From contig NZ_JAPMLM010000061.1 of assembly GCF_026410195.1 (NCBI RefSeq), positions 1-64,000 on the forward strand: 64,000 nucleotides of DNA. Reading direction: 5' to 3'. This DNA is from Xanthomarina sp. F2636L (GTDB lineage: Bacteria; Bacteroidota; Bacteroidia; Flavobacteriales; Flavobacteriaceae). Position numbers and translations under genes: made by a program. This document shows, one piece after another, positions 1 to 64,000 of this stretch (the stretch's first letter is position 1; each line of letters starts with the position of its first letter). The notes below the pieces were generated by a model. It was not told the origin of the DNA, searched no databases, and was given only the letters and a program-made list of their open reading frames with translations.

Positions 1-771
1 TTTAGTCAAGGTTATGAATATAGTTTGAATTTTTTAGGAGTAAATGCAAATACAGGTAATTACCAAATAGCTTTAGTTGCAACTCCAGATTTTGAACAGG
101 TTACGCCAGCAGCCACAGCCGATTTAGGAGCGTCTGTTTATTTACCATCAGAATTATCCATTGATAATTTTGAAACAGCAGATTCAAATTTACAATTTTT
201 TGAATGGCAGGTAAATCAGGAAGCATCTTTCGATGGAGGGATTACAGATTTACTTTTATTGATACGTTCAGATGTTGTTCCTAATAATTTTACTCATGCA
301 GCAGGAGAAGCCATAACACTTATTAATTTCGATATTATTAATGAAATAGAACCTGGAGTACTTCCAACGTCTGGTGAATTAATTTTTGCTGAAAATGATG
401 ATCCTATCGTAATAGATAATTATCATGAAACCTGGTTAAATATTAATTTATGGAATGGTGCTGGTACACAGAACTATTATTCAGGGAATAATCCAGCCGC
501 AAGTTCTATTAATTTTGCAACCTTATCAATTCCAGAACAAGTAAGTTTGGATCATATCATTTCAATACATCCCAACCCAACGTCAGATTATATACATATA
601 ACAACCAATCATCAAATTCAACACGTAGAGGTTTTTGATATTTTAGGTAAAAAAGTAAAAGAAGTCTCTAACAAGAATCAAATAGCTGTGAATACGTTAA
701 AAGCAGGAATTTACCTTGTAAAAGTGATAACAGACAAAGGAGGTATTACCAAAAAAATTGTCATAAAGTAA
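1..771 (+). CDS. Secreted protein with type IX sorting domain (5' truncated by window edge)
   Basis: The reading frame is already open at base 1, so this is the C-terminal ~256 residues of a longer gene; the internal TTG at 25 is not the true start. The middle part looks like a beta-rich secreted domain of unknown function. The last ~75 residues form a typical Por secretion (T9SS type A) sorting domain: an IHPNPTSDYI entry motif, the VFDILGKKV strand, GIYLVKV, and a basic end (KKIVIK). In this family the domain directs export across the outer membrane by the type IX system and is then removed. A strong terminator follows 43 bases after the stop. The function of the exported part cannot be read from this fragment. 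Confidence 0.85.
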   Translation, partial: FSQGYEYSLNFLGVNANTGNYQIALVATPDFEQVTPAATADLGASVYLPSELSIDNFETADSNLQFFEWQVNQEASFDGGITDLLLLIRSDVVPNNFTHAAGEAITLINFDIINEIEPGVLPTSGELIFAENDDPIVIDNYHETWLNINLWNGAGTQNYYSGNNPAASSINFATLSIPEQVSLDHIISIHPNPTSDYIHITTNHQIQHVEVFDILGKKVKEVSNKNQIAVNTLKAGIYLVKVITDKGGITKKIVIK

Positions 772-1120
772 TATCAAAGTGGTTGTTAATCAGTTTCAAT
801 CATAGTTGAGTCTAAGCGCAAAATATTTATTTTGCGCTTTTTTAAATCCCTATGTTTTTTATCAAAACAGACCATGTCTCCTCCTAATTAAAACTCAGAG
901 TTTTGTATCATTCATTTTAAGATATACAAAATAACAGATAAAGGGTGTCAAACACCTTTAAAAGCCATGATTGATTAACAGCATGATTATTTATTGGTCT
1001 TTTTACTGTGGTACAAATACAGACGAAAGCTTTCTTGGGGATGTTAATTTGTGGATAATTTCAGGATTTAAAAAAGTGGCACTTGTTAATATTTTTTATC
1101 TTTAAAAAAAATATAACAGT
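772..1120. other. Intergenic region, terminator only
   Basis: 349 bases without a gene. It holds the terminator at 814-843. The rest is AT-rich sequence in which I see no small ORF, repeat or RNA gene. The promoter of the 129-residue gene should lie near 1080-1115, where TATCTTTA resembles a degenerate Bacteroidota -7 element. Confidence 0.5.
814..843 (+). terminator. Rho-independent terminator of the sorting-domain protein gene
   Basis: Perfect 11-bp stem AAGCGCAAAAT / ATTTTGCGCTT around an ATTT loop, running into a T-tract. It ends the transcript of the truncated secreted-protein gene. Confidence 0.85.
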
Positions 1121-1510
1121 ATGAAGCCTTCCGAACTAATAGAATCAATGACTAGAAAGGAGACGTTAAAATCGCAACTCCTTCATATTCTGGACGCTTT
1201 TCAGCAGATGGATTATCATAAGTTAAACCAGTTGTTGGACGAAGGTTATTATGAAGACATGCCTAAAACAGCTTTTATATATAAACAAAAGCGCATTTTT
1301 AGGTATCTGCAAAAAGAAGGAGATACCCAGTTACACTTATCCACCAACATCTGTACAGGCTGTCTCTGTGGCAAGCCAGTGTTTGTTTTTACAGGCAACC
1401 ACTCTGGGTTGACCTATGGGGTGTATGTGGAGTTTTTAAACGATGCCATTGTGGATGTTTTCCGATGTTCGGAACAGTCTAGTAGTTCTTTTGGTCTGAT
1501 GCCCTTTTAA
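1121..1510 (+). CDS. Uncharacterised 129-residue protein with a Cys-rich motif
   Basis: I do not recognise a named family. The N-terminal half is helical and acidic/basic mixed. The central CTGCLCGKP has three cysteines within five residues, which could bind a metal or form a redox pair. The C-terminal half is a predicted beta region ending in a Ser-rich turn. There is no signal peptide, so it is probably cytosolic. It lies only 39 bases before a sensor kinase and its regulator in the same direction, so it may be co-transcribed with them. The ATG at 1121 is the only plausible start and follows an A-rich leader. Confidence 0.6.
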   Translation: MKPSELIESMTRKETLKSQLLHILDAFQQMDYHKLNQLLDEGYYEDMPKTAFIYKQKRIFRYLQKEGDTQLHLSTNICTGCLCGKPVFVFTGNHSGLTYGVYVEFLNDAIVDVFRCSEQSSSSFGLMPF

Positions 1511-1549
1511 TCCTTAAATGATAGCCCTAGTATTGGTTTCAATTGTTCT

Positions 1550-3208
1550 ATGAGTTTTATTAAAACGTTTCTAATCCCTATCCTATTTTTTATTGGCTGT
1601 CCGTTGTTAACAGCAGGCATGGGTCAGCAGGAACCAGTTGATAGTAGTTATTATTATTACAACAAGGTAATCAAGCCAGAGTTTAAGTCCGATTTATTAC
1701 AAGCTTTTGTGTTTTACAGAAACCAAAAAGATAAACACCTGAAGCAATCAGACACCTTACAGGCAATTTATAGTTTGAGACAACTGGCCATCATTCAAAA
1801 TAAACTAGGTATTTTATACGATAGTGAAACCTCTGCTATAGAAGCTTTAAGCCTATTGGAAAGCTTAGCTGAAAGTACAGAAACCAGGGAGTCTAAAGCA
1901 GGTATATACAATCATTTGGGACGTGTGTATAGCGACATGCAAGACCAGAGCAATGCCATAGTTTATTATAAAAAAGCTCTGACTCTTGCAGACAGCAAAT
2001 TACAAGATTTGATCCTGCGCAATAATATTGCATTTGCCCATTTAGAAGCAGATAGTCTGGATCTGGCTTTAAAGGAATTTACAGCTCTTTATCAAGAAAG
2101 TTTGGTGTATCAAGACAGTGTTATGATAGCCAGAACCCTTAACAACCTGGGATTAGTAAAAGGAAAACTACAGGACCTTACAGCCTTGCTGGATTTGGAA
2201 CAGGCTTTAAGGCTACGCCTGGCATTAGGAAATATGACTCATATTTTGGGCAGCTATTTAGATCTTACGGAATATTATATTCTTCAAGACAACATTCCAC
2301 AAGCCAGGATAGCGGCTGAAAAAGCATATCAACTGGCCAGAGCCTCAAACAATCCTAGTCATCTAGTATCTGCTTTAGGGATGTTGGTTCAATTAAAAGA
2401 CGATCCAGATGTCCAGTATTATAAACAACTTATAGACAGCGTACATACAGCCAATATGCTGGTAGAGGGAAAATACGCCTCCAAAAAATACGCCCTGGCA
2501 GCCCAAGAAGCTTTGGCCAATAAAAGGCTGTTGCAGCTGGAACAGGAAAAAAGCTATAAATATTTGTATGGATTTTTTGCCTTGCTGGTACTAGGTTTGG
2601 GGATAACTGTAGCCGTTTTTCAAAGGTTGCGTTATAAGAAGCAAAAGCAGTTGGAAGTTTATCATACCGAGTTGCGTATTTCCAAAAAAGTACATGATGA
2701 GGTCGCGAATGAGGTGTATCATGTTATGACTAAAATCCAGCAAAACCCAGAAGTAAATGAAGCCGTGCTGGACGATTTAGAGCGTGTGTATCATAAAACC
2801 AGAGATATTTCCAGGGAACATCACGAGATTGAGGTCAAGGAAAATTTTAAAGACGTCTTGTCAGATTTAATAAGTAATTATAAGAGCGATTTGGTAAACT
2901 GCATTACCAAAGACCTTTCAAAAGTACATTGGTCTCTGCTTAGCAGGAACAAAAAAATAGCCATTTATAGGGTCTTACAGGAATTGTTGGTCAATATGAA
3001 AAAACACAGTCAGGCATCTATTGTGGTTATTAGTTTTGTTCAAAATCACAAAAAACTAACCATTACCTATAAGGATAATGGCCAGGGTTGTACCCTAAAA
3101 AAACAAAACGGACTTCAAAATACGGAAAACCGTATAAAAACATTAAAAGGTTCTATTACTTTTAGCTCAGAAATAAACCAAGGCTTTCAAGCTGTTATCA
3201 TTATCTAA
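1550..3208 (+). CDS. TPR-containing sensor histidine kinase
   Basis: Membrane-bound two-component sensor of 552 residues. Residues 1-24 look like a signal peptide. Residues ~40-300 are helical TPR-like repeats (for example the segment with IYNHLGRVYSDMQDQSNAIV). A single transmembrane helix lies near 335-355. It is followed by a coiled stretch and a HisKA_3-like dimerisation region with the probable phospho-acceptor His382 in KKVHDEVANEV. The ATPase domain retains an N-box-like LQELLVNMKKHS and the Gly-rich YKDNGQGC and NGLQNTENRI. This architecture, a TPR sensor outside and a kinase inside, is common in Bacteroidota. The response regulator starts one base after the stop, so the two form a cognate pair. 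The signal sensed is unknown. Confidence 0.9.
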   Translation: MSFIKTFLIPILFFIGCPLLTAGMGQQEPVDSSYYYYNKVIKPEFKSDLLQAFVFYRNQKDKHLKQSDTLQAIYSLRQLAIIQNKLGILYDSETSAIEALSLLESLAESTETRESKAGIYNHLGRVYSDMQDQSNAIVYYKKALTLADSKLQDLILRNNIAFAHLEADSLDLALKEFTALYQESLVYQDSVMIARTLNNLGLVKGKLQDLTALLDLEQALRLRLALGNMTHILGSYLDLTEYYILQDNIPQARIAAEKAYQLARASNNPSHLVSALGMLVQLKDDPDVQYYKQLIDSVHTANMLVEGKYASKKYALAAQEALANKRLLQLEQEKSYKYLYGFFALLVLGLGITVAVFQRLRYKKQKQLEVYHTELRISKKVHDEVANEVYHVMTKIQQNPEVNEAVLDDLERVYHKTRDISREHHEIEVKENFKDVLSDLISNYKSDLVNCITKDLSKVHWSLLSRNKKIAIYRVLQELLVNMKKHSQASIVVISFVQNHKKLTITYKDNGQGCTLKKQNGLQNTENRIKTLKGSITFSSEINQGFQAVIII

Positions 3209-3209
3209 G

Positions 3210-3875
3210 ATGTTTAAAAAGGTTATATTGGCAGACGATTTGGTAAGTATCAATCTGGGTATGCTTACTATTTTAGATACTTTAAAAGTAGGGCAGGTGC
3301 ACTCGGTGCAGTATTGTGACGATGCATTTTTAAAAATAAGACGTGCTGTTCAAGACCAGGAACCCTACGATTTGTTAATCACCGATTTGTCCTTTAAAAA
3401 AGACCATCGCGACCAAGACTACCCTTCCGGGGAAGCACTTATAGAAGCCTTACATGCCACATATCCTGAGTTAAACATTATTGTATATTCCATAGAAGAC
3501 CGTATCCAGCGGGTGCGCAAGTTGGTGACTCAATACGGGGTAAAGGCCTATGTATGTAAGGGCAGGAGAGGGCTTATAGAATTAAAGGATGCCATACAGG
3601 TTGTTAATAACCAGCAAACCTATATATCCCAACAGGTGGCTTCAGCCATAAGCAAGAAAACTGATTTGGAAATTGACGATTTCGATATCCTTATCCTTAA
3701 ACACTTATCCTTGGGCTTGTCTCAAGATCAGATTAGTCAGCAACTCAAAGACGATAAGATTTCACCTAGCAGTTTGAGTACCATAGAAAAAAGGCTAAAC
3801 AAACTGCGCATTCAATTTAGAGCTAATAATGCTATTCATCTGGTAGCCCTTGTTAAAGATTTGGGCTTGATATAA
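3210..3875 (+). CDS. Response regulator with REC and HTH domains
   Basis: 221 residues. The N-terminal receiver domain has the acidic pair Asp9/Asp10 (ILADD), the probable phosphorylated Asp59 in LLITDLSF, and a conserved Lys in the VCKGRRG turn. The C-terminal ~70 residues form a helical helix-turn-helix of LuxR/NarL type, divergent but recognisable from LSLGLSQDQISQQL followed by TIEKRLNKLRIQF. It lies one base after the histidine kinase, so it is the partner of that kinase. It is likely a transcription factor; its targets are not visible here. Confidence 0.9.
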   Translation: MFKKVILADDLVSINLGMLTILDTLKVGQVHSVQYCDDAFLKIRRAVQDQEPYDLLITDLSFKKDHRDQDYPSGEALIEALHATYPELNIIVYSIEDRIQRVRKLVTQYGVKAYVCKGRRGLIELKDAIQVVNNQQTYISQQVASAISKKTDLEIDDFDILILKHLSLGLSQDQISQQLKDDKISPSSLSTIEKRLNKLRIQFRANNAIHLVALVKDLGLI

Positions 3876-3885
3876 TTTTTTTAGG

Positions 3886-3907
3886 TCCTTACGGAAAGCC
3901 GTAAGGA
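3886..3907. repeat. 9-bp inverted repeat, first of two related hairpins
   Basis: Perfect stem TCCTTACGG / CCGTAAGGA with an AAAG loop, 11 bases after the response regulator stop. No T-tract follows on either strand, so it is not a standard terminator. A related hairpin sharing CCGTAAGGATA lies at 5007-5022, on the other side of the 4.2-5.0 kb gene. Confidence 0.7.
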
Positions 3908-3974
3908 TATTCAATCATAACCCTGTAGTTTTGTTTTAAGCTAATAATTATTATTAATTAGTGTGGGAGAATGA

Positions 3975-4007
3975 AAAAGCGTATCCGTTTAGGTGCGCTT
4001 TTTTTTG
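3975..4007 (+). terminator. Probable terminator of the two-component operon
   Basis: AAAGCG and CGCTTT pair around an imperfect interior, followed by an uninterrupted run of T. It lies ~100 bases after the response regulator and before the next gene. Confidence 0.6.
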
Positions 4008-4101
4008 TTTCTATATATTCTGTGTTTTTTAGATTCTGCTTATTAGAATGGGGATTGGGAGGTGGTTTCTATAAGGTTGCTATGGGGTAGGTATAAAGAA
4101 T

Positions 4102-4133
4102 ATATGCTATACATACGCTATATATACGCTATA
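4102..4133. repeat. Three ATAYGCTATA copies at 11-bp spacing
   Basis: ATATGCTATA at 4102, ATACGCTATA at 4113 and ATACGCTATA at 4124, exactly 11 bases apart, ~70-100 bases upstream of the gene at 4205. The near-helical spacing would suit a regulator binding on one DNA face, or the array may be simple slippage. Confidence 0.6.
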
Positions 4134-4204
4134 AGGATTGTTTAATTGACTCTTTTTCACTACTTTAGAGTTGAGTTTGATGGTAATATTAATTCATGAT
4201 TATT

Positions 4205-4960
4205 ATGGCACGACAAAAAGGTATTATTAAGATTATAGGCACTCTAGGTGGGGCTAATTTTTATATAGACAAAGAGGCCGGTGCTTTGGCCAGAACTGCA
4301 GGAGGTGGTTTTGATGGGGATACTATTCGTACGAGTCCGAGGATGGTTCGGGTGCGCGAGAACTCCAGTGAATTTGGAAATTGCAGTCGGGTGAAAAAGC
4401 AGTTTCGGTTGGCTTTGTTGCCCTTTTTTCAAGGGATAAGGAGCAGGGCTTTTCATTCCGATTTGGTGAGTTTGTTTATGCAAATTAAGGCTTTAGACCA
4501 GGTGTCTGAGCGCGGGCAGAGACAGGTGTATCATGGGATGCAAACTGCTAAGGGCCGGCAGCTCATGAAACGGCATTCCTTTGTTCCGGAGAAAGATCTG
4601 GTGTCTGGTTTCTGCAGGCAGGCCAATTTTAACTGGACGACGCAGCAGTTGGATGTTAGCGATTTTAATCCAGATCTCTATAAGGTACCAAAGACAGCCA
4701 CACATATAGGGGTGACTTTAGGGGTTTTGGATTTTGATTTTGAAACTTTAGAACATTCTTTAAGCCTTTCGTCCATTCATTTTGTGGCGTTGGGAGCAGG
4801 AGGTTCTTCTTTTAGTTTAACACCAGAGCAGGTACTTGTTCCAGCCCATGTGGGGTTTGTGGTTTTAGGCTTGAGATACTACGAACTTATTGAAAACGAG
4901 GTGTATGCTTTTAAGAAGCCTTTGGGGGTACAGATTTTGGATGTTTTGAATACGAATTAG
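4205..4960 (+). CDS. Uncharacterised flavobacterial protein, MARQKG family
   Basis: 251 residues from the ATG at 4205. An ATG three codons upstream also exists, but family members I recall begin MARQKGIIK. The N-terminus (GTLGGANFYIDKEAGALART) and the RTRENSSEFG-like block (here RVRENSSEFG) recur in flavobacterial proteins of unknown role. The C-terminal half is hydrophobic beta sequence without a signal peptide. It is monocistronic, with hairpins related to each other on both sides. G is more frequent here than in neighbouring genes. I do not know its function; a phage- or mobile-element origin is possible but unproven. Confidence 0.65.
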   Translation: MARQKGIIKIIGTLGGANFYIDKEAGALARTAGGGFDGDTIRTSPRMVRVRENSSEFGNCSRVKKQFRLALLPFFQGIRSRAFHSDLVSLFMQIKALDQVSERGQRQVYHGMQTAKGRQLMKRHSFVPEKDLVSGFCRQANFNWTTQQLDVSDFNPDLYKVPKTATHIGVTLGVLDFDFETLEHSLSLSSIHFVALGAGGSSFSLTPEQVLVPAHVGFVVLGLRYYELIENEVYAFKKPLGVQILDVLNTN

Positions 4961-5006
4961 CTGGAATGACGTAGAAGGTTCGATTTTTTTAGCTAGTCTT
5001 TTTTGG

Positions 5007-5022
5007 TTACGGTTTACCGTAA
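5007..5022. repeat. Second CCGTAAGGATA-type hairpin
   Basis: TTACGGT / ACCGTAA hairpin with a two-base loop, followed by GGATA as in the hairpin at 3886-3907. A TTTTTTAGCTAG stretch lies before it. It could end the upstream gene or belong to a small repeat family. Confidence 0.55.
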
Positions 5023-5070
5023 GGATACTAAGTTAAAGCTTAGTAAGTTTGATTTAAAACCAACTAAATC

Positions 5071-5793
5071 ATGAAACATTATTTCCTAGTCCTACTGCTA
5101 TTAAGCATGATTTTCCCTAGGCAAGCAAGCAGTCAAAACGATGGCGCAGCCATTGCAGCAGCCGTAGGTGGTGCTATAGCTGTAGGAGCTATTATTGCTT
5201 CCATAGATCAAATGGAAGAGCAAGCAGAGTTAACTGCCACCGAATGGATTTTGCATAACCATCCAGAGCTGACGAGTTTTTCTTTAAAAACCATGTCTTT
5301 CGATGGCAAAAAAGCTAAAGACATGTCGGCCACCTCAGTCATTACCTATAAAATTCAAGAATTTGTACCAGAAATGGATCCTGAATTAAAAGGTAAAAAA
5401 CAAGTGTTGTTTGGTTTTACAAGTCCTGGTTGGATTAGCGATTACGGAATAGACTTTAATAAAGTGAATTGGTTTTTAATAGACGAGACCGAATGGATGC
5501 GAATGATGGTTGCTTATGTAAAAGTAGCCTCTGATGAGAAAAATGAGTCTAATTTAAACAACAGCTTAAAAGAAGGAAAAATTGTGAACCGTGGCGTTAA
5601 ATCTGGTAGCAAACTAGCAATACCCTTTTTTAAATTAACCGGAGATATGTATGTGGTAACGGATTATTCAGAAAGATTGAAACTATTATATAACGAACGT
5701 TCTTTAGGTGTCTATTTAAAAGAAACCAGAGATTTAGTGCAGATAGGGCGTGGTGATATTATTGATATTCATGATTTCTTTTTTGATAATTAA
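5071..5793 (+). CDS. Exported protein of unknown function
   Basis: 240 residues. Residues 1-21 form a signal peptide (hydrophobic LVLLLLSMIF core, cleavage near ASSQ). A Gly/Ala-rich hydrophobic segment follows (AAAVGGAIAVGAIIASI, ~26-45) that may sit in a membrane. The rest is soluble and mixed. I recognise no enzyme motif. It is followed after 18 bases by another exported protein in the same direction, so the two are probably an operon. Confidence 0.65.
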   Translation: MKHYFLVLLLLSMIFPRQASSQNDGAAIAAAVGGAIAVGAIIASIDQMEEQAELTATEWILHNHPELTSFSLKTMSFDGKKAKDMSATSVITYKIQEFVPEMDPELKGKKQVLFGFTSPGWISDYGIDFNKVNWFLIDETEWMRMMVAYVKVASDEKNESNLNNSLKEGKIVNRGVKSGSKLAIPFFKLTGDMYVVTDYSERLKLLYNERSLGVYLKETRDLVQIGRGDIIDIHDFFFDN

Positions 5794-5811
5794 TTTTAAA
5801 AATATACCCTT

Positions 5812-6186
5812 ATGAAATACCTAATATCATTTATTATTGGAACTATTTTCTTATGTAGTTCTATAAACGCACATTCCCAAGAGGTTTCTTGCGATGATTT
5901 ACTATCATTTATTAAAGATAAAGGATATTACAAAAGCACAGTAAGTAGTTACACACTAAATTCTGAGTGGCTCCATGAAGTAAAAGCGTATAGTTATGAT
6001 TATAAAATATATGTGGTAGCCAAAATTAAGAAAAACGCGTATAGTTACAGTACCAATACCTATATTTTCTGTGGGATCCCATCCATGAATTGGTCAAACT
6101 TTCAATATGGTGGTTATGGGGATTCTGATTCTTATGGCGAACGCTTTCATAAGTATATTTTTAATTATAAGTGTGATTGTTATTAA
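5812..6186 (+). CDS. Small exported protein with KTSC-like domain
   Basis: 124 residues. A signal peptide covers ~1-22, with cleavage after the AHS of NAHSQ. The C-terminal part (YIFCGIPSMNWSNF, then a Gly/Ser turn, then GERFHKYI) resembles the short KTSC domain, in which a Tyr-rich strand is followed by a vP..w..f motif and a Gly-x-x-f-x-x-x-I end. KTSC domains have no established biochemical role. The similarity is by eye and moderate. Four cysteines would suit an oxidised periplasmic protein. Confidence 0.55.
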   Translation: MKYLISFIIGTIFLCSSINAHSQEVSCDDLLSFIKDKGYYKSTVSSYTLNSEWLHEVKAYSYDYKIYVVAKIKKNAYSYSTNTYIFCGIPSMNWSNFQYGGYGDSDSYGERFHKYIFNYKCDCY

Positions 6187-6348
6187 AGGTCTTTTAGAGT
6201 TACAATTATCATTACTTTTGATATCTTTAAACTCTCCTCTAGCACTAAGCCATACAGATTGTAATATCTCTCTGTTTTTTTAGGGTATTTATTATTTTCT
6301 CATGCAAGAATTCCTATTTTTACAAAAGGACTAATTTTAATTATTTAA

Positions 6349-7965
6349 ATGACCAAAAACCAACCTAAAGCCGATATCAATTTCGAACAAGAACTCTGGA
6401 AAGCGGCCAACGAACTTCGTGGTGCTGTTGCCGAAAACCAATATAAAGACTTTGTCTTACCTCTTATCTTTTTAAAGCATGTATCTGAACGTTTTGAGTT
6501 ACGTCGTGACATCCTTAAAGGATTGCTCAACGATCCAAAGTCGGATTATTACACACAAGACAAAGAAGAGCAAAACTATGTCCTAGAAGATGCAGATGAA
6601 TATCTATCTAAAAACACATACATCATCCCAGAAAAAGCGACTTGGCAATTCTTGCAGGATAATGCAGAGCAAGATAATATCAAGGTGTTGGTTGATAATG
6701 CGTTCGATTTATTAGATGAAACCCTAGCAACATACAGACCAGACCTAAAAGGCATCCTACCACGTATTTTTGTAAAAAGCCAATTAACAGCCAAACAAGT
6801 AGCTGGTTTAATAAACCTATTGGCAAACCCAAAGCTTTCTGAAAAAGAAAACCCTGATAGTGATATATTGGGTCGGGTCTATGAATATTACATTGGTAAG
6901 TTTGCTATTGCCGAAGGCTCTGGTGCAGGACAATTCTTTACCCCTGGAAGTATTGTACGCTTATTGGTTGAAATGATTGAACCTTACGAAGGTAAAATCT
7001 TTGATGCTGCCTGTGGTTCAGGTGGTATGTTTGTACAATCTTTGAAGTTTTTACAAGCCCATGGTGGCGACAAGAAAAACATATCTATTTATGGGCAGGA
7101 ACGTTATGATGGCACCTTGCGTTTATGTAAAATGAATCTGGCTTTACGAGATTTATCCTTTGATGTGAGATTAGGTGACTCACTATTACAAGATAAATTT
7201 CCAGACCTAAAGGCCGACTTCATTATCGTGAATCCTCCTTTTAATGTCAGCCAATGGCATCCGGAAGATTTACCTGAAAACGACCCACGCTTGTTTGGAC
7301 CTAAAGAAGAGTTTACCACAGATGGTAACGCCAATTATATGTGGATGCAAACCTTTTGGAGTCATTTAAGTGATGCAGGTACAGCAGCAGTAGTGATGGC
7401 AAATGGCGCCATGACCTCCAATAACAAAGGCGAAAAAAATGTACGGCAACACATGGTAGATAACAGCATGGTAGATTGTATTGTACGTTTACCAGATAAA
7501 TTGTTTCTAACCACAGGTATTCCAGCTTGTATCTTTATTTTAAGTAAAAATAGAGATGGCAAAGATGGCATTCATAGAGAGCGTACTAACGAGATTCTGT
7601 TTATTGACACATCTAAAATGGGGACTATGGAAAGCCGTAAGCTTCGTGTTTTTACAGATGAAGACATTGCAAAAGTAACTGACACCTACCACGCTTGGCG
7701 TAATAATCCCGTCATTGCGAGCGAAGCGAAGCAATCTGCCATTTATGAAGACGATCCCGGCTTCTCCTACAGCGCAACCCTAGAAGACGTACAAAAACAA
7801 GACTACAAACTTACACCTGGTATTTACGTAGGTACAGAAGCCGTAGAAGACGACGGTATCCCGTTTGAAGATAAAATGGAAATCTTAAAAGCCCAATTGC
7901 ACGAGCAGTTCGCCAAGGGCAACGACTTACAACATCAAATTTTAGAGAATTTTGAAAAGTTTTAA
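6349..7965 (+). CDS. hsdM: Type I restriction-modification DNA methyltransferase subunit (HsdM)
   Basis: 538 residues, the usual HsdM length. An N-terminal helical domain (HsdM_N) precedes the AdoMet-dependent N6-adenine methylase. Motif I is FDAACGSGGMF (Phe218 on) and the catalytic motif IV is NPPF at 295-298. GQFFTP marks the entry to the methylase fold. HsdM with HsdS methylates the recognition site, and HsdR joins them to cleave unmodified DNA. It is the first gene of a long + strand operon. Near residue ~455 an in-frame VIASEAKQS peptide is encoded by a dispersed DNA repeat (7710-7738), an insertion of about a dozen residues in a variable surface region, so the gene probably remains functional. 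Confidence 0.97.
   Translation: MTKNQPKADINFEQELWKAANELRGAVAENQYKDFVLPLIFLKHVSERFELRRDILKGLLNDPKSDYYTQDKEEQNYVLEDADEYLSKNTYIIPEKATWQFLQDNAEQDNIKVLVDNAFDLLDETLATYRPDLKGILPRIFVKSQLTAKQVAGLINLLANPKLSEKENPDSDILGRVYEYYIGKFAIAEGSGAGQFFTPGSIVRLLVEMIEPYEGKIFDAACGSGGMFVQSLKFLQAHGGDKKNISIYGQERYDGTLRLCKMNLALRDLSFDVRLGDSLLQDKFPDLKADFIIVNPPFNVSQWHPEDLPENDPRLFGPKEEFTTDGNANYMWMQTFWSHLSDAGTAAVVMANGAMTSNNKGEKNVRQHMVDNSMVDCIVRLPDKLFLTTGIPACIFILSKNRDGKDGIHRERTNEILFIDTSKMGTMESRKLRVFTDEDIAKVTDTYHAWRNNPVIASEAKQSAIYEDDPGFSYSATLEDVQKQDYKLTPGIYVGTEAVEDDGIPFEDKMEILKAQLHEQFAKGNDLQHQILENFEKF
7710..7738. repeat. Dispersed repeat inserted in frame inside hsdM
   Basis: CGTCATTGCGAGCGAAGCGA followed by AGCAATCTG, with ATTGC/GCAAT inverted ends. 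I recognise this as a repeat that occurs widely in bacterial genomes and is often translated as VIASEAKQS. Here it is in frame, and the flanking codons continue the normal HsdM sequence (YHAWR before, YEDDPGF after). Confidence 0.8.
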
Positions 7966-7969
7966 ATAA

Positions 7970-9913
7970 ATGATTTTAGAAAAAATAAACATTAAAGATT
8001 ATAAGTCCATTTCTGAGTTAGAATGGATTTTAAATGATGGATTATCTTGCCTAGTAGGACAAAATGAAAGTGGCAAAAGTAACTTGTTGGAGGTTTTTGA
8101 TTTTATCGAAGGAAAGGAGGCTAAAAAATTAAACTTTGAAACTCATACAAATAGGTCAAGTGAGAGTTACAATAATCAAAAATTACCTACAATAATTTAC
8201 CATTTTAAATTTACAGAGGAATCGAAAAATAAATTTCTTGAAAAGCTTAACAAAGGAAAAATTGAAACAGCAAAACATGGAGGTATAGAAAATTTAACAC
8301 ATTATATAATAGAAATAGATGAAAGTCAAGGGGAAAATCAAAACATTTATTTTTTATGGAATGGTAAAAAAGTACACCCTAAGAGTTTGACTACTATTAG
8401 TTTACAAAATAGACAAGTTGGGGGTAGAGTGGCTTCAACAAAAAGAGAGGTTACAATTAACCAGCAAGTTTTAACTAATATTGTTAGAGATATTGATTCA
8501 ATAGTTCCTAATAGAATTAAGTTAAACGACCAGGATTTTAAAATAACTTTTAATAGTACATTAGAAAATATTAAAAATGGTTCTGCTAAAAACACTTCTA
8601 TATTTAAGTTAATGAAAATAGCAGGTTTAAATAACGCAAGTAGAATCCCTTCTGGACGTAACCAAATAAGGCAATACTTAAGAGGTTTAAATCGAAAACT
8701 GAACAAAGAATTTGTACATAAATACTATTCACAAGACAATAGTGTCAGGTTGGAATTTGTACATGATTCAGGTGAGATATCAGTAGATATTGAAGATAAT
8801 TCAGACGGAACTTATATAATGGAAGAACGAAGTGATGGTTTCAAATATTTTTTCTCATTATTAATAGAGATGGCATCTAATTTAATGGATAACGAAAATG
8901 TATATTTCCTGTTAGATGAGCCTGGAGGTAGACTACATCCGAGTGGTCAAAGAGATTTATTAAAATACCTTGAGGAGTTGGCAGACAAACATAAAATTAT
9001 ATACACAACTCATTCCCCTTTTTTGATTAATCGTCTTTATCCTAATCGTGTTAGAATTGTTGCTAGAGATCCAGAAAAGGGTACGGTATTCAAGTTTAAA
9101 GGGTTTTCTAAAAACTGGAAGCCAATGCGCTCATCATTAGGGCTCAATATTAAGGATAGTTTCTACTACTCAGATAAAGCTCTTATTGTAGAAGGGCCAG
9201 AAGATTTAATATTTATTTCTAGTCTTATAGAGTATTTTAATAGGATAGGTGAATTGGATTTGAATACGGATTTGTTTTCTTTTATTGATGCTGGAGGCGA
9301 GAGTAATTTACCTGCTATGGTTCAAATAATAATGGATGATGAAAGACCAACTTTAGTTTTAATTGATTCTGATTCTGTTTCAACCTATAACAAACTCAAT
9401 AAAAAAGTAAACGCAGTAGGTGATTCTTCTATCTTAGATTTAATCCAAGTTAATGAATTTAAAAAAGAAGCGATCTCGATTGAAGATTTATTACCATATC
9501 AACTATTACAAAATGCAGTAAAACTTTTTTGTGCAGAATTGGAATTGGATGGAACTTTGAAAAAAAAGAAACAAACTTCCAATGGACACGATGCATCAGC
9601 TATTGCAACTGCGGTCATGGCTGTTGCTAGTGAAGTTGCTTCATCAATTGCTACATTACCAATTGATTTGTCAAAAATATCTTCTTCAAGATATAATACT
9701 TCAATAGCTCATGCAGTTAAGAATTTTTATAACGAAGTAGATTTGGAAGAAGTTAAATGGAACAATAAAAAAACACCAATTTCTAAGGTTGGTATTGCGC
9801 GTCATTTTGAATTATTACTTCAAGAAGATAAAATAGATAAATCTAAAATGGATTTTAAACCAAGTTTAAAACTTGTTGAAACTATTGCAAAGAAACTAGG
9901 CTTATTGAGCTAA
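7970..9913 (+). CDS. OLD-family ATP-dependent nuclease (ABC ATPase plus TOPRIM)
   Basis: 647 residues. The N-terminal SMC/ABC-type ATPase has Walker A GQNESGKS (30-37), a signature-like RSDGFKYFFSLL, Walker B with Asp316-Glu317 (YFLLDEPGG), a D-loop LHPSG and the switch His in TTHSPF. The C-terminal TOPRIM domain has Glu408 (IVEGPED), the Gly-rich DAGGESNLP and Asp466/Asp468 (LIDSDS), the metal-binding residues of OLD nucleases. OLD proteins act in phage defence and DNA processing; class 2 members pair with a UvrD-like helicase (Gabija), which is absent here. It starts four bases after hsdM and precedes hsdS, so it belongs to this restriction operon. Its exact role with HsdMSR is inference. 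Confidence 0.88.
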   Translation: MILEKINIKDYKSISELEWILNDGLSCLVGQNESGKSNLLEVFDFIEGKEAKKLNFETHTNRSSESYNNQKLPTIIYHFKFTEESKNKFLEKLNKGKIETAKHGGIENLTHYIIEIDESQGENQNIYFLWNGKKVHPKSLTTISLQNRQVGGRVASTKREVTINQQVLTNIVRDIDSIVPNRIKLNDQDFKITFNSTLENIKNGSAKNTSIFKLMKIAGLNNASRIPSGRNQIRQYLRGLNRKLNKEFVHKYYSQDNSVRLEFVHDSGEISVDIEDNSDGTYIMEERSDGFKYFFSLLIEMASNLMDNENVYFLLDEPGGRLHPSGQRDLLKYLEELADKHKIIYTTHSPFLINRLYPNRVRIVARDPEKGTVFKFKGFSKNWKPMRSSLGLNIKDSFYYSDKALIVEGPEDLIFISSLIEYFNRIGELDLNTDLFSFIDAGGESNLPAMVQIIMDDERPTLVLIDSDSVSTYNKLNKKVNAVGDSSILDLIQVNEFKKEAISIEDLLPYQLLQNAVKLFCAELELDGTLKKKKQTSNGHDASAIATAVMAVASEVASSIATLPIDLSKISSSRYNTSIAHAVKNFYNEVDLEEVKWNNKKTPISKVGIARHFELLLQEDKIDKSKMDFKPSLKLVETIAKKLGLLS

Positions 9914-9932
9914 TTATAAATAACCATAGATT

Positions 9933-10184
9933 ATGAAAATAGAACTCAACATCCAACCGAACGAAGATTTATATTACTATTATATGAATTGGACAGCTCG
10001 TCAAGATAATAAAATACACAAAGCCACTTGTAGATTTTGCAATTACGGTACAGGAAGCCATCAAAATGTAAATAGGGGAGAAAATGGTGTCTGGGTAGGT
10101 CCATTTTCTTCATTAGAATTATGTGTTGAACACGTTCAGAATACATTAAACTTTCCACCTAATCTACATGCTTGCTGTGAATAA
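9933..10184 (+). CDS. 83-residue Cys/His-rich protein of unknown function
   Basis: Small acidic-basic mixed protein with CRFC (a Cys-x2-Cys knuckle), GENGVWVGPFSSLE, and a C-terminal segment with further Cys and His (ELCVEHV, LHACCE). The spacing suggests a zinc-binding fold. I recall similar short proteins next to restriction genes but no named function. It lies 19 bases after the OLD-type gene and its last 17 bases overlap the start of hsdS, so it is translated within the operon. It could be a partner of the nuclease or a small DNA-binding accessory. Confidence 0.65.
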   Translation: MKIELNIQPNEDLYYYYMNWTARQDNKIHKATCRFCNYGTGSHQNVNRGENGVWVGPFSSLELCVEHVQNTLNFPPNLHACCE

Positions 10185-11481
10185 CAACTGGAAAACATAT
10201 AAACTCTCTGAAGTCACAACCAAAATTGGAAGCGGAGCAACACCAAGAGGTGGAAAAGAAGCATATAAAGACTCGGGTGTTTCATTAATTAGAAGTCAGA
10301 ATGTTTTAGATTATAAGTTTTCAACTGATGGTCTTGCGTTTATAGATGACAAACAAGCATCCAAACTAAACAATGTTGCTATTGAGGAAAATGATGTTTT
10401 ACTAAATATAACAGGTGATTCAGTTGCAAGAGTATGTTCAGTTCCTAATGTGTTTTTACCAGCAAGAGTAAATCAACATGTAGCAATAATTAGAGCAGAT
10501 AATAAATTATTAGATGCAAATTATTTAAAGTATTCATTGCTCGAAATATCAAACAAAAACTTGTTACTAACATTGGCAAGTGCAGGAGCTACAAGAAATG
10601 CACTAACAAAATCAATGATTGAGGATTTTGAGTTGAACCTTCCAAAGTTACCAGAACAAAAAGCAATAGCAAAAATCCTCTCAGCCATAGACGACAAAAT
10701 AGAAAACAACCTAGCCATAAACAAAACCTTAGAAGACATGGCAATGGCACTGTACAAACATTGGTTTGTAGATTTTGGTCCTTTTCAAGATGGCGAGTTT
10801 GTGGATAGTGAGTTGGGTGAAATCCCTAAAGGTTGGGAAGTGAAAGTTTTAGGAGATTTTGTAAATCATCAAAAGGGTTTTGCTTTTAAATCTAAATGGT
10901 ATCAAGATCATGGTGAGTTAGTTGTAAGAGTAAGTGATACCACTCATAATTCTATAAATGTAGAGTCTTGTAATAAAATTTCAACTGAATTAGCTTCAAA
11001 ACATATTGCTTATTCTTTAGATACTGATGATGTTATTATTGCTACAGTTGGTTCTTGGCCACCAAATTACTCATCAGTTGTTGGTAAGGTTGTTAGAGTA
11101 CCAAAAACTGCTGAAGGAGGTTTGTTAAATCAAAATGCTGTTAGATTAAAAATGAATATTGATAATGAGCAACATCAAGGCTTATTGTATTGTACTTTAA
11201 AGAATAATAGATTTTTAAATTATATAGTAAATAGTGCTCAAGGTAGTGCGAGTCAAGCAAGTATCAAGTTAGTCGATATTTTTGAATATCCTATTCCTTT
11301 TGGAGGTATTGAAATATTTAATAAATTTTCAAATTTGATAGAATCAAATATTTCAGAACAGAATGCACTTATTTTAGAAAATCAAACCCTAACCAAACTA
11401 CGCGACACCCTATTATCAAAACTGATAAGTGGAGAGGTGCGTTTAAAAAAATTTAAAAAAGAAGTAGAATCAATACTATAA
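10168..11481 (+). CDS. hsdS: Type I restriction-modification specificity subunit (HsdS)
   Basis: 437 residues with the standard two-part HsdS layout. Target-recognition domain 1 covers ~5-165, then the first conserved helical spacer (LPEQKAIAKILSAIDDKIE) with the ALYKHWFVDF motif. Target-recognition domain 2 starts with GEIPKGWEV, and the second spacer ends LTKLRDTLLSKLISGEV. The two domains each read half of a bipartite DNA site. The ATG at 10168 overlaps the preceding gene; a GTG at 10177 is an alternative. The two spacers are not identical at DNA level, so domain swapping by simple recombination is not evident. Confidence 0.96.
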   Translation: MLAVNNNWKTYKLSEVTTKIGSGATPRGGKEAYKDSGVSLIRSQNVLDYKFSTDGLAFIDDKQASKLNNVAIEENDVLLNITGDSVARVCSVPNVFLPARVNQHVAIIRADNKLLDANYLKYSLLEISNKNLLLTLASAGATRNALTKSMIEDFELNLPKLPEQKAIAKILSAIDDKIENNLAINKTLEDMAMALYKHWFVDFGPFQDGEFVDSELGEIPKGWEVKVLGDFVNHQKGFAFKSKWYQDHGELVVRVSDTTHNSINVESCNKISTELASKHIAYSLDTDDVIIATVGSWPPNYSSVVGKVVRVPKTAEGGLLNQNAVRLKMNIDNEQHQGLLYCTLKNNRFLNYIVNSAQGSASQASIKLVDIFEYPIPFGGIEIFNKFSNLIESNISEQNALILENQTLTKLRDTLLSKLISGEVRLKKFKKEVESIL

Positions 11482-11492
11482 AAATAAAAAAC

Positions 11493-11636
11493 ATGGAATA
11501 CAAAATTGTACAAGAAAATCTCATAATTGGTTTATCAAATAAAGTAAATGAAGAAATTAGAAAAGGGTGGAAACCACAAGGAGGTGTTAATTTTAGACGC
11601 ACTGAAGGTTTTTTTCAAGCGATGATTAAAGAATAA
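11493..11636 (+). CDS. DUF1737 domain miniprotein
   Basis: 47 residues: begins MEYKIVQEN, then a helix (LSNKVNEEIRKGW), KPQGGVNF and the terminal FFQAMIKE. This matches the DUF1737 pattern of an N-terminal strand, a helix ending in GW.p.GG and a final strand with Q-A-M/L. The family is small, widespread and has no assigned role. It sits 11 bases after hsdS and before hsdR in the same direction, so it is probably carried on the restriction transcript. Confidence 0.75.
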   Translation: MEYKIVQENLIIGLSNKVNEEIRKGWKPQGGVNFRRTEGFFQAMIKE

Positions 11637-11672
11637 TAATTAATAAGATTCCTGATTGTGCAGAAAGTTGAT

Positions 11673-11768
11673 ATGACAACCGAAACAACCATAGAACAAG
11701 CTACCACACTTCCTGCGAAAGCAGGAATCTCTGTTGGTAAAAATGGATTATTGAATAAACCCAAATAG
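11673..11768 (+). pseudogene. Duplicated 5' end of hsdR interrupted by a palindromic repeat
   Basis: The first ~33 bases (MTTETTIEQAT) are nearly identical to the true hsdR start at 11770 (MTTEATIEQAT). They are followed by a TTCCTGC-GAAA-GCAGGAA palindrome and a short tail, and a stop codon ends it one base before the real hsdR ATG. The 31-residue frame looks like a displaced copy of the gene start and not a functional gene. If translated, it could feed ribosomes to hsdR by coupling. Confidence 0.75.
11709..11730. repeat. TTCCTGC-GAAA-GCAGGAA palindromic repeat
   Basis: Seven-base-pair perfect stem with a GAAA loop, flanked by C and TCT. It looks like a flavobacterial dispersed repeat and sits exactly at the junction of the duplicated hsdR 5' end. 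Confidence 0.7.
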
Positions 11769-11769
11769 T

Positions 11770-14700
11770 ATGACAACCGAGGCAACAATTGAACAAGCTA
11801 CTATTGAGTGGCTACAAGACCTTAACTACACACATGTAGATGGTAATGAGCTGCCTCAAAACCATAAAGAGGTTGTGCTGAAAGACCAGTTGTTGGCGTT
11901 TATTCAAAAACAATATCCACAGCTCCCAAACGAGATTCAAGAATTAGCCGTTGCAGAATTTACCCATAATGTAGGTGCAGACCTGGAGCATCGTAACAGA
12001 GACTTTCATTTAAAGCTCTCTAAAGGCAAGGAGTTCAGTTATGAAGATGCTTCTGGAAAGGAAAAAGCAGTCCACATCTACCCAATAGATTTTTCAGAAA
12101 CCGGTATACAGAACAATCGTTTTTTAGCGGTCACCCAATTCAGCATCACAGGAAAAAATAAACGCCGTCCAGACATCATCATTTACATCAATGGCTTACC
12201 ATTAATTGTCTTTGAACTCAAAAACTGGTACGACGAGAATACGACTATTAAAGAAGCACACAACCAAATACAACACTATAAAAAAGACATTCCTATATTG
12301 TTTGAGTACAATGCCTTAACTATTATTAGCGATGGTAACGAAGCCCAACATGGCATGTTTAGTTCTGGTATGGAATGGTTTGCACCTTGGAAAAGTATTG
12401 ATGGTGTTGAAACCGTTCAAGAAGACGATTTCCAAATGTACAGCTTGTTATTTGGCTTGTTCCCAAAAGAACGTATTCTTAATTACATCAAAAACTTCAT
12501 CTTTCACGAAGACCATAACGGCACACTCATTAAAAAAGGCGCCAAGTACCACCAGTTCTTTGGAGTAAATTTTGCTGTTGAGGCAGCTAAAAAATCAGTC
12601 CGGCCTTTTGGTGATGGTCGTATTGGCGTTATTTGGCACACCCAAGGGTCTGGAAAAAGTATTTCCATGGCTATGTATACTGGTATTTTACGCAGCTTAC
12701 CAGAATTAAAAAATCCAACCATTGTCGTTCAAGTAGATAGAAGCGATTTAGACCAACAACTCTATGAAAACTTTGTATTGGCAAAAGACCTGGTAGGCGA
12801 TGTCAACCATGCCGAAAGCACAGAAGATTTAAGAACCCTTTTAAGTGCTGGAGCTGGTGGTGTAATTTTTACAACCATAGAAAAGTTTCGTTTAAAACTA
12901 ACCACAGAAAATACTTTGGGTGAGTTAGAACACCCTATTCTTTCAGAACGTGAAAACATTATCGTCATGGCAGATGAGGCTCACAGAACCCAATATGGAT
13001 TGCTCGATGGCTTTGCATCTAATCTGCGTAAAGCCTTACCAAAAGCGTCTTTTATTGGTTTCACAGGAACACCAATAGACAGTAAAGATGCCGACACCCA
13101 AGAAGTCTTTGGAGACGTTATTCATACCTACGACATCAAACAAGCCGTAGAAGATAATGCAACCGTAAATATTTTTTATGAACCACGTTTGGCAAAACTT
13201 CATTTATGGAATGAAAACATAGATGATGAGGTAGATAAAATCACCGAAGATGTTGAAGATAATGGCAACTTAAAATGGGCAGCTATTGAAGATGCGGCAG
13301 GAAGTGAAGATAGAGTTAACAAAATAGCAAATGATATTCTCAACCATTTTAAAAAAAGAATAGCTACGTTAGATGGGAAAGCCATGGTGGTTTGCATGAG
13401 CAGACGTAACTGTGTAAAAATGTACAACGCCTTAACGGCTTTGGAAGGTTGTCCAGAAGTGGCTGTAGTAATGACTGGAAATATCTCAAAAGATCCCATA
13501 GCATGGAACGACCACTTCCGAACCAAGGACGCAACCGAAGCCTTAAAAAAACGTTTCCGTAAAGAAACCGACCCCTTAAAGATTGTCATTGTACGCGATA
13601 TGTGGTTGACAGGTTTTGATGCACCTTGTGTCCATACCATGTATGTAGATAAGATTATGAAAGGGCATACCTTAATGCAAGCTATTACACGAACCAATCG
13701 TGTATTTAAGGATAAAAAGAATGGCGTTATTGTCGATTATATTGGTATTGGCGATAATTTAAAATCGGCAACCGATAAATACACCAAAGGTGGAGGAAAA
13801 GGACAGCCAACCATTGATATGGAGCAAGCTTTAGAGTTGTTTTTTAATCAAATAGAGATTTGCAAAACCTTTCTTCCAGAAAATATAGACTACTCCCAAT
13901 GGAAAGTGCTTCGTGATGCAGACAAAGTATTATTAGTAAAACAAGCTATAAATTTTGTCATTAAGGACGATGAAGCTTCCAATAGCTTGATGTTGGAAGA
14001 GAAAAAACTATCTGGATTATTGTCCATAGTTAAAAGTCAGCCAGCCATTCAAGACCATGTGGTAGATGTCTTATTTATACAACATGTGTCCAAAGCTGTA
14101 CGTAATGCAAAATCGGTCAAATCGAGTAGGAGTGAGCAAAAAGAAAAAATAAAAGAACTCATCAGTCAGAGTATCGATTCCGAAGAAATAGTTGATGTAT
14201 TTGCCATGGCAGGAATTGAAAAACCAGACATATCTATTTTAGATGAGACCTTTCTGCTAGGCGCGAAAAAAGAAAAAGATGCCCATGCTTTAAAGATTGA
14301 ATTGATAAAGAACATCTTAAAAGACGAAATCAAATTACGTCTACATAAAAACATCAAGAAGTACACCTCATTAAGAGAAGAGCTAGAAAAAGTAATCGAT
14401 AAGTATCATAACAATGCTTTAGACAGTTATGCCACCATTGCCGAATTGATAGAGCGTTCTAAACAATTGCAAAACGATGATAAACGTACGGAAGAATTAG
14501 GCTTAACCGAAGAAGAATTAGCTTTTTATGACATTCTAGCCACCAAACAAGACATCATAAAAGAAGAAGGCCCAATACAAGATATCGTGCATGCGGTTGT
14601 AAAAGCAGTAAAAAAGAACTTACAACTAGACTGGACTAAAAAAGAAAACGCCAAAGCAGCGATACGCTTAGCTGTTAAAAAAGAATTACGAGGCAAAGTA

Positions 14701-14778
14701 TCATTAACTAAACTAAACGAAATACTTCAAGAAATCATGCAACAAGCCGAAGGGCAATATAGTGATTGGAGTGCTTAA
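11770..14778 (+). CDS. hsdR: Type I restriction endonuclease motor subunit (HsdR)
   Basis: 1002 residues, the normal HsdR length. The N-terminal PD-(D/E)xK nuclease shows RRPDIIIYINGLPLIVFELK. The two RecA-like motor domains follow, with Walker A TQGSGKS (residues 291-297), the DEAH box at 402-405 and GFTGTPI; motif VI lies in MQAITRTNR. The C-terminal ~330 residues are helical and dock on HsdM. It translocates DNA with ATP and cuts unmethylated DNA at a distance. No truncation or frameshift is visible, so with hsdM and hsdS the system looks complete. The ATG at 11770 is chosen over the decoy copy upstream. Confidence 0.97.
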   Translation: MTTEATIEQATIEWLQDLNYTHVDGNELPQNHKEVVLKDQLLAFIQKQYPQLPNEIQELAVAEFTHNVGADLEHRNRDFHLKLSKGKEFSYEDASGKEKAVHIYPIDFSETGIQNNRFLAVTQFSITGKNKRRPDIIIYINGLPLIVFELKNWYDENTTIKEAHNQIQHYKKDIPILFEYNALTIISDGNEAQHGMFSSGMEWFAPWKSIDGVETVQEDDFQMYSLLFGLFPKERILNYIKNFIFHEDHNGTLIKKGAKYHQFFGVNFAVEAAKKSVRPFGDGRIGVIWHTQGSGKSISMAMYTGILRSLPELKNPTIVVQVDRSDLDQQLYENFVLAKDLVGDVNHAESTEDLRTLLSAGAGGVIFTTIEKFRLKLTTENTLGELEHPILSERENIIVMADEAHRTQYGLLDGFASNLRKALPKASFIGFTGTPIDSKDADTQEVFGDVIHTYDIKQAVEDNATVNIFYEPRLAKLHLWNENIDDEVDKITEDVEDNGNLKWAAIEDAAGSEDRVNKIANDILNHFKKRIATLDGKAMVVCMSRRNCVKMYNALTALEGCPEVAVVMTGNISKDPIAWNDHFRTKDATEALKKRFRKETDPLKIVIVRDMWLTGFDAPCVHTMYVDKIMKGHTLMQAITRTNRVFKDKKNGVIVDYIGIGDNLKSATDKYTKGGGKGQPTIDMEQALELFFNQIEICKTFLPENIDYSQWKVLRDADKVLLVKQAINFVIKDDEASNSLMLEEKKLSGLLSIVKSQPAIQDHVVDVLFIQHVSKAVRNAKSVKSSRSEQKEKIKELISQSIDSEEIVDVFAMAGIEKPDISILDETFLLGAKKEKDAHALKIELIKNILKDEIKLRLHKNIKKYTSLREELEKVIDKYHNNALDSYATIAELIERSKQLQNDDKRTEELGLTEEELAFYDILATKQDIIKEEGPIQDIVHAVVKAVKKNLQLDWTKKENAKAAIRLAVKKELRGKVSLTKLNEILQEIMQQAEGQYSDWSA

Positions 14779-14791
14779 TAAAAGAATCATT

Positions 14792-15055
14792 ATGGAGTAT
14801 AGCAAAGTAGTTAAAATGGGATATGTAATTGAAGAGTTTTTAAAAATTAAAAAACTTAAAAATGCGAAGCCTAAAGAACTAATGCCAATGCTTATTGAAA
14901 AAGGGTTCTTTAATCAAGACCATAGAGACGGTTTACCCTTAAGAAATGTCCTTAGGGACTTAGATGAAAAGAACATGTTATATCTATTACCACAAGTTGA
15001 AGTAGAACGAAAAGAAACCAATCGTTTTTGGTTTTTTAATGCAATAAATATCTAA
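14792..15055 (+). CDS. 87-residue protein coupled to the caspase-like peptidase
   Basis: The ATG at 14792 is preferred; a GTG at 14762 would overlap hsdR. The protein is helical then beta: a basic KIKKLKNAKPKE helix, then LPLRNVLRDLDEKNMLYLLP and a final strand with RFWFFN. This resembles a small winged-helix domain of the kind that reads DNA or proteins. Its stop TAA overlaps the next ATG (TAATG), so the two proteins are made together. I know no named family. An inhibitor, substrate or sensor of the peptidase are all possible. Confidence 0.6.
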   Translation: MEYSKVVKMGYVIEEFLKIKKLKNAKPKELMPMLIEKGFFNQDHRDGLPLRNVLRDLDEKNMLYLLPQVEVERKETNRFWFFNAINI

Positions 15056-15624
15056 TGACCAAGAGAGATTATATTCGTGATATTTTTTGTTTAGAAGGTG
15101 ATTGGGATGAGAATTTAAGAAATTCTGGAACCATTGCACCAGCTCTTAATTTATTAGAAAAAAATTGTGGTATTGAAGTTTTACATAAAACATGTTCTAC
15201 CAAAAAAGAATTTAAGTCTAGAATCCAGCATATTGTTAATGGTAATCAAAAAAGTTATTCTAGATTTCAAATAATCTATTTAGCTTTTCATGGAATCGAT
15301 AATGAAATTGATTTGGGAGTTGAAAGTATTTCATTGTCTAAATTATCTAAATATTTCTCCGAGGATTTCAGCAATCGCATTATCCATTTTGGTAGTTGTA
15401 AAACGATTTCTTCTAAAGAAAATGTAGAAGAACTTTTGCGTAATACAGAAGCACTTGCTGTTACTGGATATTCAAAAGATATTGATTTTATACCTAGTAC
15501 AGTAATGGATATTCTTTTTTTTGAAGAATGTCAAAACTGGAAGAGAATAGAAACCATTGAGAAAAAAATGAAATCTAAATATGGACAATTAATGAATGAT
15601 TTGGGTTTTGAGATTTATTATTAA
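15055..15624 (+). CDS. Caspase/CHAT-like cysteine peptidase
   Basis: 189 residues with the two hallmarks of clan CD peptidases. A hydrophobic strand ends in His-Gly (IIYLAFHG, His79), and a second strand ends in Gly-Ser-Cys (IIHFGSC, Cys115), 36 residues apart as in caspases and CHAT proteins. A later AVTGYSKDIDF segment fits the strand after the Cys. It may belong to the family named DUF6642, which I recall only approximately. Small caspase-like proteases act as cell-death effectors in several bacterial defence systems, so this protein between HsdR and McrB is probably an effector or regulator. No signal peptide is present. Confidence 0.72.
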   Translation: MTKRDYIRDIFCLEGDWDENLRNSGTIAPALNLLEKNCGIEVLHKTCSTKKEFKSRIQHIVNGNQKSYSRFQIIYLAFHGIDNEIDLGVESISLSKLSKYFSEDFSNRIIHFGSCKTISSKENVEELLRNTEALAVTGYSKDIDFIPSTVMDILFFEECQNWKRIETIEKKMKSKYGQLMNDLGFEIYY

Positions 15625-15645
15625 AACAGAAGATAGTAATACAAT

Positions 15646-18603
15646 ATGATATTTGAGAAAGTAAAATCAGAACATATTCGTCAAGGAATCAAGGATTTTG
15701 AAGAAAAAGGATTACCAAATGGATTTGGTTCTTCTTCCACCTATGATTTAGTTTTTGGTGATAAAAGATATCCTCCTAAAGCCATTATGGCTTATGCAAA
15801 TTTTCATGCAGTAGGTGATACTCCAAACAATAATTTTAGTGGAGGAGAGGGAACAGATTGTTTTAAAGCTTTTGAAAGATATAGGTTTATAATTGAAAAG
15901 AAAGTTAATAATATGTACGAGAAGTTATATGCATTAAAGCAAGAGTTTTTAGATACTTGGCTAGTTGAAAAATTGGAACAAATGACTATAGAAGAATATA
16001 CCAATCTAGATAGGGAGGATTCGTTTTGTTATTGGTTAGAACATGTTAGCCGAGATTTAGGAAGTATTGTTGGTGGAAGCTCTTATAAATTTGGTATTTA
16101 TAAAATGGCTGAAACTTCTAAAACCGAAAAAGCTAGTAACAGAACCAATAATGGTGAATATGCTTGGCATACTAAATATGGTAATACCCAAGAGGTAGCC
16201 TTTAATAATATCAAAGCCATTATTATTAAAATAGCAAAAGCATCTCAAGCCAATAATTTAGAGCTTATAGACACTATAGATTTAGGACATGCCTACAAAT
16301 GGAAAATAGCCTTTATGTATGGCGATTTTAATTGCTTAAATGCTTTTAAAATAGATGCCTTACGGGTTATTGCTACCAATCTTGGAATAGATTATACCAA
16401 TAAAACACCAGTTTCTAAATTTCATAATCAAATTATAAAAACAAAGCCTGTTGGTGTAGAATATTTTACTTGGAGTCATGGTTTATGGAAGCAATACGAA
16501 ACACGTTTAAGAGATGTAAAAAAAGAGTTTGCAAAATGGTTAAATGAAAATACATTCGAATCTTATCGTGCATACCTAGGACATACAAACAAAAGTATTG
16601 AAGATAGACTGGATGAGATTAATAACTATTTTGATGATCTTAATTTCTTTTTAGTAAATCCTACTAATATTAATGGTTTAGTAAGTTCCATTCTATTTTT
16701 ATTGAGTAAAAAAGAACGTGTAAAAAATCCAGAATTTGTAGAATATGATTCTAAAAATAGTAATGGAATACCTAAAGCCATCTTGGGTAAAAACAATTAC
16801 ATCAAATTCTTAAAAGAAACGTTCGATTATCAAGAACCTAATTATTGGATCTTTCAAGGCAATCCTAACACTTATAATATAACCAATGCTTTAAAAGCAG
16901 CACATTTAAAATCTTGGAAAGTTACAGCACATAAAGACAAGATAAAAGTTGGAGATCAAGTTATATTATGGCAAACAGGAGACAAGGCAGGTTGCTATGC
17001 TTTAGCAGAGGTAACTTCGGAGGTTGGTATTTTTAAGGAAGAAGCTTTTGAGCAGCAATATTACATAAATCAAGAAGCAAGTACAGCTACGGATCGGGTT
17101 AAGATAAAGATCACTAAATATCTTGCAGACAATCCTATTTTATGGGAAGACATAAAATACAACCCTACTTTTTCAGATTTTAAAGCAGGAAATCAAGGCA
17201 CAAATTTTAGTGCTACTGAAGAAGAGTTTAATGCTTTATTAAATTGGAATATAACAAACAATACTGTTTCAGAAGAGGCAACCAAATATAACCTAAAAAT
17301 GAAAGCAAGAAATCAAATACTTTATGGTCCACCAGGAACAGGAAAAACGTTTTATTTAAAAGACCAGTTGTTTGATAGGTATACATTGAAAGAAAACGCA
17401 GTAACTAAAGAAAAATATTTTGAGGAAATTGTAACAAATCTAACATGGTGGCAAGTCATCACTTTAGCACTTATTGAAATAGGAACTGCTAAAGTAAATG
17501 CTATTTTAGAAAATAGATGGGTAGCAAAAAAAGCAGCATTATCTGATTCTAAAAATGTGAGAGCTACTATTTGGGGAACTTTGCAAATGCATACTATCGC
17601 AGAATCTGAAACTGTGGCTTATAAACAACGTCAAAACCCTTTAATTTTTGATAAAACTAAAGATAAACTGTGGATGTTGTTAAATGAAGAAGTTAAAGAG
17701 CAAATCCCAGAAATATTTGACATTTTAAAGGACATCAATGATTTTGAAATAAGTCCTCAAAAAGCAATTAAAAACTTTGACTTTGTAACCTTTCATCAAT
17801 CCTTTGCCTACGAAGATTTTATTGAAGGTATTAAACCAATTCTACCAGAAACAGAAGGAGAAGAAGCTAAGGATTTAGGATATGCTATTGAAGATGGTGT
17901 TTTTAAACAATTATGTACAAAAGCCAAAAACGATCCAGATAATCGTTATGCTATTTTTATAGATGAAATAAACAGAGGAAATGTCTCTGCTATTTTTGGT
18001 GAATTAATTACACTAATTGAATTAGATAAACGTAAAGGTGCAAAAAACGAATTGAGTATTAAATTACCATACTCTAAAAAAGAATTTTCTGTGCCTTCTA
18101 ATCTAGATATTTATGGCACCATGAATACTGCAGATAGATCTGTAGAGGCCTTAGACACCGCTTTAAGACGTCGCTTCGAGTTTAAAGAAATGATGCCAGA
18201 TTATACCATTATTCAAGAGGAGGAAGTAGATGGCATTCAACTTTCAGAAGTATTGGAAAAGATTAATCAACGCATTGAATTATTGATAGATAGGGATCAT
18301 ACCATTGGGCATTCTTATTTTGTAAATGTCAATACACCCGAAAAATTAGCTAAAGCTTTTAATAATAAAATTGTGCCTCTATTGCAGGAGTATTTTTATG
18401 GCGATTATGGTAAAATTGGATTAGTGCTAGGGAAGGGGTTTGTTGATGTAATCGATAATAAAGATATTGAATTTGCAAGCTTTAAATATGAAAATTCTAA
18501 CGATTATAAAATTCCAAGTTATCAATTAATTTCAGTGAAGAAAGACACAGTGATTGAAGCTGTTAAATTATTATTAGGAAAGAAAGAATTTATTTCAGAA
18601 TAA
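15646..18603 (+). CDS. mcrB: McrB-type AAA+ GTPase with EVE domain
   Basis: 985 residues. An N-terminal ~85-residue domain (HIRQGIKDFEEKGLPNGFG, YPPKAIMAYA) resembles the head domain of McrA/McrB-like modification-dependent restriction enzymes. A helical middle (90-390) follows, then a PUA-like EVE domain at ~398-540 (NYWIFQGNP, GDQVILWQTG, GCYALAEVTS) that in this family reads modified bases. The C-terminal AAA+ domain has Walker A GPPGTGKT (561-568), AIFIDEINRGN and the McrB-specific MNTADRS (from Met826). With McrC it forms a type IV system that cuts modified DNA. McrC starts directly after the stop. It lies 21 bases after the peptidase gene. Confidence 0.93.
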   Translation: MIFEKVKSEHIRQGIKDFEEKGLPNGFGSSSTYDLVFGDKRYPPKAIMAYANFHAVGDTPNNNFSGGEGTDCFKAFERYRFIIEKKVNNMYEKLYALKQEFLDTWLVEKLEQMTIEEYTNLDREDSFCYWLEHVSRDLGSIVGGSSYKFGIYKMAETSKTEKASNRTNNGEYAWHTKYGNTQEVAFNNIKAIIIKIAKASQANNLELIDTIDLGHAYKWKIAFMYGDFNCLNAFKIDALRVIATNLGIDYTNKTPVSKFHNQIIKTKPVGVEYFTWSHGLWKQYETRLRDVKKEFAKWLNENTFESYRAYLGHTNKSIEDRLDEINNYFDDLNFFLVNPTNINGLVSSILFLLSKKERVKNPEFVEYDSKNSNGIPKAILGKNNYIKFLKETFDYQEPNYWIFQGNPNTYNITNALKAAHLKSWKVTAHKDKIKVGDQVILWQTGDKAGCYALAEVTSEVGIFKEEAFEQQYYINQEASTATDRVKIKITKYLADNPILWEDIKYNPTFSDFKAGNQGTNFSATEEEFNALLNWNITNNTVSEEATKYNLKMKARNQILYGPPGTGKTFYLKDQLFDRYTLKENAVTKEKYFEEIVTNLTWWQVITLALIEIGTAKVNAILENRWVAKKAALSDSKNVRATIWGTLQMHTIAESETVAYKQRQNPLIFDKTKDKLWMLLNEEVKEQIPEIFDILKDINDFEISPQKAIKNFDFVTFHQSFAYEDFIEGIKPILPETEGEEAKDLGYAIEDGVFKQLCTKAKNDPDNRYAIFIDEINRGNVSAIFGELITLIELDKRKGAKNELSIKLPYSKKEFSVPSNLDIYGTMNTADRSVEALDTALRRRFEFKEMMPDYTIIQEEEVDGIQLSEVLEKINQRIELLIDRDHTIGHSYFVNVNTPEKLAKAFNNKIVPLLQEYFYGDYGKIGLVLGKGFVDVIDNKDIEFASFKYENSNDYKIPSYQLISVKKDTVIEAVKLLLGKKEFISE

Positions 18604-19848
18604 TTGAATAAAAGGGGAAATATATCTGTTTTTGAGCATCAACGATTATACGTTGGTGAACATGGCTTTAAGCAAGTACACTTAGATGCTTTATTAAAAC
18701 TTAACGAATATCACGATGGTAATTATTTTGAGCCTATAGCCAAAGGAATAAAGTTTAATCAATACGTGGGTGTTATTCAGGTTGATGGTCTAACTATTGA
18801 AATTCATCCGAAAGCCGATAAAGACGATGAGGACAGAAAGTGGAAAGGTGTTTTAATTAAAATGCTACAGGCCTGTGGGAAACTGAAAGCAGAATCTTCT
18901 GGTGCAGCACATGTAAAAAGACAGCATCTTAATTTATTAGAAGTTTATTTTGAGTTGTACCTATTAGAGGTTGAGAATCTTGTTAGAAAAGGATTAATAA
19001 AACAATACAGACATCAAACTAAAAACACAAAAGCTTTAAAAGGGAAGTTAGAGTTTGCCGGACATATTAGAAAAAATGTGGTTCATAAAGAGCGATTTTT
19101 CACGACGCATCAAGTTTATGATCAGGATCACTTTTTACATCAGGTTTTATATAAAGCTTTAACTGTTGTTGCCCAATTTACAAAAGGCTCCAGATTACAA
19201 GATTTATCCAATAGAGTGCAGTTAAACTTTCCGGAAGTAGCTAATAAGACTATTACTGCAAAGCAATTGCAGGCGATACAATTAAATAGAAAATCTAATG
19301 CTTATAGTTATGCTTTAGAATTAGCGAGACTAATTATTTTAAACTATTCTCCAGATATTTCTAGTGGAAAAGAAAAGATGCTTTCCCTTCTGTTCGATAT
19401 GAATGTCCTTTGGGAAGAGTATATATTAAAACAGCTTCAAAAAGCTTGTATTGGGGCAGGAATTACAGTTTCAGGACAAGAATCAAAATCCTTCTGGGGA
19501 AATAATAGTTTAAGACCTGATGTTGTTTTGAGAGAAGGGGAGAATACCTACATTATAGACACCAAATGGAAACGACCACAAAAAAGCTCTGCTTCAGTTT
19601 CCGATTTAAGACAAATGTATAGCTATTGTCGTTTTTGGGATGCAGAAAAAGCTATGCTACTATATCCTGGTGATTTTAAAACCAACATGTTCCAAGTTTT
19701 CGAGACAGATGATTATTCTGTAGGTCAAGCGGGTACATTAAAAATCGACCATCAGTGTAAAATGGGGTTTGTGTCTGTTTTGGATGAAGGAGGAGAATTG
19801 GATAAAAATATTGGGGAGAAGATAATACAGCTTTTATACAACATATAA
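18604..19848 (+). CDS. mcrC: McrC endonuclease subunit
   Basis: 414 residues. The N-terminal domain that binds the McrB ring has VFEHQRLYVG, YVGVIQVDGLTIEIHPKAD. The C-terminal PD-(D/E)xK nuclease has Asp306 in RPDVVL and Asp319-x-Lys321 in IDTKWK. The start is TTG immediately after the mcrB stop; no ATG lies near, and the family's conserved N-terminus begins within ten residues, so the TTG is accepted. The nuclease core is intact. It is the last gene of the + strand restriction block. Confidence 0.93.
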   Translation: MNKRGNISVFEHQRLYVGEHGFKQVHLDALLKLNEYHDGNYFEPIAKGIKFNQYVGVIQVDGLTIEIHPKADKDDEDRKWKGVLIKMLQACGKLKAESSGAAHVKRQHLNLLEVYFELYLLEVENLVRKGLIKQYRHQTKNTKALKGKLEFAGHIRKNVVHKERFFTTHQVYDQDHFLHQVLYKALTVVAQFTKGSRLQDLSNRVQLNFPEVANKTITAKQLQAIQLNRKSNAYSYALELARLIILNYSPDISSGKEKMLSLLFDMNVLWEEYILKQLQKACIGAGITVSGQESKSFWGNNSLRPDVVLREGENTYIIDTKWKRPQKSSASVSDLRQMYSYCRFWDAEKAMLLYPGDFKTNMFQVFETDDYSVGQAGTLKIDHQCKMGFVSVLDEGGELDKNIGEKIIQLLYNI

Positions 19849-19949
19849 ACTTTAAGTTTAGCTTTCAATTTTTTTACAATACTACTTTATTGAACACCAT
19901 GAAACGAATGGCGAGTGTGAATAAGTAATGTTTGTTTATAGAGTCAGTG

Positions 19950-20705
19950 CTAAATCCCGAACATCGTTCTCATTTTTGTTATAAACCCTGCTTTTTCTTG
20001 ATCGGCTATTAAAAAGGTTTCTTGGCAGTTATGTAAGTTGAGGTGTTTGTTATCTCTATTTTTTATTTTAGAGACATTGATAATTGTACTTTGATTAATT
20101 TTTTCAAACCCAAAAGGGCTTAGTTTTTTATAAAAATCGTTAATGCTTATACGCACATTACTTTCAATCACTTCATCGTTTTTGCCATATATATTCACAC
20201 AATTTTTATGGGCTTGTTTTCCTTTTATATTTCTTGAAGTACTTATATAATAAGCTTTTTCTGGATAGAAACCTATATCTTTATGAGTGCCTATACGAAT
20301 GCTAATTAAATCTGCTTTTTGGTGTTTTTGTATTGGGTTTATATTTCCAATAACTTTGTTTTTAAGAATAAGCTTAAATTCTTCAATATCGAAAGGTTTG
20401 CTTAAATAACCCGACACGTTTAAGGCGTTCATCATTTTAGGGCCATTATTTGTGGTTGATGTTAAAAACACAATCTTTTTATTTGTGCCAATTTTTTGTG
20501 CTAACTCAATGCCGTTATATACAGGCATATCAAAATCTACAAGAAGTAAATCGTAATCATCTGGATGAACTTCTTCAAATGCCTTTTTTGAGCTACTATA
20601 GCTTTGAATATGTTTTAAACCAAAATCTTTAGAAATGGTATCAATCTTAGTTTTGACCCAATTTAAAATCTTAGGATCGTCGTCAATTAGTATGTATCGT
20701 ATCAT
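19950..20705 (-). CDS. LytTR-type response regulator
   Basis: 251 residues. The receiver domain has the acidic triplet at 8-10, the phospho-acceptor Asp57 (LLLVDFDMP), a Thr/Ser in FLTST and the Lys of SGYLSKPF. The C-terminal LytTR-type DNA-binding domain has KINQSTIINVSKI and the preceding strands. It starts directly after the partner kinase stop (20706), so the two genes form one two-component unit. The target is unknown. It is convergent with mcrC and lies between two defence modules. Confidence 0.9.
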   Translation of the reverse strand: MIRYILIDDDPKILNWVKTKIDTISKDFGLKHIQSYSSSKKAFEEVHPDDYDLLLVDFDMPVYNGIELAQKIGTNKKIVFLTSTTNNGPKMMNALNVSGYLSKPFDIEEFKLILKNKVIGNINPIQKHQKADLISIRIGTHKDIGFYPEKAYYISTSRNIKGKQAHKNCVNIYGKNDEVIESNVRISINDFYKKLSPFGFEKINQSTIINVSKIKNRDNKHLNLHNCQETFLIADQEKAGFITKMRTMFGI

Positions 20706-21719
20706 TTAATTTAAACTTAAGGTTAATTCAGAAAGATATTGATTGTTAGGGAGTGTTTTATGTACTAGTTTGCTATTCGGATAATACGCATCGAGTAGCT
20801 GTTGCAATGCATTTAATCCAAATTGTCCAGAATGCTGTACTTCCATTTGATTGTCACTTTTATGCTCGGCGCTATTCACTAAGCAATAACTTAACTGTTT
20901 TTGCTCTGTTTCTTTTAGGGTGATTGAAATAAATGATTCTTTATTATTTAAACTACCATGTTTTAAGGCGTTTTCAACAAAAGGAAAAAATAAAGTTGGC
21001 TTTATTTTTAAATTTTTTCTTAGCTCATTATTTAGCATGTTTTTTAATTCGATATGTGCATGGGGTCTTAAATATTGGATGAGTTCCATAAACATATTAA
21101 TATGAAGCCATTCTTCTTCTAAATCAATGTGTTCTTTATTAAGAGCAGACACATTATAATCTAAAAGTTTGAAAATTTGCTTTAAAGCTTTTAGTGAAGG
21201 TATCTTGTTTTCTGTTTTCTTAAAGCTATAATAAATGCCTAAAAAGGATTTGTGATTATTTTCAGCATGTTCTAAATCCATATAAATCTGATTAATCACA
21301 TTCTTAATAAAATGTGCACCAAGTCTGGTGTTGTTGGCTTCTACATTTTTAAAATTTACGTAACGTTCGTAAGCTTGTTTCTGATGATTTATAACCTCTT
21401 TTTGCTGTTCTATTTCTATCTCTTTTTGGCTTAGCGTATCATAAAACTTTTGCTTGTAGCCTTCCAAATTAGCCTTGAGCTGTATGATATCATTTTGACT
21501 AATTACAAGCTTATTTTCTAATAATTCCACTTTGCTTACTTGAGTTTTGAATTTTTCTACCTCAATTTTGCTAGCTTTTAATTCGTCTGTTAATCTTCTA
21601 TTCTTTTTCCTAAAAGAGCGTTTCTTGTAGAGGTTATACCAGTTTCTTATTGTAACTAAAATAAATAAACCTAAGAGAATTAAAAAAACAATTCTAAAAT
21701 CATCTGAAGGGTTTTGCAT
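20706..21719 (-). CDS. LytS-type sensor histidine kinase
   Basis: 337 residues. A single N-terminal transmembrane helix (~9-25) is followed by a long coiled coil (~40-120). The His_kinase domain has the probable phospho-acceptor His136 (RLGAHFIKNVINQI), the N-box FFPFVENALKHG and the Gly motif GQFGLNAL. There is no periplasmic sensor domain, so the signal is probably cytosolic, from within the membrane or passed through the coiled coil. It is divergent from the viperin operon, with 213 bases between the starts, so control of that operon is possible but not shown. Confidence 0.88.
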   Translation of the reverse strand: MQNPSDDFRIVFLILLGLFILVTIRNWYNLYKKRSFRKKNRRLTDELKASKIEVEKFKTQVSKVELLENKLVISQNDIIQLKANLEGYKQKFYDTLSQKEIEIEQQKEVINHQKQAYERYVNFKNVEANNTRLGAHFIKNVINQIYMDLEHAENNHKSFLGIYYSFKKTENKIPSLKALKQIFKLLDYNVSALNKEHIDLEEEWLHINMFMELIQYLRPHAHIELKNMLNNELRKNLKIKPTLFFPFVENALKHGSLNNKESFISITLKETEQKQLSYCLVNSAEHKSDNQMEVQHSGQFGLNALQQLLDAYYPNSKLVHKTLPNNQYLSELTLSLN

Positions 21720-21932
21720 AAGTGTGGTTAGTAGGGTTTAAAAATAATTAAGAATAGCGATGGTTATTGGTTTGGATTTAGATATCACAAAAGTTAGGGG
21801 TTATATCCCAAATATAAGCAGTCTATCACAAACTGGGAAATTTAATTTTAATCAACTGCATATTTACAGTATCAAAGAGAGCTGTTAGTAAGATAGTAAG
21901 CCTCTTAGGTGTTAATTTAATAATTAAAACAA

Positions 21933-23396
21933 ATGAAAAATAAAATCACATTAAGTGGATTTGCAGGTTCAGGAAAGTCAACTGTTGGAGAATTAATCCA
22001 AACCAAATTAGGATACGAATTTATTTCTGTAGGTAACTATTCAAGGTTATTTGCTAAGGAATATTATGGTATGACAATTAATCAATTTCAAGAAAAATGT
22101 AAAAAAGAACCTGAGTTAGATTTTCAAATAGATGAAAAATTTAAATCGCTTTGTAATAGTAAAAAACATGCCATTATTGATTATAGATTAGGATTCAAAT
22201 TTATAGAGAAAGGTTTTCATGTGTTGTTAAAAGTTTCTGATAACACTGCTTTTGAAAGAATTAACATAGCTAAGAGAGAAAGTGAATTAACAACTCCTGA
22301 AAGTGTTAGCAGTAGGAATAGGACTATGCGAAAAAGATTTTTAGAAACGTATAAAGTGGATTTTACGGATGAAATGAATTATGATTTGGTAATAAATACA
22401 GATCATTTGAATTCTTATCAAGTTGCATCAAAAATTATTAAAGCTTTCCAAGATTATAATGGTGAAACGGAAAAATTAATAACTGAAGATATGAAATCCA
22501 TCCAACCAATTCCGAGTGTGAATTATCATCTATGGGAACCGTGTAATATGCGTTGTAAATTTTGTTTTGCAACTTTTAAAGATGTAAAACAGACTATTTT
22601 ACCAAAAGGACACTTGCCAGAAGCAGACGCTTTAAAAGTTGTGGAACATATTGCGGCAGCAGGTTTTAAGAAAATAACCTTTGCAGGTGGCGAGCCTTTA
22701 CTTTGCAAATGGTTACCAAAATTAATTATGAAAGCTAAGGGATTAGGAATGACCACCATGATTGTAACCAATGGAAGTAAATTAACGGATGCTTTTTTAA
22801 AAGCAAATATCGATTATTTAGATTGGATTGCAGTAAGTGTAGATAGTTTAGAGGAGGAAAACAATATTAAAATTGGTAGAGCTATTACAGGAAAAAGTCC
22901 ATTAAGTAAAGGGTTTTATTTTGATTTAGTGGATAACATTAAGAAGTATGGATATGGCTTAAAGATTAATACTGTAGTCAATAAAATAAATTATAAAGAT
23001 AACTTAACGGAATTAATAGAATACGCTAAACCACAACGTTGGAAAGTACTACAGGTATTACCAATAGTGGGGCAAAATGATATTAAAATAGATGATTTTA
23101 TAATCACGACAGAAGAGTATAACTATTTTTTAAAAACACATACTGCTATAGAAACAATAGTACCAGAGTCTAATGATGAAATTAAAGGTAGTTATGTAAT
23201 GGTTGATCCTGCAGGACGTTTTTTTGACAATGCAGCAGGAACACATAATTATAGCAAACCTATTTTGGAGGTTGGGATAAAAGAAGCTTTAAAAACAGTT
23301 AATTACAACCTCAATAAGTTTTTAGATAGGGGTGGTGTTTATGATTGGGAGAATGTTAAAAACAAAGATTTAAGAGAGGAGGACGCAAAATCATGA
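21933..23396 (+). CDS. CMP-kinase-like domain fused to prokaryotic viperin
   Basis: 487 residues in two domains. Residues 1-175 are a P-loop nucleotide kinase with GFAGSGKST (Walker A). The ISVGNYSRLFAKEYYGM and ELDFQIDEKF segments match the archaeal-type cytidylate kinase pattern. Residues ~185-487 are a radical SAM enzyme of the viperin family: Cys204/208/211 (CNMRCKFC) hold the 4Fe-4S cluster, GGEP is at 252-255, and the family-specific blocks KVLQVLPIVGQND, GSYVMVDPAGRFFDNA and a RGGVY end are present. Known prokaryotic viperins convert CTP, UTP or GTP to 3'-deoxy-3',4'-didehydro forms that stop phage RNA synthesis. A kinase fusion would raise local substrate. It is the first gene of a three- or four-gene operon. 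Confidence 0.93.
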   Translation: MKNKITLSGFAGSGKSTVGELIQTKLGYEFISVGNYSRLFAKEYYGMTINQFQEKCKKEPELDFQIDEKFKSLCNSKKHAIIDYRLGFKFIEKGFHVLLKVSDNTAFERINIAKRESELTTPESVSSRNRTMRKRFLETYKVDFTDEMNYDLVINTDHLNSYQVASKIIKAFQDYNGETEKLITEDMKSIQPIPSVNYHLWEPCNMRCKFCFATFKDVKQTILPKGHLPEADALKVVEHIAAAGFKKITFAGGEPLLCKWLPKLIMKAKGLGMTTMIVTNGSKLTDAFLKANIDYLDWIAVSVDSLEEENNIKIGRAITGKSPLSKGFYFDLVDNIKKYGYGLKINTVVNKINYKDNLTELIEYAKPQRWKVLQVLPIVGQNDIKIDDFIITTEEYNYFLKTHTAIETIVPESNDEIKGSYVMVDPAGRFFDNAAGTHNYSKPILEVGIKEALKTVNYNLNKFLDRGGVYDWENVKNKDLREEDAKS

Positions 23397-23680
23397 GAAA
23401 TCATTTAGTAGGTTTTTGTAAATCAGAGCACTTTACATACAGACAATGGGATAGAAAAATAAGCGATAAAGTGCTAACGTATGTGTTAAAAAATGTAGAG
23501 ACAAATAAATGTAATACGCTTCTTATAGTTAGCCGAAAAGTATTGAAAAATATGAATATTAAAGTAAACAAGGAGTTGTTTATTAAAATAGATAATAATA
23601 CTTTAATTACTTGTTTTTATTGTGATTTTCAGAAATACAAATGTTCAAATAAAATACAAAATTATTTAATTATTCAATAA
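23393..23680 (+). CDS. 95-residue protein coupled to viperin
   Basis: The ATG overlaps the viperin stop (ATGA), so translation is coupled. The protein has SEHFTYRQWDRKIS, then TLLIVSRKVLKN, LFIKID and LITCFYCDF. The Arg-rich N-terminus and short beta-sheet resemble DUF4258 or small RelE-like folds, but only weakly by eye. Five cysteines lie in the window-length protein, none in a classical zinc motif. It may be a small accessory, an inhibitor of the viperin or a toxin-like protein. I do not assign a function. Confidence 0.6.
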   Translation: MRNHLVGFCKSEHFTYRQWDRKISDKVLTYVLKNVETNKCNTLLIVSRKVLKNMNIKVNKELFIKIDNNTLITCFYCDFQKYKCSNKIQNYLIIQ

Positions 23681-23690
23681 ATTTAAAAAA

Positions 23691-24101
23691 ATGAAGAAAG
23701 TGCTATTAATTGATGTGGATGGAGTTTTGGTGGAGTTAGGAGATGGGCCATTTAGTGAAAATAAAAATAAAAAAGACTTTTTTTTAAATAATAAACCAAT
23801 AGAGGGAGCGGTAGATGCATTTAAAAAATTGGGCCAACTTTATGATTGCTACATTGTATCAACACCAGTGTGGAGTAATCCTTATTGTTGGATGGAAAAA
23901 CGGATATGGGTTGAAAAACATTTAGGTAGGGATGCTTATAAAAGATTGATACTTACACATAATAAAGACTTAGTAAAAGGAGATTATATCATTGATGATA
24001 CAAAAAATTATGGAGTTGATAAATTTGGAAAAAAACATATTCATTTTGGAAGTGATACCTTTTTAGGTTGGAAAAATGTTCTAGATTTTCTGTTACATTA
24101 G
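23691..24101 (+). CDS. HAD-family 5'(3')-deoxyribonucleotidase-like phosphatase
   Basis: 136 residues with the HAD motifs of the NT5C nucleotidase family. Motif I is LIDVDGVL (Asp nucleophile plus general acid Asp), motif II a Ser/Thr in YIVSTP, motif III Lys near TLTHNK-like LILTHNKDLV, and motif IV GDYIIDD. The WVEKHLG segment is typical of the nucleotidase cap region. These enzymes remove phosphate from (deoxy)nucleoside monophosphates. Its place ten bases after the viperin-coupled gene suggests it handles viperin substrates or products, or removes competing nucleotides. This pathway role is inferred. Confidence 0.82.
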   Translation: MKKVLLIDVDGVLVELGDGPFSENKNKKDFFLNNKPIEGAVDAFKKLGQLYDCYIVSTPVWSNPYCWMEKRIWVEKHLGRDAYKRLILTHNKDLVKGDYIIDDTKNYGVDKFGKKHIHFGSDTFLGWKNVLDFLLH

Positions 24102-24110
24102 TTAAAGTTG

Positions 24111-24224
24111 ATGGTATGTTATGATGGTTTAATTTTCAACTCTAAAGAAAGCTTAGATATAAATAATTTTAAAACTTACACAGGTTATGAGATGCTGCCA
24201 AAAAAGGAAAGAGTAATCAATTAG
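24111..24224 (+). CDS. Possible 37-residue ORF or gene remnant
   Basis: ATG at 24111 to TAG at 24224, nine bases after the nucleotidase stop, with protein-like composition (starts MVCYDGLIFNS, ends MLPKKERVIN). I recognise no family. It may be a short accessory protein of the viperin operon or the leftover end of a lost gene. Only position and a clean frame support it. Confidence 0.3.
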   Translation: MVCYDGLIFNSKESLDINNFKTYTGYEMLPKKERVIN

Positions 24225-24233
24225 TTTTATATG

Positions 24234-24617
24234 TTAATTCTTACTGCAAAGCAGTGTATCAAAATCAACATACAATTGTGTCGAACCATCATCATTTACA
24301 GTAACCCATTTATAATTTAAAAGCACATAAGCATTTCCTCCATCCATTTGAACCCATTCATCAATTCCTTTTGCAGCGTTTTTTAGATCATTTTTTGTGG
24401 TAAAACCTATAGGAGCAACATATGTTCTGCCTTGCACTAGTAACTTGCACGTGTTACTATTTATAGCTTCCGTTGCTTGTGCTTGCCTAAAAAAAGTTGA
24501 TTTTGTTAAAGTTGGAAGCGTATTATTCACTTCAACTGGAGTCATTGAAGATGAACATGACCAAAGAAGTAATATCAATATAAAAGTACTGAAGAATATA
24601 GTTTTAAGTTTATTCAT
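24234..24617 (-). CDS. Small lipoprotein of unknown function
   Basis: 127 residues. A hydrophobic leader (FILILLLW) ends in a lipobox-like LWSC with Ser after the Cys, as in lipoproteins, so the mature N-terminus would be Cys21. The rest is a small beta-rich domain with two more cysteines near its middle and end. It may sit in the inner or outer membrane. It is convergent with the viperin operon and shares the accessory block with two other minus-strand exported proteins. Confidence 0.7.
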   Translation of the reverse strand: MNKLKTIFFSTFILILLLWSCSSSMTPVEVNNTLPTLTKSTFFRQAQATEAINSNTCKLLVQGRTYVAPIGFTTKNDLKNAAKGIDEWVQMDGGNAYVLLNYKWVTVNDDGSTQLYVDFDTLLCSKN

Positions 24618-24661
24618 ATTTTTGAATTATTACTTATAGTTTGATAAGTGCTTAAGTACAT

Positions 24662-24826
24662 AACCCGCAAAGTATAGGCTGCACTCCGACTAACTTTTAA
24701 TATGTTTATTATTAAATTGAAAACCTTAAGTACAACCACAACCTAAAAATGTATAATGCTTATGGATCGCAGACAACGGTTTTTAGATGTATGCTGTGCA
24801 TCCAAAAACCTTATAATTTGCGGGTT
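24662..24826. repeat. Element with 15-bp terminal inverted repeats and an inner hairpin
   Basis: AACCCGCAAAGTATA at 24662-24676 faces TATAATTTGCGGGTT at 24812-24826 (14 of 15 positions pair). Just inside the right end, GGTTTTTAGATG and CATCCAAAAACC (24778-24789, 24799-24810) pair with one mismatch. The layout resembles a small non-autonomous mobile element or a cassette-associated hairpin. No ORF lies within it. I checked for canonical attC consensus ends and did not find them. Confidence 0.55.
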
Positions 24827-24842
24827 GCTAGCAGTTTCAATA

Positions 24843-25190
24843 TCATTCTTTCTTTAATTTTCTAAAATTGTAAGTATAAAAAGTTACATAAGTTGAGAGA
24901 ATTATTTGAGTATTAAAGCATTCCCAGCCTTTTTCGGACATATAATTCATCAAATCGACACCACTCTCAAATTCCTTCACCTTTTTAATAATTTCTTCTT
25001 TGTCATTTACTTCTACAGTATATTTACTTCCAAAGTTTATGTCGGTTTCTTTGTGTTTTCCAGTAGCTGCAAATTTAACCGACCCTTCTGCATAAATATA
25101 ATTTGTGGTTTTATCACTTGTTTGGGAATACATTTTATTTGAAACATTCATTAAAAATAAAAGGCTAAATACCATTAAAATTTTTTTCAT
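24843..25190 (-). CDS. Small exported protein of unknown function
   Basis: 115 residues with a signal peptide at 1-22 (MVFSLLFLMNV core, cleavage near YSQ). The C-terminal region has a helix followed by MNYMSEKGWECFN and a strand, a pattern common to short flavobacterial proteins of the DUF4177-like type, but I would not assign it firmly. Probably periplasmic. It is bracketed by the inverted-repeat element downstream and a conserved hairpin repeat upstream. Confidence 0.65.
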   Translation of the reverse strand: MKKILMVFSLLFLMNVSNKMYSQTSDKTTNYIYAEGSVKFAATGKHKETDINFGSKYTVEVNDKEEIIKKVKEFESGVDLMNYMSEKGWECFNTQIILSTYVTFYTYNFRKLKKE

Positions 25191-25280
25191 TGTAATATAA
25201 TTAAGTTAAGTGCTTACTTCTGTTTCAAGTCTTTTTTCAGCTTATCCGACTTTATTAAATTCTTTAAAATTGCTCACAGC

Positions 25281-25336
25281 AACAATTGAATACAGGCAAT
25301 TGTTTGTTTTCAAATTGTTATTCAAACTGCTTAAAT
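25281..25336. repeat. Hairpin repeat, copy A
   Basis: 56-base segment ~77% identical by eye to copy B at 27152-27207, with no gaps. It contains the perfect inverted repeat AACAATTG / CAATTGTT (25281-25288, 25297-25304) and then the shared GTTATTCAA block. It lies ~90 bases upstream of the minus-strand exported-protein gene. Confidence 0.6.
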
Positions 25337-25422
25337 CAAGCATATATAATTACGAAATTAGGATTAATATAAGATAGTTCTTATTCAAGTATTTTAGTAA
25401 AAAATAAATAGATTTCTGTTTG

Positions 25423-25448
25423 CCTGCCTGTTGGTAGGCAGGTTTTTT
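25423..25448 (+). repeat. CCTGCCT / AGGCAGG palindrome with T-tract
   Basis: Seven-base-pair stem with a GTTGGT loop followed by six T on the + strand. No + strand gene lies upstream, so it is either a dispersed palindrome or a terminator of unclear use. It is 24 bases past the stop of the minus-strand SBBP gene, and on that strand no U-tract follows. Confidence 0.6.
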
Positions 25449-25472
25449 AACTCAGTTCTTTGTTAGCAAATG

Positions 25473-27116
25473 TTATTTTTTTACAATCCTCATTATCTTC
25501 TGGCTATTCTGTGTTTTTATAGTTAAGAAATAGATTCCTTTTGTATTTGGTAATTCAAGGATTTCCTTAGTTAAGGAACTATAAGTTTGTATTTTAAGTA
25601 TTTTTCCTAAAACATCAGTTATAATAAACTGAACATTATTTACTGTTCGACTAAAATTGATGTTTATTATACCTTCTGAAGGGTTGGGGTAAGCAATTAC
25701 TTTAATGTTATTACTAATCTCTTGTACTCCTAAATTACTTTGACTCATTTTCTGAACAAAGACATCATAATTCCCTAATGAAGTTAAGTCATTAGTGCCC
25801 AAATCAGGGTCAAAATCTGCTGTGCCACTAAATGCACCTACAGTATAAAGGTTTTCGGAAGTGTCTAAAGCTATTGATATACCAGAATCACTATTAACGC
25901 CTCCAAAGGATTTTACCCAAAGGAAATTACCATTTGTATCCATTTTCTGAACAAAGACATCCCCAGCTCCTCCAGATGTTAAGTTGTTGATTCCAGTTCC
26001 TGGATCAAAATCTACAGTTCCATAAAAATAACCTATCAGATAAAGGTCTCCAGAAGCACCTATAGCTATTGAAGTACTGCCATCTTGATCAGTTCCTCCG
26101 AAGGATTTTGCCCAAAGGAAATCTCCATTTGCATCCATTTTCTGAACAAAGACATCCCTACTTCCTGACGCTGTCAAGTTACTTATTGACGTCCCTGGAT
26201 CAAAATCAACAATACCTTCAAAATATCCCGTAGTATAGACATTTCCTGAAGCGTCTGTAATTATTGAACTACCACCTTCATGATCATCTCCTGTAAGGGA
26301 TTTTGCCCAAAGGAAATTCCCATTTGCATCCATTTTCTGAACAAAGACATCATCATACCCATTTCCCCCTGTCAAGATACTAATCCCTGATCCTGGATCA
26401 AAATCTCCTGAACCTCGAAAATATCCTGTAGTATATACATTTCCGGAAATATCTAAAGTTATAGATTTGCCTTCACTATATCCCGAACCTCCAAATGATT
26501 TAGCCCAAAGAAAACTACCGTTCGTATCCAACTTCTGTACAAAAACACCTCTAGTTCCATACGCTGTTAAGTTGCTTATTCCTGTTCCTGGATCAAAATC
26601 AACAGTACCTTGAAAATATCCTGTAGTATATACATTTCCAGAAGTATCAACAACTATTGAGAAACCAATGCATATTAAAGATGATTCTAAAAAATTTTCC
26701 CAAAGGATATTGCCATTGGAGTCCATTTTCTGCACAAAAACATTTCCATTAAATTCTCCTGTGATATAGATATTGTTAGAAGTATCCAAAGCTATTGAGT
26801 AGCCAATATTACTAGTAGAAGATCCTCCAAAAGATTTTGCCCATTGAAAATTGCCATTTGCATCCAACTTCTGTACAAAAATACCTTCATACCCTGACGC
26901 TGTTAAGTTGCTTATTCCTGTTCCTGGGTCAAAATCTACAGTGCCTTGAAATAAACCTGTAGTATACACATTTCCCGAAGCGTCTACAGCTATTGAGTAA
27001 CCAACATCAATATTTGTTTCTCCAAAAGATTTTGCCCATTCCAATGATTGAGAATATATAGTGTTGAACCCTAGAAAAAAGGTTGTAAAAATGAGTGCCT
27101 TTAAATTTATTTTCAT
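25473..27116 (-). CDS. Secreted SBBP-repeat beta-propeller-like protein with T9SS sorting domain
   Basis: 547 residues. A signal peptide (1-22) precedes seven repeats of ~62-66 residues with the pattern WAKSFGG...IAVDASGNVYTTG.F.GTVDFDPGTG...VFVQKMDANGNF, the SBBP type predicted to fold as a propeller. Repeat 2 is shorter by about 18 residues because the strand carrying the FDPGTG motif is missing. The end is a type IX sorting domain (AYPNPSEGII, ITDVLGKIL, GIYFLTIK, basic tail). The repeats are very similar at DNA level, so length changes by recombination are likely. It probably acts at the cell surface or in the medium, in adhesion or binding. Confidence 0.9.
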   Translation of the reverse strand: MKINLKALIFTTFFLGFNTIYSQSLEWAKSFGETNIDVGYSIAVDASGNVYTTGLFQGTVDFDPGTGISNLTASGYEGIFVQKLDANGNFQWAKSFGGSSTSNIGYSIALDTSNNIYITGEFNGNVFVQKMDSNGNILWENFLESSLICIGFSIVVDTSGNVYTTGYFQGTVDFDPGTGISNLTAYGTRGVFVQKLDTNGSFLWAKSFGGSGYSEGKSITLDISGNVYTTGYFRGSGDFDPGSGISILTGGNGYDDVFVQKMDANGNFLWAKSLTGDDHEGGSSIITDASGNVYTTGYFEGIVDFDPGTSISNLTASGSRDVFVQKMDANGDFLWAKSFGGTDQDGSTSIAIGASGDLYLIGYFYGTVDFDPGTGINNLTSGGAGDVFVQKMDTNGNFLWVKSFGGVNSDSGISIALDTSENLYTVGAFSGTADFDPDLGTNDLTSLGNYDVFVQKMSQSNLGVQEISNNIKVIAYPNPSEGIININFSRTVNNVQFIITDVLGKILKIQTYSSLTKEILELPNTKGIYFLTIKTQNSQKIMRIVKK

Positions 27117-27325
27117 ATTAATTTTTTGTTTTCAGTGTGCTAATATTTGCTAACAATTTGATATAGACAATTGTACATTTCCCAAATGTTATTCAATCTA
27201 CTAATATAATCCCTTTATGTTAAATTATATATAAGTAGTACTACGTATTTTAACAATTAGCAGTGTATTCAGTGAGAATAAATGGTAAAATAAGAAGATT
27301 CTAGAATGTTTTATTACGGTTTTCC
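27117..27325. other. Intergenic region with hairpin repeat B
   Basis: Between the SBBP gene start and the broken zinc-finger gene. It holds copy B of the hairpin repeat (27152-27207). The remainder is very AT-rich, and I see no gene. Confidence 0.5.
27152..27207. repeat. Hairpin repeat, copy B
   Basis: Matches copy A (25281-25336) without gaps. It keeps the stem-forming ACAATT / AATTGT pair although the intervening bases differ. It lies 36 bases upstream of the SBBP gene start, whereas copy A lies ~90 bases upstream of its gene. Confidence 0.6.
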
Positions 27326-27759
27326 TTAAAGAGTATAAAACGAGTATTTAATTTCTTTGGTCTCTAAATCAAAATAAGGGGTAGCACCATTTTCATTTTT
27401 AGGTAAATTCTATATTGTATGATATCGTTTTAGTTTAGGTGCAATTGCAGCAATATTTCCTTTAGTAGCAGGTTTGTTTAGCATTGGTGTTGCTAACTTT
27501 TAAAGCTATCAGTGAACAATGAACCAGCAGTTGCATTTCCAATTCCTGAAGCACTCATTTTCTCTACTTTATTAACTGATTGTTTTTCTAATTCTGGTTT
27601 ATCAGTTTTTATTGGCTCCAAATTAGTTAAAACTTTAGTTGAATTTTTTGCATGATGGGCTTTAGATCTGCAACTATTACCACAGAATTTTTGTACGCGA
27701 CGTCTTGTTGGTTCAAATTCTTTAAAACAATACTCACAATGATAAAATTCTTTTTCCAT
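27326..27759 (-). pseudogene. Broken zinc-finger protein gene (frameshift plus stop)
   Basis: The first part (27759-27493, 88 codons) is intact. It encodes a zinc knuckle, CEYCFKEF followed by KFCGNSCRSKAHH, and then a variable region ending NATAGSLF. After codon 88 the frame ends, but the next frame continues with LATPMLNKPATKGNIAA and, after an in-frame TAG at 27410-27412, NLPKNENGATPYFDLET, which I recall as the conserved C-terminus of this flavobacterial family. The shift is explained by one missing T near 27493-27496 (AGT-TAG in place of AGT-TTA-G). Two independent lesions mean the gene is inactive, although the zinc-finger half could still be made. Confidence 0.75.
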
Positions 27760-27923
27760 TAATTTTGCGTTAAATGAACGTTCGCTTGACGTACAATTCT
27801 TTTTTAATCTTTGGTTTTGGTTACAAATGACATCATTTATAGTCGGATGACTTATAATGCGGTCATCTATTAAAACTTTTTATTATGTTTTTTTTAAGCT
27901 GCCATGAACACTTTCTAAAAAAG

Positions 27924-29069
27924 TTATTTCACCTCCCCATAAACCCGTTTTATAAAGTCGCCTTTTAAAAAAGCAGCTGCATCCAATTGACTTTGAAGGA
28001 CGATGCCTTTGGTTTTAGTTTCCAATAACCAGCTAATTGCCTGGATTAATGGGGTGGCCGTACTGGTTTGGATGGCTCTTAGGGTGTGTTTCCCTACCTG
28101 TTGCGGGTGTATGCGTTTGGCAATTTCTTGTCTGCGTAAGGTGCCCGAGGCATCTTTCCCTTCCACAGCCGCATAGATAACAATTTGATCGTCTTGGATA
28201 TGTGGGATTTCTGTTTGCATGATTTGTTGCAGGTCTGAAATAAGGGTTTCGCTCTGTTTTAAACTTTTTAATTGGTTCTCTACCCATCCGTAATGTCCAG
28301 GATGTCTTAGGGTTTTATAATCCAGACGTTTTACTTTGCCACTAAGCGCATCGGGTAAATCGGCAGCCCCACCCGAAGTGAGATCCTCTTCGTAAGGAAT
28401 GTCATCAATAATAAGTTGTCCTCTTTCGGAAAGTGCCGGAAGGGTGGTTTTTTTATAATCGCGGATGACGATGCAGTCTTTTAAATATTCTGTAGCCACG
28501 CCCACAGGACTCCAGGTAAAGCCATAATAATGTGGTGGGATGGCGTGATTGGTCAGGGCGCCCACTTTTAATTCCAGGGTGTCCACTTGTTCCACTTCAT
28601 ACTGCTTACAAAAATTTTGAAACATATAGTTTGCCAGAACATCTATATAACCAGGAGCTAGCCCCGTTTGTAGTACGAATCCGGTTTGGGCGTCTTTGGC
28701 CAGGTTGATAATCTGATTGGTTTCAGCCACATACTCCGTAAGATTGGCATAATACAGTTGATGGTCTTTAGCCATTTGCGCCATATTTGGAGCCAGGCTA
28801 CCCGGTAAGCAATCGAGCAGAGCATCGCCTTTTTCAAAAACGCTGTGCATGTTGTTATTAATGGTCTTAGCATCCAGGAAGAAGGCATGCACCTGGCAGG
28901 ATTTTGTGGAACCGTTTTTAATCCAATCTGCTACACTTTGGGCTTTAGTTAGATCTTGGTCGCCAATATATATGGTAGGTGTTATGGCACTCCACTCTGC
29001 CAAAATTAGACCTACAGCTTCTGCGATGCCACCTGCACCAGCAATAATGATGTGATAAGGATGTTTCAT
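27924..29069 (-). CDS. Saccharopine dehydrogenase-like oxidoreductase
   Basis: 381 residues. The N-terminus has a Rossmann dinucleotide site (IIIAGAGGIAEAVGLIL). The middle and C-terminal parts match the saccharopine dehydrogenase/reductase type (TGLAPGYIDVLANYM, HPGHYGWVENQL). Members act on lysine, carboxynorspermidine or related amino acid condensation products; the substrate cannot be fixed from sequence. Its coding sequence is more GC-rich than its neighbours, and it stands alone between two eroded regions, which may indicate recent transfer. Likely cytosolic and NAD(P)H-dependent. Confidence 0.85.
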   Translation of the reverse strand: MKHPYHIIIAGAGGIAEAVGLILAEWSAITPTIYIGDQDLTKAQSVADWIKNGSTKSCQVHAFFLDAKTINNNMHSVFEKGDALLDCLPGSLAPNMAQMAKDHQLYYANLTEYVAETNQIINLAKDAQTGFVLQTGLAPGYIDVLANYMFQNFCKQYEVEQVDTLELKVGALTNHAIPPHYYGFTWSPVGVATEYLKDCIVIRDYKKTTLPALSERGQLIIDDIPYEEDLTSGGAADLPDALSGKVKRLDYKTLRHPGHYGWVENQLKSLKQSETLISDLQQIMQTEIPHIQDDQIVIYAAVEGKDASGTLRRQEIAKRIHPQQVGKHTLRAIQTSTATPLIQAISWLLETKTKGIVLQSQLDAAAFLKGDFIKRVYGEVK

Positions 29070-29663
29070 AGTAATTGTTTAAAGATTAAAACAAGTTAAG
29101 AAGAATTCGGTGAAAAAAATAGGACTCTAGTTAAGAATTCCGTGGGAAGGGCGTGATTTAGCAAAAGCGCCTAGTTAAAGCGAAATGGATGAGGTAGGAC
29201 TGATGGCATTCGATGATGGGTTTTGAAGCTATAAGCCATCCGTTTAGGTTTTCTGTGCTCTCTTCGGGGTATAGGGGAATGGAAAGAAGGTAAAGCAACT
29301 AAGCCAGGAAAATGGTTTAGAGTGCGCTAAGCGGTGGTTTTAAAAAGCTTTTATTACACATAAATAAATACTCAGGTAGTCAACCTATATGCGCTTATTC
29401 GGAATAGATGTTATAAATTTAAATTCTGTTATGAAGTGACAAACTAATTTGCAAGCTCTGCTACTTTTTATATGGGATGAGAATGCCCGAAATTTGACTG
29501 AACCGAATGAAAAGAAAAACGCCATGTCGGCAGTGCGTAAAATTAATTGTAAGTGCAAGCCTATTTACACGCCTGTCGGTGGGGTAGGTTCGGTATTTTT
29601 TTGCTAACTTAGGTGCATAAGCAGGTAACTAATCAGATACTATAACTGAAAGAAGGACCATAA
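29070..29663. other. Intergenic region with no intact gene
   Basis: About 590 bases. The first ~280 are GC-richer than the surroundings and contain imperfect direct repeats around TAAGAATTC (near 29105 and 29133). The rest is AT-rich. No ORF of convincing composition is present. With the broken dehydrogenase that follows, it looks like eroded gene content. Confidence 0.5.
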
Positions 29664-30026
29664 AAAATTAAAGAAATAACTGGCTATGGTGTTGATTTGT
29701 TTATAGATGCTGCAGGAGTTCAAGCATCCTATGACACTAGAATTCGAATTCTATGAAATGGAGGAACAGTCGTATTAGTTGCTTTATTTTCAAAAGAGGT
29801 GACGCAGGATGCTTTAGACCATGTATTAAGAGAGTTAACTGTTAAGGGAATCATCGGATATCGTACTATTTTCCCAGACGTAATTGTATTAATCAACAGC
29901 GGACGATTGCCAGTGGAGAAACTACTTACAAATGTTATATCTTTAGATGAAATTATAGAAAAAGGATTTTAGGCACTAATAAAAGACCCTTCGGAAGTAA
30001 ACATATTAGTGGACCTAAACAAGTAA
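29664..30026 (+). pseudogene. Remnant of a zinc alcohol/butanediol dehydrogenase
   Basis: One frame reads GYGVDLFIDAAGVQAS, then a TGA at 29754-29756, NGGTVVLVALFSKEV..., GYRTIFPDVIVLINSGRLPVE, ISLDEIIEKGF, a TAG at 29970-29972, and ALIKDPSEVNILVDL. This is the C-terminal third of a medium-chain zinc dehydrogenase of the 2,3-butanediol type. The N-terminal catalytic zinc half is missing. Two in-frame stops confirm decay. It lies 30 bases before dps in the same direction. Confidence 0.8.
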
Positions 30027-30056
30027 ATATTAATTAACAATTTAAAACAAAACAAG

Positions 30057-30524
30057 ATGACAAATTTTATTGGATTGGATAAAGAAAAATCCCAAGTATT
30101 GGCAGAAAAGTTAAATGAACTATTAGCAGATTATTCTATTTTTTATCAAAACATAAGAGGGTATCACTGGAATATTACTGGAGATAAGTTTTTTGAACTT
30201 CACGACAAATTTCAAGAAATGTATGAAGATTTATTCGTAAAAATAGATGAAGTTGCGGAGCGAATTAAGACCCTTGGTCATACACCAAATCATCAGTTTA
30301 CTGATTATCTAAAGCTTTCGAAAGTAAAGGAAAGTACTGAAGTGTCGGATGGAGTAAAAGATGTGAAGGACACCTTAGAGTCCTTAAAAATAATTATTTC
30401 ACTACAACGAGAAATTCTTGATTTATCGGATGACGCAAATGATGAAGGTACAAATGCCTTGATGAGTGACTATATTAGCGAGCAGGAAAAACTAGTTTGG
30501 ATGTACACAGCCTATATAAAATAA
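30057..30524 (+). CDS. dps: DNA-protecting ferritin-like protein Dps
   Basis: 155 residues. Ferroxidase residues appear in RGYHWNITG and LHDKFQEMYEDLFVKIDE (His, Asp, Glu), and the four-helix ferritin layout is complete. Dps forms a 12-subunit shell that oxidises iron with peroxide and shields DNA. A strong terminator follows directly. Catalase lies downstream, in keeping with oxidative stress defence. Confidence 0.95.
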   Translation: MTNFIGLDKEKSQVLAEKLNELLADYSIFYQNIRGYHWNITGDKFFELHDKFQEMYEDLFVKIDEVAERIKTLGHTPNHQFTDYLKLSKVKESTEVSDGVKDVKDTLESLKIIISLQREILDLSDDANDEGTNALMSDYISEQEKLVWMYTAYIK

Positions 30525-30536
30525 TTACTATTTCTA

Positions 30537-30568
30537 AAAAGGTTCAGGTTCGGGAACCTGAACCTTTT
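30537..30568 (+). terminator. Rho-independent terminator of dps
   Basis: Long perfect stem AAAAGGTTCAGGTTC / GAACCTGAACCTTTT around a CGGG turn, ending in T and A/T bases. It starts 12 bases after the dps stop and could work for both strands. Confidence 0.9.
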
Positions 30569-30612
30569 AAAATTATATTTGGTACTATTATTAACAAACA
30601 CTATAAAAAGCT

Positions 30613-31254
30613 ATGGAAACCTCACTTTTAAAAACAATTAAAAACACCATTAAACATTGGTATATTCCTTTACTCGTGGGGATAATTTTTATCATCGTGA
30701 GTATTATAGCCTTTACATCTCCGGTAGGTTCGTTGTTGACATTATCCTTACTTTTTGCATTATCATTTTTATTTAGCGGAATCTCAGAAAGTGTTTTTGC
30801 ATTGGCAAATAGAAATCGACTAGATACTTGGGGCTGGTCTTTAGGCTTCGGTATACTTACGTTTTTAGTTGGAGTTTTATTATTACTTAAACCAGAATTA
30901 TCCATGGCTGCTTTGGCATTTTACATTGGTTTTATAATCATGTTTCGTTCCATATCTACCATCGGTTTTGCAATGGATGTTAAAAAATATGGAAGCAAAA
31001 ACTGGACAGGGCTTTTAATCATAGGTATCCTTGGTACCATCGTATCATTTATACTTATTTGGAATCCACTTTTCGCAGGATTGAGTTTGGTCGTATTAGT
31101 AGGTATAAATTTCCTTTTCGCTGGACTTCTAAGTGTTTTTCTATCATTTCAACTTAGAAAGTTACATAAATCTTCTAAAAAGATATCAGCAGAATTAGTT
31201 AAAAAATATGATGATCTTATGATAGAAATTCGTAATGAATGGGATAATTACTAA
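30613..31254 (+). CDS. HdeD-family (DUF308) membrane protein
   Basis: 213 residues with about six hydrophobic helices (from residue ~17), including LLVGIIFIIVSIIAF, LLFALSFLFSGI and ILIWNPLFAGLS. Repeats of paired helices ending in W/NP-like turns are typical of HdeD/DUF308 proteins. E. coli HdeD is linked to acid resistance; here only the fold is clear. The last ~25 residues are a charged cytosolic tail. It precedes an SDR and catalase. Confidence 0.85.
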   Translation: METSLLKTIKNTIKHWYIPLLVGIIFIIVSIIAFTSPVGSLLTLSLLFALSFLFSGISESVFALANRNRLDTWGWSLGFGILTFLVGVLLLLKPELSMAALAFYIGFIIMFRSISTIGFAMDVKKYGSKNWTGLLIIGILGTIVSFILIWNPLFAGLSLVVLVGINFLFAGLLSVFLSFQLRKLHKSSKKISAELVKKYDDLMIEIRNEWDNY

Positions 31255-31292
31255 TAATTAGGGTCAGAATTTAATTTTAAAACATAAATATT

Positions 31293-32039
31293 TTGAAACA
31301 TTTAAAAGATAAGGTCATACTAATAACAGGAGGCGCAGCAGGAATAGGTGGTGCAATGACTACCGAATTAACAGAAAGAGGAGCTTGTGTTGTGGCTGTT
31401 GACTTAAATGAAGACGCAGGACAGCAAAAAGTAGCTTCTAATCCTGAGCAGATTGCCTTTTTAAAAGGAGATATTTCAAAAGCGTCTGTTGCAGAAGAAG
31501 CGGTTGCTTTAGCTATATCTAAATTCGGAAAATTAACAAGTCTGGTTAATAATGCCCATGCCTCTAGACAAAAACCACTACTCGAATTAACTGAAGCCGA
31601 TTGGGAGTTATCTATGAACACCGGCTTAAAAGGCACTTTAAACTTTATGAAAGCTGCTTATCCAGCATTAAAGAAAACCAAAGGATCTATCGTTAATTTT
31701 GGTTCTGGTGCCGGATTATTAGGTCAGAAAAATCAAGGTAGTTATGCAGCAGCCAAAGAAGCCATTAGAGGTTTATCCCGTGTAGCAGCAAATGAATGGG
31801 CAGATGACGGAATACGTGTAAATATTGTTTGTCCGCTTGCATTTACAGAAGGCGTAAAGCAATGGAAAGAGAATTTCCCTGAGCCATATGAAGAAATTAT
31901 CAGTAAAAACCCAATGGGTCGTTTTGGAGATCCTCAAAAGGATGTCGCACCTATTGTAGCCTTTTTATTGAGTGAAGACAGTCAGTATATGACGGGTCAA
32001 ACGCTTATGGCTGATGGTGGAGATATAAAATTAAGATAG
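31293..32039 (+). CDS. Short-chain dehydrogenase/reductase
   Basis: 248 residues. The TTG at 31293 is the start; it gives the usual N-terminal strand and the GGAAGIGGAM cofactor loop directly after it. The cofactor-binding Gly motif, the VNNAHA (NNAG-like) motif and the catalytic triad Ser-x-Tyr-x3-Lys (near SGAGLLGQKNQGSYAAAKE) are present, and the C-terminus ends MTGQTLMADGGD. NAD(P)-dependent; the substrate is unknown. It lies between HdeD and catalase. Confidence 0.9.
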   Translation: MKHLKDKVILITGGAAGIGGAMTTELTERGACVVAVDLNEDAGQQKVASNPEQIAFLKGDISKASVAEEAVALAISKFGKLTSLVNNAHASRQKPLLELTEADWELSMNTGLKGTLNFMKAAYPALKKTKGSIVNFGSGAGLLGQKNQGSYAAAKEAIRGLSRVAANEWADDGIRVNIVCPLAFTEGVKQWKENFPEPYEEIISKNPMGRFGDPQKDVAPIVAFLLSEDSQYMTGQTLMADGGDIKLR

Positions 32040-32126
32040 GGAACATAAAACAATTTGACTATAAGAGATTATTCAACTTAAAATAAAAGATACCAGATTT
32101 ATGTATCACTTTAAAACAAATCAAAA

Positions 32127-33665
32127 ATGGAAGCAAATAAACCAAAATTAACAAGACAAACTGGCGCACCAGTTGGAGATAACCAAAATGTACAAACCGC
32201 AGGACCAAGAGGGCCAATGCTTATGCAAGATGCCTGGTTTTTGGAAAAAATGGCCAATTTTGATCGTGAGGTCATTCCCGAAAGACGTATGCACGCCAAA
32301 GGCTCTGGCGCTTTCGGAACCTTTACAGTGACTCACGATATATCTAAATATACCAAAGCCAAAATTTTTAGCGAAGTAGGTAAAAAAACCGAAATGTTCA
32401 GCAGGTTTTCTACCGTTGCTGGAGAAAGAGGTGCAGCCGATGCAGAAAGAGATATTAGAGGTTTTGCTCTTAAATTTTATACCGAAGAAGGTATTTGGGA
32501 TTTAGTAGGAAATAATACCCCTGTATTTTTCTTTCGTGATCCAATGAAATTTCCAGATTTAAATCGTGCGGTTAAGCGCGATCCAAAAACGAATTTAAGA
32601 AGTGCTAATAATAACTGGGATTTCTGGACTTTATTACCAGAATCTTTACACCAAGTAACCATAACTATGAGTGATCGTGGTATTCCAAAAGGGTACAGGC
32701 ATATGCACGGTTTTGGTAGTCATACCTTTAGTTTTATCAATAAAGACAATGTAAGACATTGGGTAAAGTTTCATTTTGTGAGTCAGCAAGGCATTGAAAA
32801 CTTATCTGATGAAGAGGCTATGAAAATAGTTGGGATGGACAGAGAGTCGTCACAAAGAGATTTATTTGATGCTATTGACAAAAAGGATTTTCCAAAATGG
32901 AAGCTATTTGTTCAAGTCATGACCGAAGCCGAAGCAAAAACCTATCGTTTTCATCCTTTCGATTTAACAAAAGTATGGTCTAAAAAAGATTTTCCGTTGA
33001 TTCCTGTGGGCGAATTTGAACTCAACAGAAACCCAGAAAACTATTTTCAAGATGTAGAGCAAGCAGCTTTTAATCCTTTGAACGTTGTTCCTGGTATTGG
33101 CTTTTCGCCAGACAAGATGCTTCAAGGACGATTGTTTTCTTATGGTGATGCACAACGTTACAGGTTAGGTGTGAATCATTATCAAATTCCTGTAAACAAA
33201 CCAAGCTGTCCGTATCATTCCAATCATAGAGATGGAACGATGCGAGTAGATGGAAATCATGGAGGCACCTTGCATTATGAGCCTAACAGCTATGGCGAAT
33301 GGCAAGAACAGCCAGATGCAAAAGAGCCAGCTTTAGAGTTAAGTGGAGCTGCTTATGCACATAATTTCAGGGATGATGATGAAGATTATTTTACACAACC
33401 AGGCGATTTGTTCCGCATTATTAAAGCTGATGGCAAAGAGCAGTTGTTGTTTGATAATACCGCAGCACAAGTAGGTGGCGCAGAAAAATTCATTCAAATT
33501 CGTCATATAAGAAACTGCTTTAAAGCCGATCCCGAATACGGACAAGGTGTTGCAAAAGCTTTGGGGTTAACTATGGAAGAGGTAAATGATTTTGATTTGA
33601 CACCTTATAATAAATGGGCACCAAAACCAGATAATAATCCAATCTCTAAATGTCCGAGACATTAA
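32127..33665 (+). CDS. katA: Monofunctional haem catalase
   Basis: 512 residues, small-subunit clade length. The distal-site His is in [13 protein letters not shown] and the distal Asn in [11 protein letters not shown]. The proximal haem-ligand Tyr is in the [14 protein letters not shown] segment. It splits hydrogen peroxide into water and oxygen in the cytosol. The gene is followed after 25 bases by a DIP1984 family gene and belongs to the oxidative-stress stretch with dps. Confidence 0.97.
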
Positions 33666-33690
33666 TTTTAAAAAAAATATAATCGCATAA

Positions 33691-34158
33691 ATGGAAGATG
33701 ACAATAAAAAAATGAAACTTGCCGAAGCGCTTTTATTAAGAGCTGATTTAATGAAGAAAATTGAGCATCTTCAAAATAGAATCAGACCTGTTCTTATTGT
33801 ATCGGACGACAAAAAGCCACAGGAAGATCCAAGTAAGTTATTGGCCCAATTGCGGAAAGCCATTCAAGATTTAGAAACTTTGGTAATCAGAATCAACAAG
33901 ACCAATAACGAAACCCAAATTAAAGGCGAAGGTTCGTTAATGGAAGCATTAGCTAAACGTGATTCCTTAAAAATGCTATCTGAAAAATTAAGACATATTA
34001 GGTTCTCTGCTCAAATAAATAATAGTGGCGAAGCTAATCTTAAAACTACTATTGATATTAAGAAGTTACAAGCTGAAATGGATCAAACAGGAAGAGCCTT
34101 TAGAGAGCTTGATAGTAAAGTCCAAGAGATTAATTGGCTGACAGAATTAAAAAAATAA
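33691..34158 (+). CDS. DIP1984-family protein
   Basis: 155 residues. The N-terminus KLAEALLLRADLMKKIEHL and the segment IRINKTNNETQI match the DIP1984 (septicolysin-like) family, which is helical and has no established biochemical role. It lies 25 bases after catalase and is probably co-transcribed with it. Confidence 0.85.
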   Translation: MEDDNKKMKLAEALLLRADLMKKIEHLQNRIRPVLIVSDDKKPQEDPSKLLAQLRKAIQDLETLVIRINKTNNETQIKGEGSLMEALAKRDSLKMLSEKLRHIRFSAQINNSGEANLKTTIDIKKLQAEMDQTGRAFRELDSKVQEINWLTELKK

Positions 34159-34159
34159 A

Positions 34160-34310
34160 ATTTAGCCTTCGGGCGGAATGATTGGGGCGAGTGCCAGCCC
34201 TTTTTTGTGGTAGGTTTTCGGGGCAAATGGAAAACTTTACCACCCAGAGCTGCTTGGGTTGTGGCAAACATGTACAATTTAGGACCCATTACCGCTTACA
34301 AGTTACAAGC
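34160..34310. other. GC-rich intergenic block, possible dispersed repeat
   Basis: The stretch from GCCTTCGGGC to GGGTTGTGGC is far richer in G and C than its surroundings. It includes GCC-TTCG-GGC, a short hairpin, and GGGCGAGTGCCAGCCC. In translation (minus strand) it gives protein-like segments I recall as frequent spurious ORFs in flavobacterial intergenic DNA, so it may be a family of dispersed elements. Confidence 0.35.
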
Positions 34311-34408
34311 GTATTCTTTAAAATTTACTACCAGGTACTGACCAATCATTCTTTTATCTAAAACTGATTAATTGGAATTTGATTTTAATAACTTCAATAC
34401 AAATCATT

Positions 34409-34966
34409 ATGAAAAAATATAAAATAGCAGTCATCGTAGGAAGTCTTCGTAAAGAATCTTTCAACTTAAAAACAGCCAAAGCCATGATGGGAATGGCACC
34501 AGAATCATTATCAATGGAATTATTGGATATTTCAGGTCTTCCAATGTTCAATGAGGACTTAGAGGCCAATCCACCAAAAGAATGGGTATCATTAAAAGAA
34601 AAAATTAGTGCAGTCGATGGACTTTTATTTTTTACACCAGAATACAACCGTTCCGTACCAGCAGTTTTAAAAAATGCTATAGATGTTGCTTCTCGTCCTT
34701 ATGGAGATAATTCATGGGATGGAAAACCTGCTGCAATTGTAAGTGTTTCCATTGGAGCTATTAGCGGCTTTGGAGCTAACCACCATTTAAGACAATCCTT
34801 AACTTTTATTAACGTCCCTACTATGGCGCAACCTGAAGCATATATTGGAGGTGCTGCTGATCTATTTGATGACAATGGAAATCTAATTACTAATTCTACT
34901 AAAGATTTCTTAAAGAGCTTTATGCAATCATTTGAAAAATGGGTTGATACTAACGTACAGAAATAG
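34409..34966 (+). CDS. NADPH-dependent FMN reductase family protein
   Basis: 185 residues starting at the ATG at 34409; the frame extends ten codons further upstream but without family similarity. The flavodoxin-like fold shows VGSLRKESFN (phosphate loop) and FFTPEYNRSVPAVLKNAIDVASRP, the conserved FMN-binding PEYN motif. It reduces quinones or azo compounds with NADPH and FMN in characterised relatives. It is monocistronic. Confidence 0.92.
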   Translation: MKKYKIAVIVGSLRKESFNLKTAKAMMGMAPESLSMELLDISGLPMFNEDLEANPPKEWVSLKEKISAVDGLLFFTPEYNRSVPAVLKNAIDVASRPYGDNSWDGKPAAIVSVSIGAISGFGANHHLRQSLTFINVPTMAQPEAYIGGAADLFDDNGNLITNSTKDFLKSFMQSFEKWVDTNVQK

Positions 34967-35247
34967 AGAAAGTAAGGTTAAAATATATAATAAGGTTCAA
35001 TTAATGAGCCGTGAAAAAAAGTTTTTTTAAAACTAAAGTTTATCGCCTTTCAGGGGTTGCAGATGATTAACTCTTTTGGCAACTAATACTTGGGAAGAAG
35101 GTAAGAGATATAAAATTGAGTTAATTGTAAAACAAACTAATCTAAAACCTTAGATATACTTTGACAAACTAATTTTTGTAGCATAGATACATTTAACCGG
35201 CCATTGAAAACGACATTGGGAATTTGTAAATTTAAAATTAATAAATT

Positions 35248-36492
35248 ATGAAATTACTAGATAAAATATACCAAGCCAGTGAGCGGATAAAAAATATTGC
35301 TGTACATACTCCATTAACGATAAATGAAAACTTGAGTGAAGAATTTACTGCTCAAGTTTATTTGAAACGCGAAGATTTACAACCTGTTCGCTCCTACAAA
35401 TTAAGGGGAGCTTATAATAAAATGGTGTCACTTTCTGAGAAAGAAAAATCAAAAGGGATCGTGTGTGCAAGTGCCGGTAATCATGCCCAAGGAGTTGCAT
35501 ACGCCTGTAATAAACTAAACATCAAGGGGACAATATTTATGCCTGTTACAACTCCGACACAAAAAATAAAGCAAGTAAATCTTTTTGGTAAGGATAAAGT
35601 AGAGGTTGTTTTAAAAGGCGACACTTTTGATGAAGCATCCGTAAAAGCCCATCAGTTTTGCAAAGAAGTTGGAGCTGTTTTTATTCATCCTTTTGATGAT
35701 GAAAAAGTTATTGCTGGACAAGGAACCATAGGATTAGAACTTTTAGAAGACAGTCCTGTTCCTATTGACTATGTATTTGTGCCTATTGGAGGAGGAGGGG
35801 TGGCAGCAGGAATAATTACCGTGTTTAATAAATTGGGTCCAGAGACCAAAATTATAGGAGTGGAACCCGCCGGAGCGGCATCCATGAAAACTTCTTTGGA
35901 AAAAGGAGAAAATACTACGTTGGAGGAGATTGATAACTTTGTAGATGGAGCTGCCGTTGCTCGTGTGGGAGAACACACTTTTGAAATTTGTAAAAACGGT
36001 TTGGAAGATATTATTGTTGTTCCTGAGGGAAAAGTTTGTACCACGATATTGCGAATGTATAATGAAGAGGCTATTGTTGTGGAACCAGCAGGGGCTTTAA
36101 CGATTTCAGCACTTGATTTTTACAAGGATCAAATTAAGGGTAAAAACGTGGTCTGCGTTGTAAGCGGAAGTAACAACGACATTACTCGGATGCAAGAAAT
36201 AAAGGAAAGATCCTTACTCTACGAAGGTTTTAAACATTACTTTTTGGTGCAATTTCCTCAACGTCCCGGGGCCATAAAAGATTTTGTAAATGATATTTTA
36301 GGACCGAATGATGACATTGTATATTTTCAATATACTAAAAAAAACAATCGAGAAAGTGGTCCAGCTGTAGTGGGGATTGAGTTGAAGGATCCAAAAGACC
36401 TGTTAAGAATTGAGCAGCAACTAACCCTAAGAAAATTCGTTTATCAATATTTGAACGATAGTACGGATTTCTTTGTTATCCCAATTTCATAA
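35248..36492 (+). CDS. ilvA: Threonine ammonia-lyase (threonine deaminase)
   Basis: 414 residues. The PLP lysine is in VRSYKLRGAYNKM, the substrate loop is SAGNHAQG, and GGGGVAAG binds phosphate. The last ~90 residues (from FKHYFLVQFPQRPGAIKDF) are one ACT-like regulatory domain, as in the shorter biosynthetic type. It converts threonine to 2-oxobutanoate for isoleucine synthesis in the cytosol. No other ilv genes lie nearby. The 281-base leader before it shows no riboswitch or attenuator I can support. Confidence 0.95.
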   Translation: MKLLDKIYQASERIKNIAVHTPLTINENLSEEFTAQVYLKREDLQPVRSYKLRGAYNKMVSLSEKEKSKGIVCASAGNHAQGVAYACNKLNIKGTIFMPVTTPTQKIKQVNLFGKDKVEVVLKGDTFDEASVKAHQFCKEVGAVFIHPFDDEKVIAGQGTIGLELLEDSPVPIDYVFVPIGGGGVAAGIITVFNKLGPETKIIGVEPAGAASMKTSLEKGENTTLEEIDNFVDGAAVARVGEHTFEICKNGLEDIIVVPEGKVCTTILRMYNEEAIVVEPAGALTISALDFYKDQIKGKNVVCVVSGSNNDITRMQEIKERSLLYEGFKHYFLVQFPQRPGAIKDFVNDILGPNDDIVYFQYTKKNNRESGPAVVGIELKDPKDLLRIEQQLTLRKFVYQYLNDSTDFFVIPIS

Positions 36493-36730
36493 ATTAAATT
36501 ATTTGCTTAAAAAACACTAATAATTCAATAAGAAATATTTTGACAAAAAGATAGATATAAATGCGAATGATATTCGTAGGGGTTTTATCTAAAAGGTTCA
36601 ATTGCCACGCATAAATATTGTTAGAAGTATAATTTTATAATGATTAGGGATCACGGTTAACCAACATCGGAGGTAACGTATTTTGTAGTTCATTTAATTC
36701 TATTTTAATAATCATCTAAATAACACCAAA

Positions 36731-37978
36731 ATGAAAAAAAAGTTTTTTAACGCGAAAATTTATCGCAACGAAGATGCAACTGAATTGATTGTTGAAAATG
36801 GTAAAATCACACAAATAGGCATAAATTTACCTATATGTGATGAAGAAATAGACCTCAAGGGAAAACTCGTATTGCCACCTTATGTAGATCCACATTTACA
36901 TTTAGACTATGTATATACTTTGTCTGAACTAGGACAGGAAGGTGCTGGTTCTGGCACCTTGTTTGAAGCCATTGAATTATGGCCACAATTTAAAAAGACA
37001 CTAACAGTAGAAAGTGTCAAACGATTGGCTATGAAAGGAATTCAAGACGAAGTTTCACAAGGGGTACAACATATCCGTACACATATTGATGTTACCGACC
37101 CTAACTTTACTGCACTAAAAGCTATGTTGGAAATGAAACAAGATCTTAAGGCTATTGTTGATATTCAAATCGTAGCTTTTCCACAAGAAGGTATGTATAT
37201 GTACAAAGGTGGACGTGAACTGGTTGAGGAAGCACTAAAAATGGGAGCAGATGTAGTAGGAGGCATTCCACATTACGAACCCGCTAGAGAGTTTGGAGAA
37301 AAATCGGTTCACGATATTGTTGAGCTAGCCTTAAAATATGATAAACTGATTGATGTGCATTGTGATGAAACCGATGATCCGCATTCACGCTTTGTAGAGC
37401 TATTAAATGCACTTGTATATATGGAAGGTTATGGTAGCAGAACTACAGCAAGTCATACCTGTTCGTTCGGTTCGGCAGATGATTCTTATGCCTTTAGAAT
37501 GATGGACATATTTAAAAAGAGTCATATAAACTTCATCTCATGTCCAACAGAAAACGTGTATTTACAAGGGCGTCAAGACACCTATCCTAAACGTCGTGGA
37601 TTAACAAGGGTGAAAGAATTTATCGAATCTGGAATTAACGTTGCTTTTGCGCAAGATTCCATTAACGACCCATGGTATCCAATGGGTAACGGAAATATGA
37701 TGAATATTCTGGATAACGGAATTCACCTGGCTCAAATTATGTCTAAAAAAGATGTAGAAACAAATTTCGATTTAATCACCTATAACGGAGCACGTTGTTT
37801 ACATATTCAAGATACGTATGGTTTAGAAGTTGGTAAGGCAGCAAATTTCATTGTATTAAATGAAACGTCTGTTTATGATGCGATTCGCAGAAGGGTCGAT
37901 GTATTGGCCTCTGTACGAAATGGAGAGTTCTTATTCCGTAAAAAAGAAACCGCATATGATGTTCCTTTGAAGTTTTAA
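36731..37978 (+). CDS. codA: CodA-type amidohydrolase (cytosine deaminase family)
   Basis: 415 residues, similar to E. coli cytosine deaminase throughout. Metal ligands are His55-x-His57 (PHLHLDY) and the His of DVHCDETDD. The segment VDIQIVAFPQEGM carries the substrate Gln, ASHTCSF the next His, and Asp309 (FAQDS) the last metal ligand. W315 matches E. coli W319. The residue after the metal Asp is Ser310, whereas E. coli has Asp314 there, a position known to tune cytosine versus other substrates. It may act on cytosine, isocytosine or a related base. It stands alone, with no cytosine permease beside it. Confidence 0.9.
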   Translation: MKKKFFNAKIYRNEDATELIVENGKITQIGINLPICDEEIDLKGKLVLPPYVDPHLHLDYVYTLSELGQEGAGSGTLFEAIELWPQFKKTLTVESVKRLAMKGIQDEVSQGVQHIRTHIDVTDPNFTALKAMLEMKQDLKAIVDIQIVAFPQEGMYMYKGGRELVEEALKMGADVVGGIPHYEPAREFGEKSVHDIVELALKYDKLIDVHCDETDDPHSRFVELLNALVYMEGYGSRTTASHTCSFGSADDSYAFRMMDIFKKSHINFISCPTENVYLQGRQDTYPKRRGLTRVKEFIESGINVAFAQDSINDPWYPMGNGNMMNILDNGIHLAQIMSKKDVETNFDLITYNGARCLHIQDTYGLEVGKAANFIVLNETSVYDAIRRRVDVLASVRNGEFLFRKKETAYDVPLKF

Positions 37979-38022
37979 TTAATATTTTTTGGCAATAATT
38001 ATTAATAATAAGTAAAAATACT

Positions 38023-38754
38023 ATGGATGGATTTGTAGATATTACCGAATATGCTCTACGTATTGGCACTGCCGTTTTGTTGGGTGGCATAATTGGATTT
38101 GAGAGACAGTGGCGACAAAAAGATGCCGGATTGCGAACCAATACTCTCGTTGCAATTGGAGCTGCATCATTTGTATTACTTTCAGTAGACCTCTACCATA
38201 TTTCTGGTGGAGATCCTGGTAGAATTACGGCACAAATAGTTACAGGTATCGGTTTTATTGGTGCTGGAGTTATAATGAAAGACGGATTTGCAGTGAGAGG
38301 ACTAAATACAGCGGCGACCATTTGGTGTTCTGCAGCAGTTGGTGCCTTAGTGGGTATGGGCTTTTTTCTTGAAGCATTGATTACCACTACAGCAGTTGTT
38401 ATATCACATTTAATTCTAAGACCGATAAGTATTAGATTATCAAAACTATCATCATATAGTAAAAAGGAAGTTAAAGAAACTTTTTACCAGGTTTCTATTA
38501 AATGCCCTTTAAACATAGAATCACATGTTCGACTTTGGTTATTAAGTTACATTGATACCAACAATCAACTATTAGTACGTTCCATTACTAGAAACGTTTT
38601 TGAATCAAATTTGAAAGACGTAGAAATTCAGGTAGAAGTTGCAACCATAGGAGAGCAGGAAGATTTGTTAGAAAACTTGGTTACTAACCTGATAATAAAA
38701 CAGGAAGTAAGTCATGCAGGTTGGAAGTTGATAGGTCAAGAAACTGAGTTTTAG
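38023..38754 (+). CDS. MgtC/SapB-family membrane protein
   Basis: 243 residues. Four to five hydrophobic helices fill residues ~8-145, with the MgtC hallmarks GGIIGFERQWRQKDAGLRTNTLVAIG and GIGFIGAGVIMKDG. The C-terminal ~90 residues are a soluble ACT-like domain. MgtC proteins help survival at low magnesium or in hosts; how they act is not settled. It lies 44 bases after the deaminase gene. Confidence 0.93.
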   Translation: MDGFVDITEYALRIGTAVLLGGIIGFERQWRQKDAGLRTNTLVAIGAASFVLLSVDLYHISGGDPGRITAQIVTGIGFIGAGVIMKDGFAVRGLNTAATIWCSAAVGALVGMGFFLEALITTTAVVISHLILRPISIRLSKLSSYSKKEVKETFYQVSIKCPLNIESHVRLWLLSYIDTNNQLLVRSITRNVFESNLKDVEIQVEVATIGEQEDLLENLVTNLIIKQEVSHAGWKLIGQETEF

Positions 38755-38812
38755 ATGTTCACTTTCTTTAGATTGACAAATAACTAAACTTAACTCAAAA
38801 ATAATTAGCAAT

Positions 38813-39985
38813 ATGAGCACAATAAATTTAAAGAGTCAAACCAAACGTGTTTTTCCTTGGCTGATTATGATTTTAATGTCGTCCGTAACTTTTGTAGGAA
38901 TACTGTCAGAATTAATGCCTTCAGGGGTGCTTCCTCTTTTGATGGAGGATTTGAATATCAGTGAGGTACAAACAGGAAATCTGGTAGGTTACTACGCCAT
39001 CGCTTCAGCTATTTTTGCGATTCCACTAATTTCATTAACCATGCAATTCAACCGGAAATATCTGTTGCTCATTTTGCTTGGTGGATTTGCTATTTCCAAT
39101 ATCGTTTCAGGACTTGTACACGATTATACAATAATTATTATTTTAAGAGTTATTGGTGGTATTTGTGCCGGTGTTATGTGGCCAATGATTGCAGCTTATG
39201 GTATGCGCCTGGTAAATGAAAAGGATCACGGAAAAGCCATAGCAGTCATTATGGCTGGAACCACATTGGGAATTAGTATTGGAATGCCAATAATGACTTC
39301 CATTGGAAATGATTATGGCTGGAGAACCGAATTTATTGGTTTAGGTGCTTTTATTCTTCTTATTGCCATAGTTAGTTTCTTTGCTTTGCCTTCTGCACCT
39401 GGAGAAAAACTATCTAAAAGTTCTTCACCTTTTGCACTATTAAAAATACCAGCAGTTTTGCTAATTCTTTTGCTTACATTACTAGGTGTTATTGCGCATT
39501 ATGGTGTTTATGTCTATATCACAAGTCTTGTTGATGACATTCAGTTGGCTGGAGGTGTAGAAAGTGCCTTATTGTTTTTTGGAATAGGATCTTTGATTTC
39601 GGTATTATTGGCCATAAAATTCACAGATACATATTTAAGATTGCTAACCATTTTAATGTTTGCATTACTTATTATTTCGATGGTTATTTTTCTAATATTT
39701 GGTGGCACAAAAGGTATGGGACATTTTGCCTTCTTTTTATGGGGAGTTTCTTTTGGTCCATTAGTAACCTTATTGCAAGCTGGCGTGAGCAGACAGGTAG
39801 AAACTGCAAAAGATGTGGCCACATCTGTTCAGTCTTCGGTATTTAACTTATCCATAATGATTGCATCGTCTGTTGCAGGATTACTGCTAGGAATGTATTC
39901 GCCCATGAGCCTGGTGTATTTTGCAATAGTATTATCGATACCAGGAATGGTTATAGCTTTTTTTTCGAAAAAGACACTGAGTTAA
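38813..39985 (+). CDS. Major facilitator superfamily efflux permease
   Basis: 390 residues, 12 predicted helices. The typical DHA1 arrangement is visible: SELMPSGVLPLLMEDLNIS between helices 1 and 2, LRVIGGICAGVMWP in helix 4, and the second half starting near 205. It resembles AraJ/YdhP-type exporters of sugars or drugs. Inner membrane, proton-driven by family. The substrate is not predictable here. Confidence 0.9.
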   Translation: MSTINLKSQTKRVFPWLIMILMSSVTFVGILSELMPSGVLPLLMEDLNISEVQTGNLVGYYAIASAIFAIPLISLTMQFNRKYLLLILLGGFAISNIVSGLVHDYTIIIILRVIGGICAGVMWPMIAAYGMRLVNEKDHGKAIAVIMAGTTLGISIGMPIMTSIGNDYGWRTEFIGLGAFILLIAIVSFFALPSAPGEKLSKSSSPFALLKIPAVLLILLLTLLGVIAHYGVYVYITSLVDDIQLAGGVESALLFFGIGSLISVLLAIKFTDTYLRLLTILMFALLIISMVIFLIFGGTKGMGHFAFFLWGVSFGPLVTLLQAGVSRQVETAKDVATSVQSSVFNLSIMIASSVAGLLLGMYSPMSLVYFAIVLSIPGMVIAFFSKKTLS

Positions 39986-40154
39986 AAAGCTTGTATTTAG
40001 TCAATTAAAAGCCTAAATATTACTTAAAGCAGTAGGTTAATTGCAAAGTGTTTAATATCTTTAAAACAGACCTGTTTTGGCAAAAAAACAGTCATGTTTA
40101 AAATGGTGCTACATCACTAAATTAATTTTTTATTAATTATCTAAATTTAAAACT

Positions 40155-41315
40155 ATGTCACTAATAACTAAAAAAGAAATTGTTGAATTGCACGAGATAA
40201 ATCAGGATACTTGTATTTCAATTTTTATCCCAACACATAGAGGAGGAAAAAAAGTCTTACAAGAAGAGGATACCCTATTTTTAAAAAACCAATTGAAAGA
40301 TGTCAAACAAAAGTTAGAACAAAAAGGGCTCAATGGCGATGTCATTAATACATTGACCAAACCTGTACAGGATTTAATTGATGATTCTTCTTTTTGGCGC
40401 GAGCAATCTGATGGTCTTGCTATCTTTTTAGCCGATGGTTTTTCTCAAGTTTATACAGTGCCTGTATATTTTAAAGAATTTAATTACATATCGAATTCAT
40501 TTTATTTAAAACCCTTAATGCCATTGTTTGTTGACGATGGAGAATTTTACTTACTATCGCTTGAAAGACGTAATGTAAAATTATACGATTGTACACAGCA
40601 CAGTTTCACGGAACTAATAATTGATGATTTGATACCAGAAAGTAAACGAGATCGTGTAGGTTTTGATTATGAAGAAAAGAATCTACAATTTAGATCAGGA
40701 GGTACTGGTCAAGCTGGTCAGGCCATGTATCATGGTCAGGAGGCAGCTACAGGAGCAAGAAAAAACGAAATAAAAAAATATTTAAGAGCTATTAACGATG
40801 GTATTGCACCACTTATTAGAGAAGAAAACAAGCCCATGTTAGTTGTAGCACAAGATCCGCTCTTTGACATTTATAAAGAAGTTAATACATATTCAAATTT
40901 ACATGAAGAAAATATATCAACCGATTTTAGTAATACAGATATTTTCGAGATTCATGAGTTGGCTTGGGAGAAAATAGCTCCATTATTCGATCAAAAAAGA
41001 AAAGATAAAATAGCACAATTCCTTGAAGAACAAGGTACTGGTAAAACAGCTATTGGTATTGATAAAGTATTAATTGCAGCTTTTGAAGGGAAGGTTGATA
41101 CGTTATTTTGTGAAAACAAAGCGGATATTTTTGGTAATTATATTGAAGAAAACAACTCCATAACGGTTACCCAAAGTGAAGAAAATGACAGCAGCATATC
41201 CTTGATGAATGTTGCTGCCATAAAAACTTTTTTGAATGGTGGAGATGTTTATTTGTTAGATAAAGAAGATATGCCAAATGCTAATTCAAGAGTCAATGCA
41301 TTGTTTCGATATTAA
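40155..41315 (+). CDS. Bacterial archaeo-eukaryotic release factor family (baeRF3-type) protein
   Basis: 386 residues, related to the middle and C-terminal domains of eRF1. The N-terminus has SIFIPTHRGGKKVLQEED, the middle DGLAIFLADGFSQVYTVP, FYLLSLERRNVKLYD, and the C-terminal half IGIDKVLIAAFEGKVDTLFC. Families of this kind (baeRF) are proposed to act on ribosomes or in stress response in bacteria; their role is not shown. It is cytosolic. It stands upstream of yceI in the same direction. Confidence 0.82.
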   Translation: MSLITKKEIVELHEINQDTCISIFIPTHRGGKKVLQEEDTLFLKNQLKDVKQKLEQKGLNGDVINTLTKPVQDLIDDSSFWREQSDGLAIFLADGFSQVYTVPVYFKEFNYISNSFYLKPLMPLFVDDGEFYLLSLERRNVKLYDCTQHSFTELIIDDLIPESKRDRVGFDYEEKNLQFRSGGTGQAGQAMYHGQEAATGARKNEIKKYLRAINDGIAPLIREENKPMLVVAQDPLFDIYKEVNTYSNLHEENISTDFSNTDIFEIHELAWEKIAPLFDQKRKDKIAQFLEEQGTGKTAIGIDKVLIAAFEGKVDTLFCENKADIFGNYIEENNSITVTQSEENDSSISLMNVAAIKTFLNGGDVYLLDKEDMPNANSRVNALFRY

Positions 41316-41394
41316 TAGCTGAAAAACCATTTTGTGGCAATGAATCAATTAATAAACCACATTAAAGTATTATTAACTTTTAAAATTAATTACA

Positions 41395-41994
41395 ATGAAA
41401 CATTTTATAACATTCATCGCAATAGCTTTCTTTTCGGTAAGCACATTTGCACAAACGCCATGGAAGGTAGATTCTTACCATTCCTCATTAAATTTCAATA
41501 TCTCACATTCAGGAATTAGTATAGTGAATGGAAAATTCTTGGATTATACAGGAAGCTTAACCACAAATGGAGAGGCGCTCAATACTGCAAGTTTTGATTT
41601 TACGGTACAAATAGAAAGTATCAATACAAATGTAGAAAATAGAGATAATCATTTAAGAAGTGCCGACTTTTTCGATGCTGAAACATATCCTGAAATGACT
41701 TTCCAAAGTTCTAAAATCTTAGCAACAGGAAAACCAGATAGTTATTTATTGTACGGTAAACTGACTATAAAAGGCGTTACAAAAGATGTGGTTTTTGATG
41801 TGCACTATGGGGGAATAGCCAAAAGTGAACAAGGCGAAAAATTAGGAATGAAAGCCGAAACAACCATCAATAGATTTGATTATAATATTAATTACGATCC
41901 GGCTGCTGCAGGTATTGGAAAAGAGGTAAATATGCGTTTCTTGACTTTTTTTTATGCCTTTTCGCTATTGTGCGAGCACAAGCTTAAGGCATAA
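41395..41994 (+). CDS. yceI: YceI-family periplasmic protein with altered C-terminus
   Basis: 199 residues. A signal peptide (~1-19, FSVSTFAQ) precedes the YceI lipocalin-like domain with WKVDSYHSSLNFNISHSG, the NRDNHLRSADFFD region and KGVTKDVVFDV. Such proteins bind isoprenoid quinones or amphiphiles in the periplasm. After GIGKEVNMR the expected final strand (polar and alternating) is replaced by LTFFYAFSLLCEHKLKA, which is encoded by a perfect palindromic element that spans the stop codon (41946-42000). The last strand is therefore probably abnormal, although most of the barrel is intact. Confidence 0.88.
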   Translation: MKHFITFIAIAFFSVSTFAQTPWKVDSYHSSLNFNISHSGISIVNGKFLDYTGSLTTNGEALNTASFDFTVQIESINTNVENRDNHLRSADFFDAETYPEMTFQSSKILATGKPDSYLLYGKLTIKGVTKDVVFDVHYGGIAKSEQGEKLGMKAETTINRFDYNINYDPAAAGIGKEVNMRFLTFFYAFSLLCEHKLKA

Positions 41995-42000
41995 AAAAAA
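41946..42000. repeat. Nested palindrome overlapping the yceI stop codon
   Basis: A 15-bp perfect inverted repeat (TTTTTTTTATGCCTT at 41946, AAGGCATAAAAAAAA at 41986) encloses an inner TTGTGC-GA-GCACAA hairpin. It covers the last 16 codons of yceI. It could be an inserted dispersed element or a terminator that has moved into the gene. Confidence 0.75.
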
Positions 42001-42027
42001 GCCCAGCACCTTTGTGCTGAACTTTTT
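41995..42027. terminator. Bidirectional terminator between yceI and tRNA-Met
   Basis: CAGCAC-CTTT-GTGCTG with flanking A-run and T-run. It can end yceI on the + strand and the tRNA on the - strand. Confidence 0.85.
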
Positions 42028-42034
42028 ACTATTG

Positions 42035-42108
42035 TAGCGAGAACGAGAATTGAACTCGTGACCTCCGGGTTATGAATCCGACGCTCTAACCGACTGAGCT
42101 ACCTCGCC
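42035..42108 (-). tRNA. tRNA-Met (anticodon CAT)
   Basis: Minus-strand cloverleaf of 74 bases. The acceptor is GGCGAGG paired with TCTCGCT plus discriminator A (two G-T pairs). The D-arm is AGCTCAGTCGGTTAGAGC, the anticodon loop TTCATAA gives CAT, and the T-arm has GTTCAATTC. CCA is not encoded. Whether it is initiator, elongator or the ile-modified CAT tRNA cannot be fixed by eye. Confidence 0.93.
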
Positions 42109-42278
42109 ATAACTAAAAAAGCTATTCAGAATTACCCCTAACACGCCTTTTTAACGGCTGCAAATATATAAACAAATTTAAATAGAGCAAACATAAACTT
42201 GTATTAATTATTATTAAAAATAGTTTTATAACTTATTAATTAATGTATATATTGAGCACTTATAATATAAATGATACA

Positions 42279-42665
42279 ATGGACGAAAAAATTAAATTTG
42301 AAATGGAGTTTCCCATTCATGCTTCCCCTCAATTACTTTACCAATATATCTCTACGCCTTCGGGTTTATCTGAATGGTTTGCAGAAAATGTAAATTCTCG
42401 TGGAGAGCTTTTTAAATTTATTTGGGATGGAGTTGAAGAACATGCAAAACTTGTAAGTAAAAAAAGTGGGGAACGCATTAAATTTAAATGGTTGGCAGAT
42501 GAAGAGTCATCGTATTATTTTGAAATAAAAATTCAAGTAGATGAAATCACAAAAGATGTCAGTATTATAGTTACAGATTTTTCAGAGCAAGATGAGGTTG
42601 AAGAAACTAAAATGTTGTGGGAAAATCAGATTTCCGATTTAAAACAGGTATTGGGATCTGCTTAG
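42279..42665 (+). CDS. START-like (SRPBCC/AHSA1) domain protein
   Basis: 128 residues from the ATG at 42279; an upstream in-frame ATG gives 12 unsupported residues. The first strand has KIKFEMEFPIHASPQLLYQYISTPSGLSEWFAE, followed by VSSRG-like turns, IKFKWLAD and a C-terminal helix (LWENQISDLKQVL). This is the Aha1-type START fold seen in flavobacterial genomes near yqgE-like genes. It probably binds a hydrophobic ligand or a protein partner. Its role is unknown. Confidence 0.85.
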   Translation: MDEKIKFEMEFPIHASPQLLYQYISTPSGLSEWFAENVNSRGELFKFIWDGVEEHAKLVSKKSGERIKFKWLADEESSYYFEIKIQVDEITKDVSIIVTDFSEQDEVEETKMLWENQISDLKQVLGSA

Positions 42666-42694
42666 TAGATTTTTACTTTATTAACTTATATTTG

Positions 42695-42719
42695 TCCCGA
42701 ATTTATTTCGGGATTTTTT
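42695..42719 (+). terminator. Terminator abutting the next gene's start
   Basis: TCCCGAA / TTCGGGA stem with a TTTAT loop and six T ending at 42719, one base before the ATG of the class IV aminotransferase. It ends the START-domain gene; that leaves no leader for the downstream gene if its own promoter lies within or before it. Confidence 0.75.
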
Positions 42720-43562
42720 ATGGTCAATTTTAATGGGACACTTACAGATACAAAACAAATTATTTCAAGCTCAAATAGAGGGTTTAATTATGGCGATGCG
42801 CTTTTTGAAACTATAAAGGTCTCTCACGGAAACATCTTTTTCTGGGAAGATCATTATTTTAGATTGATGGCTTCCATGCGAATTCTTAGAATGGAGATTC
42901 CTATGAATTTTACCATGGAATACCTTCAAGAACAGATACTTGAGCTTGTTAAAGGAAAGGGTTTGATAGATAATACTGTTAGAGTTAAGTTGTTTGTAAA
43001 CAGAAAAGAAGGAGGTCTGTATTTGCCAGACACAAATAACATCGATTATATTATTTCAGCTAAACCTTTGGACAACGATTTCTACCTGCTAAATACCTCT
43101 ATATATCAAGTAGATTTGTACAAAGATTTTTACGTAGCACCAGGATTATTATCTACACTTAAAACAAATAATAAGGTGTTGCATGTCGTTGGAAGTATTT
43201 ATGCAAATGAAAATAAACTACAAAATTGTTTTATTTTAAACACCAATAAACAGGTAGTGGAAGCTTTAAATGGGAACATATTTCTTGTAAAAGGTATGCA
43301 TATAAAAACACCTCCATTAACAGATGGTTGTTTAAAAGGTATTATGAGAAAGCAACTTATGGAAATTATCAAACAAATACCAGAATATACTTTGGAAGAA
43401 GCTTCTATTTCACCTTTCGAATTGCAGAAAGCTGACGAAATATTCATTACAAACGTGATTTCCGGAATTCAGCCTGTAACTAATTACAGAAAAAAAGCAT
43501 TTAATAATGAAGTTTCAAAAAACTTACTTCAAAAATTAAATATGAAAATACGATTACAGTAA
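42720..43562 (+). CDS. Class IV aminotransferase (aminodeoxychorismate lyase / branched-chain type)
   Basis: 280 residues. The fold-type IV signature is present: SSSNRGFNYGDALFETIKV at the start, the PLP lysine in GLLSTLKTNNKVLHV, and VVEALNGNIFLV and LTDGCLKGIMRK in the second half. Members make branched-chain amino acids, D-amino acids or 4-aminobenzoate (PabC). The sequence alone does not choose between them; PabC is the more likely because of the length and the lack of other branched-chain genes here. It is preceded directly by a terminator. Confidence 0.85.
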   Translation: MVNFNGTLTDTKQIISSSNRGFNYGDALFETIKVSHGNIFFWEDHYFRLMASMRILRMEIPMNFTMEYLQEQILELVKGKGLIDNTVRVKLFVNRKEGGLYLPDTNNIDYIISAKPLDNDFYLLNTSIYQVDLYKDFYVAPGLLSTLKTNNKVLHVVGSIYANENKLQNCFILNTNKQVVEALNGNIFLVKGMHIKTPPLTDGCLKGIMRKQLMEIIKQIPEYTLEEASISPFELQKADEIFITNVISGIQPVTNYRKKAFNNEVSKNLLQKLNMKIRLQ

Positions 43563-43583
43563 AATACTTTAGGAATACAATTG

Positions 43584-44144
43584 TCAGTTAGCGCTTGGGT
43601 TTTCAGGTGCATTAGACCAAATACTATATTCTTCACCTAATTCCACCATTTTTTCTTTCCAGAAAAACTGATAATCTTTTTCAATAATAGATTTCTTATG
43701 GACGTTCTCAGTAACAACCCATGAATTAGTTTTTAATTCCTCTTCCAATTGGTTGGCATCCCAACCAGAATATCCAAGGAAAAAACGGATATTATTTTCA
43801 CCTAGTTCATTATTGGCAATTAATTCGGCAACTTTATCGAAATCGCCACCCCAATAAATACCTAATGAAATTTCAATACTATCAGGAATTAATTCTGGAA
43901 CTTTATGGATAAAATATAAATTATCCTGTTCAACAGGACCTCCGTTATAAATTTTAAATTTAGCTTTAACTTCAGGAATTAAGTCCTGAATGTTATAGTC
44001 TAAAGGCTTATTTAAAATAAAACCTATAGAGCCTTCTTCGGTGTGGTCTGCTAACAATACTATAGAACGATTAAAAGAAGAATCTCCTATAATGGATGGT
44101 TCTGCTATTAACAAATCACCTTTCTTGGGTTTGATTGTAATCAT
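43584..44144 (-). CDS. yqgE: YqgE/AlgH-family protein
   Basis: 186 residues. The N-terminus KPKKGDLLIAEPSIIGDSSFNRSIVLLADH, GFILNKPLD and YNGGPVEQDNLYFIH are standard for the UPF0301 (YqgE/AlgH) family, and the C-terminal FFLGYSGWDANQLEEEL completes it. The function in the cell is poorly known. It is convergent with the class IV aminotransferase gene and neighbours HU. Confidence 0.95.
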   Translation of the reverse strand: MITIKPKKGDLLIAEPSIIGDSSFNRSIVLLADHTEEGSIGFILNKPLDYNIQDLIPEVKAKFKIYNGGPVEQDNLYFIHKVPELIPDSIEISLGIYWGGDFDKVAELIANNELGENNIRFFLGYSGWDANQLEEELKTNSWVVTENVHKKSIIEKDYQFFWKEKMVELGEEYSIWSNAPENPSAN

Positions 44145-44206
44145 AGCTTTCGAGGATTAATAATTAAATGTAATAAATTTTTTTTTAACTACAAATAGAT
44201 ATAAAT

Positions 44207-44237
44207 AAAAAAAGCCTTCAAATAATGAAGGCTTTTT
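44207..44237. terminator. Terminator downstream of HU gene
   Basis: AAAAAGCCTTCA / TGAAGGCTTTTT stem with an AATAA loop. Reading the minus strand it ends the HU transcript; it may also block + strand read-through from the other side. Confidence 0.88.
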
Positions 44238-44257
44238 GGATATTCAAGAAGTTAAAA

Positions 44258-44530
44258 CTAGTTAACAGCACTAGATAAATCTGAACCAGCTTTAAACTTA
44301 ACAACGTTTTTAGCTTTAATTTGTATTGTTTTTCCTGTTTGAGGGTTTCTTCCTTCTCTTGCAGCTCTTTTAGAAACTGACCAAGATCCAAATCCTACTA
44401 AAGAAACTCTATTTCCTTTTTGTAAAGCACCTTCAATTTCAATTAACGCACATTCTAAAGCTTTTTTTGCAGCTGCTTTAGTAATTCCTGCGTGTTCTGC
44501 CATAGCATCGATTAAATCTGATTTGTTCAT
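44258..44530 (-). CDS. hup: HU-family histone-like DNA-binding protein
   Basis: 90 residues with the HU/IHF motif in full: MNKSDLIDAMAEHAGITKAAAKKAL, then GSWSVSKRAAREGRNPQTGKTIQIKA with the arm that grips DNA. It bends and compacts the chromosome. A consensus promoter is visible (44591-44621) and a terminator follows. Confidence 0.97.
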   Translation of the reverse strand: MNKSDLIDAMAEHAGITKAAAKKALECALIEIEGALQKGNRVSLVGFGSWSVSKRAAREGRNPQTGKTIQIKAKNVVKFKAGSDLSSAVN

Positions 44531-44590
44531 AATTTTAATTTTAATTATTAATAAATTGTTTGGTTAAACATTTTTTTGTTAAATCCTTTA

Positions 44591-44621
44591 CAAATTTATA
44601 CGGATTCTTAAACCATGCAAG
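44591..44621 (-). promoter_or_regulatory. Bacteroidota-type promoter of the HU gene
   Basis: On the minus strand, CTTG (-33 like TTTG) is followed 19 bases later by TAAATTTG, which fits the TAnnTTTG -7 element of Bacteroidota sigma factors. It lies about 60-90 bases upstream of the HU ATG. Confidence 0.7.
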
Positions 44622-44724
44622 TAATAGCAAGGGAAATACATCATATTGTTAATAACTTAACCCATTTGTTAATAAAGACAGTGCATTTCGTCGATGATTT
44701 CAAGAAATGAGCAAGAATGAGGGT

Positions 44725-45672
44725 TTAGAGCATTTTTGCAGATGATTCAAAAGTATATCCATTTAAAAGTGACTTCGCATCCATTTTTCGCTTTCCTGGA
44801 AGCTTCAATTCTAAAATATTTATAAAACCTTCATTTACTGCTACTTTAATTTCTGTTTTAGAAATTATAAGTTCACCTAAAGGTAATTGGTGTCCTTCTT
44901 CCTCTATTTTAGTCGTATATACTTTAATATCTAAAGTATCTTCTCCATTCTTTAAGTAACACCAGGCTGACGGATGAGGGCTTAAGCCTCTAATTTTGTT
45001 ATATATATTGATACTAGTGTCAGCCCAATCAATTTTACAATTGTCTCTATGCAGTTTATAAGCTGTTTTAGAACCTTCCGTTTGAGGTTGAGATTGCGTA
45101 GTTATTGTATCACTTTCTATTAGTTTTACAGTCTCCATTACAAGTTCGCTTCCTGCATGCATGAGCTTATCATGTAATATGCCAGCATTATCTGTGGTTT
45201 CTATGGCTATTTCTTTTTGAAGTATAATGTCGCCTGTATCTATTTTTTCATCTATAAAAAAGGTGGAAACCCCTGTTTTTGTTTCACCATTAATAATCGC
45301 CCAATTTATTGGAGCTGCACCACGATAGTCTGGTAATAAGGACGCATGAAGATTAAAAGTGCCATATTTTGGTTGCTCCCAGACTGCTTTAGGTAACATT
45401 CTAAAAGCAACAACAATTTGCAAATTGGCGTTTAAAGCTTTTAGTTCGGCAATAAAGTCTTCATTCTTTAAATTGGTAGGCTGCATGATATGAAGCCCTT
45501 GAGATTTTGCATAAACCTTTACAGCACTTTCATTTAGTTTTCGTCCTCTTCCAGCAGGCTTATCTGGAGCTGTAATAACACCAACAACCTGATGTTTGTT
45601 CTCTACTAAGGTTTTTAAAATGGAAACAGCAAAGTCTGGAGTTCCCATAAATACAATTCTTAAATTGGTCAT
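44725..45672 (-). CDS. fmt: Methionyl-tRNA formyltransferase
   Basis: 315 residues. The catalytic domain carries FMGTPDFAVSIL and NLHASLLPDYRGAAPINWA, with the catalytic Asn, His and later Asp (EKIDTGDI). The C-terminal OB-like domain binds tRNA. It puts the formyl group on initiator Met-tRNA. Its ATG overlaps the recQ stop by one base, which suggests translation as an operon. Confidence 0.97.
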   Translation of the reverse strand: MTNLRIVFMGTPDFAVSILKTLVENKHQVVGVITAPDKPAGRGRKLNESAVKVYAKSQGLHIMQPTNLKNEDFIAELKALNANLQIVVAFRMLPKAVWEQPKYGTFNLHASLLPDYRGAAPINWAIINGETKTGVSTFFIDEKIDTGDIILQKEIAIETTDNAGILHDKLMHAGSELVMETVKLIESDTITTQSQPQTEGSKTAYKLHRDNCKIDWADTSINIYNKIRGLSPHPSAWCYLKNGEDTLDIKVYTTKIEEEGHQLPLGELIISKTEIKVAVNEGFINILELKLPGKRKMDAKSLLNGYTFESSAKML

Positions 45673-47573
45673 TATAAATATAATTTGTAGGTATTTTTGT
45701 TTGTAATGGTAATTAATTGATGCTCTAAAAGCAAGGTAAGGATCTTTTTTAATTCAGCTTCTGTACAAGGTAATTGCTTCATTAAATCTCTAGAGCTTAA
45801 ATCGCCTGCTTCTAAAAGTGTTAATATTTCAGATTTAATTGCAATAAGATCGGTTTTTACTGGTTTCTTGTTTTTTGTGATACACACGGAGCAAATACCA
45901 CAATCTTTCAAGTTTTTCTCACCAAAATAGGAGAGTAGCTGTATGCTTTTACACGTTTTGTCATTTTCAACATAATCAATAACAGCATGTACTTGTTTGT
46001 ATTTTAAGTTGTTTTGCTGTTCGATATAATGTGAAATTCTATAAATGGCATTATCGTCTTCTCTTGGTTGTAAATAAGTAATTTCAGAATCTGTAGTGGA
46101 CAGATTCAAACTGATGATTTCATCTTTCTCCAATTGTTTTAAAGCTTTAAAGAGTTTGTCTTCGGAAATTGATGCTTTTTCAGAAACCAATAAACTGTTT
46201 ATTTTAATCTCATGCTCAAAGATGCCTCCATAAGTTCTTAATATGGTTTTAACAATGATGCTTAAATCTGGATGTGTTTCTAAATAGGTAAATAAGGCAC
46301 GATTGCTAATAATAAATTGAATAGTAGTTTTTTTGTTGAACTGCTTCGACAGACTAATAATACTTGTTCTATCTAATAATTGTAAGGTATTATAAGCTAA
46401 AAGGCTGTTTAATTGATAAGTTTTACAAAAAGCATTAAAATTAAAATCGAATAAGATATTCTGTCCTTCTCCATAGGAGACCTGAAAGTAATTACTAAGT
46501 TTTCGGTAAATATGTTTTACGTCCTTAACCGTTGGAAGCACATTTAAAAACTGGTTTTTTACTAAGAGCAAATCACTTTTATTTTTTAAAATAACAGCAA
46601 AAGATTTATCGCCATTTCTACCAGCTCTTCCAGATTCCTGAAAATAACTTTCAATGCTTTCTGGTAAATTAAGATGAATAACGGTTTTAACATCTGGTTT
46701 GTCAATTCCCATTCCAAAGGCATTGGTAGCAACCATCACTTGCTTTTGGTTGTTTATCCATTGATTTTGATGTGCGTCTTTTAGTTTGTTGGACAATCCT
46801 CCATGATAAATAGTTGCAGAAATACCTTTTTTGTTTAGAAATTCTGAAATTTCTATGGTTAACCTTCTACTTCGAACATAAATAATAGAGGACTGAGGGT
46901 TTTTTTTTAAAATGGTTTCTAATCTGTAATGCTTATCGTCTTCATTGAAGACCATATAAGCAATATTAGTTCTTTCAAAAGATTGTTTGAAAATTTTAGG
47001 CTGAATAAAATCCAGTTCCTCAATAATGTCTTTAATGACTTTTGGAGTTGCTGAAGCCGTAAGTGCAATACAGTTTACAGAAGGTTGAATTTGTCGTAAT
47101 AACTCAATGTTTTTGTAGGCTGGGCGAAAATCGTTTCCCCATTGAGAAATACAATGTGCTTCATCTACTGCAATTAAATTTACATCCATTTGCTTGATTC
47201 TATCTTGAACCAATTCTTGCTGAAGTCGCTCTGGAGACAAGTACAGAAACTTATAATTTCCATAAATGCAATTGTCTAAAAGCGTATCTAGTTCGCTGTT
47301 GGAAATACCACTTGTAATGCTTAAGGCTTTAATTCCTTTTTGTTTTAATGAGTTCACCTGGTCCTTCATTAAAGCAATTAAAGGAGACACAACAATACAA
47401 ATACCATCTTTTGCTAAGGCAGGAATTTGAAAACACAACGATTTTCCTCCACCTGTTGGTAATAAAGCAAATACATCTTCACCTTCCATAACAGCTTCAA
47501 TAATATCTTCTTGAAGCGGCCTAAAGGAAGTAAAGTTCCAATAGCGTTCTAATATGTTTATAGGATGCTGCAT
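45672..47573 (-). CDS. recQ: ATP-dependent DNA helicase RecQ
   Basis: 633 residues. RecA-like motor motifs are all visible: LLPTGGGKSLCF, DEAHCISQWGNDFRP, TASATPKV and QESGRAGRNGDKS. The zinc site has CKSIQLL and DCGICSVC, followed by the RQC winged helix at the end. No HRDC domain is evident. It unwinds recombination and repair intermediates 3' to 5'. It overlaps both neighbours by one base (fmt and the ATPase), so the three genes form an operon. Confidence 0.96.
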   Translation of the reverse strand: MQHPINILERYWNFTSFRPLQEDIIEAVMEGEDVFALLPTGGGKSLCFQIPALAKDGICIVVSPLIALMKDQVNSLKQKGIKALSITSGISNSELDTLLDNCIYGNYKFLYLSPERLQQELVQDRIKQMDVNLIAVDEAHCISQWGNDFRPAYKNIELLRQIQPSVNCIALTASATPKVIKDIIEELDFIQPKIFKQSFERTNIAYMVFNEDDKHYRLETILKKNPQSSIIYVRSRRLTIEISEFLNKKGISATIYHGGLSNKLKDAHQNQWINNQKQVMVATNAFGMGIDKPDVKTVIHLNLPESIESYFQESGRAGRNGDKSFAVILKNKSDLLLVKNQFLNVLPTVKDVKHIYRKLSNYFQVSYGEGQNILFDFNFNAFCKTYQLNSLLAYNTLQLLDRTSIISLSKQFNKKTTIQFIISNRALFTYLETHPDLSIIVKTILRTYGGIFEHEIKINSLLVSEKASISEDKLFKALKQLEKDEIISLNLSTTDSEITYLQPREDDNAIYRISHYIEQQNNLKYKQVHAVIDYVENDKTCKSIQLLSYFGEKNLKDCGICSVCITKNKKPVKTDLIAIKSEILTLLEAGDLSSRDLMKQLPCTEAELKKILTLLLEHQLITITNKNTYKLYL

Positions 47574-48115
47574 TACAGCTTTTTTAAAGTGTCTAATAAG
47601 TAATCAACCCTGTTTTCAATAGTATCAAACGGAATGTTTATTAAATTATAATTGTATTTTTTATAGGTGTTTAAAAGTTGTTCGTGAATAATAGCAGCTT
47701 GTTCAAAATTCTCATAACGTTCTCCGTCGCTAATAAAAATCTCTTGCCAAGGCGCTAAAACAAATACTTGATGGTATTTATACGTATTGCAAGCAGCTAC
47801 AAACTTGTTAGGATAGGTTTCGTTGGCATAATCCATATATGCCAAAACGTCTGGAACACCTCTGTCTATAAAAACAACGTTCGAGACCATGTTTTTGGCT
47901 TCTTCATATTGCTTTATTCTACCTTCCAATAAGCGCTCGCTAAACAAAAGAGGCTTAGTCAAAAAAAGCTGTTCCACCCCTTCTTTTCTAGCTTCCAGAG
48001 TAATTTGTCTAGAAATTTCTTCAAGACAAGTGTAGCCTCTTCTTTTTAATTCGTTGATTAAAGATGTTTTTCCTGTTCCTGGTCCTCCAGTAATAACAAT
48101 TTTTTTCGAGTTCAA
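47573..48115 (-). CDS. P-loop ATPase (AAA_28 / NadR-like)
   Basis: 180 residues. Walker A is VITGGPGTGKTSLI, and VVFIDRGVPDVLAYMDY marks the AAA_28 family, with the C-terminal region ending in a kinase-like helix. Family relatives are small-molecule kinases or GTPase-like proteins with unclear roles. It is the first gene of the operon with recQ and fmt. Confidence 0.85.
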   Translation of the reverse strand: MNSKKIVITGGPGTGKTSLINELKRRGYTCLEEISRQITLEARKEGVEQLFLTKPLLFSERLLEGRIKQYEEAKNMVSNVVFIDRGVPDVLAYMDYANETYPNKFVAACNTYKYHQVFVLAPWQEIFISDGERYENFEQAAIIHEQLLNTYKKYNYNLINIPFDTIENRVDYLLDTLKKL

Positions 48116-48273
48116 ATTGGCAAGATTTTAGCTGTAAAAATCGTAATTTAAATCTTAAATAAAAAATGCTACCGAATATAGTATCTTTACAAACTTAAAA
48201 GACAAGTTAAAAGAGAAGCTTATTTTGTGGTAAAAAATAGCGATATCAAGCTTAAAAAGAAGAACTAAAAGAA

Positions 48274-48567
48274 ATGAACGAAAACAAAAAACCCGAAGAG
48301 TTTTACGAAAAATTAAAATCTCAATTATATGATACCTCCTCATGGCCATCTGAATACTTATACAAGTTTATTGTAAAATCTGAAGTCAGCAAAGTGCAGG
48401 AGTTAGAAGAACTTTTTAATCATTTAGGAGCTGTAATTAAAACAACAGAATCTAAAAATGGTACCTACACAAGTGTTTCTATTAATGTAAAAATGAAGAA
48501 TCCGGAACAAGTAATAGAAAAATATAAGGAAGTAGCAGAAAAAGTGGAAGGCGTTATTAGTCTTTAG
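48274..48567 (+). CDS. DUF493 (YbeD-like) protein
   Basis: 97 residues. PEEFYEKLKSQLYDTSSWPSEYLYKFI and SVSINVKMKNPEQVIEKYKEV match DUF493, a ferredoxin-like fold protein (YbeD) with unknown role. It is divergent from the ATPase-recQ operon with 158 bases between the starts. Confidence 0.92.
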   Translation: MNENKKPEEFYEKLKSQLYDTSSWPSEYLYKFIVKSEVSKVQELEELFNHLGAVIKTTESKNGTYTSVSINVKMKNPEQVIEKYKEVAEKVEGVISL

Positions 48568-48634
48568 TTTTTTTTCGTACTTTGCGCATGCATAATTAAC
48601 TTCGTGCATAATATTTAACTCTACACATTTTATT

Positions 48635-49282
48635 TTGATAGATAATTTAGAATACAACACAGAACGTGAGCATTTAATCATTCCTGAATATGGACGTCAT
48701 ATGCAGAAAATGATAACCTATGCAAAAACACGAGAAACTAAGGAAGAACGCAATAAAGTAGCTCATGCCATTATTTCGGTTATGGGAAACATGCAGCCAC
48801 ATTTACGTGATGTGCCAGATTTCCAACATAAACTTTGGGATCAATTGTTTATAATGGCCGATTTTGAAATAGATGTAGATTCTCCATACCCAGTGCCTTC
48901 AAAAGAAGAATTGTATGCAAGGCCAGAGGTTTTAAAATACCCACAAAACTTTCCAAAATACAGGTTTTACGGGAACAATATAAAAACCATGATTGATGTA
49001 GCTTGTACTTGGGAGGAGGGCGAATTAAAAGATGCTCTAGCCTATACCATTGCAAATCACATGAAAAAATGTTTTTTAAACTGGAATAAAGATACGGTTG
49101 AAGATGATGTTATTTTTGGGCACTTACGGGAATTATCTGGAGGTCAATTAGACCTTAAAAATGCAGACGAAGATTTAACAGATGCTAGTAGTTTAATGAG
49201 AAGTAAGAAAAAATACAGCTCAAATACCAAAAAATCGCATCACAAAAAAAGTAGTACTAACAGAACAAGAAAACGTTATTAA
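48635..49282 (+). CDS. DUF4290 protein
   Basis: 215 residues, TTG start at 48635 (IDNLEYNTEREHLIIPEYGRHMQ). The IIPEYGRHMQKMITYA block is the DUF4290 mark, a family known in Bacteroidota without assigned function. The end is a basic tail rich in Lys, Ser and Thr (NTKKSHHKKSS). murA follows after 8 bases, so both are probably one transcript. Confidence 0.9.
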   Translation: MIDNLEYNTEREHLIIPEYGRHMQKMITYAKTRETKEERNKVAHAIISVMGNMQPHLRDVPDFQHKLWDQLFIMADFEIDVDSPYPVPSKEELYARPEVLKYPQNFPKYRFYGNNIKTMIDVACTWEEGELKDALAYTIANHMKKCFLNWNKDTVEDDVIFGHLRELSGGQLDLKNADEDLTDASSLMRSKKKYSSNTKKSHHKKSSTNRTRKRY

Positions 49283-49290
49283 CCATACGT

Positions 49291-50601
49291 ATGGGTATAT
49301 TTAAAATTGAAGGAGGTCATCAGCTAAAAGGAAAAATTCAACCTCAAGGAGCAAAAAATGAAGCCTTACAGATATTATGTGCTGTCTTACTAACTCCAGA
49401 TTTAGTAACGATAAATAATATTCCAGATATTGTTGATGTTAATAAATTGATAGAATTACTTAAGAAATTAGGGGTTCAAGTAAATAAAATAAGGACTGGT
49501 TCTTATACGTTTAAAGCTGAAAACGTTAATCTTAAATATTTAGAAACAGCCGAATTTAAAGAAGACGGTAAAGGGTTAAGAGGATCTATCATGATTGTAG
49601 GACCACTTTTAGCTCGTTTTGGGAAAGGATATATTCCGAAACCTGGGGGAGATAAAATTGGAAGAAGAAGATTAGATACGCATTTTGAAGGCTTTATTAA
49701 TTTAGGAGCTACATTTAGATATAACCGCGAAGATTATTTTTACGGTGTTGAAGCCAAAAGATTAAAAGGTGCTTATATGCTTCTTGATGAAGCGTCTGTA
49801 ACCGGAACGGCAAATATAGTTATGTCTGCTGTTTTAGCTGAAGGTAAAACAACTATTTATAATGCAGCCTGTGAGCCTTATTTACAACAACTTTGCAAAA
49901 TGCTTAATCGCATGGGAGCAAAAATTAGTGGTATTGGTTCCAATATGTTAATTATTGATGGTGTAGATTCGCTAGGTGGTACAGAACACCGCATGCTACC
50001 AGATATGATTGAAATTGGGAGCTGGATTGGTTTGGCTGCGATGACAAAAAGCGAACTGACTATTACCAATGTAAGTTGGGACGATTTAGGACAAATTCCA
50101 GATGTATTTAGAAAATTAGGGATTACTGTGGAACGTCAAGGTGATGATATTCATATTCCAGCACATAAAGACGGTTACGAAATCCAAAATTATATTGATG
50201 GTTCTATTTTAACCATATCCGATGCCCCATGGCCAGGTTTTACTCCAGATTTATTGAGTATCATTCTAGTGGTTGCAACGCAAGCCAGAGGGAGTGCTTT
50301 GATACACCAAAAAATGTTTGAAAGTCGTTTATTCTTTGTCGATAAACTCATTGATATGGGAGCAAAAATTATTCTTTGCGATCCACATCGCGCTGTTGTC
50401 ATTGGACACGATTTTAAATCGCAATTAAAAGCAACTACCATGACATCTCCTGATATTAGAGCAGGAGTTTCTTTATTAATTGCTGCACTTTCAGCTAAAG
50501 GGACATCAACCATTCACAATATCGAACAAATTGATAGAGGTTACGAAAGTATAGATACGCGTCTTCGAGCCATTGGAGCGAAGATAGAACGTATTGGATA
50601 A
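49291..50601 (+). CDS. murA: UDP-N-acetylglucosamine 1-carboxyvinyltransferase
   Basis: 436 residues. It catalyses the first committed step of peptidoglycan synthesis, adding enolpyruvate to UDP-GlcNAc. GAKNEALQI carries the substrate Lys. The loop IPKPGGDKIGRRR places Asp121 where E. coli has Cys115 (PGGC). That exchange is known to give fosfomycin resistance in MurA while the enzyme keeps working. Other motifs (MLLDEASVTGTANIVMSAVLA, RAGVSLLIAALSAKG) are normal. It follows the DUF4290 gene and ends in a strong terminator. Confidence 0.96.
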   Translation: MGIFKIEGGHQLKGKIQPQGAKNEALQILCAVLLTPDLVTINNIPDIVDVNKLIELLKKLGVQVNKIRTGSYTFKAENVNLKYLETAEFKEDGKGLRGSIMIVGPLLARFGKGYIPKPGGDKIGRRRLDTHFEGFINLGATFRYNREDYFYGVEAKRLKGAYMLLDEASVTGTANIVMSAVLAEGKTTIYNAACEPYLQQLCKMLNRMGAKISGIGSNMLIIDGVDSLGGTEHRMLPDMIEIGSWIGLAAMTKSELTITNVSWDDLGQIPDVFRKLGITVERQGDDIHIPAHKDGYEIQNYIDGSILTISDAPWPGFTPDLLSIILVVATQARGSALIHQKMFESRLFFVDKLIDMGAKIILCDPHRAVVIGHDFKSQLKATTMTSPDIRAGVSLLIAALSAKGTSTIHNIEQIDRGYESIDTRLRAIGAKIERIG

Positions 50602-50634
50602 AAAAAAGCTTCGGGATATCGAAGCTTTTTTTTT
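50601..50634 (+). terminator. Terminator of murA
   Basis: AAAAAAAGCTTCG / CGAAGCTTTTTTT with a GGATAT loop, beginning at the last base of the murA stop codon. Confidence 0.92.
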
Positions 50635-50810
50635 ATCTAATTATTCCATAAAATAACATAGGGTTCATTTTTATTGATACTGTTTTCACTCTATAGACAC
50701 ACTACTACCTTAGTCTTTCAACTTCTTAAGAAGTTTAATCAAATCCTTTTAGAGGCAAAAAAGTTAGGAGCTAAATAGTATAAAATTAAACAAGTAAAAT
50801 ATAAGTATGG

Positions 50811-52121
50811 TTATTTGTTTAAAGCCTCTTTATAAACTTTTAAACAGCGTTCACGAGCTTCTTTATGGTCAACCATTGGAGTAGGATAGGTGAGCTCCTG
50901 AAATTCTGGAACCCATTTAGAAATATATTTTAAATCTTTATCGAACTTTTCTATTTGTGTGGTTGGATTAAAAATCCTAAAATATGGCGCAGCATCTACA
51001 CCACAACCCGCAACCCATTGCCAGTTTCCAATATTACTTGCCATCTCATAATCATGTAGTTTTTCTGCAAAATAAGCCTCTCCCCAACGCCAGTCTATCA
51101 ATAGGTGTTTACATAAAAAACTACCAACCAACATACGCACCCGATTGTGCATAAAACCTGTTTGGTTTAATTGTCTCATGCCAGCATCTACTAGTGGATA
51201 ACCTGTTTTTCCCTGACACCAGAGTTGAAACTCTTGTTTGTTATTTCGCCATTTAATATTGTCGTATTGAGGCTTAAAACTTCTGTGTATGGTTTCAGGA
51301 AAATGCCATAAAATTTGCATAAAGAACTCTCTCCATATAAGTTCTTGCCAAAACACTTCATTGGTTTCAGCTATGGCCTCTTGTATCATTTCCCGAATAC
51401 TAACGGTGCCAAAACGTAAATGCGGACCTAATCGGGACGTGCTGTCCTTAGCTGGAAAATTTCTGGTGGCTTCATAAGTTTGGATGAGATTGGAGTTTAC
51501 TGTAAAATCAGTAACTTTTTGTGTGGATAATTGAAACCCCAAATCCTTAAGAGTAACATTTGGCGCATCTTCTATTTGAAGTAAATTGGAATAAAGAGAT
51601 TTACAAGGATAGGACTTTAGTGTTTCGGTTTTAAACTTAGCCTTCCAGGTTTTCATATAAGGTGTGTAAACCAAATACGGTTTGCCATCACTTTTAACAA
51701 CCTCTTCTTTTTCGAAAATCACCTGATCTTTGTAGGTTTTAAATGCGATGTTTTCTTTTGCTAATAGCGTTTCAATTTCGGCATCTCTTTCTTTAGCATA
51801 AGGCTCATAATCGTGATTGGTATAAATAGAATCAATTTGATATTTACTTATTAGATTCTTAAAAACATCTCTGGGTTTGCCTTTGTAAATGGCTATATTA
51901 CTTTTAGATGTCTTCTGTAATGTGTGTTTTAACTTTTGAAGTGTTTGATCAATAAAAGTTACTCTAGCATCATCTTTTGGAAGTTCGTCTAAAATTTCAG
52001 GATCAAAAATAAAGATGGGTAATACGGGATGGTTATCATTTAGAGCATGATATAAACCCACATTATCATCTAGACGTAAGTCTCTTCGAAACCAAAAGAT
52101 ATTTATGGTTTGCTTCATCAT
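50811..52121 (-). CDS. phrB: Deoxyribodipyrimidine photolyase (class I)
   Basis: 436 residues. An N-terminal antenna-binding Rossmann domain (NIFWFRRDLRLDDNVGLYHAL) is joined to the FAD-binding domain with WREFFMQILW, KTGYPLVDAGMRQLNQTGFMHNRVRM and ASNIGNWQWVAGCGVDAAPYF (conserved Trp chain). It uses blue light to reverse UV pyrimidine dimers, with a pterin or deazaflavin antenna. It is the last gene of a minus-strand group with folE and ends beside a 55-residue gene two bases away. Confidence 0.96.
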   Translation of the reverse strand: MMKQTINIFWFRRDLRLDDNVGLYHALNDNHPVLPIFIFDPEILDELPKDDARVTFIDQTLQKLKHTLQKTSKSNIAIYKGKPRDVFKNLISKYQIDSIYTNHDYEPYAKERDAEIETLLAKENIAFKTYKDQVIFEKEEVVKSDGKPYLVYTPYMKTWKAKFKTETLKSYPCKSLYSNLLQIEDAPNVTLKDLGFQLSTQKVTDFTVNSNLIQTYEATRNFPAKDSTSRLGPHLRFGTVSIREMIQEAIAETNEVFWQELIWREFFMQILWHFPETIHRSFKPQYDNIKWRNNKQEFQLWCQGKTGYPLVDAGMRQLNQTGFMHNRVRMLVGSFLCKHLLIDWRWGEAYFAEKLHDYEMASNIGNWQWVAGCGVDAAPYFRIFNPTTQIEKFDKDLKYISKWVPEFQELTYPTPMVDHKEARERCLKVYKEALNK

Positions 52122-52123
52122 TA

Positions 52124-52291
52124 TTAGTTTTGAAGCTGTTCAATTTGTTTTTGAATGTCTTGAGCTTGGGCATATTTTTCATCACTTTTAGATCTATTAA
52201 CAGTGGATAAACTATGCCATTCTTTCATTAGCTTTTCATACTTGATTTGAAGTTTATCTACCTCAGACTTTTTTTTAAATAATCCGAACAT
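52124..52291 (-). CDS. Lacal_2735-family small protein
   Basis: 55 residues (MFGLFKKKSEVDKL, then LMKEWHSLSTVNRSKSDEKYAQAQDI). This matches the short flavobacterial Lacal_2735 family that begins MFGLFKKKS. It is charged and helical, probably a coiled-coil peptide of unknown role. It ends two bases before the photolyase ATG and follows the SDR gene, so it is part of the transcript. Confidence 0.8.
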   Translation of the reverse strand: MFGLFKKKSEVDKLQIKYEKLMKEWHSLSTVNRSKSDEKYAQAQDIQKQIEQLQN

Positions 52292-52311
52292 ACGCTATAG
52301 TATTTAATTTT

Positions 52312-52995
52312 TTATATCTTAAAGCTTACAATGCCACAATCCATTTTAAATATCTGACCAGAAAGGGAAGCGGCTTTATCTGAAAGTAAAAAGGCAGCCA
52401 TGCCAGCAACTTCCTCTGGATTTAGGAACTTTTTTAAAGGATGACGATCTGTAATATTTTCTATCATTTTGTCGTTTCTCAATAATTTAGAGGCCAAATC
52501 CGTATTTGTAACTGTAGGTGCAATGGCATTAATTCTGATGGTTGGAGCTAATTCTGCGCCTAAGGATTTTACAAGACCTTCTACACCAGATTTTGCTGTG
52601 GCAATGCTCGCATGGAAGGGCATGCCTAATTTTGAAGCTACTGTACTAAATAATAAAATGGAAGACCCGGAACCTTTTTTAAGAAGCGGTAAATACGTTT
52701 GAATGGCGTTAACAGCACCTAAAACATTTATTTCAAAATCGTTTTTAAAATCTTCCAGATTTAAACGTGAAATAGGCTTTAAATTGATACTTCCCGGACA
52801 ATAGATTAAACCATCAGCAGCATCAAGCTCGGGTAAAACATCTTTTAAAACATCACAAGTATAGTGGGTGAGGTTCTCGTGCTCAAATTCAGGCTTGGTA
52901 CGGCTAATGTTAACAATTTTATTATGCGGAATCAAAGTTTTTAAAATGGCATAGCCAATGCCTTTACTTCCTCCAATAAGGATGTAAGTCTTCAT
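52312..52995 (-). CDS. Short-chain dehydrogenase/reductase
   Basis: 227 residues. The cofactor loop is YILIGGSKGIGYAIL and the NAG-like motif is YCPGSIN. The catalytic Ser-x(n)-Tyr/Lys region is degenerate: HASIATAKSGVEGL carries the Lys but has Ala-Thr where Tyr is usual (SIATAK). It may bind NADP without acting as a normal SDR. The family relation to photolyase neighbours is known in other bacteria, where such SDRs sit by photolyase genes, although their reaction is not clear. Confidence 0.85.
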   Translation of the reverse strand: MKTYILIGGSKGIGYAILKTLIPHNKIVNISRTKPEFEHENLTHYTCDVLKDVLPELDAADGLIYCPGSINLKPISRLNLEDFKNDFEINVLGAVNAIQTYLPLLKKGSGSSILLFSTVASKLGMPFHASIATAKSGVEGLVKSLGAELAPTIRINAIAPTVTNTDLASKLLRNDKMIENITDRHPLKKFLNPEEVAGMAAFLLSDKAASLSGQIFKMDCGIVSFKI

Positions 52996-53041
52996 GTATT
53001 TAAAATGTCATTTAATGATTATAAGAAAAAAAGATGGTAGT

Positions 53042-53266
53042 TTAAGTAGTTAAAGGTCTTCCTTTTAAACGCTTTTCAACCTTTTGTTTCATGGCAGTAA
53101 GACGTTTCATAAGATCCATGATATCTTCATCTTTTTTGGTTTTATATAATTCATTCAATTCTAGAATAAGCGCTTTTGCTTCTCTAGATATTTCTATTCT
53201 ATCGCTTGTAGATAGGGATCTCAAGCTGGTTTTTTCAAACTCTAAAGCTTTTTCTATAAGTTCCAT
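53042..53266 (-). CDS. Small protein of unknown function beside folE
   Basis: 74 residues, fully helical and charged (MELIEKALEFEKTSLRSL, LMKRLTAMKQKVEKR). It lies four bases after folE in the same direction, so it is co-translated. I know no named domain. A coiled-coil partner or a small regulator is possible. Confidence 0.65.
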   Translation of the reverse strand: MELIEKALEFEKTSLRSLSTSDRIEISREAKALILELNELYKTKKDEDIMDLMKRLTAMKQKVEKRLKGRPLTT

Positions 53267-53270
53267 AATA

Positions 53271-53969
53271 TTATAATTTTAAATAGTTCTGTAATTCTGC
53301 AATTTTAGGGGTTGTATTAAATTTCCCACCATAATAACTAGTTACAGTTGCAGAAGTTTCGTCTTTAATTCCCCTCGAAGATACGCATAAATGTTTAGCA
53401 TCTATAATTACTGCCACATCTTCGGTTTCAAGGATGCCTTTTAGTTCTTCTGCAATCTGATTTGTTAAGCGTTCTTGCACCTGTGGTCTCTTGGCGTAAT
53501 ACTGAACAATTCTATTGAGTTTAGATAGACCAATTACCTTGCCAGAAGAGATATAAGCTACATGAGCTGTTCCAATAATTGGTACAAAATGGTGCTCGCA
53601 GTTAGAATAAAATGAAATATTTTTTTCAACAAGCATCTGATTATATTGATATTTATTATCAAATAAAGCAACTTTGGGTTTATTTTTAGGATTTAATCCA
53701 GAAAAAATTTCATCGATATACATTTTAGCCACACGATTTGGTGTTCCCTTTAAAGAATCGTCTGTAAGATCTAAACCCATAACATCCATAATTTCTTCAA
53801 ATAGAGAGGCAATGCGTTCTTTTTTTTCAGTATCACTTAATAGAAAAGCATCGGTTTTCATAGGTGTTTCTAAGCCAGAATATAGATGGTCATCGCCTAT
53901 ATCTTCAATGCTAAAGCCATTTAGAGGACTTTTTTTTCTCTTAACTTCGTTTAAAATTTCTGTATTCAT
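53271..53969 (-). CDS. folE: GTP cyclohydrolase I
   Basis: 232 residues. Zinc and catalytic residues are in SNCEHHFVPIIGTAHVAYI, VIGLSKLNRIV and the AVIIDAKHLCVSSRGIKD end with the second zinc Cys. It converts GTP to dihydroneopterin triphosphate, the first step to folate and pterins. A pterin (MTHF) is the usual antenna of photolyases, so its place in this operon is sensible. Confidence 0.97.
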   Translation of the reverse strand: MNTEILNEVKRKKSPLNGFSIEDIGDDHLYSGLETPMKTDAFLLSDTEKKERIASLFEEIMDVMGLDLTDDSLKGTPNRVAKMYIDEIFSGLNPKNKPKVALFDNKYQYNQMLVEKNISFYSNCEHHFVPIIGTAHVAYISSGKVIGLSKLNRIVQYYAKRPQVQERLTNQIAEELKGILETEDVAVIIDAKHLCVSSRGIKDETSATVTSYYGGKFNTTPKIAELQNYLKL

Positions 53970-54023
53970 AGAGGTCTTTTTTTTGTGCTGTCTTAAAGAA
54001 TTGGTTCCTTAATCAAAGCAACA

Positions 54024-54296
54024 TTAGCGTTTGGAAATGGTATTATGTGTTATTTGTTTTTGTCTGGAACATTTAAAGCGTCCTTTTTCAAAAACACGTA
54101 ATTTTTTATGTTTTGTTTTTCTGCCTTGAACCCGTTTTCGCCATAATTTAAAACTACTTTCTTTTAATTCGCGACGCATAACATGAATAACTTCTTGTTC
54201 TGAAAGTCCAAATTGAAAAGTAATGGCTTCAAAAGGGGTTCTGTCTTCCCAAGCCATTTCAATAATACGATCGATATGTTGTGGTTCTAAAATCAT
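54024..54296 (-). CDS. TIGR03643 / DUF2805 protein
   Basis: 90 residues. IDRIIEMAWEDRTPFEAITFQFGLSEQEVIHVMRRELK matches the TIGR03643 (DUF2805) family, a small helical domain often found by photolyase genes. It may bind nucleic acid through the basic end (RKRVQGRKTKHKKLR). Its ATG overlaps the 141-residue gene stop by four bases. Confidence 0.9.
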   Translation of the reverse strand: MILEPQHIDRIIEMAWEDRTPFEAITFQFGLSEQEVIHVMRRELKESSFKLWRKRVQGRKTKHKKLRVFEKGRFKCSRQKQITHNTISKR

Positions 54297-54718
54297 GGTA
54301 AAACATGATATTTCGCTTCGTATTTTACTTTTTCATCCAATAGTTTATCGAAAAAAGCTTTGTTCTCTTTAAAAGTAGTATTTTTTCTAGACCTGATAAA
54401 TTTTCCTTGAGCATGAATGCTGCTTCCATCTGTTTTATACATTACCAATTGGTAAAAAGGGATGATCCAGGTATAGTTTTTTAAACCTTTGTTAATTCTG
54501 ATAAGAACTCCCAAAGGCCTTAGTTCCAGATTGGCATAATTAACATCTGCGACTAGGTTCAAATACTGTTGTAAATTAGGACTCACCTCTTCAATCATCA
54601 TGCGTTTGGAGCCAATTCCTTTCAGCTGGATAGCTTGAATCCATCCAAATGATTTACCAACTAAATCATGGATGAGTTTATCATGTTTCTTATTATTGTG
54701 AGTCGTATCTAAAATCAT
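54293..54718 (-). CDS. Uncharacterised 141-residue protein, first of the photolyase operon
   Basis: Soluble beta-rich protein with two basic segments (LKGIGSKRMM, GKFIRSRKNTTFKEN). It lacks recognisable catalytic motifs. It overlaps the TIGR03643 gene by four bases and stands directly downstream of the palindrome at 54747-54776. It belongs to the light/pterin cluster by position; its function is unknown. Confidence 0.65.
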   Translation of the reverse strand: MILDTTHNNKKHDKLIHDLVGKSFGWIQAIQLKGIGSKRMMIEEVSPNLQQYLNLVADVNYANLELRPLGVLIRINKGLKNYTWIIPFYQLVMYKTDGSSIHAQGKFIRSRKNTTFKENKAFFDKLLDEKVKYEAKYHVLP

Positions 54719-54746
54719 AAAATAAATATAAGCAAAATATCTGTTT

Positions 54747-54776
54747 GTCTAACTTTTTAATTAAAATATTATACAA
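54747..54776. promoter_or_regulatory. Probable TetR operator, copy 2
   Basis: 30-bp imperfect palindrome beginning TGTCTAACTTTTTA and ending TTATACA, 29 bases upstream of the 141-residue gene. Its first 11 bases equal those of the palindrome at 59134-59163, and both are 30 bp long. Central symmetry (TTTTTAATTAAAA) strengthens it. Similarity extends into ACAAA..TTAACAT beyond the palindrome. Confidence 0.7.
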
Positions 54777-55011
54777 AAATTAACATTATATTTATGAGTG
54801 CTGCATTATTCCTGGAATACAATGAATTTAATGGCCATATTGGTCTTTCGTAAAACAGCTTAATTTCTTTTTTTGAAGCATTTTATGGCTCGAAGACGAA
54901 AAATTTAAAAACGCTGATTTTGATAAGAAGTTTCATTTTAAATGCAATAATTTCTTATTAAACAATTCTTGATTAAATTTTCCGTGGCATTGTTTATGTG
55001 TTTCATAGATG

Positions 55012-56439
55012 CTAGTTCACGTCTACTAATTTATTAATCATTCCTCTAAAAATAAATCCGTGAAAAGGCAAAACACTATACCAATACAAGCGTCCAGCGA
55101 GACCACGTGGTCTAAAAGTAGCCGTTTGTTTTAGCAGGCCATCTTCAATTTTAAATTCAAGCCAGGCTTCTCCAGGAAGTTTCATTTCGGCATATAACAA
55201 TAATTTCCGTTCTTTTTTGTCGCTAAAAATTACACGCCAAAAATCCAAAGCATCCCCAACGTTTAATTCTGAAATATGGGTTCTTCCTCTCCGTAAACCA
55301 ATACCGCCAAATAATTTATCCATATAGCCTCTTATTTTCCATAGATAATTGCCATAATACCAACCTGTTGAACCTCCAATGGACCAGATCCTATTTATGG
55401 TTTTCTCCGTATCAATAACTTTTCGTTCTTTATAATCCTTAAAACAGCCGTAGGTTGGAACGTTGATGTATTTATGAATGTTGTTTTTTAAACGTCCACT
55501 ACTTACCATGGAATCTTTCCAACTGGAAACAATACTATTTTGTTCAATTTTCTCAAAAGCCAGAGCTACCGCATCTTGATACGTTATGGGATATACATCC
55601 AAAATTTGATTGATGTTACTTTTCTCGCCTATAATTTCCACCCCCATACTATCCACCAATGAAGAAGCGAGTTTATACGAAGTAGCCGTTACAAAATACA
55701 GCCAGTAGGAGGATAGCTTGGGAGTCATAACAGGGACTGTTAGAATATAACGCTTCAAATTTCTAATTTTAGCAAACTTGAGTAACATGTGTTTGTAAGT
55801 AAGGATCTCAGGACCAAAAACGTCAAAACTTTTGTTGTAAAGCTCTTCTTTACCTTTGGCTTTAGATAAGAAAGCAAGTACATCTCTAACAGCAATAGGT
55901 TGGGTTTTGGTATTTAACCATTTTGGAGCAATCATTACAGGTAGTTTTTCAACCAAATCCCGAATAATTTCAAAAGAGGAACTTCCGGACCCAACAATAA
56001 TTCCAGCCTTAAATATGGTTAACGCATAGGTTTCAGATTCCAATAATTCTTCAACATTTTTTCTTGATTGCAAATGTTTTGAAAGATAAGCATCGTTGGT
56101 AATACCACTTAAATAAATTACCTGCTTTATTTCTGTGGTTTTAAAATAGTTCTTAAAATTTATGGCACATGCAGCTTCTAATGCTTCAAAATCTTTCGAG
56201 GTATTGGACATAGAATGAATAAGATAATATGCAACATCAATATCTTTAGGAATGTTTTGAAGAGTTTCGGGTTTTAAAAAATCTGCTTCAACAATTTTTA
56301 TATGTTCGTCTTGAAGATAACTTTTGTCTACTCTAAGTGTATCGCGTACCGCACAAATAACCTCATGGCCTTCATTGATTAATATAGGGATTAATCTTTT
56401 CCCTATATATCCTGTGGAACCTGTAACTAGAATTTTCAT
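55012..56439 (-). CDS. NAD(P)-binding SDR-type epimerase fused to a DUF2867 domain
   Basis: 475 residues. The first ~300 form an extended SDR (KILVTGSTGYIGKRLI at the start, VAYYLIHSM, VIYLSGIT) that lacks the usual Tyr-x3-Lys pair. The last ~170 residues (STGWYYGNYLWKIRG, GDALDFWRVIFSD, PGEAWLEFKI) are a DUF2867 domain. The pair is commonly called a SDR of unknown substrate near photolyase genes. It is separated by 79 bases from the flavin reductase gene upstream and by 293 bases from the next operon. Confidence 0.85.
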   Translation of the reverse strand: MKILVTGSTGYIGKRLIPILINEGHEVICAVRDTLRVDKSYLQDEHIKIVEADFLKPETLQNIPKDIDVAYYLIHSMSNTSKDFEALEAACAINFKNYFKTTEIKQVIYLSGITNDAYLSKHLQSRKNVEELLESETYALTIFKAGIIVGSGSSSFEIIRDLVEKLPVMIAPKWLNTKTQPIAVRDVLAFLSKAKGKEELYNKSFDVFGPEILTYKHMLLKFAKIRNLKRYILTVPVMTPKLSSYWLYFVTATSYKLASSLVDSMGVEIIGEKSNINQILDVYPITYQDAVALAFEKIEQNSIVSSWKDSMVSSGRLKNNIHKYINVPTYGCFKDYKERKVIDTEKTINRIWSIGGSTGWYYGNYLWKIRGYMDKLFGGIGLRRGRTHISELNVGDALDFWRVIFSDKKERKLLLYAEMKLPGEAWLEFKIEDGLLKQTATFRPRGLAGRLYWYSVLPFHGFIFRGMINKLVDVN

Positions 56440-56518
56440 GGATACGTTTATATTTAATTATTTTATGTGTTCGGAATAAAAACTTGGCATCATAAAAATA
56501 ATTGGTTTAAATTAAGCT

Positions 56519-57133
56519 TTATTTTGGTCTTTGGTATGCCAATCTTGTTTTTAAATTAGGGATTGTGTAACCATCCAAACCGTTTATAGCTGCAATTTTT
56601 CCTTCTGAAAGATTTACAAAGCCATCTTCTTGAAGTAAAGAGTCTTGAATATACAAGTCCGTAATTTCCCCAATCAAAAGCATGGTGTTATTGGCTTTTA
56701 TATGATATTCTTCTACAAAGTTCATGGCCATTTGAACTGGAGAGTTTTTTACAAAAGGCGCGATACATCCATTTTTATAGTCTTCTTCTAAGTTTGTCAT
56801 ATCAAATTCGGAAGTCATGGCATCATATTTTGCAGAGGTGTGGTGTGCATCTTTTAATATATCCTCATAAATATGATTGACGGTAAACACAGACATGTCT
56901 TTAATATTATCATAGGTATTTCTTATTACTGTGGTTGGTCTCATGAAAAAACCTAAGATGGAAGGATCTGAGCCAATATGTGTTATCGAGCTAAACACTG
57001 CTACATTTGAAATGCCTTTTTTTGATTTCGAACCAATAAGATTAGCAGATTTATAACCCGAACAACTGTTGATGAGATTAATCCGATAGAGATAGTCCAT
57101 CTCACTAATATCCTCTTTGCTAAAGTGTGGCAT
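56519..57133 (-). CDS. Flavin reductase-like (FMN-binding) protein
   Basis: 204 residues. The split-barrel FMN-binding fold is seen in LINSCSGYKSANLIGSKSKK, NVAVFSSITHIGSDPSILGFFMRPT and TVNHIYEDILKDAHHTSAKYD. It reduces or binds FMN. Its ATG overlaps the AarF stop by one base. It is linked to the photolyase group through context, where reduced flavin is needed. Confidence 0.85.
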   Translation of the reverse strand: MPHFSKEDISEMDYLYRINLINSCSGYKSANLIGSKSKKGISNVAVFSSITHIGSDPSILGFFMRPTTVIRNTYDNIKDMSVFTVNHIYEDILKDAHHTSAKYDAMTSEFDMTNLEEDYKNGCIAPFVKNSPVQMAMNFVEEYHIKANNTMLLIGEITDLYIQDSLLQEDGFVNLSEGKIAAINGLDGYTIPNLKTRLAYQRPK

Positions 57134-58443
57134 TATAGCGTGTTAAAATTATTGATGATTATATTATTTGCCTTTAAATCGAACATGAGGTTATAAAGTC
57201 CGAAGAATGTTCTGTTCATATAAATAAAATGCTTGGAACCTCTATTGGCATTGTATTTTCTTATTTGTGTGTTTTTAGAATATTTTTCCCCTAGCTCTGC
57301 GATTTTCAAAAAGAATTCACTGTTGGAGAAATCGAAAGTATCTTCTTGAAGCGGCTCCGAAAACAAGCTAAGCATGTCGTGAAACATCTTGGTAAAAAAC
57401 TCTTTTTCTTCTTCGGTATCTTCCGTTTTTAAAATTTCTAATTCATATAATTTTGAAAGAAATTTCTCTTGATTGGTAATGTTTTCTTTTTTAGCCAATT
57501 CAAAATAAGGACTATAAAAATCTTCTGGAATGATTTTAACACAACCAAAATCTAAGGCAATTAGTTCTTTTTCCTTTGAAATTAAAAAATTTCCAGGATG
57601 TGGATCTGCATGTACTTTTTTTAAGTTATGGATTTGATACATGTAAAAATCCCACAGGGCTTGTCCTATATTATTTGCGTGAGTGGCGTTTGTATTGTGT
57701 TTGGTAAATTCTGATAAATGTTCCCCTTCCATATAATCCATGGTAATAATCCTATCAGACGATAAAGTTTCGTAATATTTTGGAAATTTTAGGTTTGGAA
57801 TATGTGCACAGGCATTTGCAATCTCTTGGCTTTGTTTTACTTCTAAAATATAGTCTGTTTCCTCTATAAGTTTGGTTTCAACCTCTTTAAAATATTTATC
57901 AGAATCTTTCCCTTTAATATTAAACATGCTCATAGCAATAGGTTTCACCATAGCCAAATCGGTTGCAATACTATCTGCGACTCCAGGATATTGAATTTTT
58001 ACAGCCAACTTTTTTCCATCTTTTTCAGCAAGGTGAACTTGCCCAATACTAGCTGCATTTATAGAGGTGGCGTTAAAAATATCGTAGAGTTCGTCTGGTG
58101 TTTTTCCAAAGTATTTTTTAAAGGTTTTTAATACCAATGCCGGAGATAATGGTGGTACAGAAAATTGTGCCAAAGAGAACTTTTCCACATAAGCCTGAGG
58201 CAAAATGGTCTTTTCCATACTTAACATTTGCGCCACTTTTAAAGCACTCCCTTTAAGTTGTTTTAGGCTGTCGTAAATATCTTCGGCATTATTTTTATTT
58301 AAACGATCTTTGGCGTCTTCTTTATTTGTGACCATTTTATCGCCATAATATTTAATATAGTTTACGCCAACTTTGGCTCCAGTGGTAACCAATTTGGATG
58401 CACGTGAAATTTTGGATGTTGGAATTTTGTCTATGGTTTTCAT
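57133..58443 (-). CDS. ABC1/AarF (UbiB-type) atypical kinase
   Basis: 436 residues. The UbiB kinase marks are KLGQ-like KGSALKVAQMLSME, AASIGQVHLA, LAVKIQYPGVADSI, MDYMEGEHLS and HADPHPGNFLIS with IALDFGCVK. UbiB relatives help coenzyme Q or isoprenoid lipid metabolism; here it is soluble-like with no C-terminal membrane segment evident. It overlaps TetR by four bases and flavin reductase by one base. Confidence 0.93.
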   Translation of the reverse strand: MKTIDKIPTSKISRASKLVTTGAKVGVNYIKYYGDKMVTNKEDAKDRLNKNNAEDIYDSLKQLKGSALKVAQMLSMEKTILPQAYVEKFSLAQFSVPPLSPALVLKTFKKYFGKTPDELYDIFNATSINAASIGQVHLAEKDGKKLAVKIQYPGVADSIATDLAMVKPIAMSMFNIKGKDSDKYFKEVETKLIEETDYILEVKQSQEIANACAHIPNLKFPKYYETLSSDRIITMDYMEGEHLSEFTKHNTNATHANNIGQALWDFYMYQIHNLKKVHADPHPGNFLISKEKELIALDFGCVKIIPEDFYSPYFELAKKENITNQEKFLSKLYELEILKTEDTEEEKEFFTKMFHDMLSLFSEPLQEDTFDFSNSEFFLKIAELGEKYSKNTQIRKYNANRGSKHFIYMNRTFFGLYNLMFDLKANNIIINNFNTL

Positions 58444-59099
58444 GAGTTCGTAGATGCTTTTTCTTTAAATAAAAATTTTCCAAGATCGATTACGCTTTTA
58501 AGAGGTGTCATTTGGAGAATATCGAAACTGGTATTTACAGATTTTTCAATAAAAATATCTGTTTTTTCAAATGATGGCGAACTGTCGTCCATCCAAAACC
58601 TGAGAGTTAATAATAACTGAATCCAGGCCGATTCTTGTAGGCCTTTTTTTTGAATTTGGTTTATTTGTTTCAGCTGGATATCTAACATTTCAATATCTAG
58701 AGTATTAATATAACCTGTAAAACTCTGTTTTAGCTTGGATAATTTTTGAAGTCCTTTTAAACTATGTTTGTTTTGTTCTAAACTAAACATCACATAACTT
58801 CTATTGGCCGTTAGATTTTCAAAAAATGTAAAATAGAAACTAAGAAGTTTGTTTCTATCATCAAAAGATTTGTAATCCTCACTTTTCTCTAAAACATGAA
58901 GCGTATTTTCAAAAAAAGCATTGAATATATACTTTTCTAGAACCTCAAAAGAGGCAAAGTACTTATAAAAGTCTTGTTCGTTGATTTTATTTTCTTTAGA
59001 AAACAGATAAACTGTATGCGGTTTTTTGTCTTGTTCTAAAACATATTTCATGTACATTGACATGATGTCTTTTTCGTTTATAGATTTCTTTTTTGCCAT
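58440..59099 (-). CDS. TetR-family transcriptional regulator
   Basis: 219 residues from the ATG at 59099; a TTG three codons upstream is weaker. The N-terminal helix-turn-helix is divergent (HTVYLFSKENKINEQDFYKYFASFEVLEKYIF) but keeps the TetR turn and the F-Y-x-Y-F pattern. The C-terminal ligand domain is all-helical. It is the first gene of the operon with AarF, flavin reductase and the SDR. The palindrome at 59134-59163, 35 bases upstream, is probably its own operator. Confidence 0.82.
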   Translation of the reverse strand: MAKKKSINEKDIMSMYMKYVLEQDKKPHTVYLFSKENKINEQDFYKYFASFEVLEKYIFNAFFENTLHVLEKSEDYKSFDDRNKLLSFYFTFFENLTANRSYVMFSLEQNKHSLKGLQKLSKLKQSFTGYINTLDIEMLDIQLKQINQIQKKGLQESAWIQLLLTLRFWMDDSSPSFEKTDIFIEKSVNTSFDILQMTPLKSVIDLGKFLFKEKASTNS

Positions 59100-59133
59100 A
59101 ATACCCAAATAATTTTTTTGTAAATATACTAAA

Positions 59134-59163
59134 TGTCTAACTTTAAAAATATAAAATTAGACA
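59134..59163. promoter_or_regulatory. Probable TetR operator, copy 1
   Basis: 30-bp palindrome: TGTCTAACTTTA on the left, TAAAATTAGACA on the right (12-base arms with one mismatch). It is 35 bases upstream of the TetR ATG. Copy 2 at 54747-54776 has the same length and left arm. Confidence 0.75.
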
Positions 59164-59302
59164 AATTTAACATATTCAATTTGTATGTATGTTATTAATT
59201 AGGAAAATATTTTTAGAAATGACGAATCTTAAAACCATACTATGGCAGTTTGGTACATGTAGTTTTCTTTAAAACAATTGTAAATTCATTCCTATAAAAT
59301 TG

Positions 59303-59310
59303 TATATTTG
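59303..59310 (+). promoter_or_regulatory. TAnnTTTG -7 element before the 142-residue gene
   Basis: TATATTTG fits the consensus; ATTG 22-26 bases upstream is a weak -33. It lies 22 bases before the ATG at 59332. Confidence 0.5.
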
Positions 59311-59331
59311 GACTTATAAAAATTATATAAA

Positions 59332-59760
59332 ATGAAAAAAATCACTACTTTATTTATAGCCTTATTTTTTATAGGTATAAATACCATGTTAGCTCAGAAC
59401 GAGAAATCTGAAAAACAAATTAGAAGACAAGCTGCAAAAATTGATACGGTTTTTACTGTAGAAGAACGATCAAAAATTGATATTTGGTTTAATAACCGAG
59501 TTAACGAAATGGATTTATCCGATGAAGTAAGAGAAGAATATGATACTACCGTATTTACTTATGTTTATGAGATGAGTCGTTTAAACGATAGAGACAAAGA
59601 CTATAGTGTTGATGAAATGCATGTTGAATTTGATAAAATTGTCGATAGAATGAATGCGGACATGAAAGAGATTTTAACACAAGATCAATACATCAACTTT
59701 TTAGAAAATTTTGGAAAGATTGCCAGAATTATTTATGAGCGATTTGGCTGGGAAGATTAA
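59332..59760 (+). CDS. Small exported protein of unknown function
   Basis: 142 residues. The signal peptide is at 1-21 (FIALFFIGINTMLAQ). The mature part is helical and charged, with a coiled-coil-like LSDEVREEYDTTVFTYVYEMSRL. No enzyme motif is seen. It may be periplasmic. It is divergent from the TetR operon, with 232 bases between the starts. Confidence 0.65.
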   Translation: MKKITTLFIALFFIGINTMLAQNEKSEKQIRRQAAKIDTVFTVEERSKIDIWFNNRVNEMDLSDEVREEYDTTVFTYVYEMSRLNDRDKDYSVDEMHVEFDKIVDRMNADMKEILTQDQYINFLENFGKIARIIYERFGWED

Positions 59761-59794
59761 GCTTTCCTTAACAAGTATATAATGACATAAAAGC

Positions 59795-59802
59795 TATTTT
59801 TG
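59795..59802 (+). promoter_or_regulatory. TAnnTTTG -7 element before the DUF2911 gene
   Basis: TATTTTTG matches the consensus 34 bases before the ATG at 59836. No good -33 partner is visible. Confidence 0.45.
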
Positions 59803-59835
59803 TCTTAAAATTTAATAATTTAAAAATATAGAAGA

Positions 59836-60681
59836 ATGAAAAACATATTACTATTATTTGCTGTAGCTGCCTTATCTATTAATATGAGTGCGCAAGTTAC
59901 AACACCACAATCTAGTCCATTTAGTAAGGTGGAGCAAAAGGTTGGTTTGACAGATGTGACCATAGAATATTCTCGTCCAGGAGTTAAAGGACGTACCGTT
60001 TTTGGAGACCTTGTTCCTTACGATAAGGTATGGAGAATGGGTGCTAATAAGAACACCATTATTACTTTTAGTGATAATGTAACCATCATGGGACAATTAT
60101 TAAAAGCAGGATCTTATGCTATTTTTGCAAAACCTGGAGAGAAAGTTTGGGAAGTATTATTTTACTCTGATACAGAAAACTGGGGAACACCAGAAAAATG
60201 GGATGATGGTAAAGTTGCAGCCAGAGTAAATGCTGAAGTTTACCCTGTGCCTTTTAATGTTGAAACCTTTACTATAGACATCAATCAAATTACAAATTCT
60301 GGAGCAGCTTTAGAAATTCTTTGGGAAAAAACCTATGTGGCAGTTCCTTTCTCTGTGCCAACAGATGAAATTGTACTTAAATCTATTAACGATGCTTTAA
60401 ATGGCACTCCAAAAGCTAGCGATTATTACGCTGCAGCAGTTTATTATTCTCAAGAAGGGAAAGATATTAAACAAGCTAAAGAATGGATGGATAAAGCCAT
60501 GAGTATGATGGATAAGCCTATGTTTTATCAAATAAGACAGCAATCTATAATCTATGCAAAAGCAGGAGATATAAAAGGGGCAATTGAACTTGCTAAAAAA
60601 TCCTTGGATGGAGCAAAAGAAGCTGGAAATGATGATTATGTAAAAATGAACTTGGATTCTCTTAAAGAATGGGAAAACTAA
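59836..60681 (+). CDS. DUF2911 exported protein with TPR-like end
   Basis: 281 residues. The signal peptide is at 1-20. DUF2911 follows with VTIEYSRPGVKGRTVFGDLVPYDKVWRMGANKNTI and GSYAIFAKPGEKVWEVLFYSD. The C-terminal third is helical (AKEWMDKAMSMMDKPM), TPR-like. The family is common in Bacteroidota and of unknown role, probably periplasmic. Confidence 0.88.
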   Translation: MKNILLLFAVAALSINMSAQVTTPQSSPFSKVEQKVGLTDVTIEYSRPGVKGRTVFGDLVPYDKVWRMGANKNTIITFSDNVTIMGQLLKAGSYAIFAKPGEKVWEVLFYSDTENWGTPEKWDDGKVAARVNAEVYPVPFNVETFTIDINQITNSGAALEILWEKTYVAVPFSVPTDEIVLKSINDALNGTPKASDYYAAAVYYSQEGKDIKQAKEWMDKAMSMMDKPMFYQIRQQSIIYAKAGDIKGAIELAKKSLDGAKEAGNDDYVKMNLDSLKEWEN

Positions 60682-60699
60682 GATTACTTTAAACTTATA

Positions 60700-60738
60700 A
60701 AAAAAAGCCTCACAGTTTTAATTGTGAGGCTTTTTTTT
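60700..60738. terminator. Bidirectional terminator between DUF2911 gene and symporter
   Basis: AAAAAAGCCTCACA / TGTGAGGCTTTTTT with a GTTTTAAT loop. It can end both convergent genes. Confidence 0.92.
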
Positions 60739-60750
60739 ATATATAAAATA

Positions 60751-62427
60751 TTATTTTTTGGAGTTTAAACTTTGAAGTAAAAAAGCAATAAGTATTACTA
60801 ACATACAGCCAAACAAATTCAGCCATAAATACGGCATCCAATCAAACCACCATCCTATAATTACAATAGCTTGAGTAATTAGTGCCGCTACAAAAACAGC
60901 ATTCCCACGGACATATTTAAAGAAAAAGGCCAAGAGGAAGATTCCTAAAACATTTCCATAAAAGATAGAACCTATTATGTTTACTAACTGAATTAAATTA
61001 TCTGCTAAATATGCGATACTAGCAATAATAATGGCTAAAATTCCCCATCCAAACGTAAACCACCTGGTCGCTTTTAAATAGTGAGTTTCACTTTTACCTG
61101 GAGCCATGCTTCTTTTGTATAAATCCAAAGAAGTTGTAGAAGCCAAAGCATTTAACTCACTTGCTGTGCTTGACATGGCTGCACTTAAAATAACAGCTAG
61201 AAGTAGTCCAATTAATCCGCGAGGTAAATTATTTAAGATAAAATGAATAAATACATAATCTTTATCGTTGGTTTCAACACGGACTATCTTTTTATCTGCT
61301 GCTTCTTGTATTAATAGTTTAGCAGCTTCTCTGTTCGCTCTATCAGCTTCGTTAGACAGTGCAATTTCATTGGCATATTTAGCTTCGCCTGTAGTAACAA
61401 AACTGTTAATCTGGCTTTGTTTGGTATTAAAAATAGCCAGTTGTTCATTTTCTAACTCTTTATAAGCTTCGGAATATTCTGAATCCATCATTACCTGTTC
61501 AGCAGCAGGATTAAAGTTAATTGGAGATTGGTTAAACTGATAAAACACAAAAACCATAACTCCAACGAGTAAAATAAAGAATTGCATAGGTACTTTTAAT
61601 AAGCCATTAAAAATAAGCCCCATTTGCATTTCCTTAACCGATTTTCCAGAGAGATAACGTTGCACCTGACTTTGGTCTGTACCAAAATAAGAAAGAGCTA
61701 AAAAAGTGCCTCCAATTAAACCACTCCAAACGGTATATCGGTTTTCCATGTTAAATGAAAAATCTAGGATATCCATTTTTCCACTAGCTCCAGCAACTTC
61801 TAAGGCTTTTGCAAATGTGATATTTTCAGGTAAATAGCTAAGGATTAAAAAGAAGGCAACAAACATTCCCGTAAAAATAACAGCCATTTGATGTTTTTGG
61901 GTCATACTTACTGCTTTTGTGCCTCCAGACACGGTGTAAATAATTACTAAAATTCCGATAACTATATTTAAATAAGTCAGATTCCAACCTAAGACAGCCG
62001 AAAGAATAATAGCTGGGGCATAAATGGTAATTCCAGCTGCCAAACCACGTTGAATAAGGAATAAAATAGCCGTAAGACTTCTAGTTTTTAAATCGAAACG
62101 ATTTTCTAGAAATTCATAAGCTGTATAAACTTTTAATTTGTGGTATAAAGGAATAAACACCATGCATATAATAATCATAGCTATTGGAAGTCCGAAATAA
62201 AACTGTACAAATCCCATCCCGGAATGGAAAGCTTGTCCAGGAGTAGACAAAAAAGTAATGGCACTAGCTTGAGTTGCCATCACAGATAGACCTATCGTCC
62301 ACCATTTCGATTGACTGCCCCCTCGAACATAGTCTTCCACATTTTTACTGCCTCGAGTTTTCCATGTTCCGTAACCTACAATTGTGGCAAGAGTTCCAAT
62401 TAAAACAATCCAGTCTAATGTTTGCAT
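60751..62427 (-). CDS. Sodium:solute symporter (SSS family)
   Basis: 558 residues from MQTLDWI (62427); the frame opens 16 codons earlier without support. About 13 transmembrane helices are visible, starting with WIVLIGTLATIVGYG, and the SSS marks GGSQSKWWTIGLSVMATQASAITFLSTPGQAF and SYFGTDQSQVQRYLSGKS. A long loop (residues ~300-385), probably extracellular or cytosolic, is rich in Glu and Asn. It imports a sugar, amino acid or organic acid with sodium. It is convergent with the DUF2911 gene. Confidence 0.93.
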   Translation of the reverse strand: MQTLDWIVLIGTLATIVGYGTWKTRGSKNVEDYVRGGSQSKWWTIGLSVMATQASAITFLSTPGQAFHSGMGFVQFYFGLPIAMIIICMVFIPLYHKLKVYTAYEFLENRFDLKTRSLTAILFLIQRGLAAGITIYAPAIILSAVLGWNLTYLNIVIGILVIIYTVSGGTKAVSMTQKHQMAVIFTGMFVAFFLILSYLPENITFAKALEVAGASGKMDILDFSFNMENRYTVWSGLIGGTFLALSYFGTDQSQVQRYLSGKSVKEMQMGLIFNGLLKVPMQFFILLVGVMVFVFYQFNQSPINFNPAAEQVMMDSEYSEAYKELENEQLAIFNTKQSQINSFVTTGEAKYANEIALSNEADRANREAAKLLIQEAADKKIVRVETNDKDYVFIHFILNNLPRGLIGLLLAVILSAAMSSTASELNALASTTSLDLYKRSMAPGKSETHYLKATRWFTFGWGILAIIIASIAYLADNLIQLVNIIGSIFYGNVLGIFLLAFFFKYVRGNAVFVAALITQAIVIIGWWFDWMPYLWLNLFGCMLVILIAFLLQSLNSKK

Positions 62428-62628
62428 ATTAAAAAGCTTTGGAGATAAAATAAAAGATAACAATATAAATAGCATTTGCTATTAACACTAAGGTGTACAT
62501 GTTACTCCATTTGTATTTTTTCATGTGTTTTAATTAATTGGCTTTTTTAAAAGATTATTTGATATTTCATAATCTTAAAAATAAAGCTGATTGAATTACA
62601 GATTATCATTCTTCTACAAGTTCATGGT

Positions 62629-64000
62629 TTATTTTCCAATACTCAACATATTGGCAAATAACCTATAAGCTCCTGGAACGCCTTCAGGAAACTCTCTAAA
62701 GAAACTCAATCCGGTATAAATATAATAGCCTTTTCCGTATCTTGCTACTAACAGGCTTCCTTTTTTAGCCGATTCACCTTTGTCGTGCATAGATAAAATT
62801 GAGGTGAATTCTTTGTCCCATTTGTCTGGGAAATACAAGCCTCGCTCTTGGGTCCAGCCATTAAAATCTTCTTGGGTTATTTTATTTGGAGTGTTTAGAA
62901 CGGGATGTTTAGGTTCTAAAAACTTCACTTCGGCGTACTCATCAGTCACACGGTCTTTAGAAAGCTCTAAATTGTATGGTGCTATGGCATCTACTTTTAA
63001 TTGGTGATTGGTATTGTATTGCACAATCATATTTCCACCATTTGCAACAAAATCGAATAATTGTTGCTGCTTAAATTTGATGGTCTCCAAGATGTTATAA
63101 GCTCTAATGCCAACAACAACAGCATCGAACTGACTGAGAATTTCAGGATTGATATCTTCAGGTTTTAATAACGTGACTTTGTAACCAATTTGCTCTAAAC
63201 TTTCAGGAACTACATCTCCAGCGCCAACGATATATCCTATATTTTCACCTTTTTTCTGAATATCTAAACGTACAATTTTACTTTCGGAAGGAAGTAACAC
63301 GGTTTGATATGGAATATGATCGTAATCTATTTCTATCAATTCTTTGGAATATGTTTTTTCATTTACAGCCATCACAGGAACTAAGGGACCTTCATGTTGA
63401 TTTTCTAGAGGTGTAACACGAAATATAAATGTTTTTTCTTCACCTTTATTCGGAATTTGTACCTCTTGATTTTCTGGTGTCACCAACCATTCTTTAGGGT
63501 AATTTAAACTTAAAACACCATTTAATCCATCCCGACCAGCTTTTACAATAACAGGAATATCTTTGGCTAGACTATTCTCAAAAATGATTACTTTTTCTGA
63601 AATTCTTACGGAAGCTTCAGGGATAATTTCGAAAGGTTTATATACTTCTCCTTTAACAGGATCGTTGGTTTTATAAATTACGGGTTTAGTAAATGTAATG
63701 GCAGTATTGTTAAAAATCAATTCAAAAGACACATTAAAAACTCTTGGAGTTTCTGGTTTTCCTATTAAAGATTCGTCGGGCACCTGATACATACCTAAAG
63801 TGCCTTTTTCGGTTAACCAATAAGGTGTTGTAGGTTTTTGATTGCTAGGGATGTCTAAAACTTCGTGAAAATCGAAGCTAATATTTTCTTTTAGAGCTAT
63901 TTGCTTAGAAATACGCGTGTTGTTGCATGTCATGGTTCCCAATGTAATAGGAAAAGAACTTCTATTGATGGTTTCAATATTTAATTTTACAGTTTCTCCA
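62629..64000 (-). CDS. PIG-L-family deacetylase, C-terminal part (truncated by window edge)
   Basis: The frame is open to the end of the window on the minus strand, so the N-terminus lies beyond; an internal ATG at 63942 is not the start. About 457 residues are seen. These are the C-terminal beta domains of the long Bacteroidota PIG-L/LmbE deacetylases: GYIVGAGDVVPESLEQIGY, FDAVVVGIRAYN, MIVQYNTNHQLK, PNKITQEDFNGWTQERGLY and YIYTGLSFFREFPEGVPG. The catalytic zinc domain is upstream and not visible. Such enzymes remove acetyl groups from sugars. Confidence 0.85.
   Translation of the reverse strand, partial: GETVKLNIETINRSSFPITLGTMTCNNTRISKQIALKENISFDFHEVLDIPSNQKPTTPYWLTEKGTLGMYQVPDESLIGKPETPRVFNVSFELIFNNTAITFTKPVIYKTNDPVKGEVYKPFEIIPEASVRISEKVIIFENSLAKDIPVIVKAGRDGLNGVLSLNYPKEWLVTPENQEVQIPNKGEEKTFIFRVTPLENQHEGPLVPVMAVNEKTYSKELIEIDYDHIPYQTVLLPSESKIVRLDIQKKGENIGYIVGAGDVVPESLEQIGYKVTLLKPEDINPEILSQFDAVVVGIRAYNILETIKFKQQQLFDFVANGGNMIVQYNTNHQLKVDAIAPYNLELSKDRVTDEYAEVKFLEPKHPVLNTPNKITQEDFNGWTQERGLYFPDKWDKEFTSILSMHDKGESAKKGSLLVARYGKGYYIYTGLSFFREFPEGVPGAYRLFANMLSIGK

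Follow-up and report, generated by a model that had tools for sequence, protein, structure and literature searches.

The window analysed here, a stretch of 64,000 nucleotides from Xanthomarina sp. F2636L, carries a gene in which a CMP-kinase-like domain is fused to a prokaryotic viperin, next to a divergent pair of genes for a LytS-like histidine kinase and a LytTR response regulator, with an array of three direct repeats between the two transcription units (Table 1). This locus is likely to be an inducible antiphage viperin operon controlled by its own two-component system, a reading that draws on the architecture of the proteins, the conservation of catalytic residues, selection acting on each domain, linkage, structure prediction and the repeat array, all of which were measured here.

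Table 1. Features of the locus and its surroundings (positions in the window)
Feature	Position	Strand	Remarks
Defence island upstream	6349-19848		
Type I restriction genes, methyltransferase	6349-7965		
OLD/AriA-like ATPase	7970-9913		
Type I restriction genes, specificity	10168-11481		
Type I restriction genes, restriction	11770-14778		
McrBC	15646-19848		McrB-like protein has EVE domain
LytTR response regulator	19950-20705	-	PF00072 55.8 bits, PF04397 27.4 bits, both above cut-off
LytS-like histidine kinase	20706-21719	-	N-terminal hydrophobic segment and Lys/Glu-rich middle (by eye)
Operator-like array, three direct repeats, 50 bp	21783-21832	+	Conserved in relatives
Repeat TATCACAAA	21783-21791		
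Repeat TATCCCAAA	21804-21812		
Repeat TATCACAAA	21824-21832		
Kinase-viperin fusion gene, 487 aa	21933-23396	+	Begins with ATG; frame free of stops
CMP-kinase-like P-loop kinase domain, aa 1-173	21933-22451	+	Walker A GFAGSGKST; Pfam PF13189 above cut-off
Interdomain linker, aa 174-192	22452-22508	+	Low model confidence
Viperin radical SAM domain, aa 193-476	22509-23360	+	Cluster Cys204/208/211
sm95, 95 aa	23393-23680	+	Overlaps the end of the fusion gene by 4 bases; RelE/HigB-like fold tentative
HAD 5'-nucleotidase (NT5C type), 136 aa	23691-24101	+	PF06941 49 bits, cut-off 24.8

The kinase-viperin fusion and its two halves

An earlier note, made from the sequence, had described one 487-residue polypeptide joining a kinase to a viperin, and this was borne out, with partial support for the interpretation given there: a single frame encodes a CMP-kinase-like domain and a true viperin. 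The motifs cited in that note are present, GFAGSGKST at residues 9-17, ELDFQIDEKF at 61-70, the CxxxCxxC cluster at 204/208/211 and VDPAGRFFDNA at 424-434. In the structure prediction pLDDT fell below 50 at residues 180-189 of the linker, and the linkers of relatives are shorter. The order kinase then viperin was found in seven loci (the window, L009, L010, L011, L037, L065 and L105), with 68-76% identity to the window; because the identical domain order recurs in this way, a chance origin of the fusion is excluded. Purifying selection acts on the two halves alike (dN/dS of 0.11-0.21 for the kinase domain, six pairs), and catalytic residues are kept in each.

The C-terminal half scored 322.5 bits against the viperin model NF038283 (cut-off 180), in agreement with the earlier assignment, and it has both the CxxxCxxC cluster motif and the viperin fold. 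That it might be a MoaA-like radical SAM enzyme with a different role is barely credible: MoaA models do give weak matches to this half, but the MoaA score of 81.2 bits, against a cut-off of 284.05, rules out such an identity. A second radical SAM protein (L002, G000:C65:822941-823525) has 25% identity to the viperin half and is probably MoaA-like.

For the N-terminal half, a proposed archaeal-type cytidylate kinase domain held in part. Pfam Cytidylate_kin2 (PF13189) matched with 44.6 bits, above its gathering cut-off of 28, and AAA_18 with 38.3 bits (cut-off 29.4), while the TIGR02173 equivalog model of archaeal CMP kinase gave 79.4 bits for the whole protein and 82.3 for the domain alone, below its cut-off of 102.1. 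The kinase catalytic residues, whose loss the earlier note had named as grounds for abandoning its reading, are retained, and 31 positions are invariant among 18 kinases including that of the window (for example G9, G14, K15, T17, R38, D83, R85, R109, R115 and R128). All 18 kinases are matched by the PADLOC-DB kinase model VakA. Membership of the CMPK2-like thymidylate-kinase family (PF02223) was ruled out, Thymidylate_kin being absent from the seven families found at E ≤0.001. Because the kinase falls below the archaeal CMP-kinase cut-off, CMP as substrate and ddhCTP as product stay candidates only, and the sequence by itself did not reveal which nucleotide the viperin uses. A CMP (or UMP) kinase feeding CTP or UTP to the attached viperin, which would then make ddhCTP or ddhUTP, is a plausible reading to which we give somewhat less than even weight.

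The fusion itself is not novel, being catalogued already in PADLOC-DB 2.0.0 as model PDLC02905 ('pVip-kinase: Viperin-kinase fusion'), which aligns residues 1-485 with profile positions 1-473 of 474 (E 1.1e-266). Judged by this full-length match and by the shared domain order, the window's gene is a further example of an already known fusion type. The PADLOC model covers the fusion alone. No model in PADLOC was matched by the window's histidine kinase, by sm95 or by the nucleotidase, and the sole match of its regulator is PDC-M60C at 17.6 bits. Likewise, no PADLOC model was matched by the regulators of loci L018 and L038 or by the histidine kinase and sm95 of L018. With the prokaryotic viperins (pVips), reportedly described by Bernheim et al. 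in 2021, the window shares a viperin domain that exceeds the cut-off of the NCBI equivalog model, and it differs from them in having the kinase on the same chain and an inducible-looking regulation.

Kinase pairing and accessory genes across relatives

In a tree of 72 viperins (a quick method with modest support, leaving out six duplicates and four fragments), the kinase was N-terminal in 7, C-terminal in 7 and encoded by a neighbouring gene in 9, and 49 viperins were without a kinase, meaning that a search of 300 bp on either side gave no kinase of the window's family scoring more than 60 bits; viperins with a weaker kinase or one of another family are included in this group. A single origin of the pairing was rejected, as the four architecture states required 14 changes over the 72 rows. 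Kinase-first fusions are confined to one subclade, which includes kinase-less members, and the kinase-last architecture requires six changes. One kinase-less member of this subclade, from Aequorivita (L012:5726-7011), has an open viperin half and a broken-up N-terminal kinase, remains which suggest that the N-terminal kinase can be lost. Fusions of reverse order, viperin and then the same kinase family, were found in Bacteroidota (L016, L018, L019, L023, L025, L026 and L095). The genome of one class member holds the broken remains of a reverse-order viperin-kinase gene (L097:5316-5657).

Kinases of other families also adjoin viperin, namely thymidylate-kinase-like genes in L043, L045 and the cyanobacterial plasmid L111, and a dNMP-kinase-like gene in L053. 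The recruitment of three Pfam families of kinase to viperins supports the view that a monophosphate kinase is functionally required, without pointing to a particular base. In six myxococcal loci (L053 and L058-L062) the gene downstream of viperin overlaps it by 4 bases; that of L053 matches deoxynucleotide monophosphate kinase (PF21448) and no PADLOC model. A review (PMC11249213) gives 15% as the share of bacterial viperin genes that adjoin a CMPK2-like kinase. Carriage by phages was rejected, as no match was found in 50,697 phage records at E 1e-10; 14 plasmid records matched at E 1e-20, every one below 60% identity.

Directly downstream of the fusion, all seven kinase-first loci encode sm95, which among the genomes searched was restricted to viperin carriers. 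It has no Pfam match, and a PDB sequence search with its profile returned one match, a transporter at E 1.4. HicA/RelE genes adjoin pVip genes according to one paper (PMC10865869); the likeness to the window lies in a small protein beside viperin, for sm95 tentatively of RelE-superfamily fold, and the difference in the missing Pfam match and the tentative nature of that membership.

A pyrimidine 5'-nucleotidase of the NT5C family is found 3' of the fusion in six of the seven kinase-first loci (as a shortened frame in L037). This position lends some weight to a different role for the kinase, which would act after the viperin and re-phosphorylate ddh-nucleoside monophosphates from RNA turnover, with the nucleotidase as its counterpart and the pair setting the chain-terminator pool; the two enzymes would then share one level, the monophosphate. 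The nucleotidase is, however, absent from L065, a locus of Gelidibacter gilvus, and from most viperin loci (relatives lie near 8 of 76), and we consider such salvage unlikely.

A tiny Asn/Gly/Lys-rich protein of 43-50 aa, here called 'leadA' and ending like GNRGKQLNPNQ, is conserved beside viperin in other loci. Its gene lies upstream of viperin in L009 (L009:5797-5937), L010, L012, L015 and L037 and downstream in L019, L029, L039 and L108, and there was no match in the window's genome. Nine of the ten carrier genomes had one match (in L046 a weak, stop-interrupted one) and the tenth had two. As a viperin-specific part 'leadA' was rejected, since three of the five carriers among 249 genomes of the family are without viperin; none of these three has the regulator pair within ~4.5 kb. 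In one genome that has no viperin, a frame of 763 aa close to the tiny gene (L128:3644-5935) matched the viperin profile weakly (19 bits). Between the tiny gene and the kinase-viperin region, a candidate hairpin with differing but matching arms was seen by eye in L009, L010, L037, L012, L015 and L105, and it is perhaps a terminator or attenuator before viperin. The last gene of a viperin operon from Poribacteria (L043:7534-7800) encodes a small Gly/Lys/Asn-rich protein similar in composition to the flavobacterial one.

A linked regulator pair and an operator-like repeat array

In all seven kinase-first loci the fusion is preceded by a divergent histidine kinase and then a LytTR-type regulator. 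More widely, a related regulator was found at most 1.8 kb upstream in 33 of the 55 Bacteroidota viperin loci with enough sequence (six duplicate loci dropped, three short loci counted apart) and in none of 18 viperin loci from other phyla. An evenly drawn sample of the class had the regulator in 5 of 15 viperin genomes, with little upstream sequence in 2 of the ten others. Thirteen LytTR genes are present in the window's genome of 3.37 Mb, a number from which, by arithmetic on this one genome, linkage of regulator and viperin would arise by chance in about 1% of cases. The regulator is either divergent from viperin or co-directional with it, regulator first, and the existence of both orientations implies either that the linkage came about repeatedly or that it was reshuffled.

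Response_reg was matched by 32 and LytTR by 29 of the 33 regulators, and D57 and K103 are invariant in 33 sequences including that of the window. Of the 33 regulator loci, 20 also yielded a histidine kinase. Invariant among 20 histidine kinase sequences, again including the window's, are H136, N140, N250, H254 and G255, a candidate phospho-acceptor His and N-box; 16 of the 20 match PF06580 at E 0.01, the window's protein scoring 17.9 bits (cut-off 25.2), and no recognised sensor domain was found in the latter. Among regulator-less loci with neighbours called, 12 of 14 have a protein of 514-1031 aa in the regulator's slot. Two of these slot proteins were compared with PADLOC-DB, which also has a 'Viperin-associated NERD' model, and both matched this model, that of L028 strongly (514 bits) and that of L013 weakly (31 bits).

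LytTR regulators classically bind direct repeats ~21 bp, or two helical turns, apart. Direct repeats at about this distance, as expected of a target promoter, are present in the window as judged by sequence alone, and in the alignment of divergent intergenic regions TATC(A/C)CAAA-like words occur three times in steps of 20-21 bp. The exact two-repeat pattern is unique to the array in the window's genome (0 in the backwards control) and occurred in none of 100 shuffles of the window. Many co-directional loci have a different, TTTCATTAC-like word at the same spacing, located between regulator and viperin.

The period was further examined with a motif-free self-match test and a per-locus test, both on 32 of the 33 regulator loci, L032 being left out because its called viperin frame overlaps the regulator. 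For 10 divergent and 22 co-directional loci, z was 6.7 and 7.9, respectively, at lag 21 and 4.8 and 5.3 at lag 41, all above the maxima that 300 shuffles gave over all lags (4.44 and 4.13). Shuffling ignores the relatedness of the loci; better controls are the loci lacking the regulator and the control lags used in the per-locus test. At lag 20, z was above the shuffle maximum in co-directional loci (5.5) and below it in divergent loci (4.0), and the remaining lags gave 2.8 or less. The regulator-less set (14 of 22 such loci) gave z of 1.6 at lag 20, 1.8 at lag 21 and at most 2.4 at any lag. Matches of at least 8/9 at lag 20 or 21 were found in 20 of 32 loci (control lag pairs: mean 2.7, maximum 5), L025 passing on a low-complexity word, and in 13 of 22 loci after thinning at 80% viperin identity (mean 1.2, maximum 4), with the fragment L069 kept without identity comparison.

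The two-component system could be a mere neighbour within a defence island, regulating something else or itself alone, and the window does hold such an island, with type I restriction genes and McrBC; divergent promoters, too, may act for a regulator only. Against this, the linkage is seen in 33 Bacteroidota loci and in two orientations, the co-directional loci have the repeats between the regulator and viperin as the next gene, and the exact array occurs nowhere else in the genome; we therefore regard a chance neighbour as quite improbable and prefer control of the viperin operon by the adjoining pair. The window shares with LytTR systems of the AgrA, VirR and ComE type a putatively LytS-like kinase, a LytTR regulator and direct repeats ~21 bp apart, and its pair differs in being linked to an antiviral enzyme. 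In searches of open-access literature, which did not reach the key pVip paper, no mention was found of a LytTR-linked antiviral enzyme or of a regulatory layer on viperin; within that literature this layer seems new to print.

Proposed mechanism and its meaning

We infer the following course, which covers the signal, the binding of the regulator and the direction of its effect, the substrate and product, the action against phage and the roles of sm95 and the nucleotidase. The putative LytS-type histidine kinase, probably membrane-anchored, would sense a signal and phosphorylate the LytTR regulator, which would bind the three ~21-bp-spaced repeats between the divergent transcription units and so increase expression of the kinase-viperin gene, sm95 and the nucleotidase gene at the level of transcription. 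A nucleoside monophosphate, probably a pyrimidine, would be converted by the kinase domain to the diphosphate, and host enzymes would complete the triphosphate. The viperin domain would turn a nucleoside triphosphate into its 3'-deoxy-3',4'-didehydro form, terminating RNA chains of phage polymerases. sm95 may assist as a RelE-like RNase, and the nucleotidase may reduce the supply of monophosphates or remove modified ones.

Vertebrate viperin (RSAD2) is induced on infection, and vertebrate CMPK2 is thymidylate-kinase-like. In RSAD2-CMPK2 as in the window, viperin is accompanied by a nucleoside monophosphate kinase, but CMPK2 is a separate gene whereas the window has a CMP-kinase-like domain fused to viperin, and control is by interferon in the former and by the proposed two-component system in the latter. 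The pairing of viperin and kinase in vertebrates and in the window looks convergent.

Whether Bacteroidota viperin is in general signal-induced, with a histidine kinase detecting infection and LytTR acting on a dedicated tandem-repeat operator to call up viperin-kinase together with a nucleotidase and a RelE-like accessory protein, we judge to be evenly balanced. The locus offers a candidate answer to how bacteria hold a chain-terminator enzyme off until needed, and it names specific parts: the regulator genes, the 50-bp operator-like array, and a cassette that includes the regulator pair and sm95 in every kinase-first locus. The regulator pair is a natural entry to the nature of the infection signal, and the fusion allows substrate feeding and product salvage to be tested against each other on one protein. 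If the wider proposal is true, the system would be a bacterial counterpart, independently reached, of the interferon-induced RSAD2-CMPK2 pair.
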